From Candidatus Dormiibacterota bacterium (lineage in GTDB: Bacteria; Chloroflexota; Dormibacteria; Aeolococcales; Bog-877): 61,589 bases of DNA. A model generated the notes under the pieces. That model saw nothing but the letters and a program-made list of their open reading frames with translations. It had not been told where the DNA came from and did not search any database. How positions within the stretch are numbered: position 1 is the first letter of the stretch; each line of letters opens with the position of its first letter. The stretch covers positions 1-61,589 of the forward strand of contig DAHUZI010000133.1 in the NCBI GenBank assembly GCA_027306595.1, in the 5' to 3' direction. Below, piece after piece: positions 1-61,589 of this stretch. A program made the translations under genes and the position numbers.

Positions 1-103
1 CCAGGAGAATGCCCGGGCGCTCTGACGGCAGAGGCGCCTTCAGTGGGATCCGCTCCAGGAGCGGTCCAACTGGCGCGGCGTGGGCCCCGACTGCCATGGC
101 AGC

Positions 104-976
104 TCAGGGCTGCGGCGCCACGTCGGCCCGGAGGGCGGCCAGCTGCTCCGGCCTCGCGCGGACTAGGGGGGTCAGGAGTGGCACGGTCTGCAGGCCGATC
201 AGGAACTCATCGGGGGCGCCGGCCGCAAACCAGGGGAACCCGCGTGGCCAATCCGGCGACCGCGGGCCCAGCGCGACCACCTGCGCCGCATCGCGCAGCT
301 CGGCGTCGGTCGCTCCCGCCACTAGCGCGGCGAGCTGACCAAGGAGCTCCGCGAAGGCTTCGATGGCAAGCCATGCCTCGGCCGGGCGCCCGTGGACGGT
401 CCATTCAGCGAGCCCGAAGGCCCCCTCGAGCTCCATGGCGTCCCCGAGCTCGATCGGGGGACCGGCAGCCCCGAACGCCGCTCGGCGCAGTTCGCCCAGG
501 TCCTCGCGCACGCTGTCGAGAAGCTCCTCGGCGTCTGGAGGGTTGCCGGTGGCGAGGTCTGGATGGGTCGGAGCCCAGGCCCTGAGATTCCTGCGCAGCA
601 TCGGCAGGAGCGGGGCGAGGCCGTCCGCCTCCCCGCCGGCCGCGGCCCAGCTGGCCGCCTTGACCCAGCCGTCAACCCATGCCGCGCGGTAGGTCGGGAC
701 CGGCACCATCAGGCCCCGGCCGAACAAAATCAGGGGCGCCCAGGGGAGGCCGCGACGGTTGCGCGCGAGCCTCGACCAGGCCGCGAGGACCTCCGCCGTC
801 CCGGTCCCGTACTGAGACCCCCACCCCTTGCCCGTGCCCCGCCCAGGCCGGCGGTGGGGGACAAGGGCTAGCTCACGGGCTCGCCGAAGCTGCCGCAGCG
901 TCACCGAGGCGCCGAGCGCCCGCACCTCGTCGAGCACTGCGGCCTCAGCCGCGGACGGGTCCGGGCTGCCTCGCAC
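104..976 (-). CDS. hypothetical protein (accessory element)
   Basis: Long ORF at left edge, divergent from the 1.0-5.1 kb operon; no recognisable domain. Confidence 0.5.
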   Translation of the reverse strand: MRGSPDPSAAEAAVLDEVRALGASVTLRQLRRARELALVPHRRPGRGTGKGWGSQYGTGTAEVLAAWSRLARNRRGLPWAPLILFGRGLMVPVPTYRAAWVDGWVKAASWAAAGGEADGLAPLLPMLRRNLRAWAPTHPDLATGNPPDAEELLDSVREDLGELRRAAFGAAGPPIELGDAMELEGAFGLAEWTVHGRPAEAWLAIEAFAELLGQLAALVAGATDAELRDAAQVVALGPRSPDWPRGFPWFAAGAPDEFLIGLQTVPLLTPLVRARPEQLAALRADVAPQP

Positions 977-1042
977 TCCCCGATTCTAGTACTCCCCGTG
1001 TCGAGGCACAAGTGGCCGAGGAGGCGGGTGTGGAATGCCCGC

Positions 1043-1258
1043 ATGACGTCCCGAACCGTCCGGCTCACCGCCGATGAAATCGGAGTCCTCCGGTCCGCGG
1101 CCGCGCGCCGAGCATGCACTCCTGAGCGCGTTCTCCTCGAGGAGATCGTCGAGGTCGCCGACAAGATGGTGCAGAACCTCGCCGCCGCGGACCTCCGGCG
1201 TCTTCGGGCGTTGCGTCGAAAGCTGGCGGCATCGGATTGGGGACGCACCAGTGCCTGA
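1043..1258 (+). CDS. small hypothetical protein (MTSRTVRLTADEIGVLRSAA...)
   Basis: ORF 998..1258, probably starting at the internal ATG; overlaps the next ORF. Confidence 0.45.
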   Translation: MTSRTVRLTADEIGVLRSAAARRACTPERVLLEEIVEVADKMVQNLAAADLRRLRALRRKLAASDWGRTSA

Positions 1259-1439
1259 GCCCCGAGAGCCGATGGAGCTGCCTCTCCCCCCCGACCTTCG
1301 CCGCGTCCTCCGCGGCCTCGGGAACCACGGCCCTGCCAGCCGGGTCTTTCGGGGGCTAGAGGGCACGTTGCAGCGAGCGGCGGTCGAGGCCGTCCGCCGT
1401 CTGCGCACTACCAACGCGCCGCGAGAGCCACGACGGTGA
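1251..1439 (+). CDS. small hypothetical protein (VPEPREPMELPLPPDLRRVLRGLG...)
   Basis: GTG start at 1251; ends in GTGA overlap with the downstream regulator start at 1436. Confidence 0.4.
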   Translation: MPEPREPMELPLPPDLRRVLRGLGNHGPASRVFRGLEGTLQRAAVEAVRRLRTTNAPREPRR

Positions 1440-1732
1440 GCTTCGCATTCGACCGCGACCGCTTCGCTGCGGCACTCCTCGCTCGGGGCCTCGGGCACGC
1501 CGACGTCGCCCGCCTGGCTGGGATCGCCACCTCGACCGTGGCGGCAGCCGCCTCCGGCCGGCCGGTCGCACCCGGAACGGCCCGGCGCCTCGCGGCCGCC
1601 CTGGCCAAGACCCCTGAGCTGGAGCTGATGGCGACGCTCGTCGGCCCGGCCACAAACGGCGAAGCCACCGCCCCTCAAGCGGTGGCTTCGCACATGGAGG
1701 CGCTCAGTGCACGAGCCGCTCCACGCGCATAG
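1436..1732 (+). CDS. Xre/Cro-CI-like helix-turn-helix regulator
   Basis: Protein ...RGLGHADVARLAGIATSTVAAAASGRPVAPGTARRLAAAL... is a Xre-type HTH pattern. Confidence 0.65.
   Translation: MSFAFDRDRFAAALLARGLGHADVARLAGIATSTVAAAASGRPVAPGTARRLAAALAKTPELELMATLVGPATNGEATAPQAVASHMEALSARAAPRA
1659..1691 (+). promoter_or_regulatory. Perfect 13-bp hairpin immediately upstream of the Rep ribosome-binding site
   Basis: GCGAAGCCACCGC-CCCTCAA-GCGGTGGCTTCGC, 4 nt before GGAGG (1696-1700) and the GTG start at 1707. Confidence 0.6.
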
Positions 1733-4112
1733 CATAGCGGACCCCGCGCAGACGGGCAGGGGGCCGCGGTCCAGCGCCGCCCTATATCGCCGTCTCGCGG
1801 GCACTCTGGCCCGCGGCTTCCTCAACGGGAACCAGGCGCACCTGGGGCTGATCGCTAACGCGACCCGCCGCCTGGCGGGGCTCGGCCTGGGCGGCGATGA
1901 GACGGCAGGCGCCGTGATCCGGGCCATATCGGAAATCCTGAAGGATGGGGGGCCCTTCACGGAGGAGGAGCTCTCCCGGCGTTCGAACGTCGACCACAAG
2001 AGGCTCGCGCGCCTGCGCCGGAACGGGCGCGAGATGGGCGCGCTCGAGCCGCTTGTCGAGGAGGTCCTCGCGCGGGCCACGCGGACCATCCCGGTGCCAA
2101 GGGTCGCTGGGTCGACCCCGCGGACAGCTGGCGGACGCGATGCGGCGAGTGACCTGGTCGCCCTGGCCCGAGCCGATGGCGTCGAGACGTTTACTTATCA
2201 GGGGGACCCGTACGTCAGCCTGCACGTGAATGGGCACGTCGAGACGCACCCGTTGGGGCTAAGGAGCCCGGCCCTCCGTGACTACCTCCTGCGGCTGTAC
2301 CGGTCGCGCCACGCCCGCTTGCCGGGGAGGGAAGCGGTCGCGGGGGCTGTGGAGGCGCTCGCCGCGGATGCCCGCTGTGGCGAAGTGGAGCACGCCGTGT
2401 TCCTGCGCGTCGGCGCTCTCCCGGATGGCCGCATCGCGATCGACCGCGGTGATGCCAGCTGGACCGCGATCGTGGTCGGGGCGGCTGGCTGGGAGGTGGT
2501 CCCTCACCCGGTCCGGTTCCGCCGACCACGCTCACTTCTGAGCCTGCCGATGCCGGAGGGTGGGGGCTCGATCGATGAGCTTTGGGCCTTCCTCAACTTG
2601 GGCTCGCCCTCGGACCGCTATCTCGTCATGGTGTGGCTGGTGGCGGCGCTGCGCCCGGTCGGCCCGTATGGGGTGCTGCTCTTCCACGGGGAGGCGGGCA
2701 CAGCCAAGAGCACGGCCACGAAGATCTGCCGATCGCTTGTGGACCCCTCAACGGCGCCGATGCGCCACCTGCCAAAGGACATCCGCGACCTTTTCGTCGC
2801 GGCGCGCGCGAACCGGTGCCTGGCGTTCGACAACGTGAGCGCGATCCCGCGCGAGACGAGCGATGCGATCTGCCAGATCGCCTCCGGCGGCGGCTACGCC
2901 ACGCGCGAGCTCTACTCCGATAACGACGAGGTCGTTCTCACTGCCCAGCGACCGGTGATCATCACGTCAGTCGAGGAGGTGGCACGCTCGGGCGACCTCC
3001 TCGAGCGCTCCCTCCTGGTCGAGCTGCACCCGATCTCACCGGAGAATCGCCGAACAGAGAAGCGCCTCTGGCGGGACTTCGAGCAGGCGCGCCCAAGGCT
3101 GCTTGGCTCGCTCTTGGACCTTGTCGCGAGCACCGAGCGCGAGCTGCCAGGGGTCGAGATCGCAGCGCCGCCGAGGATGGCCGACTTCGCGGAACTCGGG
3201 GTAGCGGTCGAGCGAGCCAAGGGATGGCCTGATGGGGCCTTCCTTAGGGCGCTCGAGGGGAGCGCCCTTGAGGCGGCCGATACGGCACTCGGCGGGTACC
3301 CCATCGTCCCGACCCTCGTGAAGTTCGCCAGCGAGGTCGACAGGAGAGAGCCCCCGGCATGGGTCGGATCCGCGGCTGAGCTCCTCGACGAGCTCACTAG
3401 CCTCTCGGGGAAGGGTCCCGAGGATCTCCGCCGCCTCCGTGACTGGCCCCCGAACCCAGGCTGGCTCGGCCGTCAGCTCGTCCGGATCGGACCCGACCTT
3501 CGGAAGGTCCACGGGGTGGACCTTCAGTCGGTGCGGCGAAGCCGAGATGCGAAGCGCTGGAGAGTCGCGCGCGTAAAGGGGGGGAATTTGCTGGCACTGC
3601 CGGCACTGCCGGCACCTTCGACTTCAAATGCTGCCGTTTCGGGTGCCGGCAAGGGGTCTCCGGGTGCCGGCAAGGGGTCTCCGGTGCCGGCAACGGTGCC
3701 GCCTTCGACCGGAGCCCCTGGCAGCGATCGGCTGGCAACGAGTGCCGGCAGTGCCGGCAGTGTGCCGGCATTCGCGGCGCTTGCCGGCACCCCTGATGCT
3801 CATCTTTCTGATCTCTTACCCGGTGCGGGTGCCGGCAGTGCCGGCATTTTCCCCTCTTTTGGGGAGAAAGAGGAAGAAGGGAACGGCTACCAGAGCCTGA
3901 AGCTCACAGCCTCCGAAGCGGAAGAGGGGGTCGGCGCAGCTCTGGTGGCCGCCGAGTCGATCGAGGACCTGAACCAGATCGTGATCGAGTTCCAGGAGAC
4001 GATCGTCGCGCTCCCGCTCGGTGCGCGGCGGCGGGTGCGCGCCGTCTACCTCGCCCACCGCGATCGGCTCGTTGGCCGTGCGGCGGCTGGCGGCCCGGAC
4101 GTGACCCCGTGA
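1707..4112 (+). CDS. Rep/helicase-like P-loop ATPase (phage/ICE replication protein type)
   Basis: 801 aa; Walker A GEAGTAKST in LLFHGEAGTAKSTATKICRSLVDP, followed by RCLAFDNVS and SLLVELHPI motifs as in SF3-like replication proteins; SD GGAGG 6 nt before GTG. Confidence 0.7.
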   Translation: MHEPLHAHSIADPAQTGRGPRSSAALYRRLAGTLARGFLNGNQAHLGLIANATRRLAGLGLGGDETAGAVIRAISEILKDGGPFTEEELSRRSNVDHKRLARLRRNGREMGALEPLVEEVLARATRTIPVPRVAGSTPRTAGGRDAASDLVALARADGVETFTYQGDPYVSLHVNGHVETHPLGLRSPALRDYLLRLYRSRHARLPGREAVAGAVEALAADARCGEVEHAVFLRVGALPDGRIAIDRGDASWTAIVVGAAGWEVVPHPVRFRRPRSLLSLPMPEGGGSIDELWAFLNLGSPSDRYLVMVWLVAALRPVGPYGVLLFHGEAGTAKSTATKICRSLVDPSTAPMRHLPKDIRDLFVAARANRCLAFDNVSAIPRETSDAICQIASGGGYATRELYSDNDEVVLTAQRPVIITSVEEVARSGDLLERSLLVELHPISPENRRTEKRLWRDFEQARPRLLGSLLDLVASTERELPGVEIAAPPRMADFAELGVAVERAKGWPDGAFLRALEGSALEAADTALGGYPIVPTLVKFASEVDRREPPAWVGSAAELLDELTSLSGKGPEDLRRLRDWPPNPGWLGRQLVRIGPDLRKVHGVDLQSVRRSRDAKRWRVARVKGGNLLALPALPAPSTSNAAVSGAGKGSPGAGKGSPVPATVPPSTGAPGSDRLATSAGSAGSVPAFAALAGTPDAHLSDLLPGAGAGSAGIFPSFGEKEEEGNGYQSLKLTASEAEEGVGAALVAAESIEDLNQIVIEFQETIVALPLGARRRVRAVYLAHRDRLVGRAAAGGPDVTP
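3598..3846. repeat. Iteron-like cluster: 11 copies of palindrome TGCCGGCA
   Basis: Exact copies start at 3598, 3607, 3644, 3665, 3685, 3743, 3752, 3763, 3782, 3830, 3839; three adjacent pairs are exactly 9 bp apart. Confidence 0.85.
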
Positions 4113-4741
4113 TCTCCGCGACGCCGGCAGCCCCGAGCTACGTGCTGGTCGACCACCCTGCCTACGTCCGGGACCGCCGCGCCCGGAGAGCGGCGCTCCT
4201 CACGATCCGCCGCCAGGTCCGGCGCCCCGGGGTCTACGACTGGACGTGGCATCACGATGCCGGCCGCGCGTGCTGCCGGCGGGAGGCGCCGTCCATCACG
4301 GCGCAGTGGATCGTGGCCCAGCTCCGGCTCGATGGGGTGTGGGCCCGGGCCGCCCTGGTGAGGGGCGATTCGCTGGCGGCCAGCGCCCTCCGGTCGGCAG
4401 GCGGCGCGGTCGGCGTCGTGGGAGGGCCGGTCGGCGAGTCGCTGGGTCGGATCGCGCTCGCCGTCGCCGGGGGCGCCATCGAATGCTGCCCCCATCTGGG
4501 GGTGGGCGACGAGTTCCGGGCCGTGTGGCTTCGCGACCTCGACCGGGCCCGGTGCGCCGGCTGCCACGCCGGCCGCACCCGAGCGATCGTCGGCACGCCC
4601 GAGGGCTCGACGTGTGACGGCTGCCGCCGGGCGGCGGAGGTGCTGCGGCCGTTCGTGATGATGGCCGGACCGCTGACGGTCTTCGGCGACATCTGCGAGA
4701 GGTGCTCGGGGGGATCGCGCGTCACGGTGATCGTCGAGTGA
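4109..4741 (+). CDS. CxxC-rich hypothetical protein
   Basis: 210 aa with CAGC, CDGC and CERC motifs; GTGA overlap with the Rep stop. Confidence 0.6.
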   Translation: MISATPAAPSYVLVDHPAYVRDRRARRAALLTIRRQVRRPGVYDWTWHHDAGRACCRREAPSITAQWIVAQLRLDGVWARAALVRGDSLAASALRSAGGAVGVVGGPVGESLGRIALAVAGGAIECCPHLGVGDEFRAVWLRDLDRARCAGCHAGRTRAIVGTPEGSTCDGCRRAAEVLRPFVMMAGPLTVFGDICERCSGGSRVTVIVE

Positions 4742-5070
4742 CCGCCGAGCTCGCCCAGATCCCGCCCGGGTTCGTCCGAGGCGAGTCCGGGGACACGGCA
4801 AAGCTGCCACCGGGTTGGGGCGCCTGCCGGTTCTGTGGAGACCGGGTTCGCCGCCCCGAACGAATCTGTCAGCTGTGCCTCGCCGAGGCGGCCGGCCTCC
4901 GGGTCCACGCCGGCCCCGCGATCCGCCTCACCGGGAGCGTTGACCTGGTCCCGCTCGTCGCGCCCCGTCGGCAGCCCCGGGAGGTCCTTGAGGCCCGCGC
5001 CCCTCATGGCGAGGGCGGCCAGCGGGCGGCGGTCCGATACGGCGTCCGGGCCCCTCGGAGTCGACGGTGA
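4738..5070 (+). CDS. small zinc-finger protein (PPGWGACRFCGDRV...CQLC)
   Basis: GTGA overlap with the upstream gene; CxxC...CxLC motif shared with 8905..9357. Confidence 0.55.
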   Translation: MTAELAQIPPGFVRGESGDTAKLPPGWGACRFCGDRVRRPERICQLCLAEAAGLRVHAGPAIRLTGSVDLVPLVAPRRQPREVLEARAPHGEGGQRAAVRYGVRAPRSRR

Positions 5071-5290
5071 GGACGTCGAGCGGCCCCGGCGCCGCCCGCG
5101 CCCGTGAGGCCGTCGCTTGGGATGCGGAGCCCCGCGCCCGGGCCGCACGCATGGCGGCGGACCGCCGCGGTGCCCGCGGCTCCGTGTCCCGCGGCGCCGC
5201 CCCCGACTTGGGCGGCGTCCGCGCGGCGTGGGACCCGCTCCAGCCGGCCAAGCCGGTATCGGGATGCTGAGCGGGCGGCGCGATGCGGGC

Positions 5291-5539
5291 ATGGCTCGGC
5301 CCTACTGGGTGGCCGTCTGGCTCTGGAGCATTGATGGCCACTCCCAGCGGCAGATCGCGGAGGTGCTCCACCTCTCGCGGCAATCCGTGCGGTACTACCT
5401 CGCCAAGGGGCGCCCCGACGGCATCCGCCCTGGCGGAGGTGGGCGCAATCGGTGGGCGCAAAGTGGCCGGATCGCGCCCACCGATTGCGCCCACTCGCGC
5501 CAGGGCGGAGAACGTGATCCCACTTGTCGGGAGGCGCCC
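5291..5539 (+). CDS. Resolvase-type HTH peptide; 3' end and reading frame uncertain
   Basis: MARPYWVAVWLWSIDGHSQRQIAEVLHLSRQSVRYYLAKGRP; open reading frame runs into a 35-bp inverted repeat and on in frame into the next ORF. Confidence 0.4.
5425..5508. repeat. 35-bp near-perfect inverted repeat with 14-nt loop
   Basis: Left arm 5425-5459, right arm 5474-5508; innermost 21 bp perfect (GTGGGCGCAATCGGTGGGCGC), outer 11 bp perfect, 3-nt mismatch bubble. Confidence 0.9.
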
Positions 5540-5989
5540 ATGACCACCACCACCAGCGCCACGATTGAGCGGGCGCGCGCGTACCTGCGCAACCTCGACC
5601 CGGGCCGCACGATGGACGCGGCCGAGCTCCGCCGGCGGGTGGGGCGACAGTTCCCCGCGCTCTGGCCCAAACTCACGCCCTCCTTGCAGGCTGCCTGGGC
5701 CTGGCGCCAGGCCCACGGCCGGACCCCAGAGCTGGCGTGGCGCGAGCCCAGCCGCCCTCCTGACAGCGGACTCTTCGACGGCGTCCGGGTCCCGCGGGAG
5801 GAACGGACGCGGGCCCAGGCGGTGCACGCGCTCGAGGCTCGGCTGCGGGCGCGGCAGCGGCACCTCGCCGCCGCTCAGCGCGAGGCCGCGCGAACCAGGG
5901 CACTGGCCGCGTGGTGGCGGGCGGCGCACGGCGACCGGCTCGAGCTCCCCCTCGACCTCGCCGAGGAGGCGTGGTATGGGCACCGTTGA
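5540..5989 (+). CDS. hypothetical protein (MTTTTSATIERARAYLRNLDPGRTMDAAELRRRVG...)
   Basis: SD GGGAGG 5 nt before ATG; overlaps resolvase start by 14 nt. Confidence 0.5.
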   Translation: MTTTTSATIERARAYLRNLDPGRTMDAAELRRRVGRQFPALWPKLTPSLQAAWAWRQAHGRTPELAWREPSRPPDSGLFDGVRVPREERTRAQAVHALEARLRARQRHLAAAQREAARTRALAAWWRAAHGDRLELPLDLAEEAWYGHR

Positions 5990-6605
5990 GGCGCCGGCGC
6001 CCCGGGCTGCGCTGTGGCTTCGGGTCTCGACCGCGGAGCAGGTGGCCGCGAACCAGGAGCCGGCCCTGCGGGCCCTCGCCGAGCGCCGAGGCTGGGCGGT
6101 CGGCCCCGTCTACCGGCTCGAGGAGTCGGCGTTCGCGGGTGGCGAGGCGTACCGGCGGGCGGTGACCCAGCTGGTCCGCGACGGCCGGCTGGGGCGGTTC
6201 ACGGTGCTCCTAGTGTGGGCCCTCGACCGGCTCTCCCGGGAGGGACCGCTGGCCACCCTGGGGCTGGTGGACCAGCTGGCCCGCGCCGGCGTCACGGTCG
6301 TCTCGGCTCAGGAGCCGTGGACCGAGGCGCCCGGCGAGCTCCGGGAGCTGCTCCTCGCCATCGTCGCCTGGGTGGCGCGCCAGGAGTCGGCGCGTCGGTC
6401 GGAGCGGGTCCGCGCCGGGCTGGCGCGGGCCCGGGCCGCAGGAACGCGGCTGGGGCGACCGCCGGGGAGCCGGGACGGCCACCAGCGCCGGCGGTCGGGG
6501 TACTTCGCGCGGTGGGCCCGGGTCCGGGAGGACGGCCCTAAACAATCCCCAGGGCGGGAAGAGCCCTCCGCGGATCTCGGCCCGGGCACCCCCGGCGCGG
6601 GGTGA
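5976..6605 (+). CDS. Serine recombinase/resolvase family protein
   Basis: Catalytic-domain motifs LRVSTAEQ, ...LLVWALDRLSREG..., EQ/ER helix region and C-terminal RAGLARARAAGTRLGRPPGSRD. Confidence 0.85.
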   Translation: MGTVEAPAPRAALWLRVSTAEQVAANQEPALRALAERRGWAVGPVYRLEESAFAGGEAYRRAVTQLVRDGRLGRFTVLLVWALDRLSREGPLATLGLVDQLARAGVTVVSAQEPWTEAPGELRELLLAIVAWVARQESARRSERVRAGLARARAAGTRLGRPPGSRDGHQRRRSGYFARWARVREDGPKQSPGREEPSADLGPGTPGAG

Positions 6606-6623
6606 ACAATCGGAGGGTTATTC
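6604..6623. promoter_or_regulatory. Candidate operator dyad A (GAACAA-N8-TTATTC)
   Basis: Similar dyad with the same N8 spacing at 7457-7476. Confidence 0.35.
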
Positions 6624-6804
6624 GGGGCTGGGCCTAGACGATGCGGCGGTCCCGCCACGAAAGCCAGCCTCCGCCGGCCCCGGTTCGCCCCTCGCAACCC
6701 GGCGAAGTGCTGGCGCTCAAGGAGCCCACGGCCTGGCCGCGCCGCGGATGCAGCGCACGCCGAGGGTGCCACCGGCGGCGACCTGACCATCGCCCCGGGA
6801 GGAG

Positions 6805-7437
6805 TCAACCGTGGTCGTCAGGATCGGGAAGCGCGCGCCCTTCGGCGACCGACGCGTTGCGCACCTCCTCGCGCATGCAGTCGATCACGCGCTGGCGCGA
6901 TGCGAGGAGGGCGCCTCCGTCGTCCGTGGCCCTCTGGAGGGCCTCCGGGAACGCCTCGGTCCCGTGCGATGCCCTCAGGGATCCGCGACTCGACAAGTAC
7001 ACCCAGACCGCCTGGTCGAAGTCACGGAGCGCGTCCCACAGCCGCACGCTCCCAACGAGCGCAACGAGGGCCTGCGCTTCGTAGTCGATGCTGTCGGGGT
7101 CCGGCTGTTGGCTGGGAGGGTCGATCCGGGACCGGTCCTTCCTCAGAGCCCACTCGACCTGTCGGCCCCAGTGATTCACGTGACGTGTCACCGCCAGGTA
7201 GGCGTCGAGCCTTCGCTTGCGGAAGGCGGCGGCGTGCCGCTCTGAGGTGTCGTGACGGCGGTCGGCCGCGGCGGCTTCGGCCCGTGCCTGGCGCTCGGCG
7301 GCGCCTTCGCTGGCCTGGGCGGTGATGGTCCTCGCGGTCACCCTGTAGGTGATGAACCCGGTCACGGCTGAGGCGATCACTGCGGCCCCCGCCGCCTCGA
7401 GTCCTGCCAAGAGTTCCAGCATGCCATCGGTGATCAT
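6805..7437 (-). CDS. membrane-anchored hypothetical protein
   Basis: MITDGMLELLAGLEAAGAAVIASAVTGFITYRV N-terminal TM, then charged coiled region. Confidence 0.55.
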   Translation of the reverse strand: MITDGMLELLAGLEAAGAAVIASAVTGFITYRVTARTITAQASEGAAERQARAEAAAADRRHDTSERHAAAFRKRRLDAYLAVTRHVNHWGRQVEWALRKDRSRIDPPSQQPDPDSIDYEAQALVALVGSVRLWDALRDFDQAVWVYLSSRGSLRASHGTEAFPEALQRATDDGGALLASRQRVIDCMREEVRNASVAEGRALPDPDDHG

Positions 7438-7456
7438 CGTCCCCCGAGGCGTTGCC

Positions 7457-7476
7457 AAACAACCCGCCCATTGTTT
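7457..7476. promoter_or_regulatory. Candidate operator dyad B (AAACAA-N8-TTGTTT) in a divergent intergenic region
   Basis: Perfect 6-bp inverted repeat with 8-bp spacer between divergent genes. Confidence 0.45.
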
Positions 7477-7523
7477 ATCTCGGGCGAGCGACAGGCTTTC
7501 CTCTCGGCCAGATCGCGCGTAGG

Positions 7524-7793
7524 ATGGCGGCGATGCCGCCGCCCGACCTTCCGCCACTTCGAGCGCCCAGCCGGTCGCGGCTGCAGCGAGTGGGCGAGCT
7601 GCTCCCCCGGGTTGCCCGAGGGATCCGCCAAGGGACGACCGCGATGGAGCGGGCCGAGCGGCAAGGGGAAGGCAACCTCTGGGAGCTAGTGCGGATCGGG
7701 ATGGGGACGGCTCGCGCCGCCATCCACCGCACCGATCCCGACGTCGAGGGTGACGGGCGCTCCGGGGTGCCGGCGGCGACGGAGGGGCACTGA
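7524..7793 (+). CDS. small hypothetical protein
   Basis: 3' part of ORF 7452..7793 (MAAMPPPDLPPLRAPSRSRLQ...); start site uncertain. Confidence 0.4.
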   Translation: MAAMPPPDLPPLRAPSRSRLQRVGELLPRVARGIRQGTTAMERAERQGEGNLWELVRIGMGTARAAIHRTDPDVEGDGRSGVPAATEGH

Positions 7794-7794
7794 G

Positions 7795-7902
7795 ATGGCC
7801 GTGCCACTGTCGACCGCGCAGCTGGAGGCGGTGGGGACCGCCGCGGGCGGACGCCCGCCCGTGGTCCTGTTTGTCGCCTTTGGCGGCTGGCGGCAACGGT
7901 AG
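7795..7902 (+). CDS. 35-aa small ORF (MAVPLSTAQLEAVGTAAGGRPPVVLFVAFGGWRQR)
   Basis: Stop overlaps the GTG start of the downstream lysin-like gene (TAGTG). Confidence 0.35.
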   Translation: MAVPLSTAQLEAVGTAAGGRPPVVLFVAFGGWRQR

Positions 7903-8891
7903 TGGCCAGCCAGACCCAGATCGCGGACTTCCGCACCAAGTACCTACCCTGGGCGGCGAAGGCGTCGCGGTCCACCGGGCTCAACCAGTGGACGATCCTC
8001 AGCCAGTGGGCGAACGAGACCAACTACGGGACCCAGTTCGCCCGGCCCAACAACATCGGCAACATTGGCGTCTACCCGGGCGGTCCCAACCCCGCCTACG
8101 CCAGCGTCGGCGCCGGGGTGAAGGCGTACGAATCCTTCATCACCTCCTCCACCGCTCCGGGGATGGCCGCCCTGCGCGCGACCCGCGGGCAGAGCATCGC
8201 TGAGCAGTTCCGCGCGCTCGGGAACTCCGCCTACGCGGGCAGCCACTACAACAGCGGCGGCGGCCCTGGCTCCGCCCTGGCCGGCGTCCTGGCCGCCCTC
8301 AATCCGACCGTGAGCCCGGGCGCGGCGAGCAGTCCGCCGGGCGCTGGGGTCCAGCTCCCCACGACGATCCGGCTGGCAGGGCCGGCCGTTGTGAGCTGGT
8401 TCGAGCACCTCACGGCAGCCCAGCAGCGCGCGGCCTCTGACCTCTCGCTCCCGAAGGGGTCGCACGTGCTGAGCGTGAAGTGGCCGGGGCTGAGGTCGAC
8501 GACTGCGGAGATCACCTACCTCACGGCCGCCGGCAAGAAGGTCACCACGGAGTTCCTGACCGTCCCGCCCGGCAGCGTGAACCTGAAGGGTGCAAAGAAT
8601 CCGCTGTGGGGACCGACCCCAACACAGACGACGGGCGCCGCGCACAAGGCAGCCAAGACGGCGGGGAACATCGCGGGTGCGGTAGGGGCCCTGGTCAGCT
8701 TCCTCACCGAGTTCGCCGGCGGACTCACCCTTGAGCGTGTCGGGATGGCGCTACTCGCCTTCGCCATGGTCGCAGGGGGCCTTCTGCTCCTGGTGACGGG
8801 GAGCCAGTCAAAGTCGCTCGGCCGCAGCCTGCAGCCGGCGGACGCCGCGGCGAGCGGCGCGCAGTCCGCCGCGGCCGCCCTAGCCGACTGA
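7902..8891 (+). CDS. Glucosaminidase/lysozyme-like protein with C-terminal TM segment
   Basis: STGLNQWTILSQWANETNYGT...NNIGNIGVYPGG...YESFITSS domain; C-terminal MALLAFAMVAGGLLLLVTG hydrophobic helix. Confidence 0.6.
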   Translation: MASQTQIADFRTKYLPWAAKASRSTGLNQWTILSQWANETNYGTQFARPNNIGNIGVYPGGPNPAYASVGAGVKAYESFITSSTAPGMAALRATRGQSIAEQFRALGNSAYAGSHYNSGGGPGSALAGVLAALNPTVSPGAASSPPGAGVQLPTTIRLAGPAVVSWFEHLTAAQQRAASDLSLPKGSHVLSVKWPGLRSTTAEITYLTAAGKKVTTEFLTVPPGSVNLKGAKNPLWGPTPTQTTGAAHKAAKTAGNIAGAVGALVSFLTEFAGGLTLERVGMALLAFAMVAGGLLLLVTGSQSKSLGRSLQPADAAASGAQSAAAALAD

Positions 8892-8904
8892 CCGCGGCGC
8901 CGGC

Positions 8905-9357
8905 GTGCGCTTCCCGCGCCTGCTTCGTCGCCGGATCTCATCGCCGCCCCCCTCGACGACGCGCGCTCCGCGAACGCCCCGTCGGCAGCTCCCCGCTCCC
9001 GCGTTCTCGGGGCAGCCGGCCGACCGGCCCCTGCATTCCTGCCTGCCGCCGGGTTGGGCGCCGTGCATCCGGTGTGATCTCGGCGTTCCGGTGGGCACCA
9101 GCCTCTGCGCGCTCTGCGCTCGCGAGCTCCGGGGCCTCCGGCTGCCGTCGCCAACACCCCTTCTGGGACTCGACCTGGTCGAGGTGCCAGGCCCCACCGT
9201 GCGCGCCGCCGCCTTCCGCCACCACACCCGGGCGCTGCCCCGGCCCGCGGCCACCCGCACGGTGCCGACCCCGCCGCCCTCGATGACCCCGGCGGTCCTG
9301 CCAGACCCTGGCATCGGTCCGAGGCGGGAGCTCGCGGCACCGCCGCCGGGAGCGTAG
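8905..9357 (+). CDS. zinc-finger protein paralogous to 4738..5070
   Basis: LPPGWAPCIRCDLGVPVGTSLCALCARELRGLRL resembles PPGWGACRFCGDRVRRPERICQLCLAEAAGLRV. Confidence 0.5.
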   Translation: MRFPRLLRRRISSPPPSTTRAPRTPRRQLPAPAFSGQPADRPLHSCLPPGWAPCIRCDLGVPVGTSLCALCARELRGLRLPSPTPLLGLDLVEVPGPTVRAAAFRHHTRALPRPAATRTVPTPPPSMTPAVLPDPGIGPRRELAAPPPGA

Positions 9358-9490
9358 GCAGCGCACCCGGCGCCTCGCCACGGGCGTCGGGGTCACGCCG
9401 GCGCCCGCCCCGACGCTCAGTGGCGTCGACGCTCGACGGGACAGCCGCCAGATCGCGTCCTGACCCAGCTGGGTCCCCTATCCGCTGCCT

Positions 9491-9850
9491 CCAGCACCCT
9501 CGCGCGCCGCCACGGCCCGCACAGGGGCGATATATCGCCTTCATGGGTTCCGCCGAGGAACCCGAAGGCGCTGATCCGGTGGCCCAGGGGGTTGACGTCG
9601 CGGCCGGGTCGGTCACCCCCTACTCGGTCGCCCCTGCGCCTGGGTCGCCCGGCTGCACGCCGCGGCCAGCCGCCGCTGCCACGGGCTCGCCGGCGCCGGG
9701 GCTGCCCCCGGCGGTCGGTGTCCACGCCGCCCGACTGGCGTCCGGCCCTCCCCCTCCCTGGGGACCACCGCCAGCCCGGTCCGACGAGACCACCGGTGGG
9801 TACCCTGGCGGTCGGCGTCTCCGCAGGAGTCGGCGGCGCGGCGGTGGGGC
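9491..9850. repeat. Direct repeat copy 1 (about 360 bp, partner 10794-11153)
   Basis: Ungapped alignment at offset +1303; contains palindrome GGCGATATATCGCC at 9526-9539. Confidence 0.85.
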
Positions 9851-10140
9851 CCGACCTGGTCGTGGCGCCGGGCCCCCCCGTCCGCGACGACGGCTTTGCC
9901 ACCAGCCGCGGGCGCGGCTCCGGCCCGCGGTGATCCGCACGGTGCGGGCTTTGCGTGGCCCGGCGCGCCCGGGCGGCCTGGTCGGCCCCGACATCGGTCC
10001 GGGACGCGGGCTCGCGGCCAGGCCCGCCGGGGCGGAGGCAGCGCGCCCGGTGTGTTGGCCCGCGCGCCGGGTTCCTCCCCGGCGCCAGTCCCCGCGGTCG
10101 CCCCCTTCGACGCTCGAGAGGCAGGGGGGGCACTCGTCAG

Positions 10141-10228
10141 CCAATCTCGGCCAGCAACCCAAGGTCCCGCACCAGCTGACCGAGGCTGGATTCGGTCAGC
10201 GAGAACCCCGCCAGATCGCGCCCTGAGC
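10141..10228 (-). pseudogene. Fragment of tyrosine recombinase gene related to 13734..14708
   Basis: RC encodes RDLAGFSLTESSLGQLVRDLGLLAEIG, matching RDPAGERHALTESGVGQLVRDLGLRAEIG of the intact integrase; aligns to about 13933-14020. Confidence 0.8.
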
Positions 10229-10288
10229 CGGCTGGGGCCCTCGCCCTGCGGGGGGGCCACCGGACCACCGCCGGTCCCTCCTGGCGCC

Positions 10289-10404
10289 GTGACGGTCGTG
10301 ACGGTCGGTGACGGTCGGCCGCCCTCCGACCGTCACACCGGAATCCCCATCTTTGGAACTCGCCCCCGGGGGTCTGGAGGGGGTCAGTGACGGTCGTGAC
10401 GGTC
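10289..10404. repeat. Second iteron-like cluster: 6 copies of GTGACGGTC (5 direct, 1 inverted)
   Basis: Copies at 10289, 10298, 10308, 10328 (inverted, GACCGTCAC), 10387, 10396; two pairs exactly 9 bp apart. Confidence 0.85.
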
Positions 10405-10409
10405 GTTTC

Positions 10410-10793
10410 CCCTCTATAGAGGGAAGGAGGAGGAAGGAGAAGAGAGCCCAGGGCACTTCAGTACACCGCTCGCGCCGGACGTCCTTGCGCGCGGGATGGT
10501 CGCCTGGATCTCGGCGCCGGGTCCCCCGAGGCCTTCCGGAGGGTGACGGCCGAGATCCCCACCCAGCTCGGCGAGCTCGCGCCCGTCGCGCCGCGGCGGG
10601 TGCGCGCCGTCGAGCTCACCCACCGCGGCCGGCTCCTCGGCAGCGGGGTGGTCGACGGGTTGGGCATGGCCCCGTGCCCCCCGCCACCCCGACATTCCAG
10701 ACCCGCGTCGTGGTCGACCACCGTGCCTGCCTCCGGGACCGCCGCGTCCAGAGAGCGGCGCTCCTCGCGATCCGCCGTCAGGTTCGGCGACCC
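10410..10793 (+). pseudogene. Decayed copy of the Rep C-terminus and start of the following CxxC gene
   Basis: RRVRAVELTHRGRLLG matches RRVRAVYLAHRDRLVG of 1707..4112; VVVDHRACLRDRRVQRAALLAIRRQVRR matches VLVDHPAYVRDRRARRAALLTIRRQVRR of 4109..4741, with the same relative frame shift. Confidence 0.8.
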
Positions 10794-11153
10794 CCAGCAC
10801 CCCCGCGCGCCGCCACGGCCCGCACAGTGGCGATATATCGCCCCCATGGGGTCCGCCGAGAAACCCGAAGGCGCTGATCCGGTGGCCCAGGGGGTTGACG
10901 TCGCGGCCGGGTTGGTCACCCCCTACCCGGTCGCCCCTACGCCTGGGTCGCCCAGCTCCACGCCGCGGCGAGCCGCCGCCGCCACGGGCTCGCCGGCGCC
11001 GGCGCCGACCCCGGCGGTCGGTGCCCACGCTGGCCGACCGGCGTCCGGCCCTCTCCCTCCGTGGGGACCATCCCCAGCCCGGTCCGACGGGACCACCGGT
11101 GGGCGGCCTGGCGGTCGGCGTCTCCGCAGTAGACGGCGTCGCGGCGGCGGTCG
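10794..11153. repeat. Direct repeat copy 2 (about 360 bp, partner 9491-9850)
   Basis: Ungapped alignment at offset 1303; palindrome GGCGATATATCGCC at 10829-10842. Confidence 0.85.
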
Positions 11154-11203
11154 ACGAGCGGGACTCCGCACCAGCGACACGTCGACGTCCGCGGGCGGGG
11201 CAT
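10937..11203 (-). CDS. small zinc-finger-like protein (CRWCGVPLVDRRRDAVYCGDADRQAAHRWSRR)
   Basis: CxxC...YCxxxxRQAAxRW signature common in actinobacterial/Chloroflexota mobile elements. Confidence 0.5.
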   Translation of the reverse strand: MPRPRTSTCRWCGVPLVDRRRDAVYCGDADRQAAHRWSRRTGLGMVPTEGEGRTPVGQRGHRPPGSAPAPASPWRRRLAAAWSWATQA

Positions 11204-11269
11204 GGGGACGACGATAGTCCAAGAGGAGGCGGGCGGCAGACCTTTGGCCTCGCGCGTGCGTGAGGCGCT

Positions 11270-12091
11270 GTGTCACGGATGAACCTTCCGCTTGATCTCA
11301 GGAAGCTACGCGCACGCGCGCGCGGGAGAGGGCGGCGGATCGGGGCCCGCGGCTCGGCGCCGGCCGGTCGGACACCACGCGCGGCCCCGATCGGTCAGCA
11401 TGGGGCGAGCGCGCCGACGGGTCGGCGCGTTGCCCGGTGGAGGGATCGCGTGACGGTACTCGCCGCTCGCAGCCGGGAGCTGGGCGCGAGGACGGACGCC
11501 CAGGTCCTGGCCGTCGTGGATGCCGCTGGGCTGGCCGGCATCGAGCCGGCCCACCTGTTCGCGCGCGCCGGGCTCGACCCTCGGCGCGGGCGGCGGAGCG
11601 TCGCGCGCTTGGTCGCTCGCGGACGTGTGGTCCGGTCGAGCGCGCGGGGACGCTGCTTCTCGGCGGCGGCAACGCCGACATCCCCGCTGCGCCTCCCTCC
11701 CGGAACCAGGGCAACGCTCCCGGGCCCCGCTGGCGACCAAGGGGTCGCGCTCGCGGAGCTGATGGCCCTCCAGGGGCTCGACCCTCACGCGTGCTGGGTG
11801 CGGATGCAACAGCTCGGGCTCGTCCGGTGGTCGGTGCCGCCCGGCGGCGGCGCAGTCCCGACGCCAGGGACTCCGCGGCTCAGCGACTACCGCTGGCTCG
11901 ACGAGGGAAACCGCCTCGTCGATCCGAGCCAGGCCCCGATGATTCTGCGGCGAGCGATCCGCCAGTGCCAGGCGCCGGAGCGGGCCGCGAGGGCGGCGCC
12001 CCGCCGGGCCGGCCATGCCCAACGGACGCCTTCGTCGCCCACGCCGGGGCGCTGGGCCCGGTTCCGGGACTGGCTCCAGGCCCCGCCCTGA
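11270..12091 (+). CDS. hypothetical protein with winged-helix-like stretch
   Basis: 273 aa; LFARAGLDPRRGRRSVARLVARGRVVRSSARGRCF. Confidence 0.45.
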   Translation: MSRMNLPLDLRKLRARARGRGRRIGARGSAPAGRTPRAAPIGQHGASAPTGRRVARWRDRVTVLAARSRELGARTDAQVLAVVDAAGLAGIEPAHLFARAGLDPRRGRRSVARLVARGRVVRSSARGRCFSAAATPTSPLRLPPGTRATLPGPAGDQGVALAELMALQGLDPHACWVRMQQLGLVRWSVPPGGGAVPTPGTPRLSDYRWLDEGNRLVDPSQAPMILRRAIRQCQAPERAARAAPRRAGHAQRTPSSPTPGRWARFRDWLQAPP

Positions 12092-12425
12092 GGCAGCGTC
12101 GCGGGATGGGCGCGAGGCACCCCAGCGCGTCGTCCGTGTCGCCGTGGTCCAGGAGGAAGGTCCGCGGCGCGGGCCAGGGCCGCTCGGGGGCCGCTCCGTC
12201 GAGCAGATCCTCGACCTCCGGGTGGACCACGCTGGCGAAGATGGCCAGGCCGCCGACCGGCTCCGGCACCGTCTCGGCCCATCCCCGCCCGCACCGCCGG
12301 CAGGTCCGCGCCACCAGCTCCGGGCCCGGGACCGCCTCCACGTCGGGGTAGTCGCAGGTCGGGCACCGGCTCCAAGGGTCGAAGGGCTCAGGCGGGTCGA
12401 CCAGCTGGGCCTGGACCGCACTCAC
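11880..12425 (-). CDS. zinc-ribbon hypothetical protein
   Basis: CPTCDYPDVEAVPGPELVARTCRRCGRGW; 4-nt overlap with the start-side integrase gene; 3' end overlaps 11270..12091 antisense. Confidence 0.4.
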   Translation of the reverse strand: MSAVQAQLVDPPEPFDPWSRCPTCDYPDVEAVPGPELVARTCRRCGRGWAETVPEPVGGLAIFASVVHPEVEDLLDGAAPERPWPAPRTFLLDHGDTDDALGCLAPIPRRCLRAGPGASPGTGPSAPAWATKASVGHGRPGGAPPSRPAPAPGTGGSLAAESSGPGSDRRGGFPRRASGSR

Positions 12426-13576
12426 GGCCTCACCCCCGGCCTCTGGTGGTTGGCCGATCCGAGGCTGAGCGGGGCGATGGCCGCGCGCAGCTCGTCAAGC
12501 GCCAGGTGGTCGAGGTACCGCTGGGTGTGGGTGAGGCTGGAGTGGCCGAGCAGCTGCATGACCGCAACAGGGGAGGCCCCGGCCCGCAAGTTCCGTATGG
12601 CGTACGTGTGTCGCAGCGAGTGCGGCGAGATCCGCTTGGTGACCCCCGCCGCCGAGAGCCACCCGCGCAGTCGGCAGCTGATCCCAGCCGGAGTGAGGCG
12701 GCCTCGGGGATGCGCCCGGTCCCGCCTCAGGAACAGCGGACCCGAACTCTGGAGCGTCCGACCGTCCGCTGCGAGCATCGCGAGCATGGCGTCGCCCACT
12801 TCGGCGCGAACGGGAACCACTCGGTCCTTGGCGCCCTTGCCCTGGCGGACGTGCAGGGCCACGCCGCCGGCGCCGTCGCCCACGATGTCGGCGACGTCGA
12901 GGTGGCTCAGCTCACCGACGCGGAGGCCACTCCCGAGCGCGACCATCGCCAGCGCCAGATCGGCGGGTCCGCGGGCCTGCGCTGCGGCCAGGACCGCCGC
13001 CAGCTCCGGCGCGTCGAGGGCGGAATAGGGGCGGATGACGGTCGCTTTCGGCACGCGCAGAACCTCGTCGACGATGTCCCGGCCCAGCTGGTGGGCGCCG
13101 ATCGCCCGCGTCCACTTCAGGCAGGCCCGGACCGCGTGGATCGCGCTGGCGCGGCTCCCGGGCGCGAGGTGCGCCTGCGCCAGGACGTGGCCGCGGTAGT
13201 GAGCGAGCAGCTCGCCACTGAGCATCCCGAAGGCCGGCACCTCGACGAAGGCGAAGAAGGCCCGGAGGTGGCGACCGTAGACGCGCCGGGTCGCCGGCGA
13301 CTCGACCCGGCTGTCGAGCCACGCGTCGACCACCCGCGTCCACGGAAGGGTGGCGGCAGGGGGGATCGGCGGCACCGGGGTCAGGGCCTCGACCAGGTCG
13401 GCGATGTCCTGCCCCGCGGGCGGCCTCGCCGTGACGGCCGTACTCAGCCAGGCGGGCATGGGCGATCCGGACCCGGGCGGGGGCGCCTGGCTCACCGCCC
13501 CCACCGATCCGCTCACGGCTTCGCCCCGGCGGCGGTCAACGGCCGCAGCCGCGAGCGGAGGCCCGGTGCGGCCCAC
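12422..13576 (-). CDS. Tyrosine recombinase/integrase 1
   Basis: GSGLRVGELSHLDVADI, HSLRHTYAIRNLRAGASPVAVMQLLGHSSLTHTQRYLDHL catalytic boxes. Confidence 0.9.
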   Translation of the reverse strand: MGRTGPPLAAAAVDRRRGEAVSGSVGAVSQAPPPGSGSPMPAWLSTAVTARPPAGQDIADLVEALTPVPPIPPAATLPWTRVVDAWLDSRVESPATRRVYGRHLRAFFAFVEVPAFGMLSGELLAHYRGHVLAQAHLAPGSRASAIHAVRACLKWTRAIGAHQLGRDIVDEVLRVPKATVIRPYSALDAPELAAVLAAAQARGPADLALAMVALGSGLRVGELSHLDVADIVGDGAGGVALHVRQGKGAKDRVVPVRAEVGDAMLAMLAADGRTLQSSGPLFLRRDRAHPRGRLTPAGISCRLRGWLSAAGVTKRISPHSLRHTYAIRNLRAGASPVAVMQLLGHSSLTHTQRYLDHLALDELRAAIAPLSLGSANHQRPGVRP

Positions 13577-13733
13577 GTGAGAGGGGGCCGGACCGCCCCG
13601 GCGGCGCGGGAGGGGGGCGCCCCGCTTAGCCAGCGCGCCGCGGGCGCCGTCAGGATCGCGTCGGCCAGCGGGTCCGAGCGCCAGGTCAGGGGATGGCGAA
13701 GCACGGTCTCCTCCTCACAACCGCTGCGGGTGA

Positions 13734-14708
13734 TCAGCGCCCCCCGTCATCCGCGCGCAGGGCGTCCATGAGGGCGCGGTGGGCATCGGTCGGGGTCAGG
13801 TGGGCGTAGGTGCGCTGGATCATCTGCAGGGACGAGTGGCCGAGGACCTGCGCCACCAGGAGCGGGTTCATGCCGCGCTGGAGCAGGTATGTGGCGGCCG
13901 AATGGCGAAAGAGGTGGGGGTGCACTCGCCGGCCGATCTCGGCCCGCAGCCCGAGGTCCCGCACCAGCTGACCGACGCCGGATTCGGTCAGGGCGTGGCG
14001 CTCGCCAGCGGGATCGCGACGGCGCGCCGTGAACAGCCGATCAGTCACCACGTCGGCGCCCCCCGGGATCTGCCCAAAGCGTCGCAGGCGTCGCGCGAGG
14101 GCCGGGGCGAGCGGCACCAGCCGATCGCGGTTCCCCTTCCCGTGGACGAGCATGTACGTCTCGCGGTCCCGCTGCACCAGGTCGTCGAGCCGAAAGCGCA
14201 CCAGCTCTCCGACCCGGACGCCTGTGTCCGCCAGCACGCGCACGATCAGCTTGTCCCGTTCGTCTCGCGCCGCTCCCTCGAGCCGCTGGACCTCCTCTCG
14301 GCTCAACACGTCGACCACGCGCCGGCCCAGCCGCGGGAGCCGGACGTCCCCCTCGACTCGTTCCCCCTCGGCCCGCAGCCAGGCCAGGAGGCCTCGGACC
14401 GCCTTCACGTAGGTCCAGATCGACGACTCGCTGAGCGGGCCCCGGGCGCCGCCCGCGGTGCGGAGATGCGCGGCATAGCGCTCGAGGACGCGACTCGACA
14501 GCCCCGCGAGGTCGGTCAGACCCTCCCGCTCCGCCCAGGGGAGAAAGACCGAACGGAGCGGGTAGCCGTAGCTGAGGGTCACCGTCTTGGGCGAAAGGCC
14601 ACGGGCCTGGCAGGCGGTCAGGTAGTCCTCGACCGCCTGGCCGAGCGGCGCAGGGCGACCCCGGGCGGACTTGGCCGAGGGCGACCGGGAAGAGGAGTTC
14701 CTGCGCAA
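13734..14708 (-). CDS. Tyrosine recombinase/integrase 2 (XerD-like), adjacent to tRNA-Thr
   Basis: TGVRVGELVRFRLDDL, HPHLFRHSAATYLLQRGMNPLLVAQVLGHSSLQMIQRTYAHL. Confidence 0.92.
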   Translation of the reverse strand: MRRNSSSRSPSAKSARGRPAPLGQAVEDYLTACQARGLSPKTVTLSYGYPLRSVFLPWAEREGLTDLAGLSSRVLERYAAHLRTAGGARGPLSESSIWTYVKAVRGLLAWLRAEGERVEGDVRLPRLGRRVVDVLSREEVQRLEGAARDERDKLIVRVLADTGVRVGELVRFRLDDLVQRDRETYMLVHGKGNRDRLVPLAPALARRLRRFGQIPGGADVVTDRLFTARRRDPAGERHALTESGVGQLVRDLGLRAEIGRRVHPHLFRHSAATYLLQRGMNPLLVAQVLGHSSLQMIQRTYAHLTPTDAHRALMDALRADDGGR

Positions 14709-14869
14709 CGACTCTCACCTGGGTTGGGGACTATCCCGCTGTGTTAGAGCGTTACCATACCACATCTGTCCAGGAGTCCCCAGAACTCCCCAACGCCCGC
14801 CGCTCGTCGCCATCCATTCACGACTGTGAGATCGAAAAGATGGGAACGGCGCATCTCGGGGAAGGCCCG

Positions 14870-14941
14870 AGCCCAGACCGGGATTTGAACCCGGGACCCC
14901 TTCCTTACCAAGGAAGTGCTCTGCCACTGAGCTATCTGGGC
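14870..14941 (-). tRNA. tRNA-Thr(GGT)
   Basis: GCCCAGA acceptor, CTTCC-TTGGTAA-GGAAG anticodon arm, CCGGG-TTCAAAT-CCCGG T arm. Confidence 0.95.
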
Positions 14942-14945
14942 GTGG

Positions 14946-15028
14946 TGGGCGGGAGAGGATTCGAACCCCTGTAGGCGTACGCCTGCTGATCTACAGTCAG
15001 CCCCGTTTGACCACTTCGGTACCCGCCC
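14946..15028 (-). tRNA. tRNA-Tyr(GTA)
   Basis: GGGCGGG acceptor, GACTGTAGATC anticodon arm, long variable arm, AGGGG-TTCGAAT-CCTCT. Confidence 0.95.
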
Positions 15029-15048
15029 GCCACGAAGTATAGCGGGGG

Positions 15049-16002
15049 TCAGCCGGCCGTCTGGACCGCGAGCACCACCTTTCCGACCTTGCCGCCGGCC
15101 TCGAACCGCTCGTAGGCGCGGGCCGCCTCCGCGAGCGGCACTACCTCCTCCACCGGCACCGAAAGGCGCCCGCTCTCGAGCGCCGGGAGCAGCGCCGTCT
15201 CCACACCCCGGGCGGCCAGCGCCTTCTCCTCGAGCGGGCGTGCCCGCAGGGTCGACCCCCGGATCACTCCCCGCCGCCCCATGAGGTCGCCAAGGTTGAC
15301 CGGCGCCGTGGCGCCGGCGCCGATGCCGATCACGACGATTCGCCCCCCGGTGGCGAGGGCCCGCACGTCGCCCTCGAGGTTCGGGGCCCCGACCAGCTCG
15401 AGGATGACATCGAACGGCCCGGCGCTCACCCAGTCGTCCCCGGGGGCGAGGACGGTCGCCCCCAGGGCTGCGACCGCGGGCCGGGCCGCCTCCCGGCGGA
15501 CGGTCGCGCTCACCCGCGCTCCCAGCAGGCCGCCGACTTGGACGGCGGCCGTGCCGACCCCCCCCGCGGCGCCGTGAACGAGGAGCCGCTCGCCCGGCGC
15601 CAGGCCGGCCTGGGTGCACAGGGCGTCGTGGGCGGTGGTGAACGTCTCCGGGAACCCGCCGGCCGCCTCCCACCCGACCCCGTCGGGCACCGGCATCGCC
15701 ACCCGCTCGTGGATGAGCGCCAGCTCCGCCTGGCCGCCCCCCGCGAGCAGCCCCATCACCCGGTCGCCAAGGCGAAAGCGGCGGACCCCGGGACCGACGG
15801 CGGCGACCGTTCCCGCCATCTCCAGCCCCGGGACGTCCGGATCGGTCCCTGGGGGCGGGGGGTAGTGGCCCCGCCGCTGAAGGCGGTCGGCCCCGTTGAG
15901 TCCGGCGGCCGCCACTTGGACGAGGATCTCCCCCCCCGACGGGACGGGATCGCCACGGTCGCCGATCGTCACTCGGCCGTCGGCGAAGATCACGGCGCGC
16001 AT
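15049..16002 (-). CDS. NADPH:quinone reductase / Zn-type alcohol dehydrogenase family oxidoreductase
   Basis: VHGAAGGVGTAAVQ, GLEMAGTVAAVGPGV. Confidence 0.9.
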   Translation of the reverse strand: MRAVIFADGRVTIGDRGDPVPSGGEILVQVAAAGLNGADRLQRRGHYPPPPGTDPDVPGLEMAGTVAAVGPGVRRFRLGDRVMGLLAGGGQAELALIHERVAMPVPDGVGWEAAGGFPETFTTAHDALCTQAGLAPGERLLVHGAAGGVGTAAVQVGGLLGARVSATVRREAARPAVAALGATVLAPGDDWVSAGPFDVILELVGAPNLEGDVRALATGGRIVVIGIGAGATAPVNLGDLMGRRGVIRGSTLRARPLEEKALAARGVETALLPALESGRLSVPVEEVVPLAEAARAYERFEAGGKVGKVVLAVQTAG

Positions 16003-16113
16003 CGGTTCGCTCCATCCTGGGTCCGGCGCATGCTTCCCCACCGCTGGGCGGCGACCGGACGGCTAAGATCGACGGCGGAGGCCGAGCGAGGCCCCGCCCA
16101 AAGGAGCCGATCG

Positions 16114-17241
16114 ATGAGCATCATGCGGCGCATGTCCGATGTCTTCCAGCAGAAGGTGTCCAAGGTACTCGATCGCGCCGAGGACCCAGTCGAGGCCATC
16201 GATCTCTCCTACCAGAAGCAGCTGGAGGCGCTCCAGCAGGTGCGCCGGAGCGTCGCCGAGGTCCTGACCTCGGAGAAGCGCCTCGAGATGCAGGCCGCCC
16301 AGCTGCAGCAGAGCCAGACCAAGCTCCAGGGACAGGCTCGCCTCGCCCTCCAACAGGGGCGGGAGGATCTCGCCAAGCTCGCCCTGACCCGGTCCCAGAC
16401 CGCCCAGTCCCAGCTCGACGGGCTCCAGCAGCAGATCCAGCAGATGAAGGACCAGGAGCAGAAGCTGGAGCTCACCGCCCAGAAGCTCCAGGCCAAGGTC
16501 GAGAGCTTCCGCACCCAGCGCGAGACGCTCAAGGCCCAGTACTCCGCCGCTCAGGCGTCCACCAAGATCGGCGAGGCGGTCACCGGGCTCTCCGACCAGA
16601 TGGCGGACGTGACGATGATGACGGAGCGGGCGCAGGATCGGATCACCCAGATGCAGGCGCGTGCATCGGCGATCGACCAGCTGGTGGACAGCGGCACCCT
16701 CGACCAGATCGGGATCAGCTCGGGGGACGACATCGACCGCCAGCTCCAGGCCAAGGTCACCGACTCCGCGGTCGACAGCCAGCTCGCCCAGATGCGCCAG
16801 GAGCTCTTGGCCGGCCCGGCCGCCCCCCGTCTCGGCGCCGCCGACCAAGGGGGGGCGACCGCCGCCACCAACGGGGCGCAGACCGCGGCGGTGGCGGCGG
16901 CTGAGGCGCAGCCGATCGGCGCCGTCGGCCAGCCGATCGTCGTGCGCATCCATGGCGAGGACCAGTTCCGGCTGGCGGCGGGCGAGCGGACCGAGCTCGA
17001 CGCGCTCGACCAGGGGATCGCGGCGGCGGTGGACGGGGGCGATGCCGCCGCGTTCCACACCGCGCTCGTCGCCATGCTGACCTTCGTGCGCTCCCACGGC
17101 GAGCGCCTGCCGGCGGACGGGCTGGTGGCCTCCGACGCGGTCCTCCCGTCCGATGACATGACGCTCGACGAGGCCAGGCAGCTGCTCGGCGACCAGGGCC
17201 GGGTGGTCGACGCCGCGGGCGGCGCCACCGCCGGCGCCTAA
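16114..17241 (+). CDS. pspA: PspA/IM30 family protein with C-terminal extension (PspAA-like)
   Basis: MSIMRRMSDVFQQKVSKVLDRAEDPVEAIDLSYQKQLEALQQVRRSVAEV; long coiled coil; SD AAAGGAG. Confidence 0.88.
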   Translation: MSIMRRMSDVFQQKVSKVLDRAEDPVEAIDLSYQKQLEALQQVRRSVAEVLTSEKRLEMQAAQLQQSQTKLQGQARLALQQGREDLAKLALTRSQTAQSQLDGLQQQIQQMKDQEQKLELTAQKLQAKVESFRTQRETLKAQYSAAQASTKIGEAVTGLSDQMADVTMMTERAQDRITQMQARASAIDQLVDSGTLDQIGISSGDDIDRQLQAKVTDSAVDSQLAQMRQELLAGPAAPRLGAADQGGATAATNGAQTAAVAAAEAQPIGAVGQPIVVRIHGEDQFRLAAGERTELDALDQGIAAAVDGGDAAAFHTALVAMLTFVRSHGERLPADGLVASDAVLPSDDMTLDEARQLLGDQGRVVDAAGGATAGA

Positions 17242-17293
17242 GGCGCTCGGGGCGGGCCGGTCCGGCCGGCCCTTGGCTCGCTGAACGGGTTCC

Positions 17294-17944
17294 GTGGCCA
17301 CCCGGCCCGCGCTGCGCGCCTCCGACGCGGACCGAGATCGCGTCGCGACCGCGCTCGCCCACCATCACGCCGCCGGGCGCCTGAGCGTCGGCGAGTTCGA
17401 CGACCGGCTGGGCCGCGCCCTGACCGCGGTCACCGTGGCGGACCTCGATCGCCTGACGGCCGATCTGCCGGCGGTCACCGCCCCCGGCGCCCCGAGCGGG
17501 TGGGCGGCCCCGCTCGGCCCGCACCGGCCCGGGCCTGCGCCCGGCCTCGCCTACGCCGGGTTCTGGCTGCGGGCCGGGGCGCTGGGGCTGGACACGCTGG
17601 TCAGCGGGGTCCTGGTCGGGCTGCTCGACGTCGCCGGGGTGAAGGGACAGCCCATCGGCTGGGTCGCCATGGCCCTCTTCCCGCTGTACTTCGTGGCCGG
17701 CTGGGCGCTGGGCGCGACCCCCGGGATGCTCCCGATGGGCCTTCGGGTGCGGCGCGCCGAGGACGGGGGGCGGCCCGGGCTCGGGCGCGCGATCGCTCGC
17801 CTGGGCGGGTGGGTGATCACGACCTCATCGCTGGGGCTGGGCTTCGCGTGGGCCGCCTGGGACCCGCGTCGCCAGGGCTGGCACGATAAGGTCGCCGACA
17901 CCGTCGTGGTCCGGCGCCTGCCGGGCGACCGGCGCCGCCCCTAG
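17294..17944 (+). CDS. DUF1707 + RDD family membrane protein
   Basis: LRASDADRDRVATALAHHHAAGRLSVGEFDDRLGRAL then RDD-type helices. Confidence 0.85.
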   Translation: MATRPALRASDADRDRVATALAHHHAAGRLSVGEFDDRLGRALTAVTVADLDRLTADLPAVTAPGAPSGWAAPLGPHRPGPAPGLAYAGFWLRAGALGLDTLVSGVLVGLLDVAGVKGQPIGWVAMALFPLYFVAGWALGATPGMLPMGLRVRRAEDGGRPGLGRAIARLGGWVITTSSLGLGFAWAAWDPRRQGWHDKVADTVVVRRLPGDRRRP

Positions 17945-17966
17945 CCGGCGCGGCCCCAGCCCCGGA

Positions 17967-18611
17967 TCAGATCGGCGCGCCCCAGAGGGCGAACCAGCGC
18001 TCCAGCTGGGGCTCGACCGGGAGCTCGCCCTTGGCGAGCGCCGCCAGCCGCAGCTCGGCCGGGTTGTCGCGCCGGTGGAGGTCGGTGGGCACGAAGGGGT
18101 AGAAGGTCGCCTGCTTGTACCCATACACCCAGTAGACGGGCTGGGCGCCCTGCTGGAAGCGGAACACCGCAGCCAGCAGGCTGTCCCCCATCCCCTCGTC
18201 CAGCAGGTTCTGGGCCAGCCCGTGGAGCGCCGCCAGGGTGGCCTGGAGCTCGCCGCCGCCGATCACGAGCCAGTCGAAGCCCAGCTCGTCGGTATGCCGA
18301 TCGATCGCCAGCTTGCCGCTCGGGCCGCCGTCGGCCGCCGGCACCGCTGCCCCCGCGGGGGCCGGCAGGGCGCCGGGGCCGAGGAGGTCATCCTCGGCGG
18401 TCGACTCCTGGCTCACCATCGCCACGGCATCGGCCTGGATCTGGCTGAACTTGCCCGGTGGCAGCTGCTTGAAGACGATCGCCGCCCGCCCCGCCCAGTG
18501 CAGATCGCCTGCGGTCTCGAGGGTGATCCCGGCGGTGCTCATCGCGAAGAGCCGATCCTCGTTCGAGGGCGGCAGCTTCGTGCGTCCGAGGAGGCTGTCG
18601 AGGAATCCCAT
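17967..18611 (-). CDS. PspAB-like PspA-associated protein
   Basis: MGFLDSLLGRTKLPPSNEDRLFAMSTAGITLETAG; located between pspA and htpX. Confidence 0.7.
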   Translation of the reverse strand: MGFLDSLLGRTKLPPSNEDRLFAMSTAGITLETAGDLHWAGRAAIVFKQLPPGKFSQIQADAVAMVSQESTAEDDLLGPGALPAPAGAAVPAADGGPSGKLAIDRHTDELGFDWLVIGGGELQATLAALHGLAQNLLDEGMGDSLLAAVFRFQQGAQPVYWVYGYKQATFYPFVPTDLHRRDNPAELRLAALAKGELPVEPQLERWFALWGAPI

Positions 18612-18635
18612 CGCCGCCTGCGCCCGCGACCGCCG

Positions 18636-19553
18636 TCAGTGGGACAGCCGCCGCTCCAGCTCCTGCAGCCGCAGGACCCGGTGCTCGACCGAGGGGTGGG
18701 TGGAGAAGACCTCCGCCAGCGAGCCCTTGACGCTGGCGGGGACGAACATCAGGGCGTTGGCGGTCTGCATCTGGCGCAGGTCCTGGCTCGGGATCCGCTC
18801 CATCCGCCCGCTGATCTTGAGGAGGGCGGAGGCCAAGAGGGCGGGCTCCTGGGTGATCACCGCCGAGCCCCGGTCGGCCGCGTACTCCCGGTAGCGGGAG
18901 AGGGTGCGGATGAGCACGAAGCTGATCGCCCACACCACGGCCGCCACCAGCACGATGAGGATGAACGACCCGCCCTCGCTGCTCTGGCCCCGGCCCCGTC
19001 CGCCGTATCCGCCGCCATACCCGAGTCCGCCGCCGAACCAGAGCGAGGACTGGACGATGAAGGCGGCGATGGTGGCGAAGAAGCTCGCCATCGCCATGAC
19101 CCGCATGTCGCGGTGGATGACGTGGCTCAGCTCGTGGGCGAGCACCGCCTCCATCTCCCGGGGCTCGAGCTGCTCCAGGATCCCGGTGGTCACCGCCACC
19201 AGCGCGTGCTTGGGGTTGCGGCCGGTGGCGAGCGCGTTCGGAACCCGGCTCTGGATGATCGCCACCTTCGGCATCGGGATGTCGGTCATCTGGGCCAGCC
19301 GCTGCACGGTGGCGTGGAGCTGCGGCGCCTCGCTCTCGGTCACCTCCCTGGCCCCCAGCGTGGCCAGGATCAGCTTGTCGGAGAACGCGTATTGGACCCC
19401 AAGGAGGACGACGGCGATGACGACGATCCCCGCCACCGGCACGCCAACCCTGAGGAGCACCCCGACGAACACGAGGTAGAGGACGGCGAGGAGGAGCATC
19501 GTGAAGAACATGCGCAGGGTGAGGCCGTGGTCGGTGCCGATCGATCGCTTCAT
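18636..19553 (-). CDS. htpX: HtpX-like M48 metalloprotease
   Basis: VLAHELSHVIHRDMRVMAM zinc site, membrane helices. Confidence 0.92.
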   Translation of the reverse strand: MKRSIGTDHGLTLRMFFTMLLLAVLYLVFVGVLLRVGVPVAGIVVIAVVLLGVQYAFSDKLILATLGAREVTESEAPQLHATVQRLAQMTDIPMPKVAIIQSRVPNALATGRNPKHALVAVTTGILEQLEPREMEAVLAHELSHVIHRDMRVMAMASFFATIAAFIVQSSLWFGGGLGYGGGYGGRGRGQSSEGGSFILIVLVAAVVWAISFVLIRTLSRYREYAADRGSAVITQEPALLASALLKISGRMERIPSQDLRQMQTANALMFVPASVKGSLAEVFSTHPSVEHRVLRLQELERRLSH

Positions 19554-19710
19554 GCCCCCCTTATACCCGTTTCGGGATCGCCCCAGCAGCGGCGATCCCC
19601 GGCGCGGCCGGCGCCGCCTTGACGGCGCCGGGCCGGCGTGGGTAGATAGGCCCACCCGGGCGGCCGCCGCCGATCCCACCCCCGCGGCCCGGGCGAGAGG
19701 GGACGGGCCC

Positions 19711-20577
19711 ATGCCGCGATCGACCGCCAGCCTGCGCCAGATCGGCCTGGTGCCGGTCCCCCAGCGTCCCGCCGATCGCGATCCCCTGGTCGCCTACCTC
19801 CATGCGCTGAGCCCCGCGAGCCGGCGGGCCCAGGCCGAGGCCCTCCAGGTCATCGCCAGCGTCGCGACCCGGGGCGCGTGCGCGGCCGAGACGGTGCCCT
19901 GGGAGCACTGGCGCGCCCACCACACCGAGGCGGTGACCGGGTGGCTCGGCCGCAAGTACCGGCCGGCGACGGTCGAGCGCCATCTGGGGGCCCTGCGCGG
20001 GGTCCTGCGGCAGGCGTGGTGCCTGCGGCTGATGGACGCCGCCGCGTACTACCGGGCCGCCGCCCTGCCCGGTCCGGACGGTCGCCCCCAGCGCGCGCTC
20101 GGCCAGGGGGAGCTGCGCGCCCTGCTCTCCGCCTGCGGGGCCGATCCCGGTCCCGCCGGCCGCCGCGATGCCGCCCTCGTGTGGCTGCTCTTCCGCAGCG
20201 GGCTGCGTGGCTCGGAGGTCGTGGGGCTCGATGCCGCCGACGTGGACCCACGCCGCCGGCTCCTCGCGCTGGCGGGCGGGTCGGCCGAGGTCTCGCCCCG
20301 CCGGGTCCTCCTCTCCCCCGCCGCGTGGGCGTCGCTCTCGGCGTGGCTCCCCCTGCGGGCTGCCGCCGAGCCCGCCCTCCTCCAGCTGGTTGAGGACGGG
20401 GCGGTGCGGGCCCAGCGGCTCAGCCGGCGCCATCTGTCCCAGCTGATCCGGTCGCGGGCGGCGGCGGCCGGCCTCCAGCGGCCCGCGGTCCTCGCCGCCT
20501 ATTCCCCACCACCCCGCCGGATCCCGACCGCGCAGGCGCCGCCAGCGGCGACCGCCTCCACGGCGGGGCGCCGGTAA
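19711..20577 (+). pseudogene. Truncated tyrosine recombinase (lacks HxxR and Tyr boxes)
   Basis: N-terminal SAM-like domain and FRSGLRGSEVVGLDAADVD box I, but the C-terminus ends in AGLQRPAVLAAYSPPPRRIPTAQ. Confidence 0.65.
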
Positions 20578-20754
20578 GATCTCACCCGGTGCCACACCCG
20601 CCCCCTTCCACCCGCCGCGCTGGGGCCCTGGCCCCAGCCGCCTCGCCCCGCCGCGCGAGCGCCCAGGCCGTGCAGCTCGCCTCTCCCCCAAACCGACCGC
20701 GCCCCGCGCGGCCCGCAAGCCCCAGCTGACCTGTCATCGGAGGATCCCCGCCCC

Positions 20755-21018
20755 ATGCTCCACCTCATCGCCTTCATCGTCATCGGTGTCGTCATCGGCG
20801 CCTTCTTCATCCGCGGCCAGAGCGGCGTCCCCGCGGCGACGCGGGTGATCGGTGGCCTGGTCGGGTCGCTCGCCGGCGGCTACATCGCGCTGGCCATCCT
20901 CGGCCAGTCGCACACCAGCGGGAAGTACGGCTCGCTCCTGGTCGCCATCGTCCTCGCCCTGATCCTGTCGCTGGTCGCGGCTCAGATGACGGGCGGCGCC
21001 CAGGCCGTGCGCCGCTGA
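20755..21018 (+). CDS. GlsB/YeaQ/YmgE-like stress-response small membrane protein
   Basis: Three-helix small protein with VGGLVGSLAGGYIALAILG. Confidence 0.6.
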   Translation: MLHLIAFIVIGVVIGAFFIRGQSGVPAATRVIGGLVGSLAGGYIALAILGQSHTSGKYGSLLVAIVLALILSLVAAQMTGGAQAVRR

Positions 21019-21039
21019 CCCTCGGGGCTTGTCCCCGCC

Positions 21040-21990
21040 TCAGGCCTCCGGGGGCGGGGCGGCGGCCAGCAGGGCCCGCGCGGCGCGCGCGTCCCGTCCG
21101 ATCTGTCCGCGGAGCGCGGCCTCGTCCGGGAACCGCTCCTCGGCCCGCAGCCGCTGGACGAAGACCGTCTCCAGCCAGGTCCCGTAGAGGTCGCCGGGAT
21201 CGTCGAGGCAGTGCGCCTCGACCTGGACGGGGCCGCCGCCGAAGTGGGGGCGAACGCCCACGTTCGCGACCGCCGGGCGGAACCCCGCGCCCGCCCACCT
21301 GACCCAGACGGCGTAGACCCCGAAGGCGGGGAGCAGCTGCTCGGGCCTGACCCCAAGGTTGGCGGTCGGGAAGCCGAGGCGGGTCGCGACCCGCTCGCCC
21401 CGGACCACCGGCCCGGCGAGCCCGAACGGCCGCCCCAGCAGGCCGGTCGCCTCGTCCAACCGGCCGGCCGCGAGGGCGGCGCGGATCCGCGTGCTGCTGA
21501 CCCGCTCGCCACCGGCCTCGACCGCCTGGAGCTCGTCGACCCAGAAGCCGCGCCGGGCCCCGTGGGCCGCCAGGACCTCCGGGGTGCCGTGGCGGCGATG
21601 CCCCATCGCGAACCCGGGGCCGACGAGCAGCCCTCGGAGCCGGTGGCGGGCCAGCAGGCGATCGCAGAACTCCCCGGCGGTCAGCCGGCTCACCGCTTCG
21701 GAGAACTCGATCACCTGGAGGCGGTCCACCCCGAGCGCGGCGAGGCGCAGGCGCCGGGCGTCGGGCACCGTGATCAGCTGCGGCGCCCGTTCCGGGGCCA
21801 GCACCTGGAGGGGATGGGGTTCGAAGACGACGCAGAGGCTGCGGGCCCCAGCCGCCCGGGCGCGCCGCCGCAGCTCGGCGATCACCGCCTGGTGGCCGAG
21901 ATGCACGCCGTCGAAGTTCCCGACCGTGGCGACGACCGGGTCGCCGTCCGCGGTCGGCCCGGGGCCGGGGAGCCCGAACCGCACCTCCAC
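21040..21990 (-). CDS. ribF: Bifunctional riboflavin kinase/FAD synthetase
   Basis: VATVGNFDGVHLGHQAVI, VSSTRIRAALAAGRLDEATGLLGRP. Confidence 0.95.
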   Translation of the reverse strand: MEVRFGLPGPGPTADGDPVVATVGNFDGVHLGHQAVIAELRRRARAAGARSLCVVFEPHPLQVLAPERAPQLITVPDARRLRLAALGVDRLQVIEFSEAVSRLTAGEFCDRLLARHRLRGLLVGPGFAMGHRRHGTPEVLAAHGARRGFWVDELQAVEAGGERVSSTRIRAALAAGRLDEATGLLGRPFGLAGPVVRGERVATRLGFPTANLGVRPEQLLPAFGVYAVWVRWAGAGFRPAVANVGVRPHFGGGPVQVEAHCLDDPGDLYGTWLETVFVQRLRAEERFPDEAALRGQIGRDARAARALLAAAPPPEA

Positions 21991-22040
21991 GGTCAGCCGG
22001 CTCCGGCGGCGAACGCCGCCTCAGGCACCGGTCGGCCCCG

Positions 22041-23033
22041 TCAGCCGCCGAGCGGCGCGAGGACCTTGAGCGGCCGGAAGTGGCCGCCGTGGACCTCCCC
22101 GACGGCGAGCAGCCGGCCATCGAGCCCGTGAGCCCGGACGACCGTGCCTGGCGCCAGGGGCCCGGGCCGCGGCAGCCACGCCCCGCCGCCCCGGCGCACC
22201 ACCATCGCCGCGGCCGGCAGGAGATCCACCCGGGGCAGGGATGCGAGCGCCGCCTCGGGGGGCAGCAGGAAGGCGAAGGGGTCGGGGGCGACCTCGAGAT
22301 CGGCGAGGGCGACCGCGTCCGCCAGCCGGAAGGGCCCATAGCTGGTGCGCTCGAGCCAGCCGAGGAGCCCGCCCGTCCCCAGCCGCTCGCCGAGATCGGT
22401 CGCCAGAACCCGCAGGTAGGTGCCGCGCCCGCAGGTCACCTCCACCTCGGCCTCGGCCACCGGCCCGGGGCGGAAGGCGAGCAGGGTTGCCCGGTGGATG
22501 TCGACGGGCCGGGCGCGGCGCTCGACCTCCACCCCGGCGCGGGCGAGCTCGTAGAGGTGGCGGCCCTCGTGGCGGACCGCCGAGTGCATCGGCGGCACCT
22601 GCTCGATCCGACCGAGAAAGGTGGACAGGGCGGCCTCAACCCCCTCGCTCGTGAGCTGGGCGGCGCTGGAGCCGGGGACGACCGTGCCCTCAAGGTCGCC
22701 GGTCTCGCTGCGCTCCCCGAGGCGGATCACCGCGTGGTAGGTCTTCGGCTCCTCGAGGAGGTACTCGACCAGGCGAGTCGCCCGGCCCAGGAAGAGCGGC
22801 AGCACCCCGGTCGCGACCGGGTCCAGCGTCCCCGCATGGCCCACGTGCCGCTCGTCGAAGACCCGGCGGACCGCGCGGACGACCTGGAACGAGGTGAGCC
22901 CGGCCGGTTTGGCGACGTTGAGGACGCCGGTGACGACGGGGCGCGGTCCGGCCGACCGCCGCCGCTGCGTCGGGGCCGCGTGCTCCGGGCCGGCCGGAGC
23001 CGGCCGGCCCTGGCCCTCGGTCTCGGCGCTCAC
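22041..23033 (-). CDS. truB: tRNA pseudouridine(55) synthase
   Basis: GVLNVAKPAGLTSFQVV, GHAGTLDPVATGVLPL. Confidence 0.95.
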   Translation of the reverse strand: MSAETEGQGRPAPAGPEHAAPTQRRRSAGPRPVVTGVLNVAKPAGLTSFQVVRAVRRVFDERHVGHAGTLDPVATGVLPLFLGRATRLVEYLLEEPKTYHAVIRLGERSETGDLEGTVVPGSSAAQLTSEGVEAALSTFLGRIEQVPPMHSAVRHEGRHLYELARAGVEVERRARPVDIHRATLLAFRPGPVAEAEVEVTCGRGTYLRVLATDLGERLGTGGLLGWLERTSYGPFRLADAVALADLEVAPDPFAFLLPPEAALASLPRVDLLPAAAMVVRRGGGAWLPRPGPLAPGTVVRAHGLDGRLLAVGEVHGGHFRPLKVLAPLGG

Positions 23034-24022
23034 TGGGGGGCCGCCGCCAGCTGGCCGATGGCGCGGCGGCAGGCGTCGAGCACCAGCGAGCGGGCCGGCT
23101 CCAGGGGCTGGGCGAGGTCGGCGCCGGCGGCGCGCGCGTGTCCCCCACCCCCGAAGGGCGCCACCAGCTCGTGCGCCTCCACCCCGACCCGGGTCCTCAC
23201 GCTGACCTTGGTCGCTTTGGGGCCGGTCACCTTGAAGAGGCAGGCGATCACAAAGGTGTCCAGGGACTGGAGGATGTCGATCAGCCCCTCGGTCTCCTCC
23301 ATGGCGGCTCCGGCCTCCTCGAGGACCGCCGGCGTCACCTCCCCCCACACCAGGCGGCCGTCGCAGTCCAGACGGGCGGCCGCGGTGACCAGGGCGTGGA
23401 GCCGCAGGGTCGAGGCCGGCTGTGACTTGTAGGCCATCCGAGCAATCCAGGCGGGATCGGCGCCGAGTTCGGCGAGCTCGGCGCCGCAGCGCAGCGCCCG
23501 AGCGGTGGTGTTGTCGTGTCGAAAGCCGCCGGTGTCGGTGAGGAGCGCCGCGTAGAGGTTCGTGGCCGCGCCGTGCGCGATCGGCAGCCCCAGCGCCTGG
23601 AGGAGGCGGAGGAGCAGCTCGCCGGTCGCCGGGGCCTGCGTGTCGACGAGGGCGACGTCGCCGAAGCCGCCGTTGCTGCGGTGGTGGTCGATCACCACCA
23701 GCTTGGGGGCGCGCTCGATCCGCTCGCGCAGCTCCCCGAAGCGGCTCGGGCTGCCGGCGTCGAAGGTCATCGCCACCGCGTGGTCGGGGGCCAAGTGCTG
23801 ATTCACGAGGGGATAGCCGGGCAAGAAGCGAAGGAGCCGGGGGACCGGCGGCGGCACCCACGGGTAGGTGCGCTTCCCGCTTCGCTCGAGGGCGTCCGCC
23901 ATCGCCAGCACGCTGCCCAGCGAGTCGGCGTCGGCGTCCTTGTGGCCGACCAGCAGGAAGTCGTCGGACTCGGCGAGGATCCGCCCGATCGCGGCCACGA
24001 TGGCGGGGTCGAGCCCGGTCAC
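23030..24022 (-). CDS. nrnA: DHH/DHHA1 phosphoesterase (NrnA-like)
   Basis: GHKDADADSLGSVLAM, VVIDHHRSN, GGGGHARAAG. Confidence 0.9.
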   Translation of the reverse strand: MTGLDPAIVAAIGRILAESDDFLLVGHKDADADSLGSVLAMADALERSGKRTYPWVPPPVPRLLRFLPGYPLVNQHLAPDHAVAMTFDAGSPSRFGELRERIERAPKLVVIDHHRSNGGFGDVALVDTQAPATGELLLRLLQALGLPIAHGAATNLYAALLTDTGGFRHDNTTARALRCGAELAELGADPAWIARMAYKSQPASTLRLHALVTAAARLDCDGRLVWGEVTPAVLEEAGAAMEETEGLIDILQSLDTFVIACLFKVTGPKATKVSVRTRVGVEAHELVAPFGGGGHARAAGADLAQPLEPARSLVLDACRRAIGQLAAAPQ

Positions 24023-24420
24023 GGGGCCTTCTCCCCGCCCGCCCGGTCCGGCAGGCGCTCCAGGACCTCGCTGATGTGGACGGCGTAGGCGATCGACTCG
24101 TCTAGGACGAAGTGGAGCCGGGGGATCCGCCTCAGGTTGGTCAGGCGCTCGCCCAGCCGGTGGCGGAGGAAGCCGCCGAGGTGCTCGAGTCGGTCGACCG
24201 CCAGGCGCCGGCGGGCGTCGTCGCCGACCACGCTGATCCTCACCGTCGCCTCCTGGAGATCGCGGCTGCAGGAGACGCTGACGACGGTCGCCATCCCCAC
24301 TCGGGGATCCTTGACGTCGGCGAGTAGGCAGGCCGCCAGCTCCGCCCGCAGCTGGCTGTTGACCCGCTCGAGTCGGTGGGAGGGGGCGTGGGACCCGGAC
24401 ACGGCGGAAGGCGCGCTCAC
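24019..24420 (-). CDS. rbfA: 30S ribosome-binding factor A
   Basis: HRLERVNSQLRAELAACLLADVKDPRVG; position in nusA-infB operon. Confidence 0.9.
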   Translation of the reverse strand: MSAPSAVSGSHAPSHRLERVNSQLRAELAACLLADVKDPRVGMATVVSVSCSRDLQEATVRISVVGDDARRRLAVDRLEHLGGFLRHRLGERLTNLRRIPRLHFVLDESIAYAVHISEVLERLPDRAGGEKAP

Positions 24421-26168
24421 GCGTTCCGCTGCTGGACCACCGATACCTCGAGGACGTCACCGACCTGGAAGTCCTGGTAGTCGCCGAGGTCGATGCCGCA
24501 GTCGTAGCCCTCGCTCACCTCGCGGACGTCCTCCTTGAAGCGCCGAAGGGAGGAGATCCGGCCGCGGTGGACCTCACGATTGTCGCGGCGCACGCTGACG
24601 ACGCCATCGCGGACAACCCGACCCTCCAGGACGTGGGAGCCGGCGATGAATCCGGTCTTGGGCACCCGGATGCGCTGTCGCACCTCCGCCCGGCCGCTGA
24701 AGACCTCCTCGAAGGTCGGTTCGTGCAGGCCGCGGATGGCGCGCTCGATGTCCTCGGTGAGGTGGTAGACGACGTCATAGGTGCGGACGTCGACATGCTG
24801 GCGATCGGCGACCTGGCGGGCGTTCGCGTCCGGCCGAACGTTGTAGCCGACCACGATCGCGCCGGCCGCGGCCGCGAGGTTGACGTCGTCCTCAGTGATC
24901 GGCCCGACCCCCTCGAGGACCATGGTCAGGCGCACGAGCGGGTCGCTGAACCGCTGGAGCACACCCCGGAGCGCCTCCAGCGCGCCGTGGCTGTCGGCCT
25001 TGACCACGAGCCCGAGATCGCGGACCGCCGCCTGCCCCTGGCGGGAGAGGTCGGCCAGGCTCACCCGCCGGACCGCCGGCGTCCCCCCGCCGGCGGCGGC
25101 GAGGCGGGCCTCGGCCAGCGTGCGCGCTGCCCGCTCGCTGGCCAAGACCTCGAAGCGATCACCGGCGCGCGGAACCGACGGGAGCCCGGCGACCAGCGCC
25201 GGCTGGCTGGGGCCGGCCTGGTGGATGCGCCGCCCACGATCGTCGGACATCGACCGGACTCGGCCCGCGATCGTGCCCACGACGACGTGGTCCTGGAGGT
25301 GGAGGGTGCCGTCCTGGACGAGGACGGTAGCGAGGGGGCCCTGGCCGCGGTCGAGGTGGGCGTCGATAACGGTCCCGGTCGCCGGCAGGCTCGGATCCGC
25401 CGTCGGCTCCTGGAGGTCCGCCACCAGCAGGATCATCTCGAGGAGGTGCGGGATGCCCTCGCCCGACCGCGCCGAGACCGGCACCGCGACCACCTCGCCG
25501 CCGTACTCCTCCACGACCAGCTGGCGCTCGGTCAGCTGCTGCTTGACCCGATCGGGGTTGGCATCGGGGAGATCGACCTTGTTGATCGCCACGATGAGGG
25601 GGACCCCCGCCGCCCGGGCGTGCTGGATCGCCTCGTCGGTCTGGGGCATGATCCCGTCGTCGGCGGCCACCACCAGCACCGCCACGTCCGTGACGTTGGC
25701 CCCCCGGGCGCGCATGGCCGTGAAGGCCTCGTGGCCCGGGGTGTCGATGAAGGTGATCGCCCGCCCCTCCCAGGTGACCACGCTAGCCCCGATCCGCTGG
25801 GTGATCCCGCCCGCCTCGCTGGCGGCGACCTGGGTGTGGCGGATCGCGTCCAGCAGGCTCGTCTTGCCGTGGTCCACATGGCCGAGGACCGTGACGACCG
25901 GCGGTCGGGGCACCCCCTGGCCGGCGGCGCGGGCCACCCGAGCCGGGGCTGGCGCCGACACGCCGGTGACGGCGGCGGCCCCGGCGGGGACCACCTCGAC
26001 GGCGAACTGCTCCGCGAGCAGGCGGGCGGTCGCGAACTCGAGATTCTGGTTGATGCTCGCGAGGATGCGGTGCTGGAGGAGGGCCTTGGAGATCTCCGCG
26101 GGGGGGACGCCGAAGGCCTGTCCGAGCTCCTTGACCGTGAGCCGGGGGGGCAGGGCGACCTGCTTCAC
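24417..26168 (-). CDS. infB: Translation initiation factor IF-2 (short form)
   Basis: [42 protein letters not shown] start overlaps ylxR stop (GTGA). Confidence 0.95.
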
Positions 26169-26488
26169 GATGGCGATGGTCGATCCTCCACGTCGTGGGC
26201 CGGGGATTGGGACGGCGGGGGCGCGGCGGCGAGCCCGTCCGCCAGGGCCGCGAGGTCCACCGCCGCAGCTGGGAGTCGGAGGGCCCGCGCCAGTCGGCCG
26301 CGGCCGCCCGCCGTCTTGAGGCACTCCATCCTCGCACAGCAGTAGGCCCCGCGGCCAAGGCGGGGGGCGCCAGTCACCTCCCAGACGGCCCGCCCCCCCC
26401 GAGCGCACAGCCGCCGGAGCGCTGACTGCGGCCGCCTGGTGCCACAGCCCAGGCAGCGGCGGACCGGCGTGCGCGGCGGCCGGCTCAC
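26165..26488 (-). CDS. ylxR: YlxR (DUF448) RNA-binding protein
   Basis: [21 protein letters not shown]...GRGAYCC. Confidence 0.9.
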
Positions 26489-27537
26489 CCCTGGGCGCGG
26501 ATGTCGATCCGCCAGCCGGTGAGGCGCGCGGCCAGCCGGGCGTTCTGCCCGGCGCGCCCGATCGCGAGCGAGAGCTGGTCGGGCGCGACCGCGACCGTGG
26601 CCCGCCGGGTGGCGGGTTCCAGCTCCACGGACCGCACGGCAGCGGGGGCCAGGGCGGCGGCCACGAAGCGCGCCGGGTCCGGGTGCCAGGCGACGATGTC
26701 GACCCGCTCCGGGGCCACCTCGCGGGTGACCTGGGCGATGCGGACGCCCCGGGGGCCGACGCAGGCCCCGACGGGGTCGACCCCGGCCCGCGTCGACCCG
26801 ACCGCGACCTTCGAGCGGCGACCGGCCTCGCGGGCGATCGCTTCGACCGTGACCAGCCCCTCGGCCACCTCGGGCACCTCGGTCTCGAGGAGCCGGCGGA
26901 GGAGAAGCGGATCGGCGCGGGACACGCGCGGCGCCAGGTCACCGGCCCCCTCGGGGACCTCGAGGAGGACGAGCTTGCGGTGCTGACCCCGGACCATGCG
27001 CTCGCCCGGCAGCTGGTCCCCTGGCGCGAGCGCGACCTCGAGGGAGCCGACGCGGAGCCGGATCGCGCCACCCTCGCTCCGCTCCACGATCCCGTCGACG
27101 AGCTGACCGCGCAGGGCCAGCGCCTCGGCGCGCATCCGGGAGCGGTCCGCCGCCCGGACCCGGGCGGCCAGGGCGGCCTTGGCGACCCGCACGGCCCGGC
27201 CGACCACCGCCGACGGGGCGTCCTGCTCGCGCGTCACCACGTCTCCCAGCTCCGCCGCCGGGTCCGCCACCCGCGCTGCGGCGAGGTCGATTTCCCCGGG
27301 GCCGGCGGGGGGGCCGGCCACGACCAGCGCCCGCCACCGGACCCGAAGCCGGCCGTTGGCGAGATCGAGGACCGGCTCGGCCCCCGGCCAGGGGCTGAGC
27401 CGCTGCGTCCAGGCGGCCTGGATCGCGTGCTCCACGGTGGCGACGACCGTCCGGTCGTCGAGGCCGTGGGCCTCGCGCAGGCCGCGGAGAGCGGCGCCGC
27501 GCTCGCCGTCGGGCGGGGCCGCGGCGGTTGGGCTCAC
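26485..27537 (-). CDS. nusA: Transcription termination/antitermination protein NusA
   Basis: GAGVDPVGACVGPRGVRI KH-type motif, VAPDQLSLAIGRAGQNARLAARLTGWRIDI. Confidence 0.95.
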   Translation of the reverse strand: MSPTAAAPPDGERGAALRGLREAHGLDDRTVVATVEHAIQAAWTQRLSPWPGAEPVLDLANGRLRVRWRALVVAGPPAGPGEIDLAAARVADPAAELGDVVTREQDAPSAVVGRAVRVAKAALAARVRAADRSRMRAEALALRGQLVDGIVERSEGGAIRLRVGSLEVALAPGDQLPGERMVRGQHRKLVLLEVPEGAGDLAPRVSRADPLLLRRLLETEVPEVAEGLVTVEAIAREAGRRSKVAVGSTRAGVDPVGACVGPRGVRIAQVTREVAPERVDIVAWHPDPARFVAAALAPAAVRSVELEPATRRATVAVAPDQLSLAIGRAGQNARLAARLTGWRIDIRAQG

Positions 27538-28046
27538 AGGTCGACCAGGCGGCGCGCGGCCACGAGCTGGGACCTGGCGATTCGCCGCCGCTCGCCGGCG
27601 CGCCGCCGACCGGCCCGGACCTCGAGCTCGAGCGCGTCGGGGCCGACCGCGACCAGCCAGCCCTCGAGGAAGATTCGTCCCGCGGGCTGGCTGGGGGGCT
27701 CGATCGCCGGCCCCTTCTCGGCGGTCGCCACCTCGAGCCGGACGCGGTGGCCGACCGCGGCGGCGAGCTGGGCGTCGCCGTCGAGCGGGCGCTCGGCTCC
27801 CGGCGAGCTCACCTCCAGGGTGTATGGCCCCGGCAGGGGATCGGCGCTGTCGAGCCATTGGGAGACGGTCCGGCTCGCCTGGCCGCACTCGTCCACCGTC
27901 ACCCCGCCGGGCCGGTCCACGACCAGCCGCAGCCGCCCGCCGCCCCGCCCCCGCGCCCACGACACCCCGACCAGCTCGAGGCCGGCGGGGTCGAGGAGCC
28001 GGGCGATGATCGGGGCCAGTCGCTCGGCCTCGTCCACCTCGCCCAC
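27534..28046 (-). CDS. rimP: Ribosome maturation factor RimP
   Basis: LRLVVDRPGGVTVDECGQASRTVSQWLD, YTLEVSSPGAERPL. Confidence 0.92.
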   Translation of the reverse strand: MGEVDEAERLAPIIARLLDPAGLELVGVSWARGRGGGRLRLVVDRPGGVTVDECGQASRTVSQWLDSADPLPGPYTLEVSSPGAERPLDGDAQLAAAVGHRVRLEVATAEKGPAIEPPSQPAGRIFLEGWLVAVGPDALELEVRAGRRRAGERRRIARSQLVAARRLVDL

Positions 28047-28068
28047 CTGGGAGGTCGTGCCTGGCCGA

Positions 28069-30645
28069 CTAGGCGTCGCGCGCCGCCGCGGGGAGCGCGC
28101 GCCTCTGGGCGCCCCCGCGGGCGGGCTGACGCCGGTCGAGCTGGCGCCAGGCGGTCAGAAGCGTGGAGGCGTTGAAGATGGAGCTGTATGTCCCGGAGGC
28201 GACCCCGATCAGCATCGCGAGGACGAAGCTCTGGGTGCTCGAGCCCCCCAGGAGGAAGAGCGCCAGCAGGACGAAGATCACCGTCAGCGAGGTGTTGAGC
28301 GAGCGGGCCAGGGTCTGGGCCACGGACAGGTTGACGATCTGCTCGAACGTCATGCGGGTCCCGATCACCCGCAGGTTCTCGCGGATGCGGTCGAACACGA
28401 CGATGGTGTCGTGGACCGAGAACCCGACCACGGTCAGGACGGCGGTGACGAAGAGGGTGTCGACCGTCCCGAGCTGCGAGAAGCGGCCGATGATCGCCCA
28501 CAGCCCGACCAGGACGAAGACGTCGTGGACCAGCTTGATCAGGGCCGCGACCGCGAACCGACGGGCGCTCACCATCGACTGGGTGAAGCGCGCGGCCAGG
28601 TAGAGGGCGATGAGGAGGCTGGCCACGATGATCAGCACCACCGAGCTGACCACCAGCGAGGAGGCGATCGTCGGTCCCACCGTCGACTCGTTGACGATGG
28701 GGTTGCCGGCGGCGTCGTGGGGGACCCGGAAGTGGGTGTCCAGCGACCGCACCATGGTGGCCAACTCGCCGGCGGGGATGGGAAGGGTCTGGATGACGTA
28801 GTGGTGGCCGCCCTCCAGCAGCACCTGGGGCTCGCTGTTGGGCGTCGCGGTTCGGGCCACCCGGACCACCTGGGCGATGGTGGGATGGGAGTCGAGGCGG
28901 GCGGTGACCTGGTCGCCGCCCGGGAAGTCGATGCCCAGGCGCAGCCCCCCGATGATGAGGAACAGCAGGCCGGGGATGATGACCGCGAGCGACGCTGCGA
29001 AGAAGGCGTTGCGGCTGCTGACGATGTCGAATCGCCAGCCGGTCGGGGCCGCCAGCTCGCGCGGCGGCGCTCCCGCGGTGCGTAGGTAGAGCTTGGGGTT
29101 GCGGGCGAAGGCGAACCAGCGCTGGCTGTAGTGGAGAAGGGAGTGGGTGATGATGATCGAGGAGAACATGCTCGCCGCCACCCCCACGAAGAGGGTGAGG
29201 GCGAAGCCCTTCACCTGGGGGGCGCCGAAGAAGTAGAGCACGGCGCAGGTGATGCTGGTCGAGATGTTGGAGTCGCGGATCGCCGGCCAGGCCCGCCGGA
29301 GGCCGTGCTCGGTCGCATACGCCAGGGTCTGGCCCTGGCGCAGCTCGTCCTTCATCCGCTCGAAGATGAGCACGTTGGCATCGACCGCCATGCCCACGCT
29401 GAGCACGAACGCGGCCAGTCCGGGCAGGTCGAGCGTGACCGGCACCAGCTTGAAGATCGCCAGGACGATCGCCCCGTAGCCGAGCAGGGCGATGCTGGCG
29501 AGGAGGCCGGGGAAGCGGTAGAACGCGATCATGAAGATGATCACGAGCAGCATCCCGAAGGCGCCCGCGATCAGGGAGCGCTGGACCGACTGCTGGCCCA
29601 GGGTGGCGGACACCGTCGTCACCTGGGCGGGGGCGATCTGGGCCGGGAGCGCTCCCGCGTTGAGCTGGTTCACCAGCCGCTGGGCGGAGTTGAAGGTGAA
29701 GTTGCCGGTGATCTGGGTCTGATTGCTGCTCGGCGACTCGACGCAGGGGGCGGTCAGAACCTGCCCGTCGAGGAAGATCGCCACCTGCGCGAGCGGCGGC
29801 ACCGCGGTCGGGCAGGCGCCCCCGACCCCGCTCGTGGTGCAGTCGGGATTGTGGTTGCACGCCGCGGTGGTCAGCTTGAGCCACTCGTTCGCCCCGGTCG
29901 AGTCGAAGGTGAGGTTGACGGCGTAGCCGCCGCCCGCGGTCTGCCCCACCGCCGCGCTGCTGAGGTCGCTGGCGGTGAGGTGGGTGTCCATCTTCCAGTG
30001 GTACCGCTGCCCGGTGGCGCTGGCCGGGTAGTCGAGCGCGTTGTTGAACTCGCAGCTGGGCTTGGGATGCGCCGCTGGGAAGCAGTTGGGATCGACCAGC
30101 TGCTGCTGGTCGACGCAGGTCGGGGTGGTGCAGGGGATGCCCTTGGCGGGGTCGCCGTTGACGCTGGGCGCACCCGCGACCGGCGTGGCGAAGTGGAGCT
30201 GGGCGGTGGTGCCCAGGGTGCTGAGGGCCTGGTTCACGTCCACCCCGGGCAGGGTGACCAGGATCTGGCTCGTGCCCTGAGCCTGGACCTGGGCCCCCGA
30301 CACCCCGAGCGCGTTGACCCGCCGCTCCAGGATCGTCAGCGTCGCCTGCTGGGCCTCGGCGACGGTCTTGCCCTTGGGCAGCCCGGTGCGACAGCCGATC
30401 CCGGGCGGGTTGTCCGCCCCCTGACAGATCGCGACGGTGAGCTGGGTGCCGCCCTGGAGGTCGAGCCCCTTGTGGAAGTAGAGCTGGGTGCCGAATAGGG
30501 TGGGCGGCTTGTTGTGCGGCAGCGGGCGGCCGAGGGGCACGTGGACGACGACATAGCGGTAGAAGTAGCTGTAGCCGTCGACGAAGATCGCCAGCGCGAC
30601 CACGGCGACGACCAGCGTCAGCCACCACTTGTTGATCCGGATCAC
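28069..30645 (-). CDS. secDF: Fused protein-export membrane protein SecDF
   Basis: GLDLQGGTQLTV, VDANVLIFERMKDEL, GIDFPGGDQVT, FSVHDTIVVFDRIREN. Confidence 0.93.
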   Translation of the reverse strand: MIRINKWWLTLVVAVVALAIFVDGYSYFYRYVVVHVPLGRPLPHNKPPTLFGTQLYFHKGLDLQGGTQLTVAICQGADNPPGIGCRTGLPKGKTVAEAQQATLTILERRVNALGVSGAQVQAQGTSQILVTLPGVDVNQALSTLGTTAQLHFATPVAGAPSVNGDPAKGIPCTTPTCVDQQQLVDPNCFPAAHPKPSCEFNNALDYPASATGQRYHWKMDTHLTASDLSSAAVGQTAGGGYAVNLTFDSTGANEWLKLTTAACNHNPDCTTSGVGGACPTAVPPLAQVAIFLDGQVLTAPCVESPSSNQTQITGNFTFNSAQRLVNQLNAGALPAQIAPAQVTTVSATLGQQSVQRSLIAGAFGMLLVIIFMIAFYRFPGLLASIALLGYGAIVLAIFKLVPVTLDLPGLAAFVLSVGMAVDANVLIFERMKDELRQGQTLAYATEHGLRRAWPAIRDSNISTSITCAVLYFFGAPQVKGFALTLFVGVAASMFSSIIITHSLLHYSQRWFAFARNPKLYLRTAGAPPRELAAPTGWRFDIVSSRNAFFAASLAVIIPGLLFLIIGGLRLGIDFPGGDQVTARLDSHPTIAQVVRVARTATPNSEPQVLLEGGHHYVIQTLPIPAGELATMVRSLDTHFRVPHDAAGNPIVNESTVGPTIASSLVVSSVVLIIVASLLIALYLAARFTQSMVSARRFAVAALIKLVHDVFVLVGLWAIIGRFSQLGTVDTLFVTAVLTVVGFSVHDTIVVFDRIRENLRVIGTRMTFEQIVNLSVAQTLARSLNTSLTVIFVLLALFLLGGSSTQSFVLAMLIGVASGTYSSIFNASTLLTAWRQLDRRQPARGGAQRRALPAAARDA

Positions 30646-31862
30646 GCGTTCCGCTGCTCCTCAGGTCCGGGCAATCGGAGGCCGCCCGGCGATGGCGCCC
30701 CATTGTAGGCGGGCGCCGGCCGGTGCTCGCCGGCCGCCTTCGCGCCCGCCGCCAGCTGGGCGAGCCGCGTCGCGCGCAGCTCATCGAAGGCGCCGGCCGC
30801 GATCGCCTCGCGGACCTCGGCCATGAGGGTGCCGAGGTGCTGGAGGTTGTGGAGGCTGAGCAGCCGGTGGACGAGGATCTCGCCGGCCTGAAACCCGTGG
30901 CGGAGGAAGGCGCGGCTGAACCGGCGGCAGGCCGGGCAGGGACAGGTGGCCTCGAGCGGTGCGGGGTCGTCGGCGAAGGCTTGGCGCCGGAGGGCGAGCC
31001 GGCCGCTGCGGGTCAACGCCACCCCGGTGCGGGCGAGCCGGGTGGGGAGGACGCAGTCGAAGAGGTCGACTCCCTGGGCCACCGCGTCGAGGAGGTCGCG
31101 GTCGGTCGCCAGCCCCATGAGGTAGCGCACCGACCCGGTCGGGAGCCCCGCGATGGCGGCCGCGATCGCCGCCGCCCGAACCGGTGGGGGCTCGCCCAGG
31201 ACCAGTCCCCCGAGCGCGTGGCCGTCGAAGCCGCAGGCCGCCACCGCGGCCGCCGACGCCAGCCGGGCCTCGGGGTCGAAGCCCCCCTGGACGATGCCGA
31301 AGACCAGGTGGCCGTCCGCGGGGACGGCGCGGCAGCGGACCGCCCAGGCATGCGTCCGCCGGGTCGCCGCCGCGGCCGCCGCGGGGTCGGCGCCGAAGGG
31401 GACCGGGTGGTCCAGTGCCATGCAGACGTCGGCGCCGAGCTCGAGCTGGATGGCGACGGCCCGCTCCGGCGTGAGCTTGAGACGGTGCCCGTCGTAGGGG
31501 GAGCGGACCACCACCCCCTCGTCGTCGACGGCCGACAGCCGGTCCAGGCTCACGAGCTGGAAGCCGCCGCTGTCGGTGAGGATCGGGCCGTCCCAGCCCA
31601 TGAACCGGTGCAGGCCGCCGAGCGCGGCGATCCGCTCCGCCCCCGGCCGCAGGGCGAGGTGGCAGGCGTTCGCCAGGATCATCTCCGCCCCGGTGGCCGC
31701 CACCTCGTCGGGGTGGCAGGCGCGGACGGCGGCGTGGGTGCCGACCGGCATGAAGGCGGGCGTGGCCACCGCCCCATGGGCGGTCTCGAGCACGCCCGCG
31801 CGGGGACCGCGGGCGTGCTCGCCGACGGTGACCCAGAAGGGGCTGTTCCCCACCGCGCTCAC
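30642..31862 (-). CDS. tgt: tRNA-guanine transglycosylase
   Basis: ILTDSGGFQLVSL, HLVFGIVQGG, CPCPACRRFSRAFLRH zinc site. Confidence 0.95.
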   Translation of the reverse strand: MSAVGNSPFWVTVGEHARGPRAGVLETAHGAVATPAFMPVGTHAAVRACHPDEVAATGAEMILANACHLALRPGAERIAALGGLHRFMGWDGPILTDSGGFQLVSLDRLSAVDDEGVVVRSPYDGHRLKLTPERAVAIQLELGADVCMALDHPVPFGADPAAAAAATRRTHAWAVRCRAVPADGHLVFGIVQGGFDPEARLASAAAVAACGFDGHALGGLVLGEPPPVRAAAIAAAIAGLPTGSVRYLMGLATDRDLLDAVAQGVDLFDCVLPTRLARTGVALTRSGRLALRRQAFADDPAPLEATCPCPACRRFSRAFLRHGFQAGEILVHRLLSLHNLQHLGTLMAEVREAIAAGAFDELRATRLAQLAAGAKAAGEHRPAPAYNGAPSPGGLRLPGPEEQRNA

Positions 31863-32908
31863 CCCTGCTGCCAGCCGAGCATGCAGTCGCCGAAGCTGAG
31901 GAATCGGTAGCCGCGGGCGAGTGCCGCCGCGTACGCCGCCGTCACCCGCTCCCAGCCGAAGAAGGCGGCGACGAGGACCAGGAGCGATGACCGAGGCTGA
32001 TGGAAGTTCGTCAGCAGCCCGTCCACCACCCGGAACCCCGCGCCCGGTCGCAGGTAGAGATGGGTGATGCCCTGCCCCGGCTCGACCCCGCCCGCCCCGT
32101 CGGCACGGGTCTCGAGGACCCGGACCACGGTCGTGCCCACCGCGAGGACCCGGCCGCCCCCCTGCCGGCACCGGCCGATGGCGGCCGCGGTCGCGCCGGG
32201 GAGCCGGTAGACCTCACCGTGCATCGGGTGGGCGTCGATGGTGGTGGCGCGGATCGGGGCGAAAGTGCCGATCCCGATCGTGAGCTCGACCCCGGCCACC
32301 CCCACCTCAGCCGCCGCCAGCCGCTCGAGGAGGGGCGCCGTGAGGTGTAGCCCGGCGGTCGGGGCCGCCGCCGAGACCGGCGGCCCCGTGCTCACGACGG
32401 TCTGGTAGCGCTCGGGGTCCTCCAGCCGCGAGCGGATGTAGGGGGGCAGCGGCAACTCCCCAACCCGCTCGAGGTCCACCCCCGGGTCAACCGCGAGCCG
32501 GACGCGGCGCGCGCCGGGATGGCCGCGTCCCGGCCCGAGCACCTCTGCCCGCCAGCCCGCTCCCTCGACCACGGCGCCGACGTGGAGGCGCCGGCCGGGG
32601 CGGACCAGCGCCTCTGCCGCCCCGTCCTCGCTGCCGCCGAGCAGGAGGAGCTCGGCCGAGCGGCCGCCCACCCGGCCGCGCAGGCGCGCGGCTCGCACCC
32701 GGGTCGTGTTGCAGACCACGAGGTCGCCCGGGCGCAGGCACGAGGGCAGGTCGCTCACGCGCCGGTCGTGCAGCGCCCCCGCCGCCAGAACCAGCATTCG
32801 GGCGCCGTCCCGGTCGGCCCGGGGGACCTGGGCGATCGCCGCCTGCGGGAGCGGGTAGTCGTAGGCGGCGGTCTCCAGGGGCGGGGGCGCGGCCACCGGG
32901 CCGCTCAC
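31859..32908 (-). CDS. queA: S-adenosylmethionine:tRNA ribosyltransferase-isomerase
   Basis: [59 protein letters not shown]. Confidence 0.95.
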
Positions 32909-33984
32909 CCGTCGAAGAGGGTGGGCGCCCCCGGTCCCGCCGGCCCCCCCGGCCCTGCCCGGCCCGCCGGCTCCGCGGCGGGCGGCGGCAGGCCCAGGTG
33001 CTGGTAGGCGCGCACGGTCGCCACCCGGCCGCGAGCGGTCCGGGCCAAGAGCCCCGACTGGATGAGGAAGGGCTCGTGGACGTCCTCGATCGTCTGCGCC
33101 TCCTCCGCCAGCGAGACGGCGACGGTCTCCAGCCCGACCGGCCCCCCGCCGAAGTGTTCGCAGATCGTCTGGAGCAGGCGACGGTCAATCGCGTCGAGGC
33201 CGAGCTCATCCACCGCCAGCATGGCTAGCCCGTCGGTCGCGACATCGGCCGTGACCCGCCCGCTGGCGCGCACGAGGGCGAAGTCCCGCACCCGGCGCAG
33301 GAGCCGGTTGGCGATCCGGGGCGTGCCGCGGGCGCGCGCCGCCAGGATCGCGATCGCCCCCTCCTCGACCTCGACCCCAAGGAGCCGGGCGGAGCGGCGG
33401 AGGATCGTGGCCAGGTCGGTCGGCTCGTAGAGGTCGAGCCGCAGGGCGGCGCCGAACCGGTCGCGCAGTGGGCCCGACAGGAGGCCGAGCCGGGTGGTCG
33501 CCCCCACGACCGTGAACGGCTGGAGCCGCAGCCGCAAGGACTGGGCCCCGGCACCCTTGCCCGTCGCGAAGTCGAAGGCGAAGTCCTCCATCGCCGGGTA
33601 CAGGCTCTCCTCGACCCCGCGCTGGAGCCGGTGGATCTCGTCGATGAAGAGGACATCGCCGGGGCCGAGGTTCGTGAGCACGCTGGCGAGCACGCCCTGG
33701 TGCTCGATCGCCGGCCCGCTCGTGATCCGCAGCTGGGTGCCCATCTCGGCGGCGAGGATCGTCGCGAGCGTCGTCTTGCCCAGCCCCGGGGGCCCCGAGA
33801 AGACGCAGTGCTCGAGCGGCTCCGCCCGCCGCCGAGCGGCGTCGACCAGGATCGTGAGCTGCTCGCAAACGCTGGCCTGTCCCACGAACTCATCCAGCCG
33901 CCGCGGGCGCAGCGTGCGGTCCAGCTCGGGCTCGTCCCCGGTGGCGGCGGGATCGAGGAGATCGGGGGCGGGACCGTCGATCAT
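32905..33984 (-). CDS. ruvB: Holliday junction helicase RuvB
   Basis: [45 protein letters not shown]. Confidence 0.96.
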
Positions 33985-34607
33985 CGCGAAGCCCGCGGGG
34001 TGGAGCCCGGGTCCAGCCGGCGGAGGGCCCCGGCCACGAGCTCGTCGAGCGGGGCCTCCGCGCCGGCGGCCTCCTCGGCCGCCCGCTCGACCGCGCGCCG
34101 AGCCTGGCCGGCCGGGAATCCCAGCCCGACTACCGCATCGATCGCCGGCTGGAGCGTCGGCCCGGGCGCCGCCGCCGGGGTCGCGATCGTGACGGCGCCA
34201 GCCAGCCCGTCCAGCTTCTCCCGCAGCTCCAGGACCAGCCGGGCCGCGGTCTTGGTGCCGATCCCTGGCACGGTGGCGAGGAGCTCGGGATCGCCGGCGC
34301 TGAGGGCGCGGACCACGACCGGCCACTCGGCGCGACCGAGGATGGCGAGGGCAACCCGCGGGCCCACGCGCTCGACCCCGATCAGGAGCCGGAACAGCGC
34401 GAGCTCCTCGCGGCTGGCGAAGCCGAAGAGGGTGAGGGCATCCTCACGCACGGCGGTGTGGATGTGGAGGGTGACCGGAGGCGGGGCGTCGCGCAGCCAG
34501 CCCAGCGCGCGGGGATGGGCGAAGACCCGGTAGCCGACCCCGCCGACGTCGAGGACCGCCCAGTCGGCCTCCACGGCCACCACCTCGCCGCGCAGCCGGG
34601 CGATCAT
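33981..34607 (-). CDS. ruvA: Holliday junction protein RuvA
   Basis: [29 protein letters not shown]. Confidence 0.95.
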
Positions 34608-35125
34608 GCCGGGACCGCGGGCCGCGGCCCGGCCGCGAGGCTGATCGCGTGCCGGACCCCGCGGGCGTGGTGGTGGCAGATGGCGACGGCGCAGGCGTCG
34701 GTGACGTCGTCGGGGCCAGCGACCGGGGCGCCGCCCAGGAGCGTCGTCACCATCCGGGCGACCTGCCGCTTGGGAGCCGACCCGTTGCCGCTCACCGAGC
34801 GCTTGACCTCGCTCGGGGTGTACTCGGCGATCGGCACCGCCGCCTCAGCCGCCACTAGGAGGGCGACCCCCCGAGCCTGGGCCACCTGGATCGCGGTGCG
34901 GACGTTGCGCGAGAAGTAGAGGCGCTCGACCGCCACCAACTCGACCGGGGCCGAGCGCAGCACCTCGCGCACCCCGAGAGCGAGCGCCCGGAGCCGCTCC
35001 GGCTCGGTCAGCGGCGCGGCGGTCGTCACCACCCCGCAGCGCACGAGGGTCAGGGCGCCCGCGCGCCCCTCCACCAGCGCGTACCCGGTCAGCGCGAGGC
35101 CGGGATCGAGACCGAGGACCAGCAT
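34604..35125 (-). CDS. ruvC: Holliday junction resolvase RuvC
   Basis: MLVLGLDPGLALTGYALVE, VAVERLYFSRN. Confidence 0.95.
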   Translation of the reverse strand: MLVLGLDPGLALTGYALVEGRAGALTLVRCGVVTTAAPLTEPERLRALALGVREVLRSAPVELVAVERLYFSRNVRTAIQVAQARGVALLVAAEAAVPIAEYTPSEVKRSVSGNGSAPKRQVARMVTTLLGGAPVAGPDDVTDACAVAICHHHARGVRHAISLAAGPRPAVPA

Positions 35126-35192
35126 CCGACGGCGGCAGGGGCGCCGGTCCGATGGGGGGCGGGGGCCGGGAGCAGGGTGCCGCCCGTCCGGA

Positions 35193-35936
35193 TCAGACGC
35201 CGGCCAGGACGTCGTCGGGGAGGACCGCGTTGCAGTGGACCGCCTGGACGTCGTCGTGCTCCTCGAGCGCCTCCAGGAGGCGGACCACCGCCGGCGCCGC
35301 CTTGGCCTCGACCTCGACCAGGGCGGTGGGCCGCATCGTGACCTCGGACCGCTCCACCCGGGCCCCGGTGTCCTGGAGGGCCTGGCGGAGGGCCTCCAGG
35401 TGCTCGGGCGCGACATAGGCCTCCAGCGTGCCGTCCTCGATCTGAACGTCGTCGGCGCCAGCCTCGATGGCGGTCAGCCCCAGCGCCTCGTGGTCCTGGC
35501 CGGCCAGGTCGACCGCGACCACCCCGGTGCGGACGAACTGCCAGGCCACGGAGTTCGTCTCCCCCAGGCTGCCCCCCGCCCGGTGGAAGAGGTTGCGAAT
35601 CGCGGCCACGGTGCGGTTGCGATTGTCGGTCACCGTGTCCACCAGGATGGCGACGCCCATCGGCCCGTAGCCCTCGTAGCGGATCTCCTCGATCGCATCG
35701 CCGGAGAGCTCCCCGGTCCCGCGCTTGATCGCGCGCTCGATGTTGTCCTGGGGCATGTTGACCTCGCGCGCCTTCTGGATCGCCAGGCGCAGCCGGAAGT
35801 TGCCCTGGGGATCGCCGCCCCCCTCGTGGGCGGCCACGGTCAGCTCACGGGCGACGCGGGTGAAGGTCTGGCCCCGCTTGGCGTCGACGACGGCCTTCTT
35901 GTGCTTGATGCCGGCCCACTTCGAGTGCCCAGACAT
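35193..35936 (-). CDS. yebC: YebC/PmpR family protein
   Basis: MSGHSKWAGIKHKKAVVDAKRGQTFTRVARELTVAA. Confidence 0.96.
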   Translation of the reverse strand: MSGHSKWAGIKHKKAVVDAKRGQTFTRVARELTVAAHEGGGDPQGNFRLRLAIQKAREVNMPQDNIERAIKRGTGELSGDAIEEIRYEGYGPMGVAILVDTVTDNRNRTVAAIRNLFHRAGGSLGETNSVAWQFVRTGVVAVDLAGQDHEALGLTAIEAGADDVQIEDGTLEAYVAPEHLEALRQALQDTGARVERSEVTMRPTALVEVEAKAAPAVVRLLEALEEHDDVQAVHCNAVLPDDVLAGV

Positions 35937-36066
35937 CGGTCACCTCCCTGCCTCGCCGGCGCGCGGGGACGGCGCATGGAACAGCCGGCGAACAGATATT
36001 CGACAAGTCTAGCACCGCCCCGCGGCTCATGCCTAGGCTACCAGCCCTGCGCGCGGGCCCCATCTC

Positions 36067-37338
36067 TCAGGTCCGCTCCACCCCCGGGGCGAGGGCGGCG
36101 GGGTCGGCGGAGGCCAGCTCGACGAAGCGGCGCGGTCCCACCTGGAGGACCGTCCCCGGGGACGGCGCCACGGGGATGCGCCAGTCATCGACGCGCACCT
36201 CGTCGAGGCGCACGCCTCCCTGCCGCACGAGGCGCGCCGCCTCGCCGAGGGAGCCGGCGAGCCCCGCGGCGACCAGGAGGCGGCGCAGGTCCTGGGGCCC
36301 GCCGGCCAGCACCGCGGCCACCGGCAGCGCGGTCGGGCGCTGGTGGGCGCGGTGGACCTGGGTGAACTCCGCCTCGGCGTGGCGCGCCGCCGCATCGCCG
36401 TGGAAGGCGGTGACCACCGCCCGGGCCATCTCGGCCTTGGCGTCGCGGGGGTTGAGCGTTCCCGCTGCCATCCCCGCCAGGATCGCCCGGCGGCGCTCGG
36501 GCGCGACATCGGTCACCAGCGCGAGGTAGGGGCCGATCTGCTCGTCGGGGAGCGACATTAGCTGCCCGAACTGCTCGGCGGCGGGCGCCTGGACCCCGAC
36601 CGCGTTCGCCAGCGACTTGCTCATCTTGCGGTGGCCGTCCAGTCCCACCAGCAGGGGCACGGTGACGATCACCTGGGGTGGCTGGCCGGCGGCGGCTTGG
36701 AGCTCCCGCCCGAGCAGGAGGTTGAACAGTTGGTCGGTGCCGCCCAGTTCGACGTCGGCTGTGGTCGCGATCGAGTCGTACCCCTGGAGGAGTGGGTAGA
36801 AGAGCTCATGCAACCCGATCGGGCGCTGCTCCCGGAGCCGCTGGGCGAAGTCCTCCCGCTGGAGCAGCTGCGCGACGGTCACCGCTGACGCCAGCTGGAG
36901 CATCTGCTGGAGGTCGAAGCCCTCGAACCACTCGCTCTGCCGACGGACTTCGACCCCCGCCGGCTCGAGCACGCAGAACAGCTGGTCCAGGTAGGTCCGG
37001 GCGTTCGCCTCCACCGCCGCGGGGGTGAGCTGGGGACGGGTGGCACTGCGACCGCTGGGATCGCCGATGCGGGCGGTGACATCGCCGATGATGATGACCG
37101 GGCGGTGACCCAGGCGCTGCCACCGGCGCAGCAGGCGCATCGGCACCGTGTGGCCGAGGTGGATGTCGGGCGCGGAGGGGTCGATGCCCCACTTGACGCG
37201 GAGCGGCTCCCCGCGGGCGACCCGCTCCGCCAGCGTCTCCCGGCGGACGCAGTCGACCGTCCCCTCCAGCAGCGGCGTCAGGCCGTCGGCGGCGGGCGGC
37301 GGGGCGGCGGGCGGCTCGGCGGCTTGGGGGTGGGACAT
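36067..37338 (-). CDS. tyrS: Tyrosyl-tRNA synthetase
   Basis: KWGIDPSAPDIHLGHTVPMRLL, MSKSLANAVG. Confidence 0.95.
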   Translation of the reverse strand: MSHPQAAEPPAAPPPAADGLTPLLEGTVDCVRRETLAERVARGEPLRVKWGIDPSAPDIHLGHTVPMRLLRRWQRLGHRPVIIIGDVTARIGDPSGRSATRPQLTPAAVEANARTYLDQLFCVLEPAGVEVRRQSEWFEGFDLQQMLQLASAVTVAQLLQREDFAQRLREQRPIGLHELFYPLLQGYDSIATTADVELGGTDQLFNLLLGRELQAAAGQPPQVIVTVPLLVGLDGHRKMSKSLANAVGVQAPAAEQFGQLMSLPDEQIGPYLALVTDVAPERRRAILAGMAAGTLNPRDAKAEMARAVVTAFHGDAAARHAEAEFTQVHRAHQRPTALPVAAVLAGGPQDLRRLLVAAGLAGSLGEAARLVRQGGVRLDEVRVDDWRIPVAPSPGTVLQVGPRRFVELASADPAALAPGVERT

Positions 37339-37452
37339 GGAAACGCCCGCGCTCGCACGCTCGCCTACAGGGCGGCCGGAGCGCGGCGGGCGCCATTCTA
37401 CCGAGACGCGGCGGGGGGACACGGGCTGGCGCCGGCGTGCTACGATTGGCAT

Positions 37453-37700
37453 GGCGGAATCGGTTCAAGTTGGAGGGATTGTCCAGTGCGAACCGTGTGG
37501 CGTTACCTGAGGCACACGCGGGCGGAGTAGTCGGCCCCACCGGGCCCAGCCATGAGGTTTCGCGCCGGCGAGACCCCCGGGGACGGGCAGGGTCCGGCAG
37601 AGGGCGCTGCGAGCGTTCGACGTGAAGTATCCCGGCCGTTTGGCTGGGGCCGATCCATAGGATCGGCGACGCGGGCCGACCGTTGTGTCGGCCCGCTTTC
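37453..37700 (+). ncRNA. Candidate structured ncRNA ending in an intrinsic terminator; family unassigned
   Basis: Successive stems 37461/37490 (CGGTTC/GAACCG), 37494/37513 (CGTGTG/CACACG), 37533/37542, 37572/37590, 37650/37660 (CCGATCC/GGATCGG), terminator 37671-37699; no conserved ORF; weak -10 TACGAT at 37441. Confidence 0.45.
37671..37699 (+). terminator. Rho-independent terminator-like hairpin
   Basis: GCGGGCCGAC-CGTTGT-GTCGGCCCGC-TTT, 10-bp perfect stem. Confidence 0.65.
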
Positions 37701-38331
37701 ATGTCCGGGGGCGATCGCGTGCCCCGGCCGCCGCCGGGGCTGCGGGCCGCGGTGACGAGACGGCCGGGCTTCGGCGGTCGACGCAGCGCCACGGCGACGG
37801 ATCTCGCACCCCGACCCGGGGCGTCCAGGCCACGTGCCGCTCGGCGACCGGCGAGCCCGGGGCCAGCCAGAGACGCCCCGGCCCGCTGCGGCACAGATCG
37901 GCGCCGTCGTGCCGCCGGTCCACCCCCAGCGCCCGGCAGAGCCGCCCGGGGCCATCGGCGCGGGGATAGGCGAGGGCGGGCTGGTCTTGGAGCTCGAGCG
38001 CCCGCAGGAGGACGGCGGCGGCCCGCCCCTCCGGCTCGGTGACGACGTTCAGGCAGTGGTGGAGGCCGTAGGCGAGATACACATAGGCGTGGCCCGGCGG
38101 CCCGAACATCGGTCGGTTGCGGGGCGTGCGCCCCCGGGCGGCATGGGATGCCGGGTCGTCGGCGCCGCAGTACGCCTCCACCTCGACCACCCGGCCCAGG
38201 CGGAGCCCCTCGTCGGATGCGTGGCAGCAGAGCGCGCCCAGGAGATCCCGCGCCACCTGCTGGCACGCCCGCTCGAAGAAGCGGCGCGGCAGTGCGGGGG
38301 GCAGCCGGAGCCGGCGTTGGGTCAGATGTCG
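37699..38331 (-). CDS. mpg: 3-methyladenine DNA glycosylase (AAG/MPG family); start uncertain
   Basis: RRFFERACQQVARDLLGALL...VVEVEAYCGADDPASHAARGRTPRNRPMFGPPGHAYVYLAYGLHHCLNVV; no obvious canonical start after the cvpA stop. Confidence 0.85.
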   Translation of the reverse strand, partial: RHLTQRRLRLPPALPRRFFERACQQVARDLLGALCCHASDEGLRLGRVVEVEAYCGADDPASHAARGRTPRNRPMFGPPGHAYVYLAYGLHHCLNVVTEPEGRAAAVLLRALELQDQPALAYPRADGPGRLCRALGVDRRHDGADLCRSGPGRLWLAPGSPVAERHVAWTPRVGVRDPSPWRCVDRRSPAVSSPRPAAPAAAGARDRPRT

Positions 38332-38876
38332 ATCCTGGCGAGGTGGACGGCGAAGTCCGCGGGGATCGCGAAGCGCATCACGGACCGCACGAAGTCGTCG
38401 GCGTGGGTGAGCGGCGAGGCCAGGATCGAGTCCTGCACCGCCTGGGCGACGGTGGTGCGCGCCGGGGGCAGAAGGGCCGCGTCGGGGCTCGGGCTGCCCA
38501 CCGACAGGGCCACCACGATCAGGGTTCCGCACTCGAGGAGCGCGGCCATCCCCCCGAGGAGCAGGCCCAGGAGGCTGTCCGCGGCGAAGGTCGCGATCTT
38601 CTCGAGCTGCTCGTGGTACAGGACACCCAGGAGCTCGCCGATCAGGGCGCCCAGGGTGGCCAGGCCGGCGAAGGTGAGGCCGTTCCAGTACAGCGGGTCC
38701 AGCCCCAGCGCGTGGCCGAAGGCCCCGGCGATGTACGAGCCCCCGAGGTAGCCGAGCACGGCGAGGAGGTAAAAGCCGGCAAAGGGCACGATCCGGCGGA
38801 GCACCCCGTACCGCCACCCCAGGATGAGGTTGACGGCGAAGATCAGCAGCACCACCAGGCTGAAGGCGAGGCTCAC
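38322..38876 (-). CDS. CvpA family membrane protein
   Basis: Four TM helices, NLILGWRYGVLRRIVPFAGFYLLAVLGYLGG. Confidence 0.75.
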   Translation of the reverse strand: MSLAFSLVVLLIFAVNLILGWRYGVLRRIVPFAGFYLLAVLGYLGGSYIAGAFGHALGLDPLYWNGLTFAGLATLGALIGELLGVLYHEQLEKIATFAADSLLGLLLGGMAALLECGTLIVVALSVGSPSPDAALLPPARTTVAQAVQDSILASPLTHADDFVRSVMRFAIPADFAVHLARIDI

Positions 38877-41287
38877 GCGGTCTCCCTCTGTCGGGCCCCT
38901 ACCGCCCCGGCCAGGGTCTCAAGCGCCGCCGCCCGCAGCCGCCGGGCCTCCTCGCCCGTGAGGGTCCGGTCGGCATCGCGAAAGACGAGGCGGAACGTCC
39001 AGCCCTTGAGGCCCGGGCCGAGCCGCGGGTCAGTGTACTCGTCAAGGAGCCGAACCGACTCACATTCGGGGATCCCGACGGAGCGGAGCGCGGCCAGAGC
39101 GGGCCCAACGGCGGCCCGGGCCGGCACGACGACCGCCAGGTCCTCGACCACGCCCGGGGTCGCCGCCAGGGGGCGCGCCGCCGGTCGGGGCCCCCCCGCG
39201 ACCACCCACCCGTCGAGGCGGAGCTCGGCCACCGCCGCGCGCCCGCGCAACTCGAACCGCTCGCGCGGACCGTCGGCCAGCTCGCCGACGACCCCGACGC
39301 GGCGGCCGCCCGCCCACAGCTCGGCGGACCGCCCCGGGTGCAGGCCGGCCACCGCCTGGGGTCGGACCTCGGGAGGCCCGTCGGCGCAGCGCGCCCCGAC
39401 CGTCACCGCCAGGGCGGCGAGCTGCCGAAGTCGGGCCGCCGCCTCCACGGCCTCACCCGCGGGGACGTGGTCCACCAGCCCCAGCAGCTCCGGCTCCTCG
39501 GCGAGACCCGATGGCGACGCCCCCCAGAACGCGCGGCCGATCTCGAACAGGCGGATCCGCTCGGCGCCGCGGGCCTGGTTGAGCGCCGCGGCCTGGAGGA
39601 GCCCGGGCAGGCAGCTCTGGCGGAGCGCGCTCCACTGCGGCCCGAGCGGGTTGCGGACCGCCAGCGGGGGCGACGGCGGGGCGAGGGGACGCAGGGCCAG
39701 CTGGGCCGACGGGCTCGTGAGGCTCACCGTGATCGCCTCGTCGACGCCCGCCCCCACGATGAGGTCTCGGACGGCCTCTCTCGCCGCCGGCGGGCTCACC
39801 ACCAGCGCCGGGCGGCGGCGACCGGGCACGGTCGGCGGGAGCCGCTCGTACCCGAGGCTGCGGCCGACCTCCTCGAGGACGTCGGCCGGGATCATGACGT
39901 CGAGCCGATCCGGCGGCGGGGTGACCGTCAGGGCGTCGCCGGCCGTCGTCACCTCGAAGCCCAGGCGGGTGAGCGCCGTCGCGGCCTCCCCGGCGGCGAC
40001 CGGCATGCCCAGCGCCCGGCCCAGCCCGCTCGCTGTCACCGGGATCGCCACCGACCGGTGCGGCCCCAGGGGCTCCACGTCCACCGGCCCGGGGCGGACG
40101 GCCGCGCCGGCGACCCGATGGGCGAGGTGGACGAACCGCGCCCCTCCGAGCGCTGCGAGGACCGGGCTCAGGGTCTTCTCGAAGCGCGCCGAGGCCTCGG
40201 TGCGCAGCCCCAGCCGCCTGGAGGTCGCCCGGATCGACGGCCCGTCGAACGTGGCGGCCTCGAGGAGGACCCGGCGGGTCGCCGGCCCCACCCCGCTGGC
40301 CCGGCCGCCGACGATCCCGGCCAGGGCGGCGGTCGAGCCGCCGACATCGATGACGAGGTCGCGGGCGTCGAGCCGGCGCTCCCCGCCGTCAAGGGCCTGG
40401 AACGGCTCCCCGTCGACGGCCCGCCGGACGGTCACGCGGACCCCGCCGTCGGCGCCGCCGACCCGGTCGAGGTCGAAGGTGTGGAGCGGCTGGCCGAGCT
40501 CGGCGCCGACGTAGTTGGCGAGGTCGACGGTGAGCCCGAGGGGACGGATCCCGACCGCCCGGAGCCGCTGCTGGATCCACAGCGGGCTGGGCGCCAGGGT
40601 CAGCCCCTCGACCACCTCGGCGCGGTAGCGCCGGCAGCCGCTCGGATCGTTGATGGCGACCGTCACCAGCTCGGCTGCGGGCCGCCCCACCCGCGGTGGG
40701 GGCGCAAGCTCGGGCGGGCGAAGCCGGCGATCGAGGGCGGCGGCGAGCTCGCGGGCGAGGCCGAGATGGGACAGGCAGTCGGGCCGGTTGGCGGTGATCT
40801 CGAGCTCGAGGATCCGGTCGGGCGGCACCAGCACCTCCAGCGGGGTCCCCGGCTCGGCGGCGCCCTCCTCGAGGAGGAGGATCCCCTCATGGTCGCTCCC
40901 CAGCCCCAGCTCGTGCGGGGAGCAGAGCATCCCCTGGCTGCCGTGCCCCCGGATCGTTCGCACCCCAACCCGCAGGCCGACCGCGGCGAGATCGGTCCCC
41001 GGGGACGCCCAGGGGACCAGCCCGCCGAGGGCGAGGTTCTGGGCGCCACAGACGACCGGCAGGGGCTCCGGGTCCCCGGTGTCGACCAGGGTCAGCCAGA
41101 GGTGGTGGCTCCCGGGCATCCGCTCCAGCTGCACCACCCGGGCGACCCCCACCCCCGCCGGCGCCCCGGGCTGCTCCACCACCCGCTCGACCTCGGTGCC
41201 GGTCTGGACCAGCCGGTCGACGAGGACCGGGGTGGGCACGTCGGCGCAGTCGACGAAGTCCTGGAGCCAGTTGGCGCTGTAGCGCAT
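38873..41287 (-). CDS. pheT: Phenylalanyl-tRNA synthetase beta subunit
   Basis: MRYSANWLQDFVDCA, ITANRPDCLSHLGLARELAA, C-terminal anticodon-binding domain. Confidence 0.95.
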   Translation of the reverse strand: MRYSANWLQDFVDCADVPTPVLVDRLVQTGTEVERVVEQPGAPAGVGVARVVQLERMPGSHHLWLTLVDTGDPEPLPVVCGAQNLALGGLVPWASPGTDLAAVGLRVGVRTIRGHGSQGMLCSPHELGLGSDHEGILLLEEGAAEPGTPLEVLVPPDRILELEITANRPDCLSHLGLARELAAALDRRLRPPELAPPPRVGRPAAELVTVAINDPSGCRRYRAEVVEGLTLAPSPLWIQQRLRAVGIRPLGLTVDLANYVGAELGQPLHTFDLDRVGGADGGVRVTVRRAVDGEPFQALDGGERRLDARDLVIDVGGSTAALAGIVGGRASGVGPATRRVLLEAATFDGPSIRATSRRLGLRTEASARFEKTLSPVLAALGGARFVHLAHRVAGAAVRPGPVDVEPLGPHRSVAIPVTASGLGRALGMPVAAGEAATALTRLGFEVTTAGDALTVTPPPDRLDVMIPADVLEEVGRSLGYERLPPTVPGRRRPALVVSPPAAREAVRDLIVGAGVDEAITVSLTSPSAQLALRPLAPPSPPLAVRNPLGPQWSALRQSCLPGLLQAAALNQARGAERIRLFEIGRAFWGASPSGLAEEPELLGLVDHVPAGEAVEAAARLRQLAALAVTVGARCADGPPEVRPQAVAGLHPGRSAELWAGGRRVGVVGELADGPRERFELRGRAAVAELRLDGWVVAGGPRPAARPLAATPGVVEDLAVVVPARAAVGPALAALRSVGIPECESVRLLDEYTDPRLGPGLKGWTFRLVFRDADRTLTGEEARRLRAAALETLAGAVGARQRETA

Positions 41288-41294
41288 CGCGACC

Positions 41295-42320
41295 TCAGAA
41301 CTGGTGAAGAAAGCGGACGTCGTCGAGGGTGAGCTCGCGGCCGTCCTCGATCCCGTACTTCAGCATCGCGATCCGCTCCGGGCCCATCCCGAAGGCGAAC
41401 CCCCGGTAGCGCTCGGGGTCGACCCCGCCGTTGCGCAGGACCTGGGGGTGGACCATCCCCGAGCCCAGGATCTCGATCCAGCCGCGGTGGTGGCAGGTGC
41501 GGCAGCCGGCGCCCCCGCAGAGGAAGCAGGAGACGTCCACCTCCATGCTCGGCTCGGTGTAGGGAAAGTAGTTCGGGCGCAGCCGGATCTCGCGCTCGTG
41601 CCCGAACATCGAGCGGGCGAAGGTGAGCAGCGTGCCCTTGAGGTCGGCGACGGTCACGTCCTCGTCGACCACCAGCCCCTCGACCTGGTGGAACATCACG
41701 AAGTGGGTCTGGTCGGGGTTGTCGCGGCGGTAGGTGCGCCCGGGGGCGATGATCCGGATCGGCGGGGGCTGCTCCAGCATCGTGCGCATCTGGACCGGCG
41801 AGGTGTGGGTCCGCAGGAGGACGTCGTCGCTGAGATAGAGGGTGTCGTGGCTGTCGCGGGCGGGATGGCCGGCCGGGATGTTGAGGAGCTCGAAGTTGAA
41901 CCGCTCCGACTCCACCTCCGGCCCCTCGACGACGGCGTACCCGAGCTGCCGGAAGATCGCCTCGATCTCGCGCAGGACCCTGGTGATCGGGTGGAGCCGG
42001 CCCGGGGTCCAGCTCTCGTCGAGCCGCGTGAGGTCCATCCACTCGGCGGCGATCCGCTCGGTGTCGACCGACGCCGCCAGCTGGCGGGCCCGGGCGTCCA
42101 GCGCCGCCTCCACCTCGGCCTTGGCCCCGTTGAACGCCCGGCCGAGGGCCGCCCGCTGCGCCGGGGCGGCGGCCGCCATCTGGGCCCCGGCGCGGGTCAA
42201 CTCCCCGTCCCGGCGCCCGAGGAATCGGCGCCGCACCGCCTCCAGCTGGGCGGGATCCACCGCGGCCTCGGCGTCGGCGACGGCCCGCGCGGCCAGCTCC
42301 GCCAGCGCCTCCGGGGTCAC
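41295..42320 (-). CDS. pheS: Phenylalanyl-tRNA synthetase alpha subunit
   Basis: LHPITRVLREIEAIFRQLGYAVVEGPEVE, RFLHQF C-terminus. Confidence 0.96.
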   Translation of the reverse strand: MTPEALAELAARAVADAEAAVDPAQLEAVRRRFLGRRDGELTRAGAQMAAAAPAQRAALGRAFNGAKAEVEAALDARARQLAASVDTERIAAEWMDLTRLDESWTPGRLHPITRVLREIEAIFRQLGYAVVEGPEVESERFNFELLNIPAGHPARDSHDTLYLSDDVLLRTHTSPVQMRTMLEQPPPIRIIAPGRTYRRDNPDQTHFVMFHQVEGLVVDEDVTVADLKGTLLTFARSMFGHEREIRLRPNYFPYTEPSMEVDVSCFLCGGAGCRTCHHRGWIEILGSGMVHPQVLRNGGVDPERYRGFAFGMGPERIAMLKYGIEDGRELTLDDVRFLHQF

Positions 42321-42682
42321 GAGGTGCCCGGGACCGCCTCCCGTGCCATCTGGACCAGGCGGGCGAAGGCCGTCGGATCGTTGACCGCGAGCTCCGCCAT
42401 CTGCTTGCGGTCGAGCCCGATCTCAAGGCCCCGGCAGCGGTAGATGAAGTCGGAGTACCGGAGCCCCTGCTGGCGGCAGGCGGCGTTGATCCGCGCGACC
42501 CAGAGCCGCCGGAAGTCGCCCTTGCGGCGGCGCCGGTCCCGGTACTGGTAGGCGAGCGAGTGGAGCACCGCCTCGTTGGCGGGGCGGAACAGGCGGCGAT
42601 GGGTTCCGCTGAACCCCTCCGCCTGCTCGAGGAGCTTCTTGTGGCGCTGGCGGGCCGCCACCCCGCGCTTGACCCGTGCCAT
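42317..42682 (-). CDS. rplT: 50S ribosomal protein L20
   Basis: MARVKRGVAARQRHKKLLEQAEGFSGTHRRLFRPANEAV. Confidence 0.97.
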   Translation of the reverse strand: MARVKRGVAARQRHKKLLEQAEGFSGTHRRLFRPANEAVLHSLAYQYRDRRRRKGDFRRLWVARINAACRQQGLRYSDFIYRCRGLEIGLDRKQMAELAVNDPTAFARLVQMAREAVPGTS

Positions 42683-42685
42683 CGC

Positions 42686-42889
42686 TCAGCCCCCCAGGTA
42701 GGGCGCGTCGCGCCGGATCTGGCGGGCGTCCGGCTGGGCGACCGGGTGCTGGCGCCGGTAGCCGCGCTTGCGCTTGGCCGACTTGTGCTCGAGCAGGTGC
42801 GATTGGAAGGCGCTGCGGCGGAGCAGGCGGCCGCCGCCGCTCACCCGAAAGCGCTTCTGGGTCCCCTTATGGGACCGGATCTTGGGCAT
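42686..42889 (-). CDS. rpmI: 50S ribosomal protein L35
   Basis: MPKIRSHKGTQKRFRVSGGGRLLRR. Confidence 0.96.
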   Translation of the reverse strand: MPKIRSHKGTQKRFRVSGGGRLLRRSAFQSHLLEHKSAKRKRGYRRQHPVAQPDARQIRRDAPYLGG

Positions 42890-43433
42890 TGACCTGCACG
42901 CCTCCCTTCACTGGCCGGCGGTTGACGGGGTTGAGGATCATGATCATGTTGCGCCCCTCGAGCAGCGGGTGGCGCTCGACGAGCGCGAGGTCCTTGGCCT
43001 CCTCGGCGATGCGCAGGAGGAGGTTACGCCCGATCTCCTGGTGGACCAGCTCCCGGCCCCGGAACATGATCGTGAGCTTGACCTTGTCCCCCTCCGCCAG
43101 GAACTGGCGGACGTAGCCGTACTTGGTCTGGAAGTCGTGCTCGCTGATCTTTGGCCGGAGCTTCATCTCCTTGAGCCGGATGACGGTGTGCTCGCGGCGG
43201 GCGTCCTTCTCCCGCTTGAGCGCCTCGAACTTGAATCGGCCGTAGTCGAGCAGGCGGCAGACCGGAGGCTGGGCCTGGGGCGCCACCTCGACCAGGTCCA
43301 GCTCCCGCTCCCGGGCCAGCCGCTGCGCCTCGGCGAGGGGGACTACCCCGAAGGGCTCCCCGGTCGTGTCGTCGAAGAGGCGCACCTGCGCGGCGCGCAC
43401 CTGGTCGTTGATCCGCAGCTCGCGAAACGCTAT
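42867..43433 (-). CDS. infC: Translation initiation factor IF-3, likely AUA start
   Basis: (I)AFRELRINDQVRAAQVRLFDD...; SD GGAGGG 7 nt upstream of ATA at 43431-43433; the ORF track only finds the internal GTG at 43400. Confidence 0.9.
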   Translation of the reverse strand: MAFRELRINDQVRAAQVRLFDDTTGEPFGVVPLAEAQRLARERELDLVEVAPQAQPPVCRLLDYGRFKFEALKREKDARREHTVIRLKEMKLRPKISEHDFQTKYGYVRQFLAEGDKVKLTIMFRGRELVHQEIGRNLLLRIAEEAKDLALVERHPLLEGRNMIMILNPVNRRPVKGGVQVNAQDPVP

Positions 43434-43548
43434 GGACGGGCCCTCCTGCCCTGACGCTGAGCCCGCCGGTCGCGGGGCGCGCGCGCCGCCACAGTGGGCA
43501 CGCGATGTGCGATCCTACCACGTGGTCCGGCCCCCGCCGTGCGGCGGT

Positions 43549-45318
43549 TCAGAGCGCGAGCTCAGGGGGACGGGCCTCGGACCCCAGACGGGCCACCAGC
43601 TCGTCGACCGTGACCGGGGTCTGGGCGCCCGAGCGGGTGTCGCGGAGGTGCACCTGTCCGGCCGCGACCTCCCGGGGACCGATGACGCCGAGGTACGGCA
43701 CCTTGGCCCGCTGGCCGTCGCGGATCTTGGCGGGCATCCGCTCGCCGGGCCGGTCAGGGACCGCGGCCCGCAGCCCTGCGGCGGCGAGCCGGCCGGCCAC
43801 CTCCCGGGCGAACGGCAGCTGCTCGTCGGTGACGGTGATGACCTGGCACTGGACCGGCGCCAGCCAGAGCGGGAACGCCCCCGCATAGTGCTCAAGGAGC
43901 ACCCCGAAGAATCGCTCCATCGACCCCAGGAGGGTGCGGTGGATCATGACCGGCCGGTGGGTGGCGCCGTCGGGCCCGACGTACTCGAGCCGGAAGTTGG
44001 CCGGCTGGCCGTAGTCGAGCTGGATCGTCGCGCACTGCCAGGTCCGGCCCAGGGCGTCGCGGACGAACAGGTCGATCTTGGGCCCGTAGAAGGCCCCGCC
44101 CCCGGCGTCGACCCGGTGGGGGAGCTTGCGGCGGGCCAGGACCTCGGCGAGCGTCGCCTCCGCCTGCTCCCAGAGGGCCAGGTCCCCGGCGGCCTTGGCG
44201 GGCCGGGTGCTGAGGGCGACCTCGAGGTCCTCGAAGCCGAAGGTCCGCAGCATCGCCTGGGAGAAGGCGACCGCGCGCTCGACCTCCTCCCCCACCTGGT
44301 CGGGGGTGCAGAAGAGGTGGGCGTCATCCTGGGTGAAGCCGCGAACCCGAAGGAGCCCGTGGAGGACGCCGCTGCGCTCGTGGCGGTAGACGGTCCCGAG
44401 CTCGCCGAGCCGCAGCGGCAGCTCCCGGTAGCTGCGGGTCCTGGCCCGATAGATGAGGATGTGGAACGGGCAGTTCATCGGCTTGAGCCGGTAGCGGGTC
44501 CCCTCCACCTCGACCGGGCCCCACATGTCGTCGGCGTAGAACTCCAGGTGGTGGCTCTCCACCCACAGCTCCTCCTTGGCGATGTGGGGCGAGAACACGA
44601 GCTGGTAGCCGTGGGCGCGGTGGGCCCGCCGCCAGTGGTCCTCGATCACCTCCCGGACGACCGAGCCGGCGGGATGCCAGAGGATCAGGCCCCCGCCGAG
44701 CGCCTCCTCGGCCGAGAACAGCTCGAGCTCGCGGCCGAGGCGGCGGTGATCCCGCCGGTCCGCCTCCCGAAGCCGTTCGAGGTAGGCCTCGAGGTCCGGC
44801 TCGCTGAACCAGGCGGTTCCGTAGATCCGCTGGAGCATCGGGTTGCGCTCGTCTCCGCGCCAGTAGGCGCCCGCCGGGTGGAGGAGCCGGAAGGCCGGGA
44901 TCCCCCCCGCGTCGGGCACGTGCGGCCCTCGGCAGAGGTCGAAGAAGTCGCCGGTCCGGTAGCAGCTGATGACCTCGGTCGCCGGCAGCTGCTCGATGAT
45001 CTCGACCTTGAACCGCTGGTGGCGACGGCGGAACTCCGCCAGCGCCTCCTCGCGACCGAGCTCGGAGCGCTCGAAGGCCGGCCGGCGGCTGGCGATCGTC
45101 CGCATCCGCTCCTCGACCCGGACCAGGTCCTCGGGGGTGAGCCGGTGGCCGTCGGGGAGGAGGAAGTCGTAGTAGAAGCCGTCGGCGATCGCCGGGCCGA
45201 TCGCGTACTCGGCGCCGGGGAACAGCTCGACTACCGCCGCCGCCATCAGGTGGGCGGCGCTGTGGCGCAGGGTCTCGAGCGCCTGGGGATCGTCGTCGGT
45301 GAGAACTGCAGCCACCAT
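43549..45318 (-). CDS. thrS: Threonyl-tRNA synthetase lacking N-terminal TGS domain
   Basis: LETLRHSAAHLMAAAVVELFPGAEYAIGPAIADGFYYDF, MNCPFHILIYRARTRSYRELPLRLGELG. Confidence 0.95.
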   Translation of the reverse strand: MVAAVLTDDDPQALETLRHSAAHLMAAAVVELFPGAEYAIGPAIADGFYYDFLLPDGHRLTPEDLVRVEERMRTIASRRPAFERSELGREEALAEFRRRHQRFKVEIIEQLPATEVISCYRTGDFFDLCRGPHVPDAGGIPAFRLLHPAGAYWRGDERNPMLQRIYGTAWFSEPDLEAYLERLREADRRDHRRLGRELELFSAEEALGGGLILWHPAGSVVREVIEDHWRRAHRAHGYQLVFSPHIAKEELWVESHHLEFYADDMWGPVEVEGTRYRLKPMNCPFHILIYRARTRSYRELPLRLGELGTVYRHERSGVLHGLLRVRGFTQDDAHLFCTPDQVGEEVERAVAFSQAMLRTFGFEDLEVALSTRPAKAAGDLALWEQAEATLAEVLARRKLPHRVDAGGGAFYGPKIDLFVRDALGRTWQCATIQLDYGQPANFRLEYVGPDGATHRPVMIHRTLLGSMERFFGVLLEHYAGAFPLWLAPVQCQVITVTDEQLPFAREVAGRLAAAGLRAAVPDRPGERMPAKIRDGQRAKVPYLGVIGPREVAAGQVHLRDTRSGAQTPVTVDELVARLGSEARPPELAL

Positions 45319-45379
45319 GCCCCGATTGTAGGGACGCCTCGCCCGATCCCCTGGCGAGGGGCCACGGCCCGTCCCGGCC

Positions 45380-45385
45380 TATAAT
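45380..45385 (+). promoter_or_regulatory. TATAAT -10 element upstream of tRNA-Val
   Basis: Consensus TATAAT 38 nt upstream of the tRNA 5' end. Confidence 0.5.
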
Positions 45386-45422
45386 CCGGCCAGCGGCGGG
45401 CCCGCCCGCGCCGCCCGGCGCC

Positions 45423-45496
45423 GGGCGCATAGCTCAGGTGGTTAGAGCGCTACCTTGACACGGTAGAGGTCCCAGGTTCGACTCCTGGTGCGCCCA
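45423..45496 (+). tRNA. tRNA-Val(GAC)
   Basis: GGGCGCA acceptor, CTACC-TTGACAC-GGTAG anticodon arm, CCAGG-TTCGACT-CCTGG. Confidence 0.95.
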
Positions 45497-45597
45497 GGCC
45501 GCTGTGCACCGTTTCCACACCATTGGTGGGGACGCTGGGGAAAACCCACGGCCCCGAACCGTGTGCAGATTCCCCAGAAAAACATGGGAAAACGTGC

Positions 45598-45628
45598 TTG
45601 ACAGTGGCGCCCGCGGCGAGTGTATCAT
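45598..45628 (+). promoter_or_regulatory. Sigma70-type promoter TTGACA ... TGTATCAT
   Basis: TTGACA 45598-45603 with -10-like TGTATC/TATCAT 17-19 bp downstream; GTG start only about 8 nt after it. Confidence 0.6.
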
Positions 45629-45635
45629 CCCCTCC

Positions 45636-45917
45636 GTGCCCGTTTCCGGCCCCTCCCAACCCTCCCCCGCCCGCGGCTGCGCCCGGCCGGGCTGCGAGCG
45701 GCCGGTGCACAAGCGGACCGCCCGCTACTGCAGCGTCCGCTGCAGCAGCCTCGACCCCGGCCGGCGGGCCCGGCTGCGGGCGGGCGCGCAGCGCGGTCGG
45801 GTGGTGCCGCTGGCGCGCCAGCTCACCCTCAACTTCGACGGGGCGGAGGCGCCGATCGCGAAGTTCGCCGGGCTCCGCGAGGATCTGCCGGGCGGGCTCT
45901 CGCGCCTGTGCGTCTGA
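45636..45917 (+). CDS. small zinc-finger protein (CARPGCERPVHKRTARYCSVRCSS), probably leaderless
   Basis: GTG start immediately after the promoter; CxxxC...YCxxxC motif. Confidence 0.6.
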   Translation: MPVSGPSQPSPARGCARPGCERPVHKRTARYCSVRCSSLDPGRRARLRAGAQRGRVVPLARQLTLNFDGAEAPIAKFAGLREDLPGGLSRLCV

Positions 45918-45932
45918 GCCGGACGGGTCGAT

Positions 45933-46139
45933 TCAGGCGACCGGCCGGCTCAGCGTCCGGGCGGGCGCGGTCTTGCTCCAGGAGCGGGCCCGAGCCGCAT
46001 GCATGTCGATCGCGGTCACGGTCACGAGCAGGGTGCGCTCGCAGCCGTGGCAGACGAGGTGGAAGGTCTCGGGCCGCTCTAGCTGGCGCGCCACCATTTG
46101 GCGGTACCCGCAGCCCTCACAGGTGACGATCGCTCGCAT
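45933..46139 (-). CDS. small zinc-ribbon protein
   Basis: MRAIVTCEGCGYRQMVARQLERPETFHLVCHGCERTLLVTVTAI. Confidence 0.55.
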   Translation of the reverse strand: MRAIVTCEGCGYRQMVARQLERPETFHLVCHGCERTLLVTVTAIDMHAARARSWSKTAPARTLSRPVA

Positions 46140-46228
46140 GGTCGCGGCTCCTTGCTGGTGGCTGACCCCGACGGGTTGCCCCCATTGAACCGCCGCCTGG
46201 AGGCCGCGCAGCCGACCCGGCTGATTCT

Positions 46229-47590
46229 TCAAGGCTCCGGTACAGGGCCGTTACCCGTGCCCCGCCCCCGCCGGGGCGCCCGGGGCTCGAGGCGGCGTCG
46301 CCCGGCGAGGACGGCCGCCGCCAGCAGCCCGACCCCGCTGGCGGCGATCACGGCCGAGGCGCCGAGCGCGTCCGCCACCGCGCCGGCGACCAGGAGCGGC
46401 AGGGCGATGGCGAGGTTGATGGCGACGAAGGCGCCGCCGAAGACGGTCCCCCGGGTCGCCTCCTCGGTCTGCTCCTGGATCAGGGTGACCGCCGGGATCA
46501 GGACCGCACCGAGCCCGAACCCGAAGATCACGGCCAGCCCCACCGCGATCGGGATCAGCGCCGCGCCCTCGTGGAAGTGCCCGAGCAGGGGGGGCAGCAC
46601 CCCCAAGACCAGCATCGCCGCGCCGGTGGCGGCCAGCCCCCGGGCCACGGTGCGGGTGCGGTGGAGCGAGGCGGTCGAGCGCCCGACCAGCGTGCCCATC
46701 ACCACCATCCCGACGGTCGCCGGCACCAGGAGGATGTAGCTGCTCTCGGCGGGCTGGTCGAGCACGTGGACCATGTACCCGGCGGAGAGGGCGAAGATGG
46801 TGAAGACGACGACGAGGGCGATGGTGAGCACGGCGAAGGCGAACCGCAGGAGCTCGTTGTCGCGCACGGTCGTGAAGGCGCTGGTCACGTCGTGCAGGAC
46901 CGAGCGGCCGTGGTGGTCGATCCGGCTGGCCAGACGCCGCCCGGCCCCCAGGTCGGCGCGGATTGCCCAGATCAGGAGCGAGGCGGCGACGAAGAGCCCC
47001 CCCCCCAGGACGTACGGCCCCTCGAGGCCCAAGAGCCGCTGCGCGAGGGACGCCGCCGGCACCGCGACCACGATGGTCAGGATCACGGTCATCGTGAACA
47101 GGGAGGTGGCCGCCAGCAGCTCCGGGCGCCGCACCAGGTTCGGGATGCTGGCGGCCTCGGCCGGGGCGAAGAACTGGCCCGCGCCGGCGAACACCAAGGT
47201 GATGAGGTAGAGGATCGCCACCTGGTGCTGGACGACCCCGGTCAGCTCCAGCACCGCCACCAGGAACACGAGCACGGCGCGCACCAGGTTGGCCCAGACC
47301 ATGAGCCCGCGCTTGTCGTAGCGGTCGGCATAGATGCCGGCCGGGACCGACAGGATCACCGAGGGGATCGTGTAGGCGAGGAGGAGAACGGCGTCGCTGA
47401 TGTACTGCCCGGTGAGGGCGTAGATCGACAGCAGCAGGGAGAAGGCGAAGAACTTGTCGCCCAGCTGGGCCGCCACCTGGGCGATCCACAGGAGGCGGAA
47501 GTTGCGGTTCCGCAGAACCTGGCGGATGCCGACGAGGTCGCTCGTCCCGGGGCCCGCGGGCACCCCGGGCGCGGGCGCCGCAGACGCCAT
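46229..47590 (-). CDS. MFS transporter
   Basis: 12-TM pattern, AGIYADRYDKRGLMVWANLVRA. Confidence 0.85.
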   Translation of the reverse strand: MASAAPAPGVPAGPGTSDLVGIRQVLRNRNFRLLWIAQVAAQLGDKFFAFSLLLSIYALTGQYISDAVLLLAYTIPSVILSVPAGIYADRYDKRGLMVWANLVRAVLVFLVAVLELTGVVQHQVAILYLITLVFAGAGQFFAPAEAASIPNLVRRPELLAATSLFTMTVILTIVVAVPAASLAQRLLGLEGPYVLGGGLFVAASLLIWAIRADLGAGRRLASRIDHHGRSVLHDVTSAFTTVRDNELLRFAFAVLTIALVVVFTIFALSAGYMVHVLDQPAESSYILLVPATVGMVVMGTLVGRSTASLHRTRTVARGLAATGAAMLVLGVLPPLLGHFHEGAALIPIAVGLAVIFGFGLGAVLIPAVTLIQEQTEEATRGTVFGGAFVAINLAIALPLLVAGAVADALGASAVIAASGVGLLAAAVLAGRRRLEPRAPRRGRGTGNGPVPEP

Positions 47591-47598
47591 GGCGCGGA

Positions 47599-48477
47599 CT
47601 ATAGCAAAGGGGCGGGGCCGCTTCCGCCGCTTGCGGGCCGGGTCGCGGCGAGGTGGAGCCACTCCCCAACGGTGAGGGTTCCGGGCCGGCGGGTGGGCTC
47701 GATGCCGGCTGTCTCGAGCCAGCGGCCGACGGCCGCCCGGGGCAGCCCCAGGGGGGCCGCCAGGCCGGAGACCAGCTGCTTGCGGCGGGCCTGGAAGGCC
47801 GGTCGCGCCAGCTGGAGGGCGGCCTCGCGCGCCCGGGCCGGGGCCGCCGGCCGCGGCGTCATGACGAGAAGGCTGCTGTGGACCCGAGGCGGGGGCCAGA
47901 ACGCCGCCGGGGGCAGGTCCTCCACCCGGTGGACGTCGGCGAGGAGGCGGACCGCCAGGGTCGCGAGCGACCAGCCGCCGGCGGGGGCATCGAGCCGGAT
48001 CGCGACCTCGCGCTGGACGAGGACCACCACGCGCTCTGGGGGCGGGTCGGCGGCGAGCAGGCGGGGCAGGAGCGCCCCGGTGATCGCGTACGGGAGATTG
48101 CCGGCCACCCGGTAGCCCGGGTCGAGCCCGAGCCCGGCCGGGGTCACCTCGAGGATGTCGCCGGCGACCACCCGGACCCGAGGCCGGCCCCGGAGCGTGA
48201 GGGCCAGCGCCTGAACGCAGCGGGGGTCGATCTCGACCGCGATCACCGACGCTCCGCGGTCGACAAGAGCCCGGGTCAACGTGCCCAGTCCCGGTCCCAC
48301 CTCCAGGATCTCGGACCCGACGGCGGCCCCGGCCGCCTCGGCGATCCGGGCCAGCGCCCCCGCGTCGACGAGGAAGTGCTGGCCGAGCCGACGCGCGCTG
48401 CGGATCCCGAACCGGCGGGCCACCGCTCGCACGGTCGATGGGCGGGTCAGGTCGAGGACGGGCATCCCGCCGATCAT
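47599..48477 (-). CDS. rsmA: 16S rRNA (adenine1518/1519-N6)-dimethyltransferase
   Basis: RRLGQHFLVDAGALARIAEAA, EVGPGLGTLTRAL, VAGNLPYAITGALL. Confidence 0.94.
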   Translation of the reverse strand: MIGGMPVLDLTRPSTVRAVARRFGIRSARRLGQHFLVDAGALARIAEAAGAAVGSEILEVGPGLGTLTRALVDRGASVIAVEIDPRCVQALALTLRGRPRVRVVAGDILEVTPAGLGLDPGYRVAGNLPYAITGALLPRLLAADPPPERVVVLVQREVAIRLDAPAGGWSLATLAVRLLADVHRVEDLPPAAFWPPPRVHSSLLVMTPRPAAPARAREAALQLARPAFQARRKQLVSGLAAPLGLPRAAVGRWLETAGIEPTRRPGTLTVGEWLHLAATRPASGGSGPAPLL

Positions 48478-48522
48478 GGGGCCTGGTCCGGCGCCCCCGG
48501 CGCCCCCGGCGCCCCCGGCGGG

Positions 48523-49323
48523 TCAGGCCGGGGCCAGCCCGTAGAAGGCCCGGGCGGTGCGACTGGTGGCGGCGGCGAGCTCGGCCAGCCCCTGGCCCCG
48601 CAGCGCCGCCACCCGCGCGGCGGTCACCGCCACCCGCGAGGGCTCGTTGGGGCGCCCCCGGTGGGGGGCGGGGCTCAGGAAGGGGGCGTCGGTCTCGACC
48701 ACCAGCTGCCCGTCAGGCGCCGCCGCCGCCGCCGCTCGAACCCCGGGGGCGTTGGCGAAGGTCACCATCCCGCTGAAGGACAGGATGTGGCCGTGGGCGG
48801 CGCTCCGGCGAGCCAGCTCGGCGTCGCCGCTGAAGCAGTGGAGAAGCGCCGGCCGGCCGCCGGCCCGCGCCAGCTCGCTGAGGACGTCGGCGTGAGCCAG
48901 CCGGTCGTGGATGACGGCGGGCCGCCCGGCCGCGCGGGCCAGCTCGAGCATGAGCCGGAGCTGCTCGATCTGGACCGCCGTGTCAGGGGGGGGCTGGCCG
49001 GGGCGGACGAGGTAGTCGAGCCCGATCTCGCCCACCCCGACCACCAGCTCGTGGCGGAGGAGCCCGGCCAGGCGGGCGGCGGTGCGATCGTCGGGTGGGC
49101 GCGACCGGGTCGGCTGCCAGCCGATCGTGACGTAGACCCCGGCGAGGCGCTCGGCGAGGCGCAGGGCCCGCTCCCCCTCCTCCACCCCGTCGGCGCTGGT
49201 CACCACCTGGCGCACCCCGGCCACCTCGGCCCGGGCGAGCACCGCGGCCGGGTCGAGGCCGGCCTCGGCGACGGCGGTGAGGTGGCAGTGGCAGTCGACG
49301 AGGTCCGGCGGCCTCCGGCTCAC
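48523..49323 (-). CDS. tatD: TatD family hydrolase
   Basis: LVDCHCHL, VGEIGLDYL, HCFSGDAELA, LVVETDAPFLSP. Confidence 0.92.
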   Translation of the reverse strand: MSRRPPDLVDCHCHLTAVAEAGLDPAAVLARAEVAGVRQVVTSADGVEEGERALRLAERLAGVYVTIGWQPTRSRPPDDRTAARLAGLLRHELVVGVGEIGLDYLVRPGQPPPDTAVQIEQLRLMLELARAAGRPAVIHDRLAHADVLSELARAGGRPALLHCFSGDAELARRSAAHGHILSFSGMVTFANAPGVRAAAAAAPDGQLVVETDAPFLSPAPHRGRPNEPSRVAVTAARVAALRGQGLAELAAATSRTARAFYGLAPA

Positions 49324-50036
49324 GGGGCCGCTCCCCCTCGGCTGGCGGGGCCGACCACGACGGTGCACTCCCCCCGCGGCGGGGTCGCCGCCAGCCGCTC
49401 GGCCAGCTCGGACGCGGTGCCCGAGCTCACCTGCTCGTGGCGTTTGGTCAGCTCGCGGGCGACCACCACCGACCGGGAGCCCAGCTCGGGGGCGAGGAGC
49501 GCCAGGGTGCGGGCGAGGCGGAGCGGCGACTCGTGGAACACCACCGTTCCCGGCCCCGCGGCCGCGACCATCCGGCGCATCGCGGAGGGGGTCCGGGGCA
49601 GGAAGCCCAGGAAGCAGAAGCGGTCGGCGGGGAGCCCGCTGACCGACAGGGCGGCGATCGCCGCGCAGGCGCCGGGCACGGGGACGACCGAATGGCCGGC
49701 GGCCCGAGCGGCGGCGACCAGCCGGGCCCCGGGATCGCTCACGGTCGGGGTGCCGGCGTCGCTGACGACGGCGACGTCCGCCGTCGCCAGCCGCCGGAGG
49801 ACGGCCGCGACCGTCACCGTCTCCCGGGGGGCGGGCATCCCCCAGCAGGGGACGTGGACGCCGAGGTGGGTGAGGAGCGGCCGGGTCCGGCGGGTGTCCT
49901 CGGCGACCACCAGCCCGACCGTGCCGAGGATCCGGGCCGCCCGGGGGCTGAGGTCCTCGAGGTTGCCGAGGGGGGTGGCGACGACGTAGAGGGTGCCCGG
50001 CCCCGCCCCGGGGCCAAGCTCAGTAGCCCCAGTCAC
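49320..50036 (-). CDS. rsmI: 16S rRNA (cytidine1402-2'-O)-methyltransferase
   Basis: GTLYVVATPLGNLEDLSPRA, VSDAGTPTVSDPG, FLGFLPRTPSAM. Confidence 0.94.
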   Translation of the reverse strand: MTGATELGPGAGPGTLYVVATPLGNLEDLSPRAARILGTVGLVVAEDTRRTRPLLTHLGVHVPCWGMPAPRETVTVAAVLRRLATADVAVVSDAGTPTVSDPGARLVAAARAAGHSVVPVPGACAAIAALSVSGLPADRFCFLGFLPRTPSAMRRMVAAAGPGTVVFHESPLRLARTLALLAPELGSRSVVVARELTKRHEQVSSGTASELAERLAATPPRGECTVVVGPASRGGAAP

Positions 50037-50856
50037 GGGGGTAGCGGAAGTCGCGGTCGATGGTGCGCTGGGAGAGCTTGGCGATCAGCGGCAGCCGGCG
50101 CTTGTACTGGTTGACCCGGATCCGCTCGTGCACCGAGGCGATCAGGGCGGGATCGAAGCCAAGCGCCTGGCACTCGAGAAGGGTCCGGCGCTCGTCGACG
50201 AGGTGGTAGAGGAGCCGGTCCGCCACCGCGTAGGTGAAGCCCAGCTCGGCCTCGTCGGACTGGCCGAGCCAGAGGTCGGCGCTCGGTGCCTTGGCGATCA
50301 CGCGGGCGGGCAGGTCGGCGTGGCGGGCGAGCTGATAGACCTGGGTCTTGTAGAGGTCGCCGAGCGGGTTGAGGGCGTGGGCCATGTCCCCGAACAAGGT
50401 CCCATAGCCGAGAAGGAGCTCGGTCTTGTTGGAGGTGCCGACCACCAGGGCCGACTCGGCGAGCGAACAGTCGTAGAGGACGGTCATCCGCTCGCGGGCG
50501 AGCTTGTTGCCGCGGCGGGTGCGGTCCTCGGTCGGGACCTGGGTGAAGTAGGCGTCGATCTGGGGGGAGATGTCGACGGTCCGGGCCGGGGTCCCCACCG
50601 CCTCCACCACCCGGCGCGCGTCCTCGAGGCTGGCGGGGTCGCTCTGCCGGTAGGGCATCATCACCGCCAGGCAGCGCTCGGCGCCGAGGGCGCGGGCGGC
50701 GAGCCACAGGGCGAGGGCGGAGTCGACGCCCCCCGAGACCCCGACCACCACCCTGCCGAAGCCCACCTTGGTCACCTCGTCGTGGAGGAAGCGGCAGAGG
50801 ATCCCCTTCACCAGCGCGGGCTCGATCTCGAGCGGATCGGCGCTCGGCTCGTCCAC
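50020..50856 (-). CDS. nadE: NAD+ synthetase domain protein
   Basis: VVVGVSGGVDSALALWLAARALG, GTSNKTELLLGYGTLFGDMAHALNPLGDLYKTQVY. Confidence 0.94.
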   Translation of the reverse strand: MDEPSADPLEIEPALVKGILCRFLHDEVTKVGFGRVVVGVSGGVDSALALWLAARALGAERCLAVMMPYRQSDPASLEDARRVVEAVGTPARTVDISPQIDAYFTQVPTEDRTRRGNKLARERMTVLYDCSLAESALVVGTSNKTELLLGYGTLFGDMAHALNPLGDLYKTQVYQLARHADLPARVIAKAPSADLWLGQSDEAELGFTYAVADRLLYHLVDERRTLLECQALGFDPALIASVHERIRVNQYKRRLPLIAKLSQRTIDRDFRYPRDWGY

Positions 50857-50861
50857 GGCGA

Positions 50862-51749
50862 TCAGCCGCCCCCGTCCTGCGGGGTGGTCTCGAGCCGCCG
50901 GAGCCCGCTCAGGACCACGTCGACCCGCTCGTCGCGCAGGACCGGCGTCGCCAGCCGGGCCCGCCGCAGGTGGCCGCGCTCGAGCACGGCCGCGCAGCCG
51001 CCGGGCTCCTCCCCCAGCGGTCCGGCGAGGACGGTGGCGTCCGGGCCGAGGATCCGGCTGCCGCCCCAGAACCCGACCCCGTCCTCGACCCCGACCCGGT
51101 TCCCGTACGCGACGAAGCAGGTGAGGCACTCGGCGTAGGTCCGGAGCATCGCCTGGTAGGAGGCGGCCGAGCCCAACCCCCCCAGCCCAGCCCGCACCCC
51201 GCGGGCGGGGCTGGCGGACGGGCAGACGAGCAGGTCCATCCCCTGACGGCTGAGCATCCACGGCCCGGAGGGGTGCCAGAGGTCCTCGCAGATGCACACG
51301 CCGACCCGCCAGGCGGCTCCGTCCGCCCCCGGGATCTCGACGACCGTGAAGCGGTCCCCCGCCGCCAGGTAGCGCTGCTCGTCGAACAGCCCGTAGGTCG
51401 GCAGGTAGACCTTGCGGTGGACGACGGTGACACCACCCCGCCCCACCAGGACGCTGGCGTTGTGGAAGCGGTGGTCGCGGCTCTCCACCACGGCCCCCAC
51501 CAGCGCCAGCCCGTCCCCGGCCGCCCGGCTCAGCGCCGCCAGCTCCGGGCCGTCCACGACGACGGCCACGTCCGGGACCAGGTCCCGCAGGAAGTAGCCG
51601 GTCATGGCCAGCTCCGGGGTGACGACGAGGTCCGCCCCGTCGGCACGGGCGGCGGCGATCGTGGCCGCCAGCTGGGCGCAGTTGGCGGCGAGGTCACCGA
51701 GCCGGGGCGCGGTCTGGAGGCAGGCGAGCCGGAGTCGAGGGGCGCTCAC
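50862..51749 (-). CDS. Carbon-nitrogen hydrolase (nitrilase superfamily)
   Basis: DLVVTPELAMTGY, VVHRKVYLPTYGLFDEQRY, GVCICEDLWHPSGPWML. Confidence 0.9.
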   Translation of the reverse strand: MSAPRLRLACLQTAPRLGDLAANCAQLAATIAAARADGADLVVTPELAMTGYFLRDLVPDVAVVVDGPELAALSRAAGDGLALVGAVVESRDHRFHNASVLVGRGGVTVVHRKVYLPTYGLFDEQRYLAAGDRFTVVEIPGADGAAWRVGVCICEDLWHPSGPWMLSRQGMDLLVCPSASPARGVRAGLGGLGSAASYQAMLRTYAECLTCFVAYGNRVGVEDGVGFWGGSRILGPDATVLAGPLGEEPGGCAAVLERGHLRRARLATPVLRDERVDVVLSGLRRLETTPQDGGG

Positions 51750-54550
51750 CGCGCCGCGGCCCCCCCAGGGGGGGGCGCCCCCGGCGCGGCCGCTCCCGGG
51801 GCCACCCCGATGAACGCGGCGACCCGCTCCCCGACCGCCTCCGGCGGACCGATCGCGGTCGCCGCCCGCGGAAGGGCGTCGAGGAGCTCCTGGCCGTAGG
51901 CGCGGGTCAGGATCCGGGGATCGCAGAGGACCACCGCGCCTCGGTCGGAGGTCGTCCGCATCAGCCGCCCGAAGCCCTGGCGGAGCCGCAGGACCGCCTG
52001 CGGAAGCGCGACCTCGCGGAAGGCGTCGCGCCGGCCGCGGGCGCGGGCCTGGTAGAGGGGGTCGGTGGGCACCGGGAACGGCAGCTTGTTGATGACGACG
52101 CACTGGAGGGCGTCCCCGGGGACGTCGACCCCCTCCCAGAACGTGGCCGACCCGAGGAGCACCGTGCGAGGGTTGGCCCGGAAGCTGCGGAGGAGCTGCT
52201 GGCGGGTCCCGTCCAGCCCCTGACCGAGGAGGACCAGGCCCTTCGGCTCGAGCCGCTCGCGCAGCGCGGCGTGGGCCGCTCGCAGGGCGGCGAAGGCGGT
52301 GAAGAGGACCAGGGTCCGCCCGCCCAGGCGCACCGCCACGTCGGCGACCAGGGCGGCCAGCACCTCGGTGTGGCGCGGGTCGTCGGGGGCGGGCATCGGC
52401 GCCGGCACGCAGAGGAGCGCCTGGCGCAGGTAGTCGTAGGCCGAGGGCAGGGCGAGCTCCTCCGCCGCCCCGAGGCCGAGCCGTTCGCGCAGGTAGGCGA
52501 ACGACCCCCCCACGGTGAGGGTCGCGGAGGTGAGGACCACGGTGTCGCAGCGGTCGAAGACTTCGCGGCGGAGACGGGGGCCGATCGTGACCGGGGCGAG
52601 CCGCAGGACGGCCTGCTCGGCCGCCTCGGCCTCGATCCAGGCGACGGCGTCCGCGTCGGGGCCCTGGTCCGCCGCCAGCCAGCGCCCGGCGGCGTCGGCC
52701 ACCGCCTCCAGCGCCTGGGCCGCGCTCTGGAGCTCGGGCTCGGCGTTGCCGGGCTGGGGCCAGTCGCCGGGGTCGGCGAAGGCGAGCGGGTCGACGGCCC
52801 GCAGGCCGCTGGCGGCGGTCGCGGCCGCGGACGCCATCCGCTCGAGCGCGCGAGCCGCTGGGTGCCATTCGTGACCCCGGCGCCGGGCATCGTCGAGGGC
52901 GAGCGGGCGGCCCCGCCGATAGACCTCCCCGGCGGCCGTCAGCAGCCCCTTCACCTGGCCGAACGCCCGAACCGCCTCCAGCCGGGCCTCGCTCAGCCGC
53001 TCCTGGAGCTCGGCGTCGCCGGTGGCCGGCGGCAGGCGGTCCACCACCCGGAGCACGTCCCGCACGCGAAGCTCGACGGTCGCCCCGGCGGTCGCCGCCT
53101 CCTCGAGCCGGTGGGCCTCGTCGATGATCAGCCGGCGGTAGGGCGGGAGGATCGCGCCCCCGCTGTCGAGGTCGGCGAGGAGCAGGGCGTGGCTCACGAC
53201 CAGGACCTCCGCCTCCCGGGCGTCCAGCCGCGCCCGGGCCATGAAGCAGCGGCGGGCGCGCCAGTTGTCGCAGCGCGGACCGAGACAGTCGCCCGCCGTC
53301 GAGGCGGCCTCCTCCCACAGCGCCTGTTCGGCGCCGACGAGCCGGAGCGCCGCCCGATCGCCGGTCGCGGTCTGAGCCGTCCACACGAGCAGGCGGAGCT
53401 GGAAGCGCAGACGGTCGAGGTCGGGACGGGCGCGGCGGCTGTCCTGTTCCAGCCATCGGTCGAAGCGGCGCAGGCTGAGGTAGTGGCCGCGGCCCTTGAG
53501 GAGCGCCGAGCGCACGCCCAGGGGCCGCCAGCGCTCCAGGGCCGGCAGGTCCCGGTGGGCGAGCTGCTCCTGGAGGGGGACCGTGTGGGTGGCGATGACG
53601 ACTCGCTCGCCCCGGCGCGCGGCCCACTCCCGGGCCGGCACCAGGTAGGCGAGCGACTTGCCCACGCCGGTCTCGGCCTCCACCAGGAGCACGCCGCCCC
53701 GGTTGAACGCCTGGGTGACCGCCATCGCCATCTGCTGCTGCTCCTCGCGGAGCTCGTAGCCGGCCAGCGTGCGCGCCAGCGGACCGCTGGGCCCGAGCAG
53801 GGCGGCGACCGCGCCGGGGTCGAGCAGCCCCGACCCCGGCGAAGGGGGCGGCGTGGCCAACGGGGGGGGGGCGGGCGGCGGAGCCGGCAGCCGGCCGGTG
53901 TCGGCCGGCTCAACCGCCGGCGACGGTCCCTCCCCGATCAGCAGGCGGCCCGTGGCCCACGGGTCGTTCCCGCAGAGCCGGGCCATCCGCTCGCGGAGCT
54001 TGGGCTCGAGGGCGCGGGCGCGGGCGACGAGGTGCTCGAGGAGGCGGCCGGTCGTCTCGGCGTCGGAGAGGGCCCGGTGGGGCCGATCGTGTCCGAGCCC
54101 GAGCGCCCCCGCCAGCTCGCCGAGTGCGTGGCTGGGCGCGTCCGGGAGCACGATCCGGGCCAGCTCCAGGGTGTCGACGCAGGGCCGCTGCGCGAAGCGG
54201 GCCGGGTCGACCGCGGCGCAGAAGGCGAGGTCGAAGGCGGCGCTGTGGGCGACCAGCATCGCCCCATCGGCGAAGGCGGCGAGCTCCGCCACCGCCACCG
54301 CCGCCGCCGGCGCCCCGCGCACGTCGGCGTCGGTCAGGCCGCAGAGCCGCTGGACCGCCAGCGGGATCGGGATCCCGGGATCGACCAGGGTGCTCCAGCT
54401 CTGCGCCGGGGCCGCCGGGCCGAAGCGCACCGCCCCGATCTCGATGATCCGGTCGGCCTTGGGGCTGAGCCCGGTGGTCTCGAGGTCGAAGGCGACGAAA
54501 GCGGGCGCCGGGGTCGCCGCGCCGCCGGCCCGAAGCTCCACGCTGCCCAC
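51746..54550 (-). CDS. dinG: DinG-family helicase with N-terminal DnaQ-type exonuclease
   Basis: FVAFDLETTGLSPKADRIIEIGAVRFG; VEAETGVGKSLAYLVPA; LIIDEAHRLEEAA. Confidence 0.93.
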   Translation of the reverse strand: MGSVELRAGGAATPAPAFVAFDLETTGLSPKADRIIEIGAVRFGPAAPAQSWSTLVDPGIPIPLAVQRLCGLTDADVRGAPAAAVAVAELAAFADGAMLVAHSAAFDLAFCAAVDPARFAQRPCVDTLELARIVLPDAPSHALGELAGALGLGHDRPHRALSDAETTGRLLEHLVARARALEPKLRERMARLCGNDPWATGRLLIGEGPSPAVEPADTGRLPAPPPAPPPLATPPPSPGSGLLDPGAVAALLGPSGPLARTLAGYELREEQQQMAMAVTQAFNRGGVLLVEAETGVGKSLAYLVPAREWAARRGERVVIATHTVPLQEQLAHRDLPALERWRPLGVRSALLKGRGHYLSLRRFDRWLEQDSRRARPDLDRLRFQLRLLVWTAQTATGDRAALRLVGAEQALWEEAASTAGDCLGPRCDNWRARRCFMARARLDAREAEVLVVSHALLLADLDSGGAILPPYRRLIIDEAHRLEEAATAGATVELRVRDVLRVVDRLPPATGDAELQERLSEARLEAVRAFGQVKGLLTAAGEVYRRGRPLALDDARRRGHEWHPAARALERMASAAATAASGLRAVDPLAFADPGDWPQPGNAEPELQSAAQALEAVADAAGRWLAADQGPDADAVAWIEAEAAEQAVLRLAPVTIGPRLRREVFDRCDTVVLTSATLTVGGSFAYLRERLGLGAAEELALPSAYDYLRQALLCVPAPMPAPDDPRHTEVLAALVADVAVRLGGRTLVLFTAFAALRAAHAALRERLEPKGLVLLGQGLDGTRQQLLRSFRANPRTVLLGSATFWEGVDVPGDALQCVVINKLPFPVPTDPLYQARARGRRDAFREVALPQAVLRLRQGFGRLMRTTSDRGAVVLCDPRILTRAYGQELLDALPRAATAIGPPEAVGERVAAFIGVAPGAAAPGAPPPGGAAAR

Positions 54551-54553
54551 AGC

Positions 54554-55240
54554 CTACCCGCCGAGGCCGTGCGCCCGGCAGGCGGCCAGGGCGGCGGCGA
54601 GCACCTCCCCCACCGTCAGCCCATCGGTGGCGATCACGTGCGCGCCCGCCGGCACGGCGAGGGGCGCCAGCGCCCGGGAGCGGTCGAGTCGGTCTCGAAC
54701 CTGAACGCCGCGTCCGACCCGGGCGGGGTCGGTGGCCGCGTCCCGCCCCCGGAGCTCGGCGGCGCGCCGGGCCGCCCGCACCTCTGGACTGGCGTCGAGG
54801 TAGAGCTTGCAGGGCGCGTCGGGGAAGACCACGCTGCCGGCGTCGCGCCCGACCACCACCGCGCCCTCGCCCAGTCGCCGCTGCGGCTCGAGCAACGCGG
54901 CCCGCACCGCCGGGAGCGCGGCCAGGCCCGACAGGCGCTCGGCCTGATCCTCGTCCCACAGGGCCCAGGTGATGTCCTCGCCGTCCACCCGGACGAGGGC
55001 CGCGCCCGGGGCGGGGTGGGCCTCGGTCGCGACCGTGATGGCCAGGGTGCGGGCGAGGTGGGCGGCGGCGTCCCGGTCCTGCGGGCCGACGCCCCGCCGC
55101 CGGGCGATCACCGCCAGGGCGCGGTAGAGGAGGCCGGTGTCGAGCAGGGGGCGGCCGAGTGCGGCCGCCAGCTGGCGGCCGACGGTGGTCTTGCCGGCCC
55201 CCGCGGGGCCGTCGATCGTGACCGCCGCCGTCGCGGTCAC
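54554..55240 (-). CDS. cmk: Cytidylate kinase
   Basis: VTIDGPAGAGKTTVGRQLAAALG, GRDAGSVVFPDAPCKLYLDAS. Confidence 0.94.
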   Translation of the reverse strand: MTATAAVTIDGPAGAGKTTVGRQLAAALGRPLLDTGLLYRALAVIARRRGVGPQDRDAAAHLARTLAITVATEAHPAPGAALVRVDGEDITWALWDEDQAERLSGLAALPAVRAALLEPQRRLGEGAVVVGRDAGSVVFPDAPCKLYLDASPEVRAARRAAELRGRDAATDPARVGRGVQVRDRLDRSRALAPLAVPAGAHVIATDGLTVGEVLAAALAACRAHGLGG

Positions 55241-55992
55241 GGGACGAGCCCGCAGCTGGCGCGGAGCCGGCGGAGCTCGGCCGGGCCCAGTGGACGGACG
55301 GCCCCCTCGGCGAGGGTCCCCAGCCGCTGCGGGCCGATCGCCACCCGCTGGAGGTCGTGGACGGCGAGCCCGACCGCGGCGCAGAGCCGGCGCACCTCAT
55401 GGGTCCGGCCCTCGGCGAGGGTGATCGCCAGCCGGCTCCCGCCCGCCCAGCCGCCCGCCGGCCGGACAGTCAGGGGCCGCGCCAGGCCGTCCTCCAGCAC
55501 CACCCCGCGGGCGAGCCGGCGCAGCTGCTCGAGGGACGGTCGCCCCGCCACCGCCACCCGGTAGACCTTGGGCACCTGGTAGCGGGGATGGGTGAGCCGG
55601 AGCGCCAGCCGGCCGTCGTTCGTGAGCAGGACCAGCCCTCGCGAGCGCAGGTCGAGCCGGCCCACCGGGAACAGCCGGACCCCGGGCGGGGCGAGCCCGA
55701 CCACGGTCGGCCGGCCCTCCGGGTCGCTGGCCGTCGTGACCAGCCCCGCCGGCTTGTTGCAGGCGAGGTAGACAAGCGGGGGCGGGGCCTGGGGAAGCCG
55801 CCGGCCCCGCACCGCGACCCGGTCCACACCGGGACGGATCCTCTGGCCGGCGCCGGTGGGCGGCCGCCCGTTGACCCGAACCAGGCCGAGCGCGACCAGT
55901 CGGTCGGCGGCGCGTCGCGAGCCGACGCCGAGCCGGGCGAGGTGGCGGTTGAGCCGCTCGCCCTCGGGCCCCTCCTCCGCCGGGCTACCCAT
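55237..55992 (-). CDS. rluB: 23S rRNA pseudouridine synthase (RluB family)
   Basis: S4 domain plus VGRLDLRSRGLVLLTNDGRLALRL, EGRTHEVRRL. Confidence 0.92.
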   Translation of the reverse strand: MGSPAEEGPEGERLNRHLARLGVGSRRAADRLVALGLVRVNGRPPTGAGQRIRPGVDRVAVRGRRLPQAPPPLVYLACNKPAGLVTTASDPEGRPTVVGLAPPGVRLFPVGRLDLRSRGLVLLTNDGRLALRLTHPRYQVPKVYRVAVAGRPSLEQLRRLARGVVLEDGLARPLTVRPAGGWAGGSRLAITLAEGRTHEVRRLCAAVGLAVHDLQRVAIGPQRLGTLAEGAVRPLGPAELRRLRASCGLVP

Positions 55993-56587
55993 CCCCGTCG
56001 GGCGCTCCGCCAGCCTCCGAATCGTTCGCGGCCCCACCGCTCGCGGCGGGCAGCGGCGGCAGCTGGTCGATCCGCTCCAGCCCGACCACCTCGAGGAAGT
56101 GGAGGGTGGTCCCGAACAGCCGCGCCCGGCCGGGCCCGTCGTCGCGCCCCACGGACTCGACCAGGCCGCGCCGCACCAGGCTCGCGAGCACCGCATCACA
56201 GTTCACCCCCCGGATCCCCTCGAGGACCGACCGGGGGACCGGCTGGCGGTAGGCGACGATCGCCAGGGTCTCGATCGCCGCCCGGGAGAGGCGGCCGGGC
56301 ACCTCGGGGTGGAGGGCGCGCTCGACCGCCGGTGCGACCCCCGGGTGGGTGGCGAGCTGGAGGGTGTCGCCGTGGGCCTGGAGCATGAGCCCGGAGCCCC
56401 GAAGCCGTTCGGCGAGCAGGCGGGCGGCCCGGTCGACCTCGTCAGGCGGCCGCTCGAGGATCCGCGCCAGCTCCCCCCGTGCCAGGGGCTCGGCGCGCAC
56501 GAACAGGACCGCCTCGAGAGCCGCGGCCGCCTCCTCCAGCGGCGGGAGCGGCGTGATCGCGCTCGTGGCCGACGCCGCCTCACCCAC
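55985..56587 (-). CDS. scpB: Segregation and condensation protein B
   Basis: LSRAAIETLAIVAYRQPVPRSVLEGIRGVNCDAVLASL. Confidence 0.93.
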   Translation of the reverse strand: MGEAASATSAITPLPPLEEAAAALEAVLFVRAEPLARGELARILERPPDEVDRAARLLAERLRGSGLMLQAHGDTLQLATHPGVAPAVERALHPEVPGRLSRAAIETLAIVAYRQPVPRSVLEGIRGVNCDAVLASLVRRGLVESVGRDDGPGRARLFGTTLHFLEVVGLERIDQLPPLPAASGGAANDSEAGGAPDGDG

Positions 56588-57290
56588 GCGCCACCTCGAT
56601 CGGGCCGGCCGGTTCGGCCTGGGTGCACCGGGCCCCACCGCTGGCCACGAGCTCGAGGAGGGCGAGGAAGTAGGCGATCGCCTCCATCCGATCCCGGGCG
56701 GCGGCGAAGCAGTCCGCGAACGCGATCGGGGAGGCGGCGGCGAGCCGCTCCCGCAGCTCGGCCACCTTGGCGGCGACCGAGTGGGCGACCGGGACCGTCC
56801 GGACCGCGAGCGCCGGCGGCAGCCGTTCGAGCACCTGGCGGAGCGCGGCCGCCAGTGCCTCGGCGGACACCCGGAGCTCGACCTGCGGCTCGACGGCGAG
56901 CCCGAGCACCCGCAGGAACGCCTGGGGGCCGGCGGCGGGGTCGCTGATCAGGGCATCGGCGGCGGCCCGGAACAGCCGAGCCTCGGCGAGTCGCACCTCC
57001 TCGTCGACCGGCGGCTCCGGCGGCTCGGGCGGGTCGGGCGCCGACCCGACGAGCGTGCGGTCCGCCTTGAGCCGCAGGAGCCGAGCGAGCCCCTGGACCC
57101 AGGCGGCCAGCCGGTCGTCACCGGCGGGCCCGGCGTCGACGGCGGTCGGGTCCCCCCCGCCGAGCCGCTCGCGGACGCGGGCGGCGAGCGGGGCGATCTC
57201 GACCGTGGCCAGGTCCACCTCGCCGCGCTGGGCGGCCTGGATGAGCGCCTGGAGCTCCCCCGGGGTCGTGACGGCGGGCGGACCGCTCAT
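56580..57290 (-). CDS. scpA: Segregation and condensation protein A
   Basis: ScpA-like helical protein directly upstream of scpB. Confidence 0.85.
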   Translation of the reverse strand: MSGPPAVTTPGELQALIQAAQRGEVDLATVEIAPLAARVRERLGGGDPTAVDAGPAGDDRLAAWVQGLARLLRLKADRTLVGSAPDPPEPPEPPVDEEVRLAEARLFRAAADALISDPAAGPQAFLRVLGLAVEPQVELRVSAEALAAALRQVLERLPPALAVRTVPVAHSVAAKVAELRERLAAASPIAFADCFAAARDRMEAIAYFLALLELVASGGARCTQAEPAGPIEVARG

Positions 57291-59041
57291 GCCGAGGACG
57301 CCCGGGGCCGGTCGGCGGCCCGCGGCCCCAGCCGGGCCAGCAGCTCGGCGGCATGCCGCCGTCCGGTGTCGGGCGCGGTGGTTCCGGCCAGGAGCCGGGC
57401 CAGCTCGTCGACCCGGGCCGGTCCCTCGACCAGCGCGACCGCGGCCGTGTGCCGGCCGCCGGCCAGCCGCTTGTCGACGACGAGGTGGCGGTCGGCGCGG
57501 GCGGCGATCGAGGCCTGGTGGGTGACGCAGAGGACCTGCCGGGTCGCCGCCACCCGGCTGAGCTGCTCACCGACCCGGCTGGCGGCCTCCCCGCCCAGCC
57601 CCTCGCCGACCTCGTCGAACACCACGGTCCCGGTCCCGCCGGCGGCCGCCAGGTGGGCGTGGAGGACGAGGACGAGGCGGGCGAGCTCCCCGCCCGAGGC
57701 GACCTCGGCGAGCGGTCGCGGCGCCTCGCCGGGCGCCGTGGCCAGAGCGACGGCGACCTGGTCGAACCCCCCGGGCCCACAGGCGACCGGCTCGCCGTCG
57801 GGCCCGGGCACCCCGGCGGGGTCGGGACGGGACGACACCGTGATCGCCACCCGGCAGTTCGGCATGAGCAGGAGGTGGAGATCGCGGGTCACGGCCGTGG
57901 CCAAGCGGGTGGCCGCCGCCGCCCGCTGGCGGTGGAGCGTCCCCGCCGCCTCGGCGAGCGCGCCCTGGGCGCGCTGGAGATCGGCGGCGCAGCGGCGCAC
58001 CTGGTCGGGGCCGGCCTCGGCCTCCTCGACGAGGCGGGCGGCCTCGTCCCGCCGGGCGAGCACCGCATCCAGGTCGCCGCCGTGCCGGCGGACCATGCGC
58101 TCGAGCGCCGCCAACCGCTCCTCGACGGCCGCGAGCCGCTCGGGGTCGTCCTCGAGCCGCTCCAGATGGCGGCGGAGCGCGGTGGCCAGCCCGGCCAGCT
58201 CCTCGACCAGCTCCTCGGCCCGATCGCCGAGGCGGTCGAGCTCCCGATCGACCCCGCGGACCCCGCGAGCCTGACGGGCCGCGCCGCCGAGCCGGTCCCG
58301 GGCGCCGGCCGCCTCGCCGGCGCCCTCGCCCCCGGCGACGGCGGCCAGCAGCCGGATGGTGGCCTCCCTCAGCTGCCCGACGCGGCGCAGCCGCTCGCGC
58401 TCCTGGGCGAGGACCCGGTCCTCACCGGGGACCAGCCGCAGCGCCTCGAGTTCGTCCAGGTCGCGGCGGGCGAGCTCGAGCGCGGCCGCTCGCCCGGCCC
58501 TTTGGGCCTCGGCCGACCGGAGCTGGCGCTGGGCCCCGAGCCAGGCGCGGTGGAGCCCGACGACCCGGAGCGCGGCCCGGCGGGCCGCCTCGCCGCTGGC
58601 GGCGTCGACGGCCTCCAGCTGGGCCCGCGGCGTCAGCCAGCGGGAGGGGGCGCCCTGCTGGACCACCTCGACCTCGGACTCGGCCAGCGCCCGAAGCAGC
58701 GCCGCCGGGACCAGGGCGCCGTTCACCCGCGCCGACGCGGCGCCGTCCGCCGGCAGCTCGCGGACGACGGTGAGCGGCAGGTCCAAAGGGATGCCGTGGT
58801 CGCGCAGGCGGCTGAGGGTTTCAGGGCGCACCTCGTCGAACGCGGCGCGGACCCGCGCCCGGTCGGCGCCCCGGCGCACGAGGTCGGGGTCGGCCCGGCC
58901 GCCCAGGGCGAGGGCGAGCGCGCGCAGGAGGACGGACTTGCCCGCCCCGCTCTCCCCGGTGATGCAGGTGAGCCCCGGGCCCAGGGTGAGGCGGGCCCCC
59001 TCGATCACGGCCAGGTCCTCGACCGCCAGCTCCACGAGCAC
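57287..59041 (-). CDS. recN: DNA repair protein RecN
   Basis: MLVELAVEDLAVIEGARLTLGPGLTCITGESGAGKSVLLRAL, VASGGELARLVLVLHAHL. Confidence 0.95.
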   Translation of the reverse strand: MLVELAVEDLAVIEGARLTLGPGLTCITGESGAGKSVLLRALALALGGRADPDLVRRGADRARVRAAFDEVRPETLSRLRDHGIPLDLPLTVVRELPADGAASARVNGALVPAALLRALAESEVEVVQQGAPSRWLTPRAQLEAVDAASGEAARRAALRVVGLHRAWLGAQRQLRSAEAQRAGRAAALELARRDLDELEALRLVPGEDRVLAQERERLRRVGQLREATIRLLAAVAGGEGAGEAAGARDRLGGAARQARGVRGVDRELDRLGDRAEELVEELAGLATALRRHLERLEDDPERLAAVEERLAALERMVRRHGGDLDAVLARRDEAARLVEEAEAGPDQVRRCAADLQRAQGALAEAAGTLHRQRAAAATRLATAVTRDLHLLLMPNCRVAITVSSRPDPAGVPGPDGEPVACGPGGFDQVAVALATAPGEAPRPLAEVASGGELARLVLVLHAHLAAAGGTGTVVFDEVGEGLGGEAASRVGEQLSRVAATRQVLCVTHQASIAARADRHLVVDKRLAGGRHTAAVALVEGPARVDELARLLAGTTAPDTGRRHAAELLARLGPRAADRPRASSA

Positions 59042-59045
59042 CGGT

Positions 59046-59963
59046 TCAGCCCCCCTCCATGTCGAGCGGGTTGACCGGGTGCGGCCAGCCCGCCTGGGGC
59101 TCGTCGCCGGCGCCGCCGTCCTTGAGCAGGAGGCCGAACCGGGACTTGGCCCGCAGCCGGGCGAAGAAGCCGGGGGTCTCGGCCAGGTGGACGAGCTGGA
59201 GGTCGGGGCCCCGACCGATCAGGACCTCGCCCCCGCGTCCGGCCTCGATCGGGTGCTGACCATCCGCGGCGACCGTGACCCGGCCGCGCTCGACCGCCAC
59301 GCGGATCGGTCGGTCATCGGGGACGACGACCGAGCGGCTGACGAGGGCGTGGGGGTTGAGGGGGGTGAGGATCGTGGCCGCCAGCTCGGGGTGGACCGGC
59401 GGGCCCCCCGCCGAGAGAGAGTAGGCGGTGGAGCCGGTGCTGGTGGCGACGACCAGGCCGTCGGCGTCGAACTCCCCGACCCGCTCCGCGCCGGCATCGA
59501 CTCCGAGGCGGACCAGGCTGACCCCGACCGCCCTGAGGGCCACCTCGTTGACCGCGAGCGCCCGCCAGGGTGCGGGCGGCGGCACGCCGTCCCCGACGAG
59601 GGTCGCCAGCAGGACGTGGCGCGGGACGATCCGGTGGCGGCCGGCGGCGAAGGCGTCGAGCGCCGGGGGGAGCTGACCCAGCTCGAGGTCGGTGAGGAAG
59701 CCGAGCTGGCCGCGGTTGACCCCGAGGAGCGGGATCTGGGCGGGGCAGGCGAGCCGGGCCGCGTAGAGGAAGGTGCCGTCGCCGCCGACCGAGACCAGGA
59801 GGGCGGTGCGGTCGCGCTCGGCCGCGAAGGTCCGGGCCACGTCCGCCTGCGCCGTCCAGCTCCGCAGCCCGAGCGCGGTGGCGCGGGCCTGGGCGGCCGC
59901 CAGCGCCGGCTCCTCCGGGGGCACCCGGGGGTGGAGGACGAAGCCGACGGCCTCCCGGCTCAC
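59046..59963 (-). CDS. nadK: NAD kinase
   Basis: LLVSVGGDGTFLYAARL, GVNRGQLGFLTDL, VATSTGSTAYSLSAGGP; GTG start overlaps tlyA stop. Confidence 0.93.
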   Translation of the reverse strand: MSREAVGFVLHPRVPPEEPALAAAQARATALGLRSWTAQADVARTFAAERDRTALLVSVGGDGTFLYAARLACPAQIPLLGVNRGQLGFLTDLELGQLPPALDAFAAGRHRIVPRHVLLATLVGDGVPPPAPWRALAVNEVALRAVGVSLVRLGVDAGAERVGEFDADGLVVATSTGSTAYSLSAGGPPVHPELAATILTPLNPHALVSRSVVVPDDRPIRVAVERGRVTVAADGQHPIEAGRGGEVLIGRGPDLQLVHLAETPGFFARLRAKSRFGLLLKDGGAGDEPQAGWPHPVNPLDMEGG

Positions 59964-60580
59964 GCCGGCCTCGCCGGGGCTGGCAGCTCGAGCGCCGCGC
60001 TCCATTCGATCGTGCCCGAGCGGCCTCGGGGCTCGGCGGCGATCGGGCCCTGGGTTCGGATCCCCGGCTCGGCCATGGCCAGCCGCTCGAGAACCGCCCG
60101 CGCCACCCGCTCGCCGACCTCGTCCACGACCACCCCGCCCCGGCCCACCTCCTGGCGCCGGGCCTCGAACTGGGGCTTGATCAGGACGATGGCGACCGCC
60201 GGGCGAGTGAGGAGGCGGCGCACCGCCGGCCAGACCGCCTCCAGCCCGATGAAGGAGAGGTCGAGGGTCGCGTGATCGGGCGCCGGCCCCGAGAGCGCCG
60301 TCAGGGTGCGAAGGTTGGTGCGCTCGAGGACGTGGACCCGGGGGTCCTGGCGCAGCCGCCAGGCGAAGAACCCGTAGGCGACGTCGACGGCATAGACGAG
60401 CCGCGCGCCCCTTTGGAGCGCGCAGTCGGTGAACCCCCCGGTGGAGGCGCCGGCGTCGAGGACCACCGCGCCCCGAAGGTCGATCCCGAAGGCGTCGAGG
60501 GCGTGGGCGAGCTTGCGCCCCGCCCGGCTGGCGTACGGCTCGGCGGCGCGGGCCGTCCCCACCCCCGCCACCCCGCTCAC
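59960..60580 (-). CDS. tlyA: TlyA/FtsJ-type rRNA methyltransferase without N-terminal S4 domain
   Basis: YASRAGRKLAHALDAFGIDLRGAVVLDAGASTGGFTDCALQRGARLVYAVDV. Confidence 0.88.
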   Translation of the reverse strand: MSGVAGVGTARAAEPYASRAGRKLAHALDAFGIDLRGAVVLDAGASTGGFTDCALQRGARLVYAVDVAYGFFAWRLRQDPRVHVLERTNLRTLTALSGPAPDHATLDLSFIGLEAVWPAVRRLLTRPAVAIVLIKPQFEARRQEVGRGGVVVDEVGERVARAVLERLAMAEPGIRTQGPIAAEPRGRSGTIEWSAALELPAPARPA

Positions 60581-61008
60581 ACCAGCATCCCGACCACGAC
60601 CCCGAGCGCGATCCCGACCAGGACCTCGACCGGGGTGTGGCCGAGGAGCTCGAAGACGCGCTCGTGCCGGAGGCCGAGGTGGCTGCGCAGGTCGTCGAGG
60701 ACCCGGTTGAGGACGAGCGCCTGCTGGCCGGCCGCGCGCCGAACCCCGGTCGCGTCGTAGACGACGACGATCGTCAGGATCGCCGCCGCCGCGAAGATCG
60801 GCGACCCGGGGCCGAGGAGGCGGGCGAGCCGGGTGGTGAGGCAGACGGTCATGGCGGTGTGCGAGCTGGGCATGCCCCCGGAGCTCCCCAGGGAGCGCAG
60901 GCTGAGCTGGTGGGCGCGCAGCGAGTCGGTCGCCACCTTCAGCACCTGCCCGAGGGCCCAGGCCAGAAGCGGTGACCAGACGAAGCCATTGCGCAGAAGG
61001 GCGATCAC
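60577..61008 (-). CDS. Divergent PAP2 family membrane protein
   Basis: SSGGMPSSHTAMTVCLTTRLARLLG, VVVYDATGVRRAAGQQALVLNRVLDDL. Confidence 0.88.
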   Translation of the reverse strand: MIALLRNGFVWSPLLAWALGQVLKVATDSLRAHQLSLRSLGSSGGMPSSHTAMTVCLTTRLARLLGPGSPIFAAAAILTIVVVYDATGVRRAAGQQALVLNRVLDDLRSHLGLRHERVFELLGHTPVEVLVGIALGVVVGMLV

Positions 61009-61280
61009 CCGGGCGGCCCGTCGCCCGGCACCTCCTCCAGGGCGAAGGGCTCCGGACGCGGCTCGCCGCCCTCGCCGAGGCCGAGCACGGCGACCCGGCG
61101 CTCCACCCCGTCGAGGAGCTCCCCGGCGCGGCGCAGGAGCGCCACCCCCCGCTCGTAGACGGCGAGGGCCTCCTCAAGCGGGACCTCGTCCTCCTCCAGC
61201 CGGGCGATGAGCGCGTCCAGCTCCGCGGCCGCCTCCTCGTACGTCAGCCGCTCGACGGGCACGGCCTCAGCCATGCGCAA
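61005..61280 (-). CDS. xseB: Exodeoxyribonuclease VII small subunit
   Basis: LTYEEAAAELDALIARLEEDEVPLEEALAVYERGVALLR. Confidence 0.92.
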   Translation of the reverse strand: MRMAEAVPVERLTYEEAAAELDALIARLEEDEVPLEEALAVYERGVALLRRAGELLDGVERRVAVLGLGEGGEPRPEPFALEEVPGDGPPG

Positions 61281-61589
61281 CCTCCTCCGCCTCGACCCCG
61301 GTCACGGTGCTGTCGACCATACCGGCTGGGAGCCGGGTGCGCAGGCGTGACCCGATCCGAAGGTCCTGGGCTCGACGCGCCACCCGGCCGGTCGCGAGGT
61401 CGAAGGTGACCGAGTAGCCGCGGGCGAGGACCCCAAGGGGGCTGAGCGCCTCCAGCCGGGCGGCCCGCGCGCCCAGCTCCCAGCGCAGCCGGCGCCCCCT
61501 GCGACCGGCGGCCTGCTCGAGCCGGGTCCCGCGCTCGGCGAGCCGGACCCGCTCGGCGGCGACCCGGCGCGCCGGACCCGCCTGGCGCA
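61267..61589 (-). CDS. xseA: Exodeoxyribonuclease VII large subunit, C-terminal part (runs off window)
   Basis: RC encodes LSPLGVLARGYSVTFDLATGRVARRAQDLRIGSRLRTRLPAGMVDSTVTGVEAEEVAHG*. Confidence 0.88.
   Translation of the reverse strand, partial: RQAGPARRVAAERVRLAERGTRLEQAAGRRGRRLRWELGARAARLEALSPLGVLARGYSVTFDLATGRVARRAQDLRIGSRLRTRLPAGMVDSTVTGVEAEEVAHG

Follow-up and report, generated by a model that had tools for sequence, protein, structure and literature searches.

The window analysed here, a 61.6-kb stretch of DNA from the 2.6-Mb genome of a Chloroflexota bacterium, contains a gene for an initiator-like protein, Rep (1707-4112, plus strand). The open reading frame begins with GTG, encodes 801 amino acids, and has homologs in plasmids, genomes and viral contigs. 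Its start is overlapped by an upstream gene on the same strand (1436-1732) for a small HTH protein of the HTH_31/XRE-like type, possibly a regulator; the match to Pfam HTH_31 (E = 3.7e-4) falls below the curated cut-off.

Rep matches no family in Pfam, NCBIfam or PHROG, and a sequence search of solved structures returns only Walker-A cross-hits to ABC transporters. Its architecture emerges instead from an AlphaFold2 model built from 44 homologs. An SF3-type helicase core with the Walker A motif GEAGTAKS occupies residues ~282-545 (2550-3341; alignments A1-A3; pLDDT mostly >90). It is followed by a winged helix at residues ~552-622 (3360-3572), modelled with a helix at 584-602 and strands at 604-609 and 617-622, then by a disordered linker (residues 638-731, pLDDT <50) and a C-terminal helical domain (residues ~735-793; 3909-4085; mean pLDDT ~90). 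No Prim-Pol domain was detected in this protein. Foldseek matches the model to the primase-helicase Rep of SaPI5, the C-terminal region (CTR) of NrS-1 and poxvirus D5/E5; the match to SaPI5 Rep (PDB 7ola; E = 1e-7, TM 0.54 on the target) places Rep among proteins with an SF3/D5-type fold. We also considered a RepAM/AICE identity and rejected it, as DUF3631 is absent and no Pfam family is matched.

Within rep, between the regions coding for the winged helix and the C-terminal helical domain, lies a dense array of one octamer. A reading of this DNA made earlier from sequence only had listed 11 exact copies of TGCCGGCA, with starts from 3598 to 3839 and three pairs spaced by exactly 9 bp; all of these are present as described. 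That reading overlooked a twelfth site, TGCTGGCA at 3589, which differs by one mismatch and turns the first pair into a triplet with 9-bp steps (3589, 3598 and 3607; left group, 3589-3614). Three sites at 3644, 3665 and 3685 (3644-3692) follow at steps of 21 and 20 bp, then four at 3743, 3752, 3763 and 3782 (3743-3789) and a right-hand pair, again with a 9-bp step, at 3830 and 3839 (3830-3846). The full series of spacings is 9, 9, 37, 21, 20, 58, 9, 11, 19, 48 and 9 bp.

Could such a cluster arise by chance in GC-rich DNA? The whole window holds the 11 array copies of TGCCGGCA and one other; shuffled windows hold 2.2 on average and never reached 12 in 100 shuffles. Under an order-5 Markov model ~0.006 copies would be expected per 249 bp, against 11 observed. 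Across the 2.6-Mb genome the word occurs 98 times, compared with 88 for the reversed control word, and outside the array its frequency is about one per 30 kb. Shuffles, genome count and Markov model agree that the word is not equally dense elsewhere. No 8-mer in the window is more clustered, and the overlapping GCCGGCAC equals it. All 11 occurrences of GCCGGC between 3500 and 3950 are part of TGCCGGCA, as against 12 of 230 across the window. The same array is hard to find elsewhere: 66 viral contigs contain a 9-bp-spaced pair of the word, and only one of them has four copies in 300 bp.

The array encodes Rep residues 628-714, nearly all inside the disordered linker, which is of low complexity. 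The 11 exact sites fall in two codon phases (four in one, seven in the other), which indicates that the DNA is repeated and not the peptide. TGCCGGCA is a perfect palindrome. The word therefore cannot encode orientation, and any direction would have to come from spacing or grouping.

Immediately to the right of the array lies an inverted repeat, TTTTCCCCTC...GGGGAG, with a polypurine tract (3846-3879). The sequence-only reading had described an AT-rich unwinding tract here. The tract is present, with slightly shifted coordinates (ATTTTCCCC...GAAG spans 3846-3879), and is 56% A+T (19 of 34 positions) against 25% for the window. As an unwinding element, however, it is a weak candidate: the array regions of 65 homologous loci show only a slight dip in G+C. 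An AT-rich tract is thus unsupported as a trait of the family, and it appears to be the weakest part of the case for an origin.

A second, degraded copy of this region lies at 10.3 kb. At 10290-10404 are six exact copies of another word, GACCGTCA (TGACGGTC), with 9-10-bp steps within groups. They are followed by the palindrome TTTCCCCTCT..AGGG and a polypurine tract (10406-10440), the counterpart of 3846-3879; with up to one mismatch allowed, these two places are the only sites of the palindrome and tract in the genome. The coding 3' end of rep, on the side of the C-terminal helical domain, is still recognisable together with the start of the next gene (10568-10793, plus strand; 78% identical to 4003-4228), and the frame is broken across the array. 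To judge from these matches, the 10.3-kb copy is what remains of a related element whose iteron, at the corresponding position, was a different one. Its word is of the ACCGTCA type common among Rep homologs, which makes the live palindrome the unusual one.

The surroundings resemble those of a mobile element. On either side of the relic is a direct duplication of 300 bp (9481-9780 and 10784-11083, 91% identical), and 10124-10199 matches 13916-13991, a part of an integrase gene, at 88% identity; the region thus looks like stacked element remnants. Two adjoining tyrosine integrase genes (12422-14708, minus strand) stand beside genes for tRNA-Thr and tRNA-Tyr (14869-15028), an arrangement that suggests an integrated element. 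No att repeat of at least 14 bp was found near the tRNA genes within the window, whose contig ends at position 1, so the element may be immobile. The same region codes for a serine resolvase N-terminal domain (~5983-6605, plus strand; Pfam E = 3e-26), in an open reading frame with a longer, probably spurious start, and for a glucosaminidase-like (lysozyme-type) protein (7902-8891) with a weak Pfam match below the curated cut-off.

Homologs of Rep are widely scattered. A single-protein search of 100 genomes related to the host found none, real homologs in the phylum being confined to more distant members. Plasmid homologs occur in Streptomyces (including pFP11), Methanothrix, Chlorohelix, Methylobacterium and Stanieria, unnamed and annotated as 'ATP-binding' or 'hypothetical'; further homologous loci, from genomes as well as viral contigs, represent many phyla. 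No Pfam family covers their shared core, and their N-terminal modules differ (Prim-Pol, Toprim/DnaG zinc finger or NrS-1 HBD).

Do these relatives carry arrays, and where? For each homologous locus we identified the strongest cluster of octamers within ~9 kb and kept it if it beat 15 Markov simulations. Measured from the end of the winged helix, 29 of 36 significant arrays in genome loci are centred between -30 and +330 bp (1.7 expected), as are 13 of 16 viral ones (0.8 expected); the interval was chosen after an initial look at the data, and the excess is far beyond what that choice could produce. When exact octamers are strictly required, about half of the homologous loci show no array, and the Methylobacterium and Stanieria plasmids have none. 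The array is therefore not universal. Where it occurs, comparison of homologous rep genes bears out what the earlier reading proposed to check: arrays with 9-bp steps are kept at the same position while the amino acids of the linker vary.

Most arrays share the coding location. Among 47 examined, 33 lie wholly inside the open reading frame, eight partly so and six just past the stop codon, and 29 of the 33 wholly intragenic arrays use more than one codon phase. In most of these wholly intragenic cases the frame ends ~30 residues or less after the last iteron; the window Rep is among the few that continue past the array into a folded domain. Two others, L107 (2314-4827) and L109 (2819-5404, minus strand), continue into a PolA-like 3'-5' exonuclease domain (Pfam match in L107), as though a single polypeptide combined initiator-helicase and DNA polymerase, linked across the origin. 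The tails of several homologs (L125, L137, L144, L149, L164 and others) show tripeptide repeats behind the winged helix, such as GSSGSSGSS, RSERSER and LSTLST. These repeats are the protein shadow of iterons spaced by 9 bp, and could act as a text signature for such origins.

The sites are also ordered. Steps between sites of the same orientation are exactly 9 bp in 107 of 205 cases, and every one of the 44 non-palindromic arrays with five or more sites has sites on both strands. Sixteen of 43 arrays start with the pattern >>> and 20 of 43 finish with <<<. The outermost sites converge in 25 arrays, diverge in six and are parallel in 13, an inward-facing layout that was scored on the same loci that defined the motifs and amounts to a tendency rather than a rule. 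On the archaeal plasmid pH6Ac (Methanothrix) there are intragenic ACCGCCTCC and GGAGTACATGGAG repeats behind the winged helix, flanking a purine-rich stretch (L068:4327-4600), and a second array of six copies of CGAGCAAAGTTC upstream of rep (942-1013). The Chlorohelix plasmid, like pFP11, has its array just 3' of rep.

What changes from locus to locus is the word. A CGTC core recurs in 30 of 44 loci, within AGCGTCAC, ACCGTCCG, CCGTCACC, ATCGTCCG and others, and nearly all of these iterons, unlike that of the window, are not palindromic. Does the word follow the protein? With helicase distance removed, loci that differ more in the winged helix also differ more in their iterons (partial r 0.23, permutation p 5e-4, n = 44); shared ancestry is only partly controlled in this test, and the effect is modest. 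When Rep is divided into 16 overlapping blocks of 50 residues, the two blocks with the strongest partial correlation to iteron type are 542-591 and 582-626, the winged helix. This domain is probably the one that reads the iterons. One Chloroflexota genome has three related Reps (L107, L108 and L109), whose words are CAGCGTCAC, ACCGTCCGC and ACCGTCAGCA. Different words in related elements of one genome would fit co-resident replicons that avoid cross-recognition.

Several known systems resemble parts of this arrangement. In the Rep/ori systems of staphylococcal pathogenicity islands (SaPI) and in SCCmec Cch2, a helicase of the same SF3/D5-type fold has a C-terminal DNA-binding domain that recognises iterons located where the gene encoding it ends, on the 3' side. 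SaPI5 Rep is among the top structural matches of the window Rep. By analogy, the best reading of the window array is that it would work like SaPI Rep/ori. A putative origin lies directly downstream of the SaPI5 rep gene (PMC7581432). The SaPI origins are outside the gene, whereas the window array is inside the open reading frame and is followed by a folded C-terminal domain; the two proteins share only ~10% sequence identity, and iteron words and hosts differ. Closer in sequence is Rep of Streptomyces pFP11 (35% identity over the helicase; tblastn 2e-46; alignment A1). Its array, with the word AGGGACGCAC, is likewise associated with rep but lies ~550 bp 3' of the gene, outside the frame, and a primase-polymerase is encoded next door, unlike in the window. 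RepA proteins of the Streptomyces theta plasmids pFP1 and pFP11 have been reported to bind their iterons (PMC3583192).

The primase-polymerase-helicases of pRN1 (ORF904) and phage NrS-1 also combine an SF3 helicase with a C-terminal DNA-binding part; the NrS-1 CTR is the one matched structurally by Rep, and the NrS-1 HBD domain occurs in one Rep homolog. In pRN1 the region just 3' of the gene for the SF3/winged-helix initiator is essential (PMC4234260), but the origin is a stem-loop without iterons. Phage lambda, like the window, has its iterons partway through the initiator gene, in the middle of O (ori-lambda; PMC3985674). Lambda O, however, is an unrelated protein and not a helicase, and its iterons are four of 19 bp. 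Origins inside initiator genes are also found on Streptomyces linear plasmids such as pSLA2. Origins within initiator genes (lambda O) and iterons just 3' of SF3-type reps (SaPI, pFP11) are therefore already known. In the open-access literature that we searched, we found no description of an origin in the coding tail of such Reps, of its spread across phyla, of the recurring 9-bp layout or of a link between winged helix and iteron. To our knowledge, the family-wide coding location and layout are new, as is the palindromic iteron in the window.

An iteron array kept at the same spot across phyla, with different words, marks a putative Rep-binding start of copying. We consider it likely that a replication origin lies inside the linker-coding part of rep, with the array at 3589-3846 as the iteron field to which Rep binds. 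The origin proposed by the sequence-only reading draws its decisive support from the conserved position of arrays in homologous reps, while its unwinding element stays doubtful. We infer the following course of events. The winged helix of the window Rep would bind each 8-bp word, and binding at 9-bp steps within groups would nucleate Rep oligomers. Two helicase rings would then form on the array and open the DNA, admitting a primase and the host replisome, and replication would probably run both ways.

Could the array instead be an operator, at which Rep or the upstream HTH protein represses transcription or sets copy number, with the true origin elsewhere? The HTH gene overlaps the start of rep, and the iterons of many plasmids act in control as well. 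Although distant from the rep promoter, the array could block elongation. But in phylum after phylum arrays stay at the 3' end of rep, repeats in that position serve as origins in SaPIs, the bipolar layout of ~200-250 bp is larger than a typical operator, and iteron type follows the winged helix of Rep; we regard an operator as unlikely. A role in partition or incompatibility, or in conjugative transfer as a clt/TRS-type site read as 8-bp repeats by an FtsK-like TraB, is more improbable still. Sites of the clt type also hold short repeats and may overlap a gene, as in pWTY27 (PMC3583192), but the genes scanned between 1 and 14.7 kb include no FtsK/TraB or ParA domain, arrays accompany rep across hosts from many phyla, and palindromic words are poorly suited to a directional translocase. 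That the words are a by-product of the peptide, created by slippage or codon bias without any function in DNA, is barely credible and already largely refuted: the linker is indeed disordered and of low complexity and some repeats resemble tandem duplications (GAGKGSPGAGKGSP), but sites occupy two codon phases here and more than one in 29 of the 33 arrays that are wholly intragenic, lie after the stop codon in other homologs, and use both strands in every non-palindromic array of at least five sites.

Returning to the array as origin, we can state a broader hypothesis, to which we give about even weight for and against. Reps of the SF3-helicase/winged-helix kind, in numerous bacterial phyla and on at least one plasmid of an archaeon, would carry their origin inside the tail of rep. 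Groups of sites with 9-bp steps, often facing inward, would load two helicase rings, and words and winged helix would diversify together, giving compatible replicons able to share one genome.

Origins have been mapped for only a few such Reps. The arrays offer a route, from sequence only, to both the origin and the binding word of the initiator for many unnamed bacterial and archaeal replicons, and with the natural panel of paired winged helices and iterons, the code by which a helicase-type initiator reads DNA can be put to a direct test. The layout is also relevant to the loading of two helicase rings in simple replicons. The window array itself would be a clean case in which one stretch of DNA is both protein code and predicted origin.

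Follow-up and report, generated by a model that had tools for sequence, protein, structure and literature searches.

How an initiator and its whole set of binding sites can change together while replication is kept is an old question, since one protein has to match many sites. It is raised in a concrete form by a stretch of 61,589 nucleotides from a Candidatus Dormiibacterota bacterium (contig DAHUZI010000133.1; hereafter the window), in which an origin-like module at 10289-10793 lies about 6.5 kb downstream of an intact first origin and carries a different iteron. The initial annotation had seen in this pair a changed Rep binding code with the architecture kept. We asked what the second site is, how it relates to the first, and how far that reading holds.

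The first site is built around an intact rep gene (1707..4112, plus strand) that encodes an 801-aa protein with a C-terminal winged helix and an iteron-encoded tail. Sequence searches of Pfam, PHROGs, NCBIfam and the PDB gave no useful match, and the Pfam search found no initiator domain of the Rep_3 type, unlike in the Rep_3, TrfA and Pi iteron plasmids. An AlphaFold model computed from a 43-member alignment reached a pLDDT of 93 over 472 residues and ended in a high-confidence winged helix at residues 374-463 (3303..3572, plus strand) with the element order H-E-H-H-H-E-E (helices 374-386, 397-408, 412-416 and 425-443; strands 393-395, 445-450 and 458-463); the modeled S2-wing-S3 hairpin is encoded at 3516-3572 on the same strand. 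The best solved folds in a Foldseek search were the poxvirus D5/E5, phage NrS-1 and SaPI5 primase-helicases, with E-values down to 1e-7, and on this model the protein is assigned to the SF3/D5-type helicases, the TM-scores near 0.4 placing the kinship at the level of the fold rather than of close relatives. Eleven perfect GTGCCGGCA iterons follow directly after the winged helix, still inside the gene, from 3598 (minus) to 3838 (plus), so that the origin spans 3598..3846 and is bordered by a T/C-rich element, TTTTCCCCTCTTTTGGGGAGAAAG, at 3847..3870 (plus strand). The next gene of the operon, an open reading frame at 4109..4741 (plus strand), encodes a 210-aa product; across 399 genomes of the phylum, its only more than marginal matches were the first-site copy itself and the second site.

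At the second site, we found the six iterons, five direct and one inverted, exactly where they had been placed. Six perfect copies of GTGACGGTC are spread over 116 bp: a block of three direct copies at 10289, 10298 and 10308 (10289..10316), an inverted copy, GACCGTCAC, at 10328..10336 on the minus strand, and a terminal head-to-tail pair at 10387 and 10396 (10387..10404). Single-base composition predicts 0.0013 copies in 125 bp, counting both strands, and under it a six-copy cluster has a probability of about 1e-20. The double iteron GTGACGGTCGTGACGGTC occurs twice in the source genome and in none of the 398 other genomes of the phylum. The tract GTTTCCCCTCTATAGAGGGAAGG stands directly after the iterons, and the T/C element to which it belongs, GTTTCCCCTCTATAGAGGGAAGGA (10405..10428, plus strand), abuts the last of them. 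Further right are a remnant of the Rep C-terminal tail (10567..10674, plus strand) and one of the 5' end of the next gene (10674..10793, plus strand), the latter cut at the start of the second copy of a 360-bp direct repeat (10791..11150, 91% identical to 9488-9847), which truncates the site on the right.

The similarity of this remainder to the first site, described earlier as homology to the Rep C-terminus and the next gene, proved stronger than had been stated. Positions 10568-10793 align without gaps to 4003-4228 over 226 bp with 78% identity (E = 2e-46), and a global alignment of the stretch from the T/C tract to this conserved block scored 43, compared with a mean of -33 and a maximum of 3 for shuffled sequences. 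The spacer from the inverted iteron to the terminal pair can also be aligned between the sites (p = 0.0035 against shuffles). The match is stronger still in that each of the six iterons has a counterpart in position and orientation: the direct copies of the first block pair with those at 3742, 3751 and 3762, the inverted copy with 3782 (minus) and the terminal pair with 3829 and 3838, giving offsets of 0, 9, 19, 39 (minus), 98 and 107 at the second site and of 0, 9, 20, 40 (minus), 87 and 96 at the first. The evidence thus supports two homologous origin modules of the same architecture. Within the six pairs, iteron positions 1-3 and 5-7 are the same in every case, while 4, 8 and 9 always differ. 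This identical, six-fold difference at three positions is a concerted change of a repeated site.

At the same time, the second site is no working replicon but a pseudogene fragment. An unfiltered HMM search of the window detected no other Rep helicase or winged-helix sequence, confirming that the Rep N-terminus is missing there; of a complete Rep, only the tail fragment is left, making the site a relic of an SF3/D5-type Rep-ori replicon rather than a member of that class. The Rep reading frame has two stops in the iteron region and none in 10567-10674. Differences from the first site are distributed over the three codon positions as 9/12/7 (Rep tail) and 8/9/6, with no excess at third positions; together with the stops, this lack of bias marks the site as a relic. 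What remains is the right-hand part of an origin together with pieces of the Rep tail and of the following gene, and the left, minus-strand arm of the canonical iteron layout is absent.

To place the two iterons in a wider context, we collected 194 distinct Reps from genomes of the phylum, from one genome per prokaryotic species, and from viral contigs, plasmids and one phage. Its members come from many bacterial phyla and from some archaea, and no Pfam or NCBIfam model describes the family, the 43 members tested giving at most weak matches (to AAA or VapE models). We searched for clustered 9-mers in the 1.3 kb that follow the helicase domain and used an equal length of upstream coding sequence as control. 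Arrays were strongly enriched beside rep (182 loci compared with 177 coding controls; Mann-Whitney p = 3e-18), and 36% of the loci exceeded the control maximum. The widespread form is a 9-bp iteron, N[TG]GACG[GCA][TA]N, with mismatches within arrays falling mostly on position 9, less often on 7, 1 and 8 and rarely on 2-5. The GTG-n-CGG that the initial annotation had noted in both 9-mers is indeed common to them, but it is the general core of this large family and not specific to the pair. The second site carries the family-typical iteron, and the GTGCCGGCA of the first site is the unusual one. Its last eight bases, TGCCGGCA, form a perfect palindrome (3643-3846), such that its orientation is set by the outer G alone; iterons of the family are otherwise asymmetric. 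One Planctomycetota MAG (L171) gave the identical GTGCCGGCA word with weak support.

GTGACGGTC arrays next to a full-length Rep, for which the initial annotation had proposed to search, do exist in two relatives, one on a viral contig (L065/L132) and one in an Acidobacteria MAG (L142). Scanning viral contigs for GTGACGGTCGTGACGGTC gave 33 loci, with a recognizable family Rep in one (L065) and a single tandem pair in most of the others; a scan of the viral contigs with a single protein (P0001) gave no match. On L065, a second GTGACGGTC array is found at 1352-1414, beyond an HNH-like gene and some 0.9 kb downstream of the rep-tail array. A different type is seen in L187, L206, L402, L113/L114 and L185, some of them proteobacterial, which have GTGAAC-type iterons and a different wing (e.g., VDxKPKxDGVHC). 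The iterons of phage P4 resemble GGTGAACAG and are like the GTGAAC iterons of several proteobacterial members, a likeness that we treat as a lead only.

Origins inside genes are familiar from phage lambda O. Among 116 confident loci of the Rep family, the iterons lie mostly inside rep in 66% and wholly outside in 19%. Arrays face outward, as the first iteron is on the minus strand in 79% and the last on the plus strand in 86% of 77 loci. A T/C-rich motif, gTTTcCCc.CcTTTTctg, abuts the free 3' end of the terminal iteron with an information content of 5.7 bits, compared with 1.8 bits at control offsets; the EM run was restricted to free iteron ends, since neighboring iterons had confounded a wider one. 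The T/C element of the relic, held out of training, scored 7.6, a value reached at 18 of 123,130 window positions, and that of the first site 11.1 (3 of 123,130), the latter having been part of the training set. The tract that had been noted as mirrored at the two sites is thus the family-wide T/C element. Many Reps have repetitive tails (SDA, ADG, VTV) encoded by the iterons, as might be expected if the repeats were low-complexity coding sequence or else transcription-factor sites with no part in replication. We regard this as very improbable: the arrays extend beyond the stop codon or are entirely external to rep in 19% of the confident loci, they occupy both strands with conserved polarity, and a conserved element abuts them. 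The out-of-gene arrays, the polarity and the T/C element make selection at the protein level an unlikely source of the repeats.

If the two words reflect a changed binding code, the iteron should vary with the DNA-binding region of the Rep. Because mutual information computed column by column produced noisy peaks, we turned to a partial-Mantel window scan across 96 nonredundant Reps, in which window divergence was compared with iteron divergence after removing the divergence of the rest of the protein. The best window was 20-39 residues after the WPK motif, corresponding to the S2-wing-S3 hairpin in the model, with correlations of 0.24 for iteron positions 1-8 and 0.36 for positions 4-6 (p over all windows 0.001, within a range of 0.001-0.008; about 0.002 for core identity at positions 4-6); a second peak covered helices 1-2 of the winged helix. 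As the permutation of iterons is not fully free of shared ancestry, these p-values are indicative only. The wing association persisted when loci with iterons overlapping the wing codons were left out and among Reps below 55% identity, and it was weaker without the AAC group (p = 0.03-0.04). The flanking positions 1, 2, 7 and 8 showed no association with any Rep region in the ACG-core set (p = 0.5-0.8), and position 4 alone gave no wing signal (p = 0.08, with the best window elsewhere). A lack of correlation between iteron and DNA-binding region in full-length relatives had been named beforehand as grounds for giving up the changed code; the correlation was found, at the wing. The proposal of a changed code with kept architecture is accordingly borne out by the homologous modules, the concerted switch and the family-level correlation, but not for this pair as such, because the DNA-binding domain cognate to the second site is gone and a change in binding cannot be shown. 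The two words differ at positions 4, 8 and 9, so the family-level result lends plausibility to a changed code here but does not demonstrate it.

The surroundings bear on how the two sites came to share one region. Similarity to one genome of the same genus sets in at 14864, at the 3' end of a minus-strand tRNA-Thr gene (14869-14941), and given this stop of synteny, positions 1-14863 of the window look like a mobile island. We found no duplicate of the tRNA-Thr end in the window that could act as an attachment site; elsewhere in the assembly, it matched only a tRNA-Leu gene. The Rep is found in 1 of 110 genomes of the class, the source genome itself. A serine recombinase gene at 5565-6605 (Resolvase N-terminal domain, E = 3e-26) is a candidate for the island integrase or a resolvase, and an 86-bp near-palindrome at 5424-5509 (84% self-complementary) separates it from the first operon. 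The segment 9164-11150 contains a tandem duplication of three parts: 9164-9436 and 9845-10117 (72%), 9445-9477 and 10208-10240 (88%), and 9488-9847 and 10791-11150 (91%). The relic origin stands between the second and third parts and in the second copy only; its cut at 10793 by the 360-bp repeat places it in the second copy of the duplicated stretch. A 76-bp direct repeat (88%) occurs just upstream of the relic (10124-10199) and near the island end (13916-13991).

We consider it highly probable that 10289-10793 is the surviving right-hand origin part of a second, related mobile element that shared an island with the intact first one. In the intact system, the Rep would act as a self-loading SF3 (D5-type) helicase, its C-terminal winged helix binding 9-bp iterons that lie within the 3' part of the rep gene itself. 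A pair of outward-facing iteron groups would position two helicase assemblies, and the T/C-rich element beside each terminal iteron, the proposed strand-opening site, would be opened for helicase entry. The lineage of the relic would have used the family-typical GTGACGGTC and the first element GTGCCGGCA, and the first-site Rep would no longer read the relic. From the second element, the helicase and the winged helix, the left side of the array and the bulk of the next gene would later have disappeared, leaving a remainder no longer under coding constraint.

The same pair might have arisen within one lineage, by a local duplication of the 3' end of the first element and a subsequent concerted change of one array, through drift resembling gene conversion, so that both words were the product of a single lineage. 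The 6.5 kb between the sites within one island, the direct duplications in the region (9164-9847 vs. 9845-11150) and a next gene with no strong match elsewhere in 399 genomes of the phylum all suit such a duplication, which nevertheless strikes us as rather unlikely: the flank has diverged by 22%, the spacers contain indels, and the iteron word of the relic is that of unrelated full-length Reps. Given these three observations, a separate element is the simpler explanation, though the data only partly distinguish the two.

The state of the iterons suggests that the second site may be of more recent date, or of more use, than an ordinary relic, as six perfect copies exceed what neutral drift easily leaves: their probability in a decaying region is 0.0017 if half of the flank divergence falls on the relic branch and 0.045 if a quarter does. 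Since the coding sequence has decayed while all six iterons and the adjoining T/C element are intact, the site might be a functional orphan origin, retained as a decoy or incompatibility locus or as a passenger whose replication is driven in trans by a Rep that reads GTGACGGTC; the interference of ectopic phage lambda origin copies with lambda proliferation has been a subject of study (PMC4488673). We judge this improbable, as the canonical layout lacks its left arm here, the source assembly (76% complete) contains one Rep and none cognate to the second site, and recent decay could alone account for the perfect iterons. Slightly more doubtful is the further idea that selection keeps the site as a chromosomal decoy, titrating or parasitizing the Rep of incoming GTGACGGTC elements, and that the resident element escaped through its switch to GTGCCGGCA.

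The remnant of a second element, as we prefer to read the site, has parallels among known replicons. Homologues of the first-site rep are found on plasmids including the Streptomyces theta plasmid pFP11 (NC_006911), where the helicase gene is 35% identical over 76% of the query and GGGACGCAC iterons lie 0.56-0.8 kb downstream, arranged around a T/C-rich gap. Their GACG core is shared with the second site, and the first site has GCCG in its place. The RepA of pFP11 is reported to bind its iterons (PMC3583192) and is presumably the product of the homologous gene found here, which would give the family an experimental foothold. Unlike the integrated relic, pFP11 is a free replicon with its iterons downstream of rep and a separate primase-polymerase gene preceding it. 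The first-site Rep resembles the Rep-ori modules of SaPI/PICI elements in its D5/SF3-type helicase fold (SaPI5 primase-helicase, 7ola) and in its iteron origin, placed at or beside the 3' terminus of rep, as in SF3/D5-type Rep-ori replicons. In SaPIs, the C-terminal domain of Rep binds the downstream iteron origin (PMC7581432), and in SaPI/PICI elements the origin, with two iteron sets, is located at the rep 3' end or shortly beyond it (PMC7581432; PMC6092414). A profile search gave no sequence match, and, unlike in SaPIs, the iterons are usually inside rep here and no Rep accompanies the second site. Phage P4 alpha likewise combines a helicase, a C-terminal winged-helix origin-binding domain and origin repeats (PMC4234260), but it carries a bacterial-type primase domain, a possible difference from the first-site Rep. 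In the Vibrio PLE RepA/ori, the DNA-binding domain of the initiator and the iterons covary and are exchanged as modules (PMC8263062); the covariation is similar, whereas the initiator is an unrelated RepA_N protein and the iterons are semipalindromes of about 30 bp.

Helicase-plus-iteron origins, origins inside genes and the covariation of initiator and iterons (PLE; PMC8263062) were thus known. As far as the literature searched shows, the breadth of the Rep family, its regular in-rep origin, the iteron grammar with its T/C element and the snapshot of a concerted switch are new. The pair of sites is such a snapshot, six corresponding iterons differing by one three-letter change. That this class of Rep commonly hides its origin inside its own gene aids the finding of origins in unannotated integrative elements. 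The approximately 190 Reps without a curated family model form a natural library of iteron words and cognate winged helices, and the family makes the joint change of initiator and iterons testable, with the wing as the first place to look.
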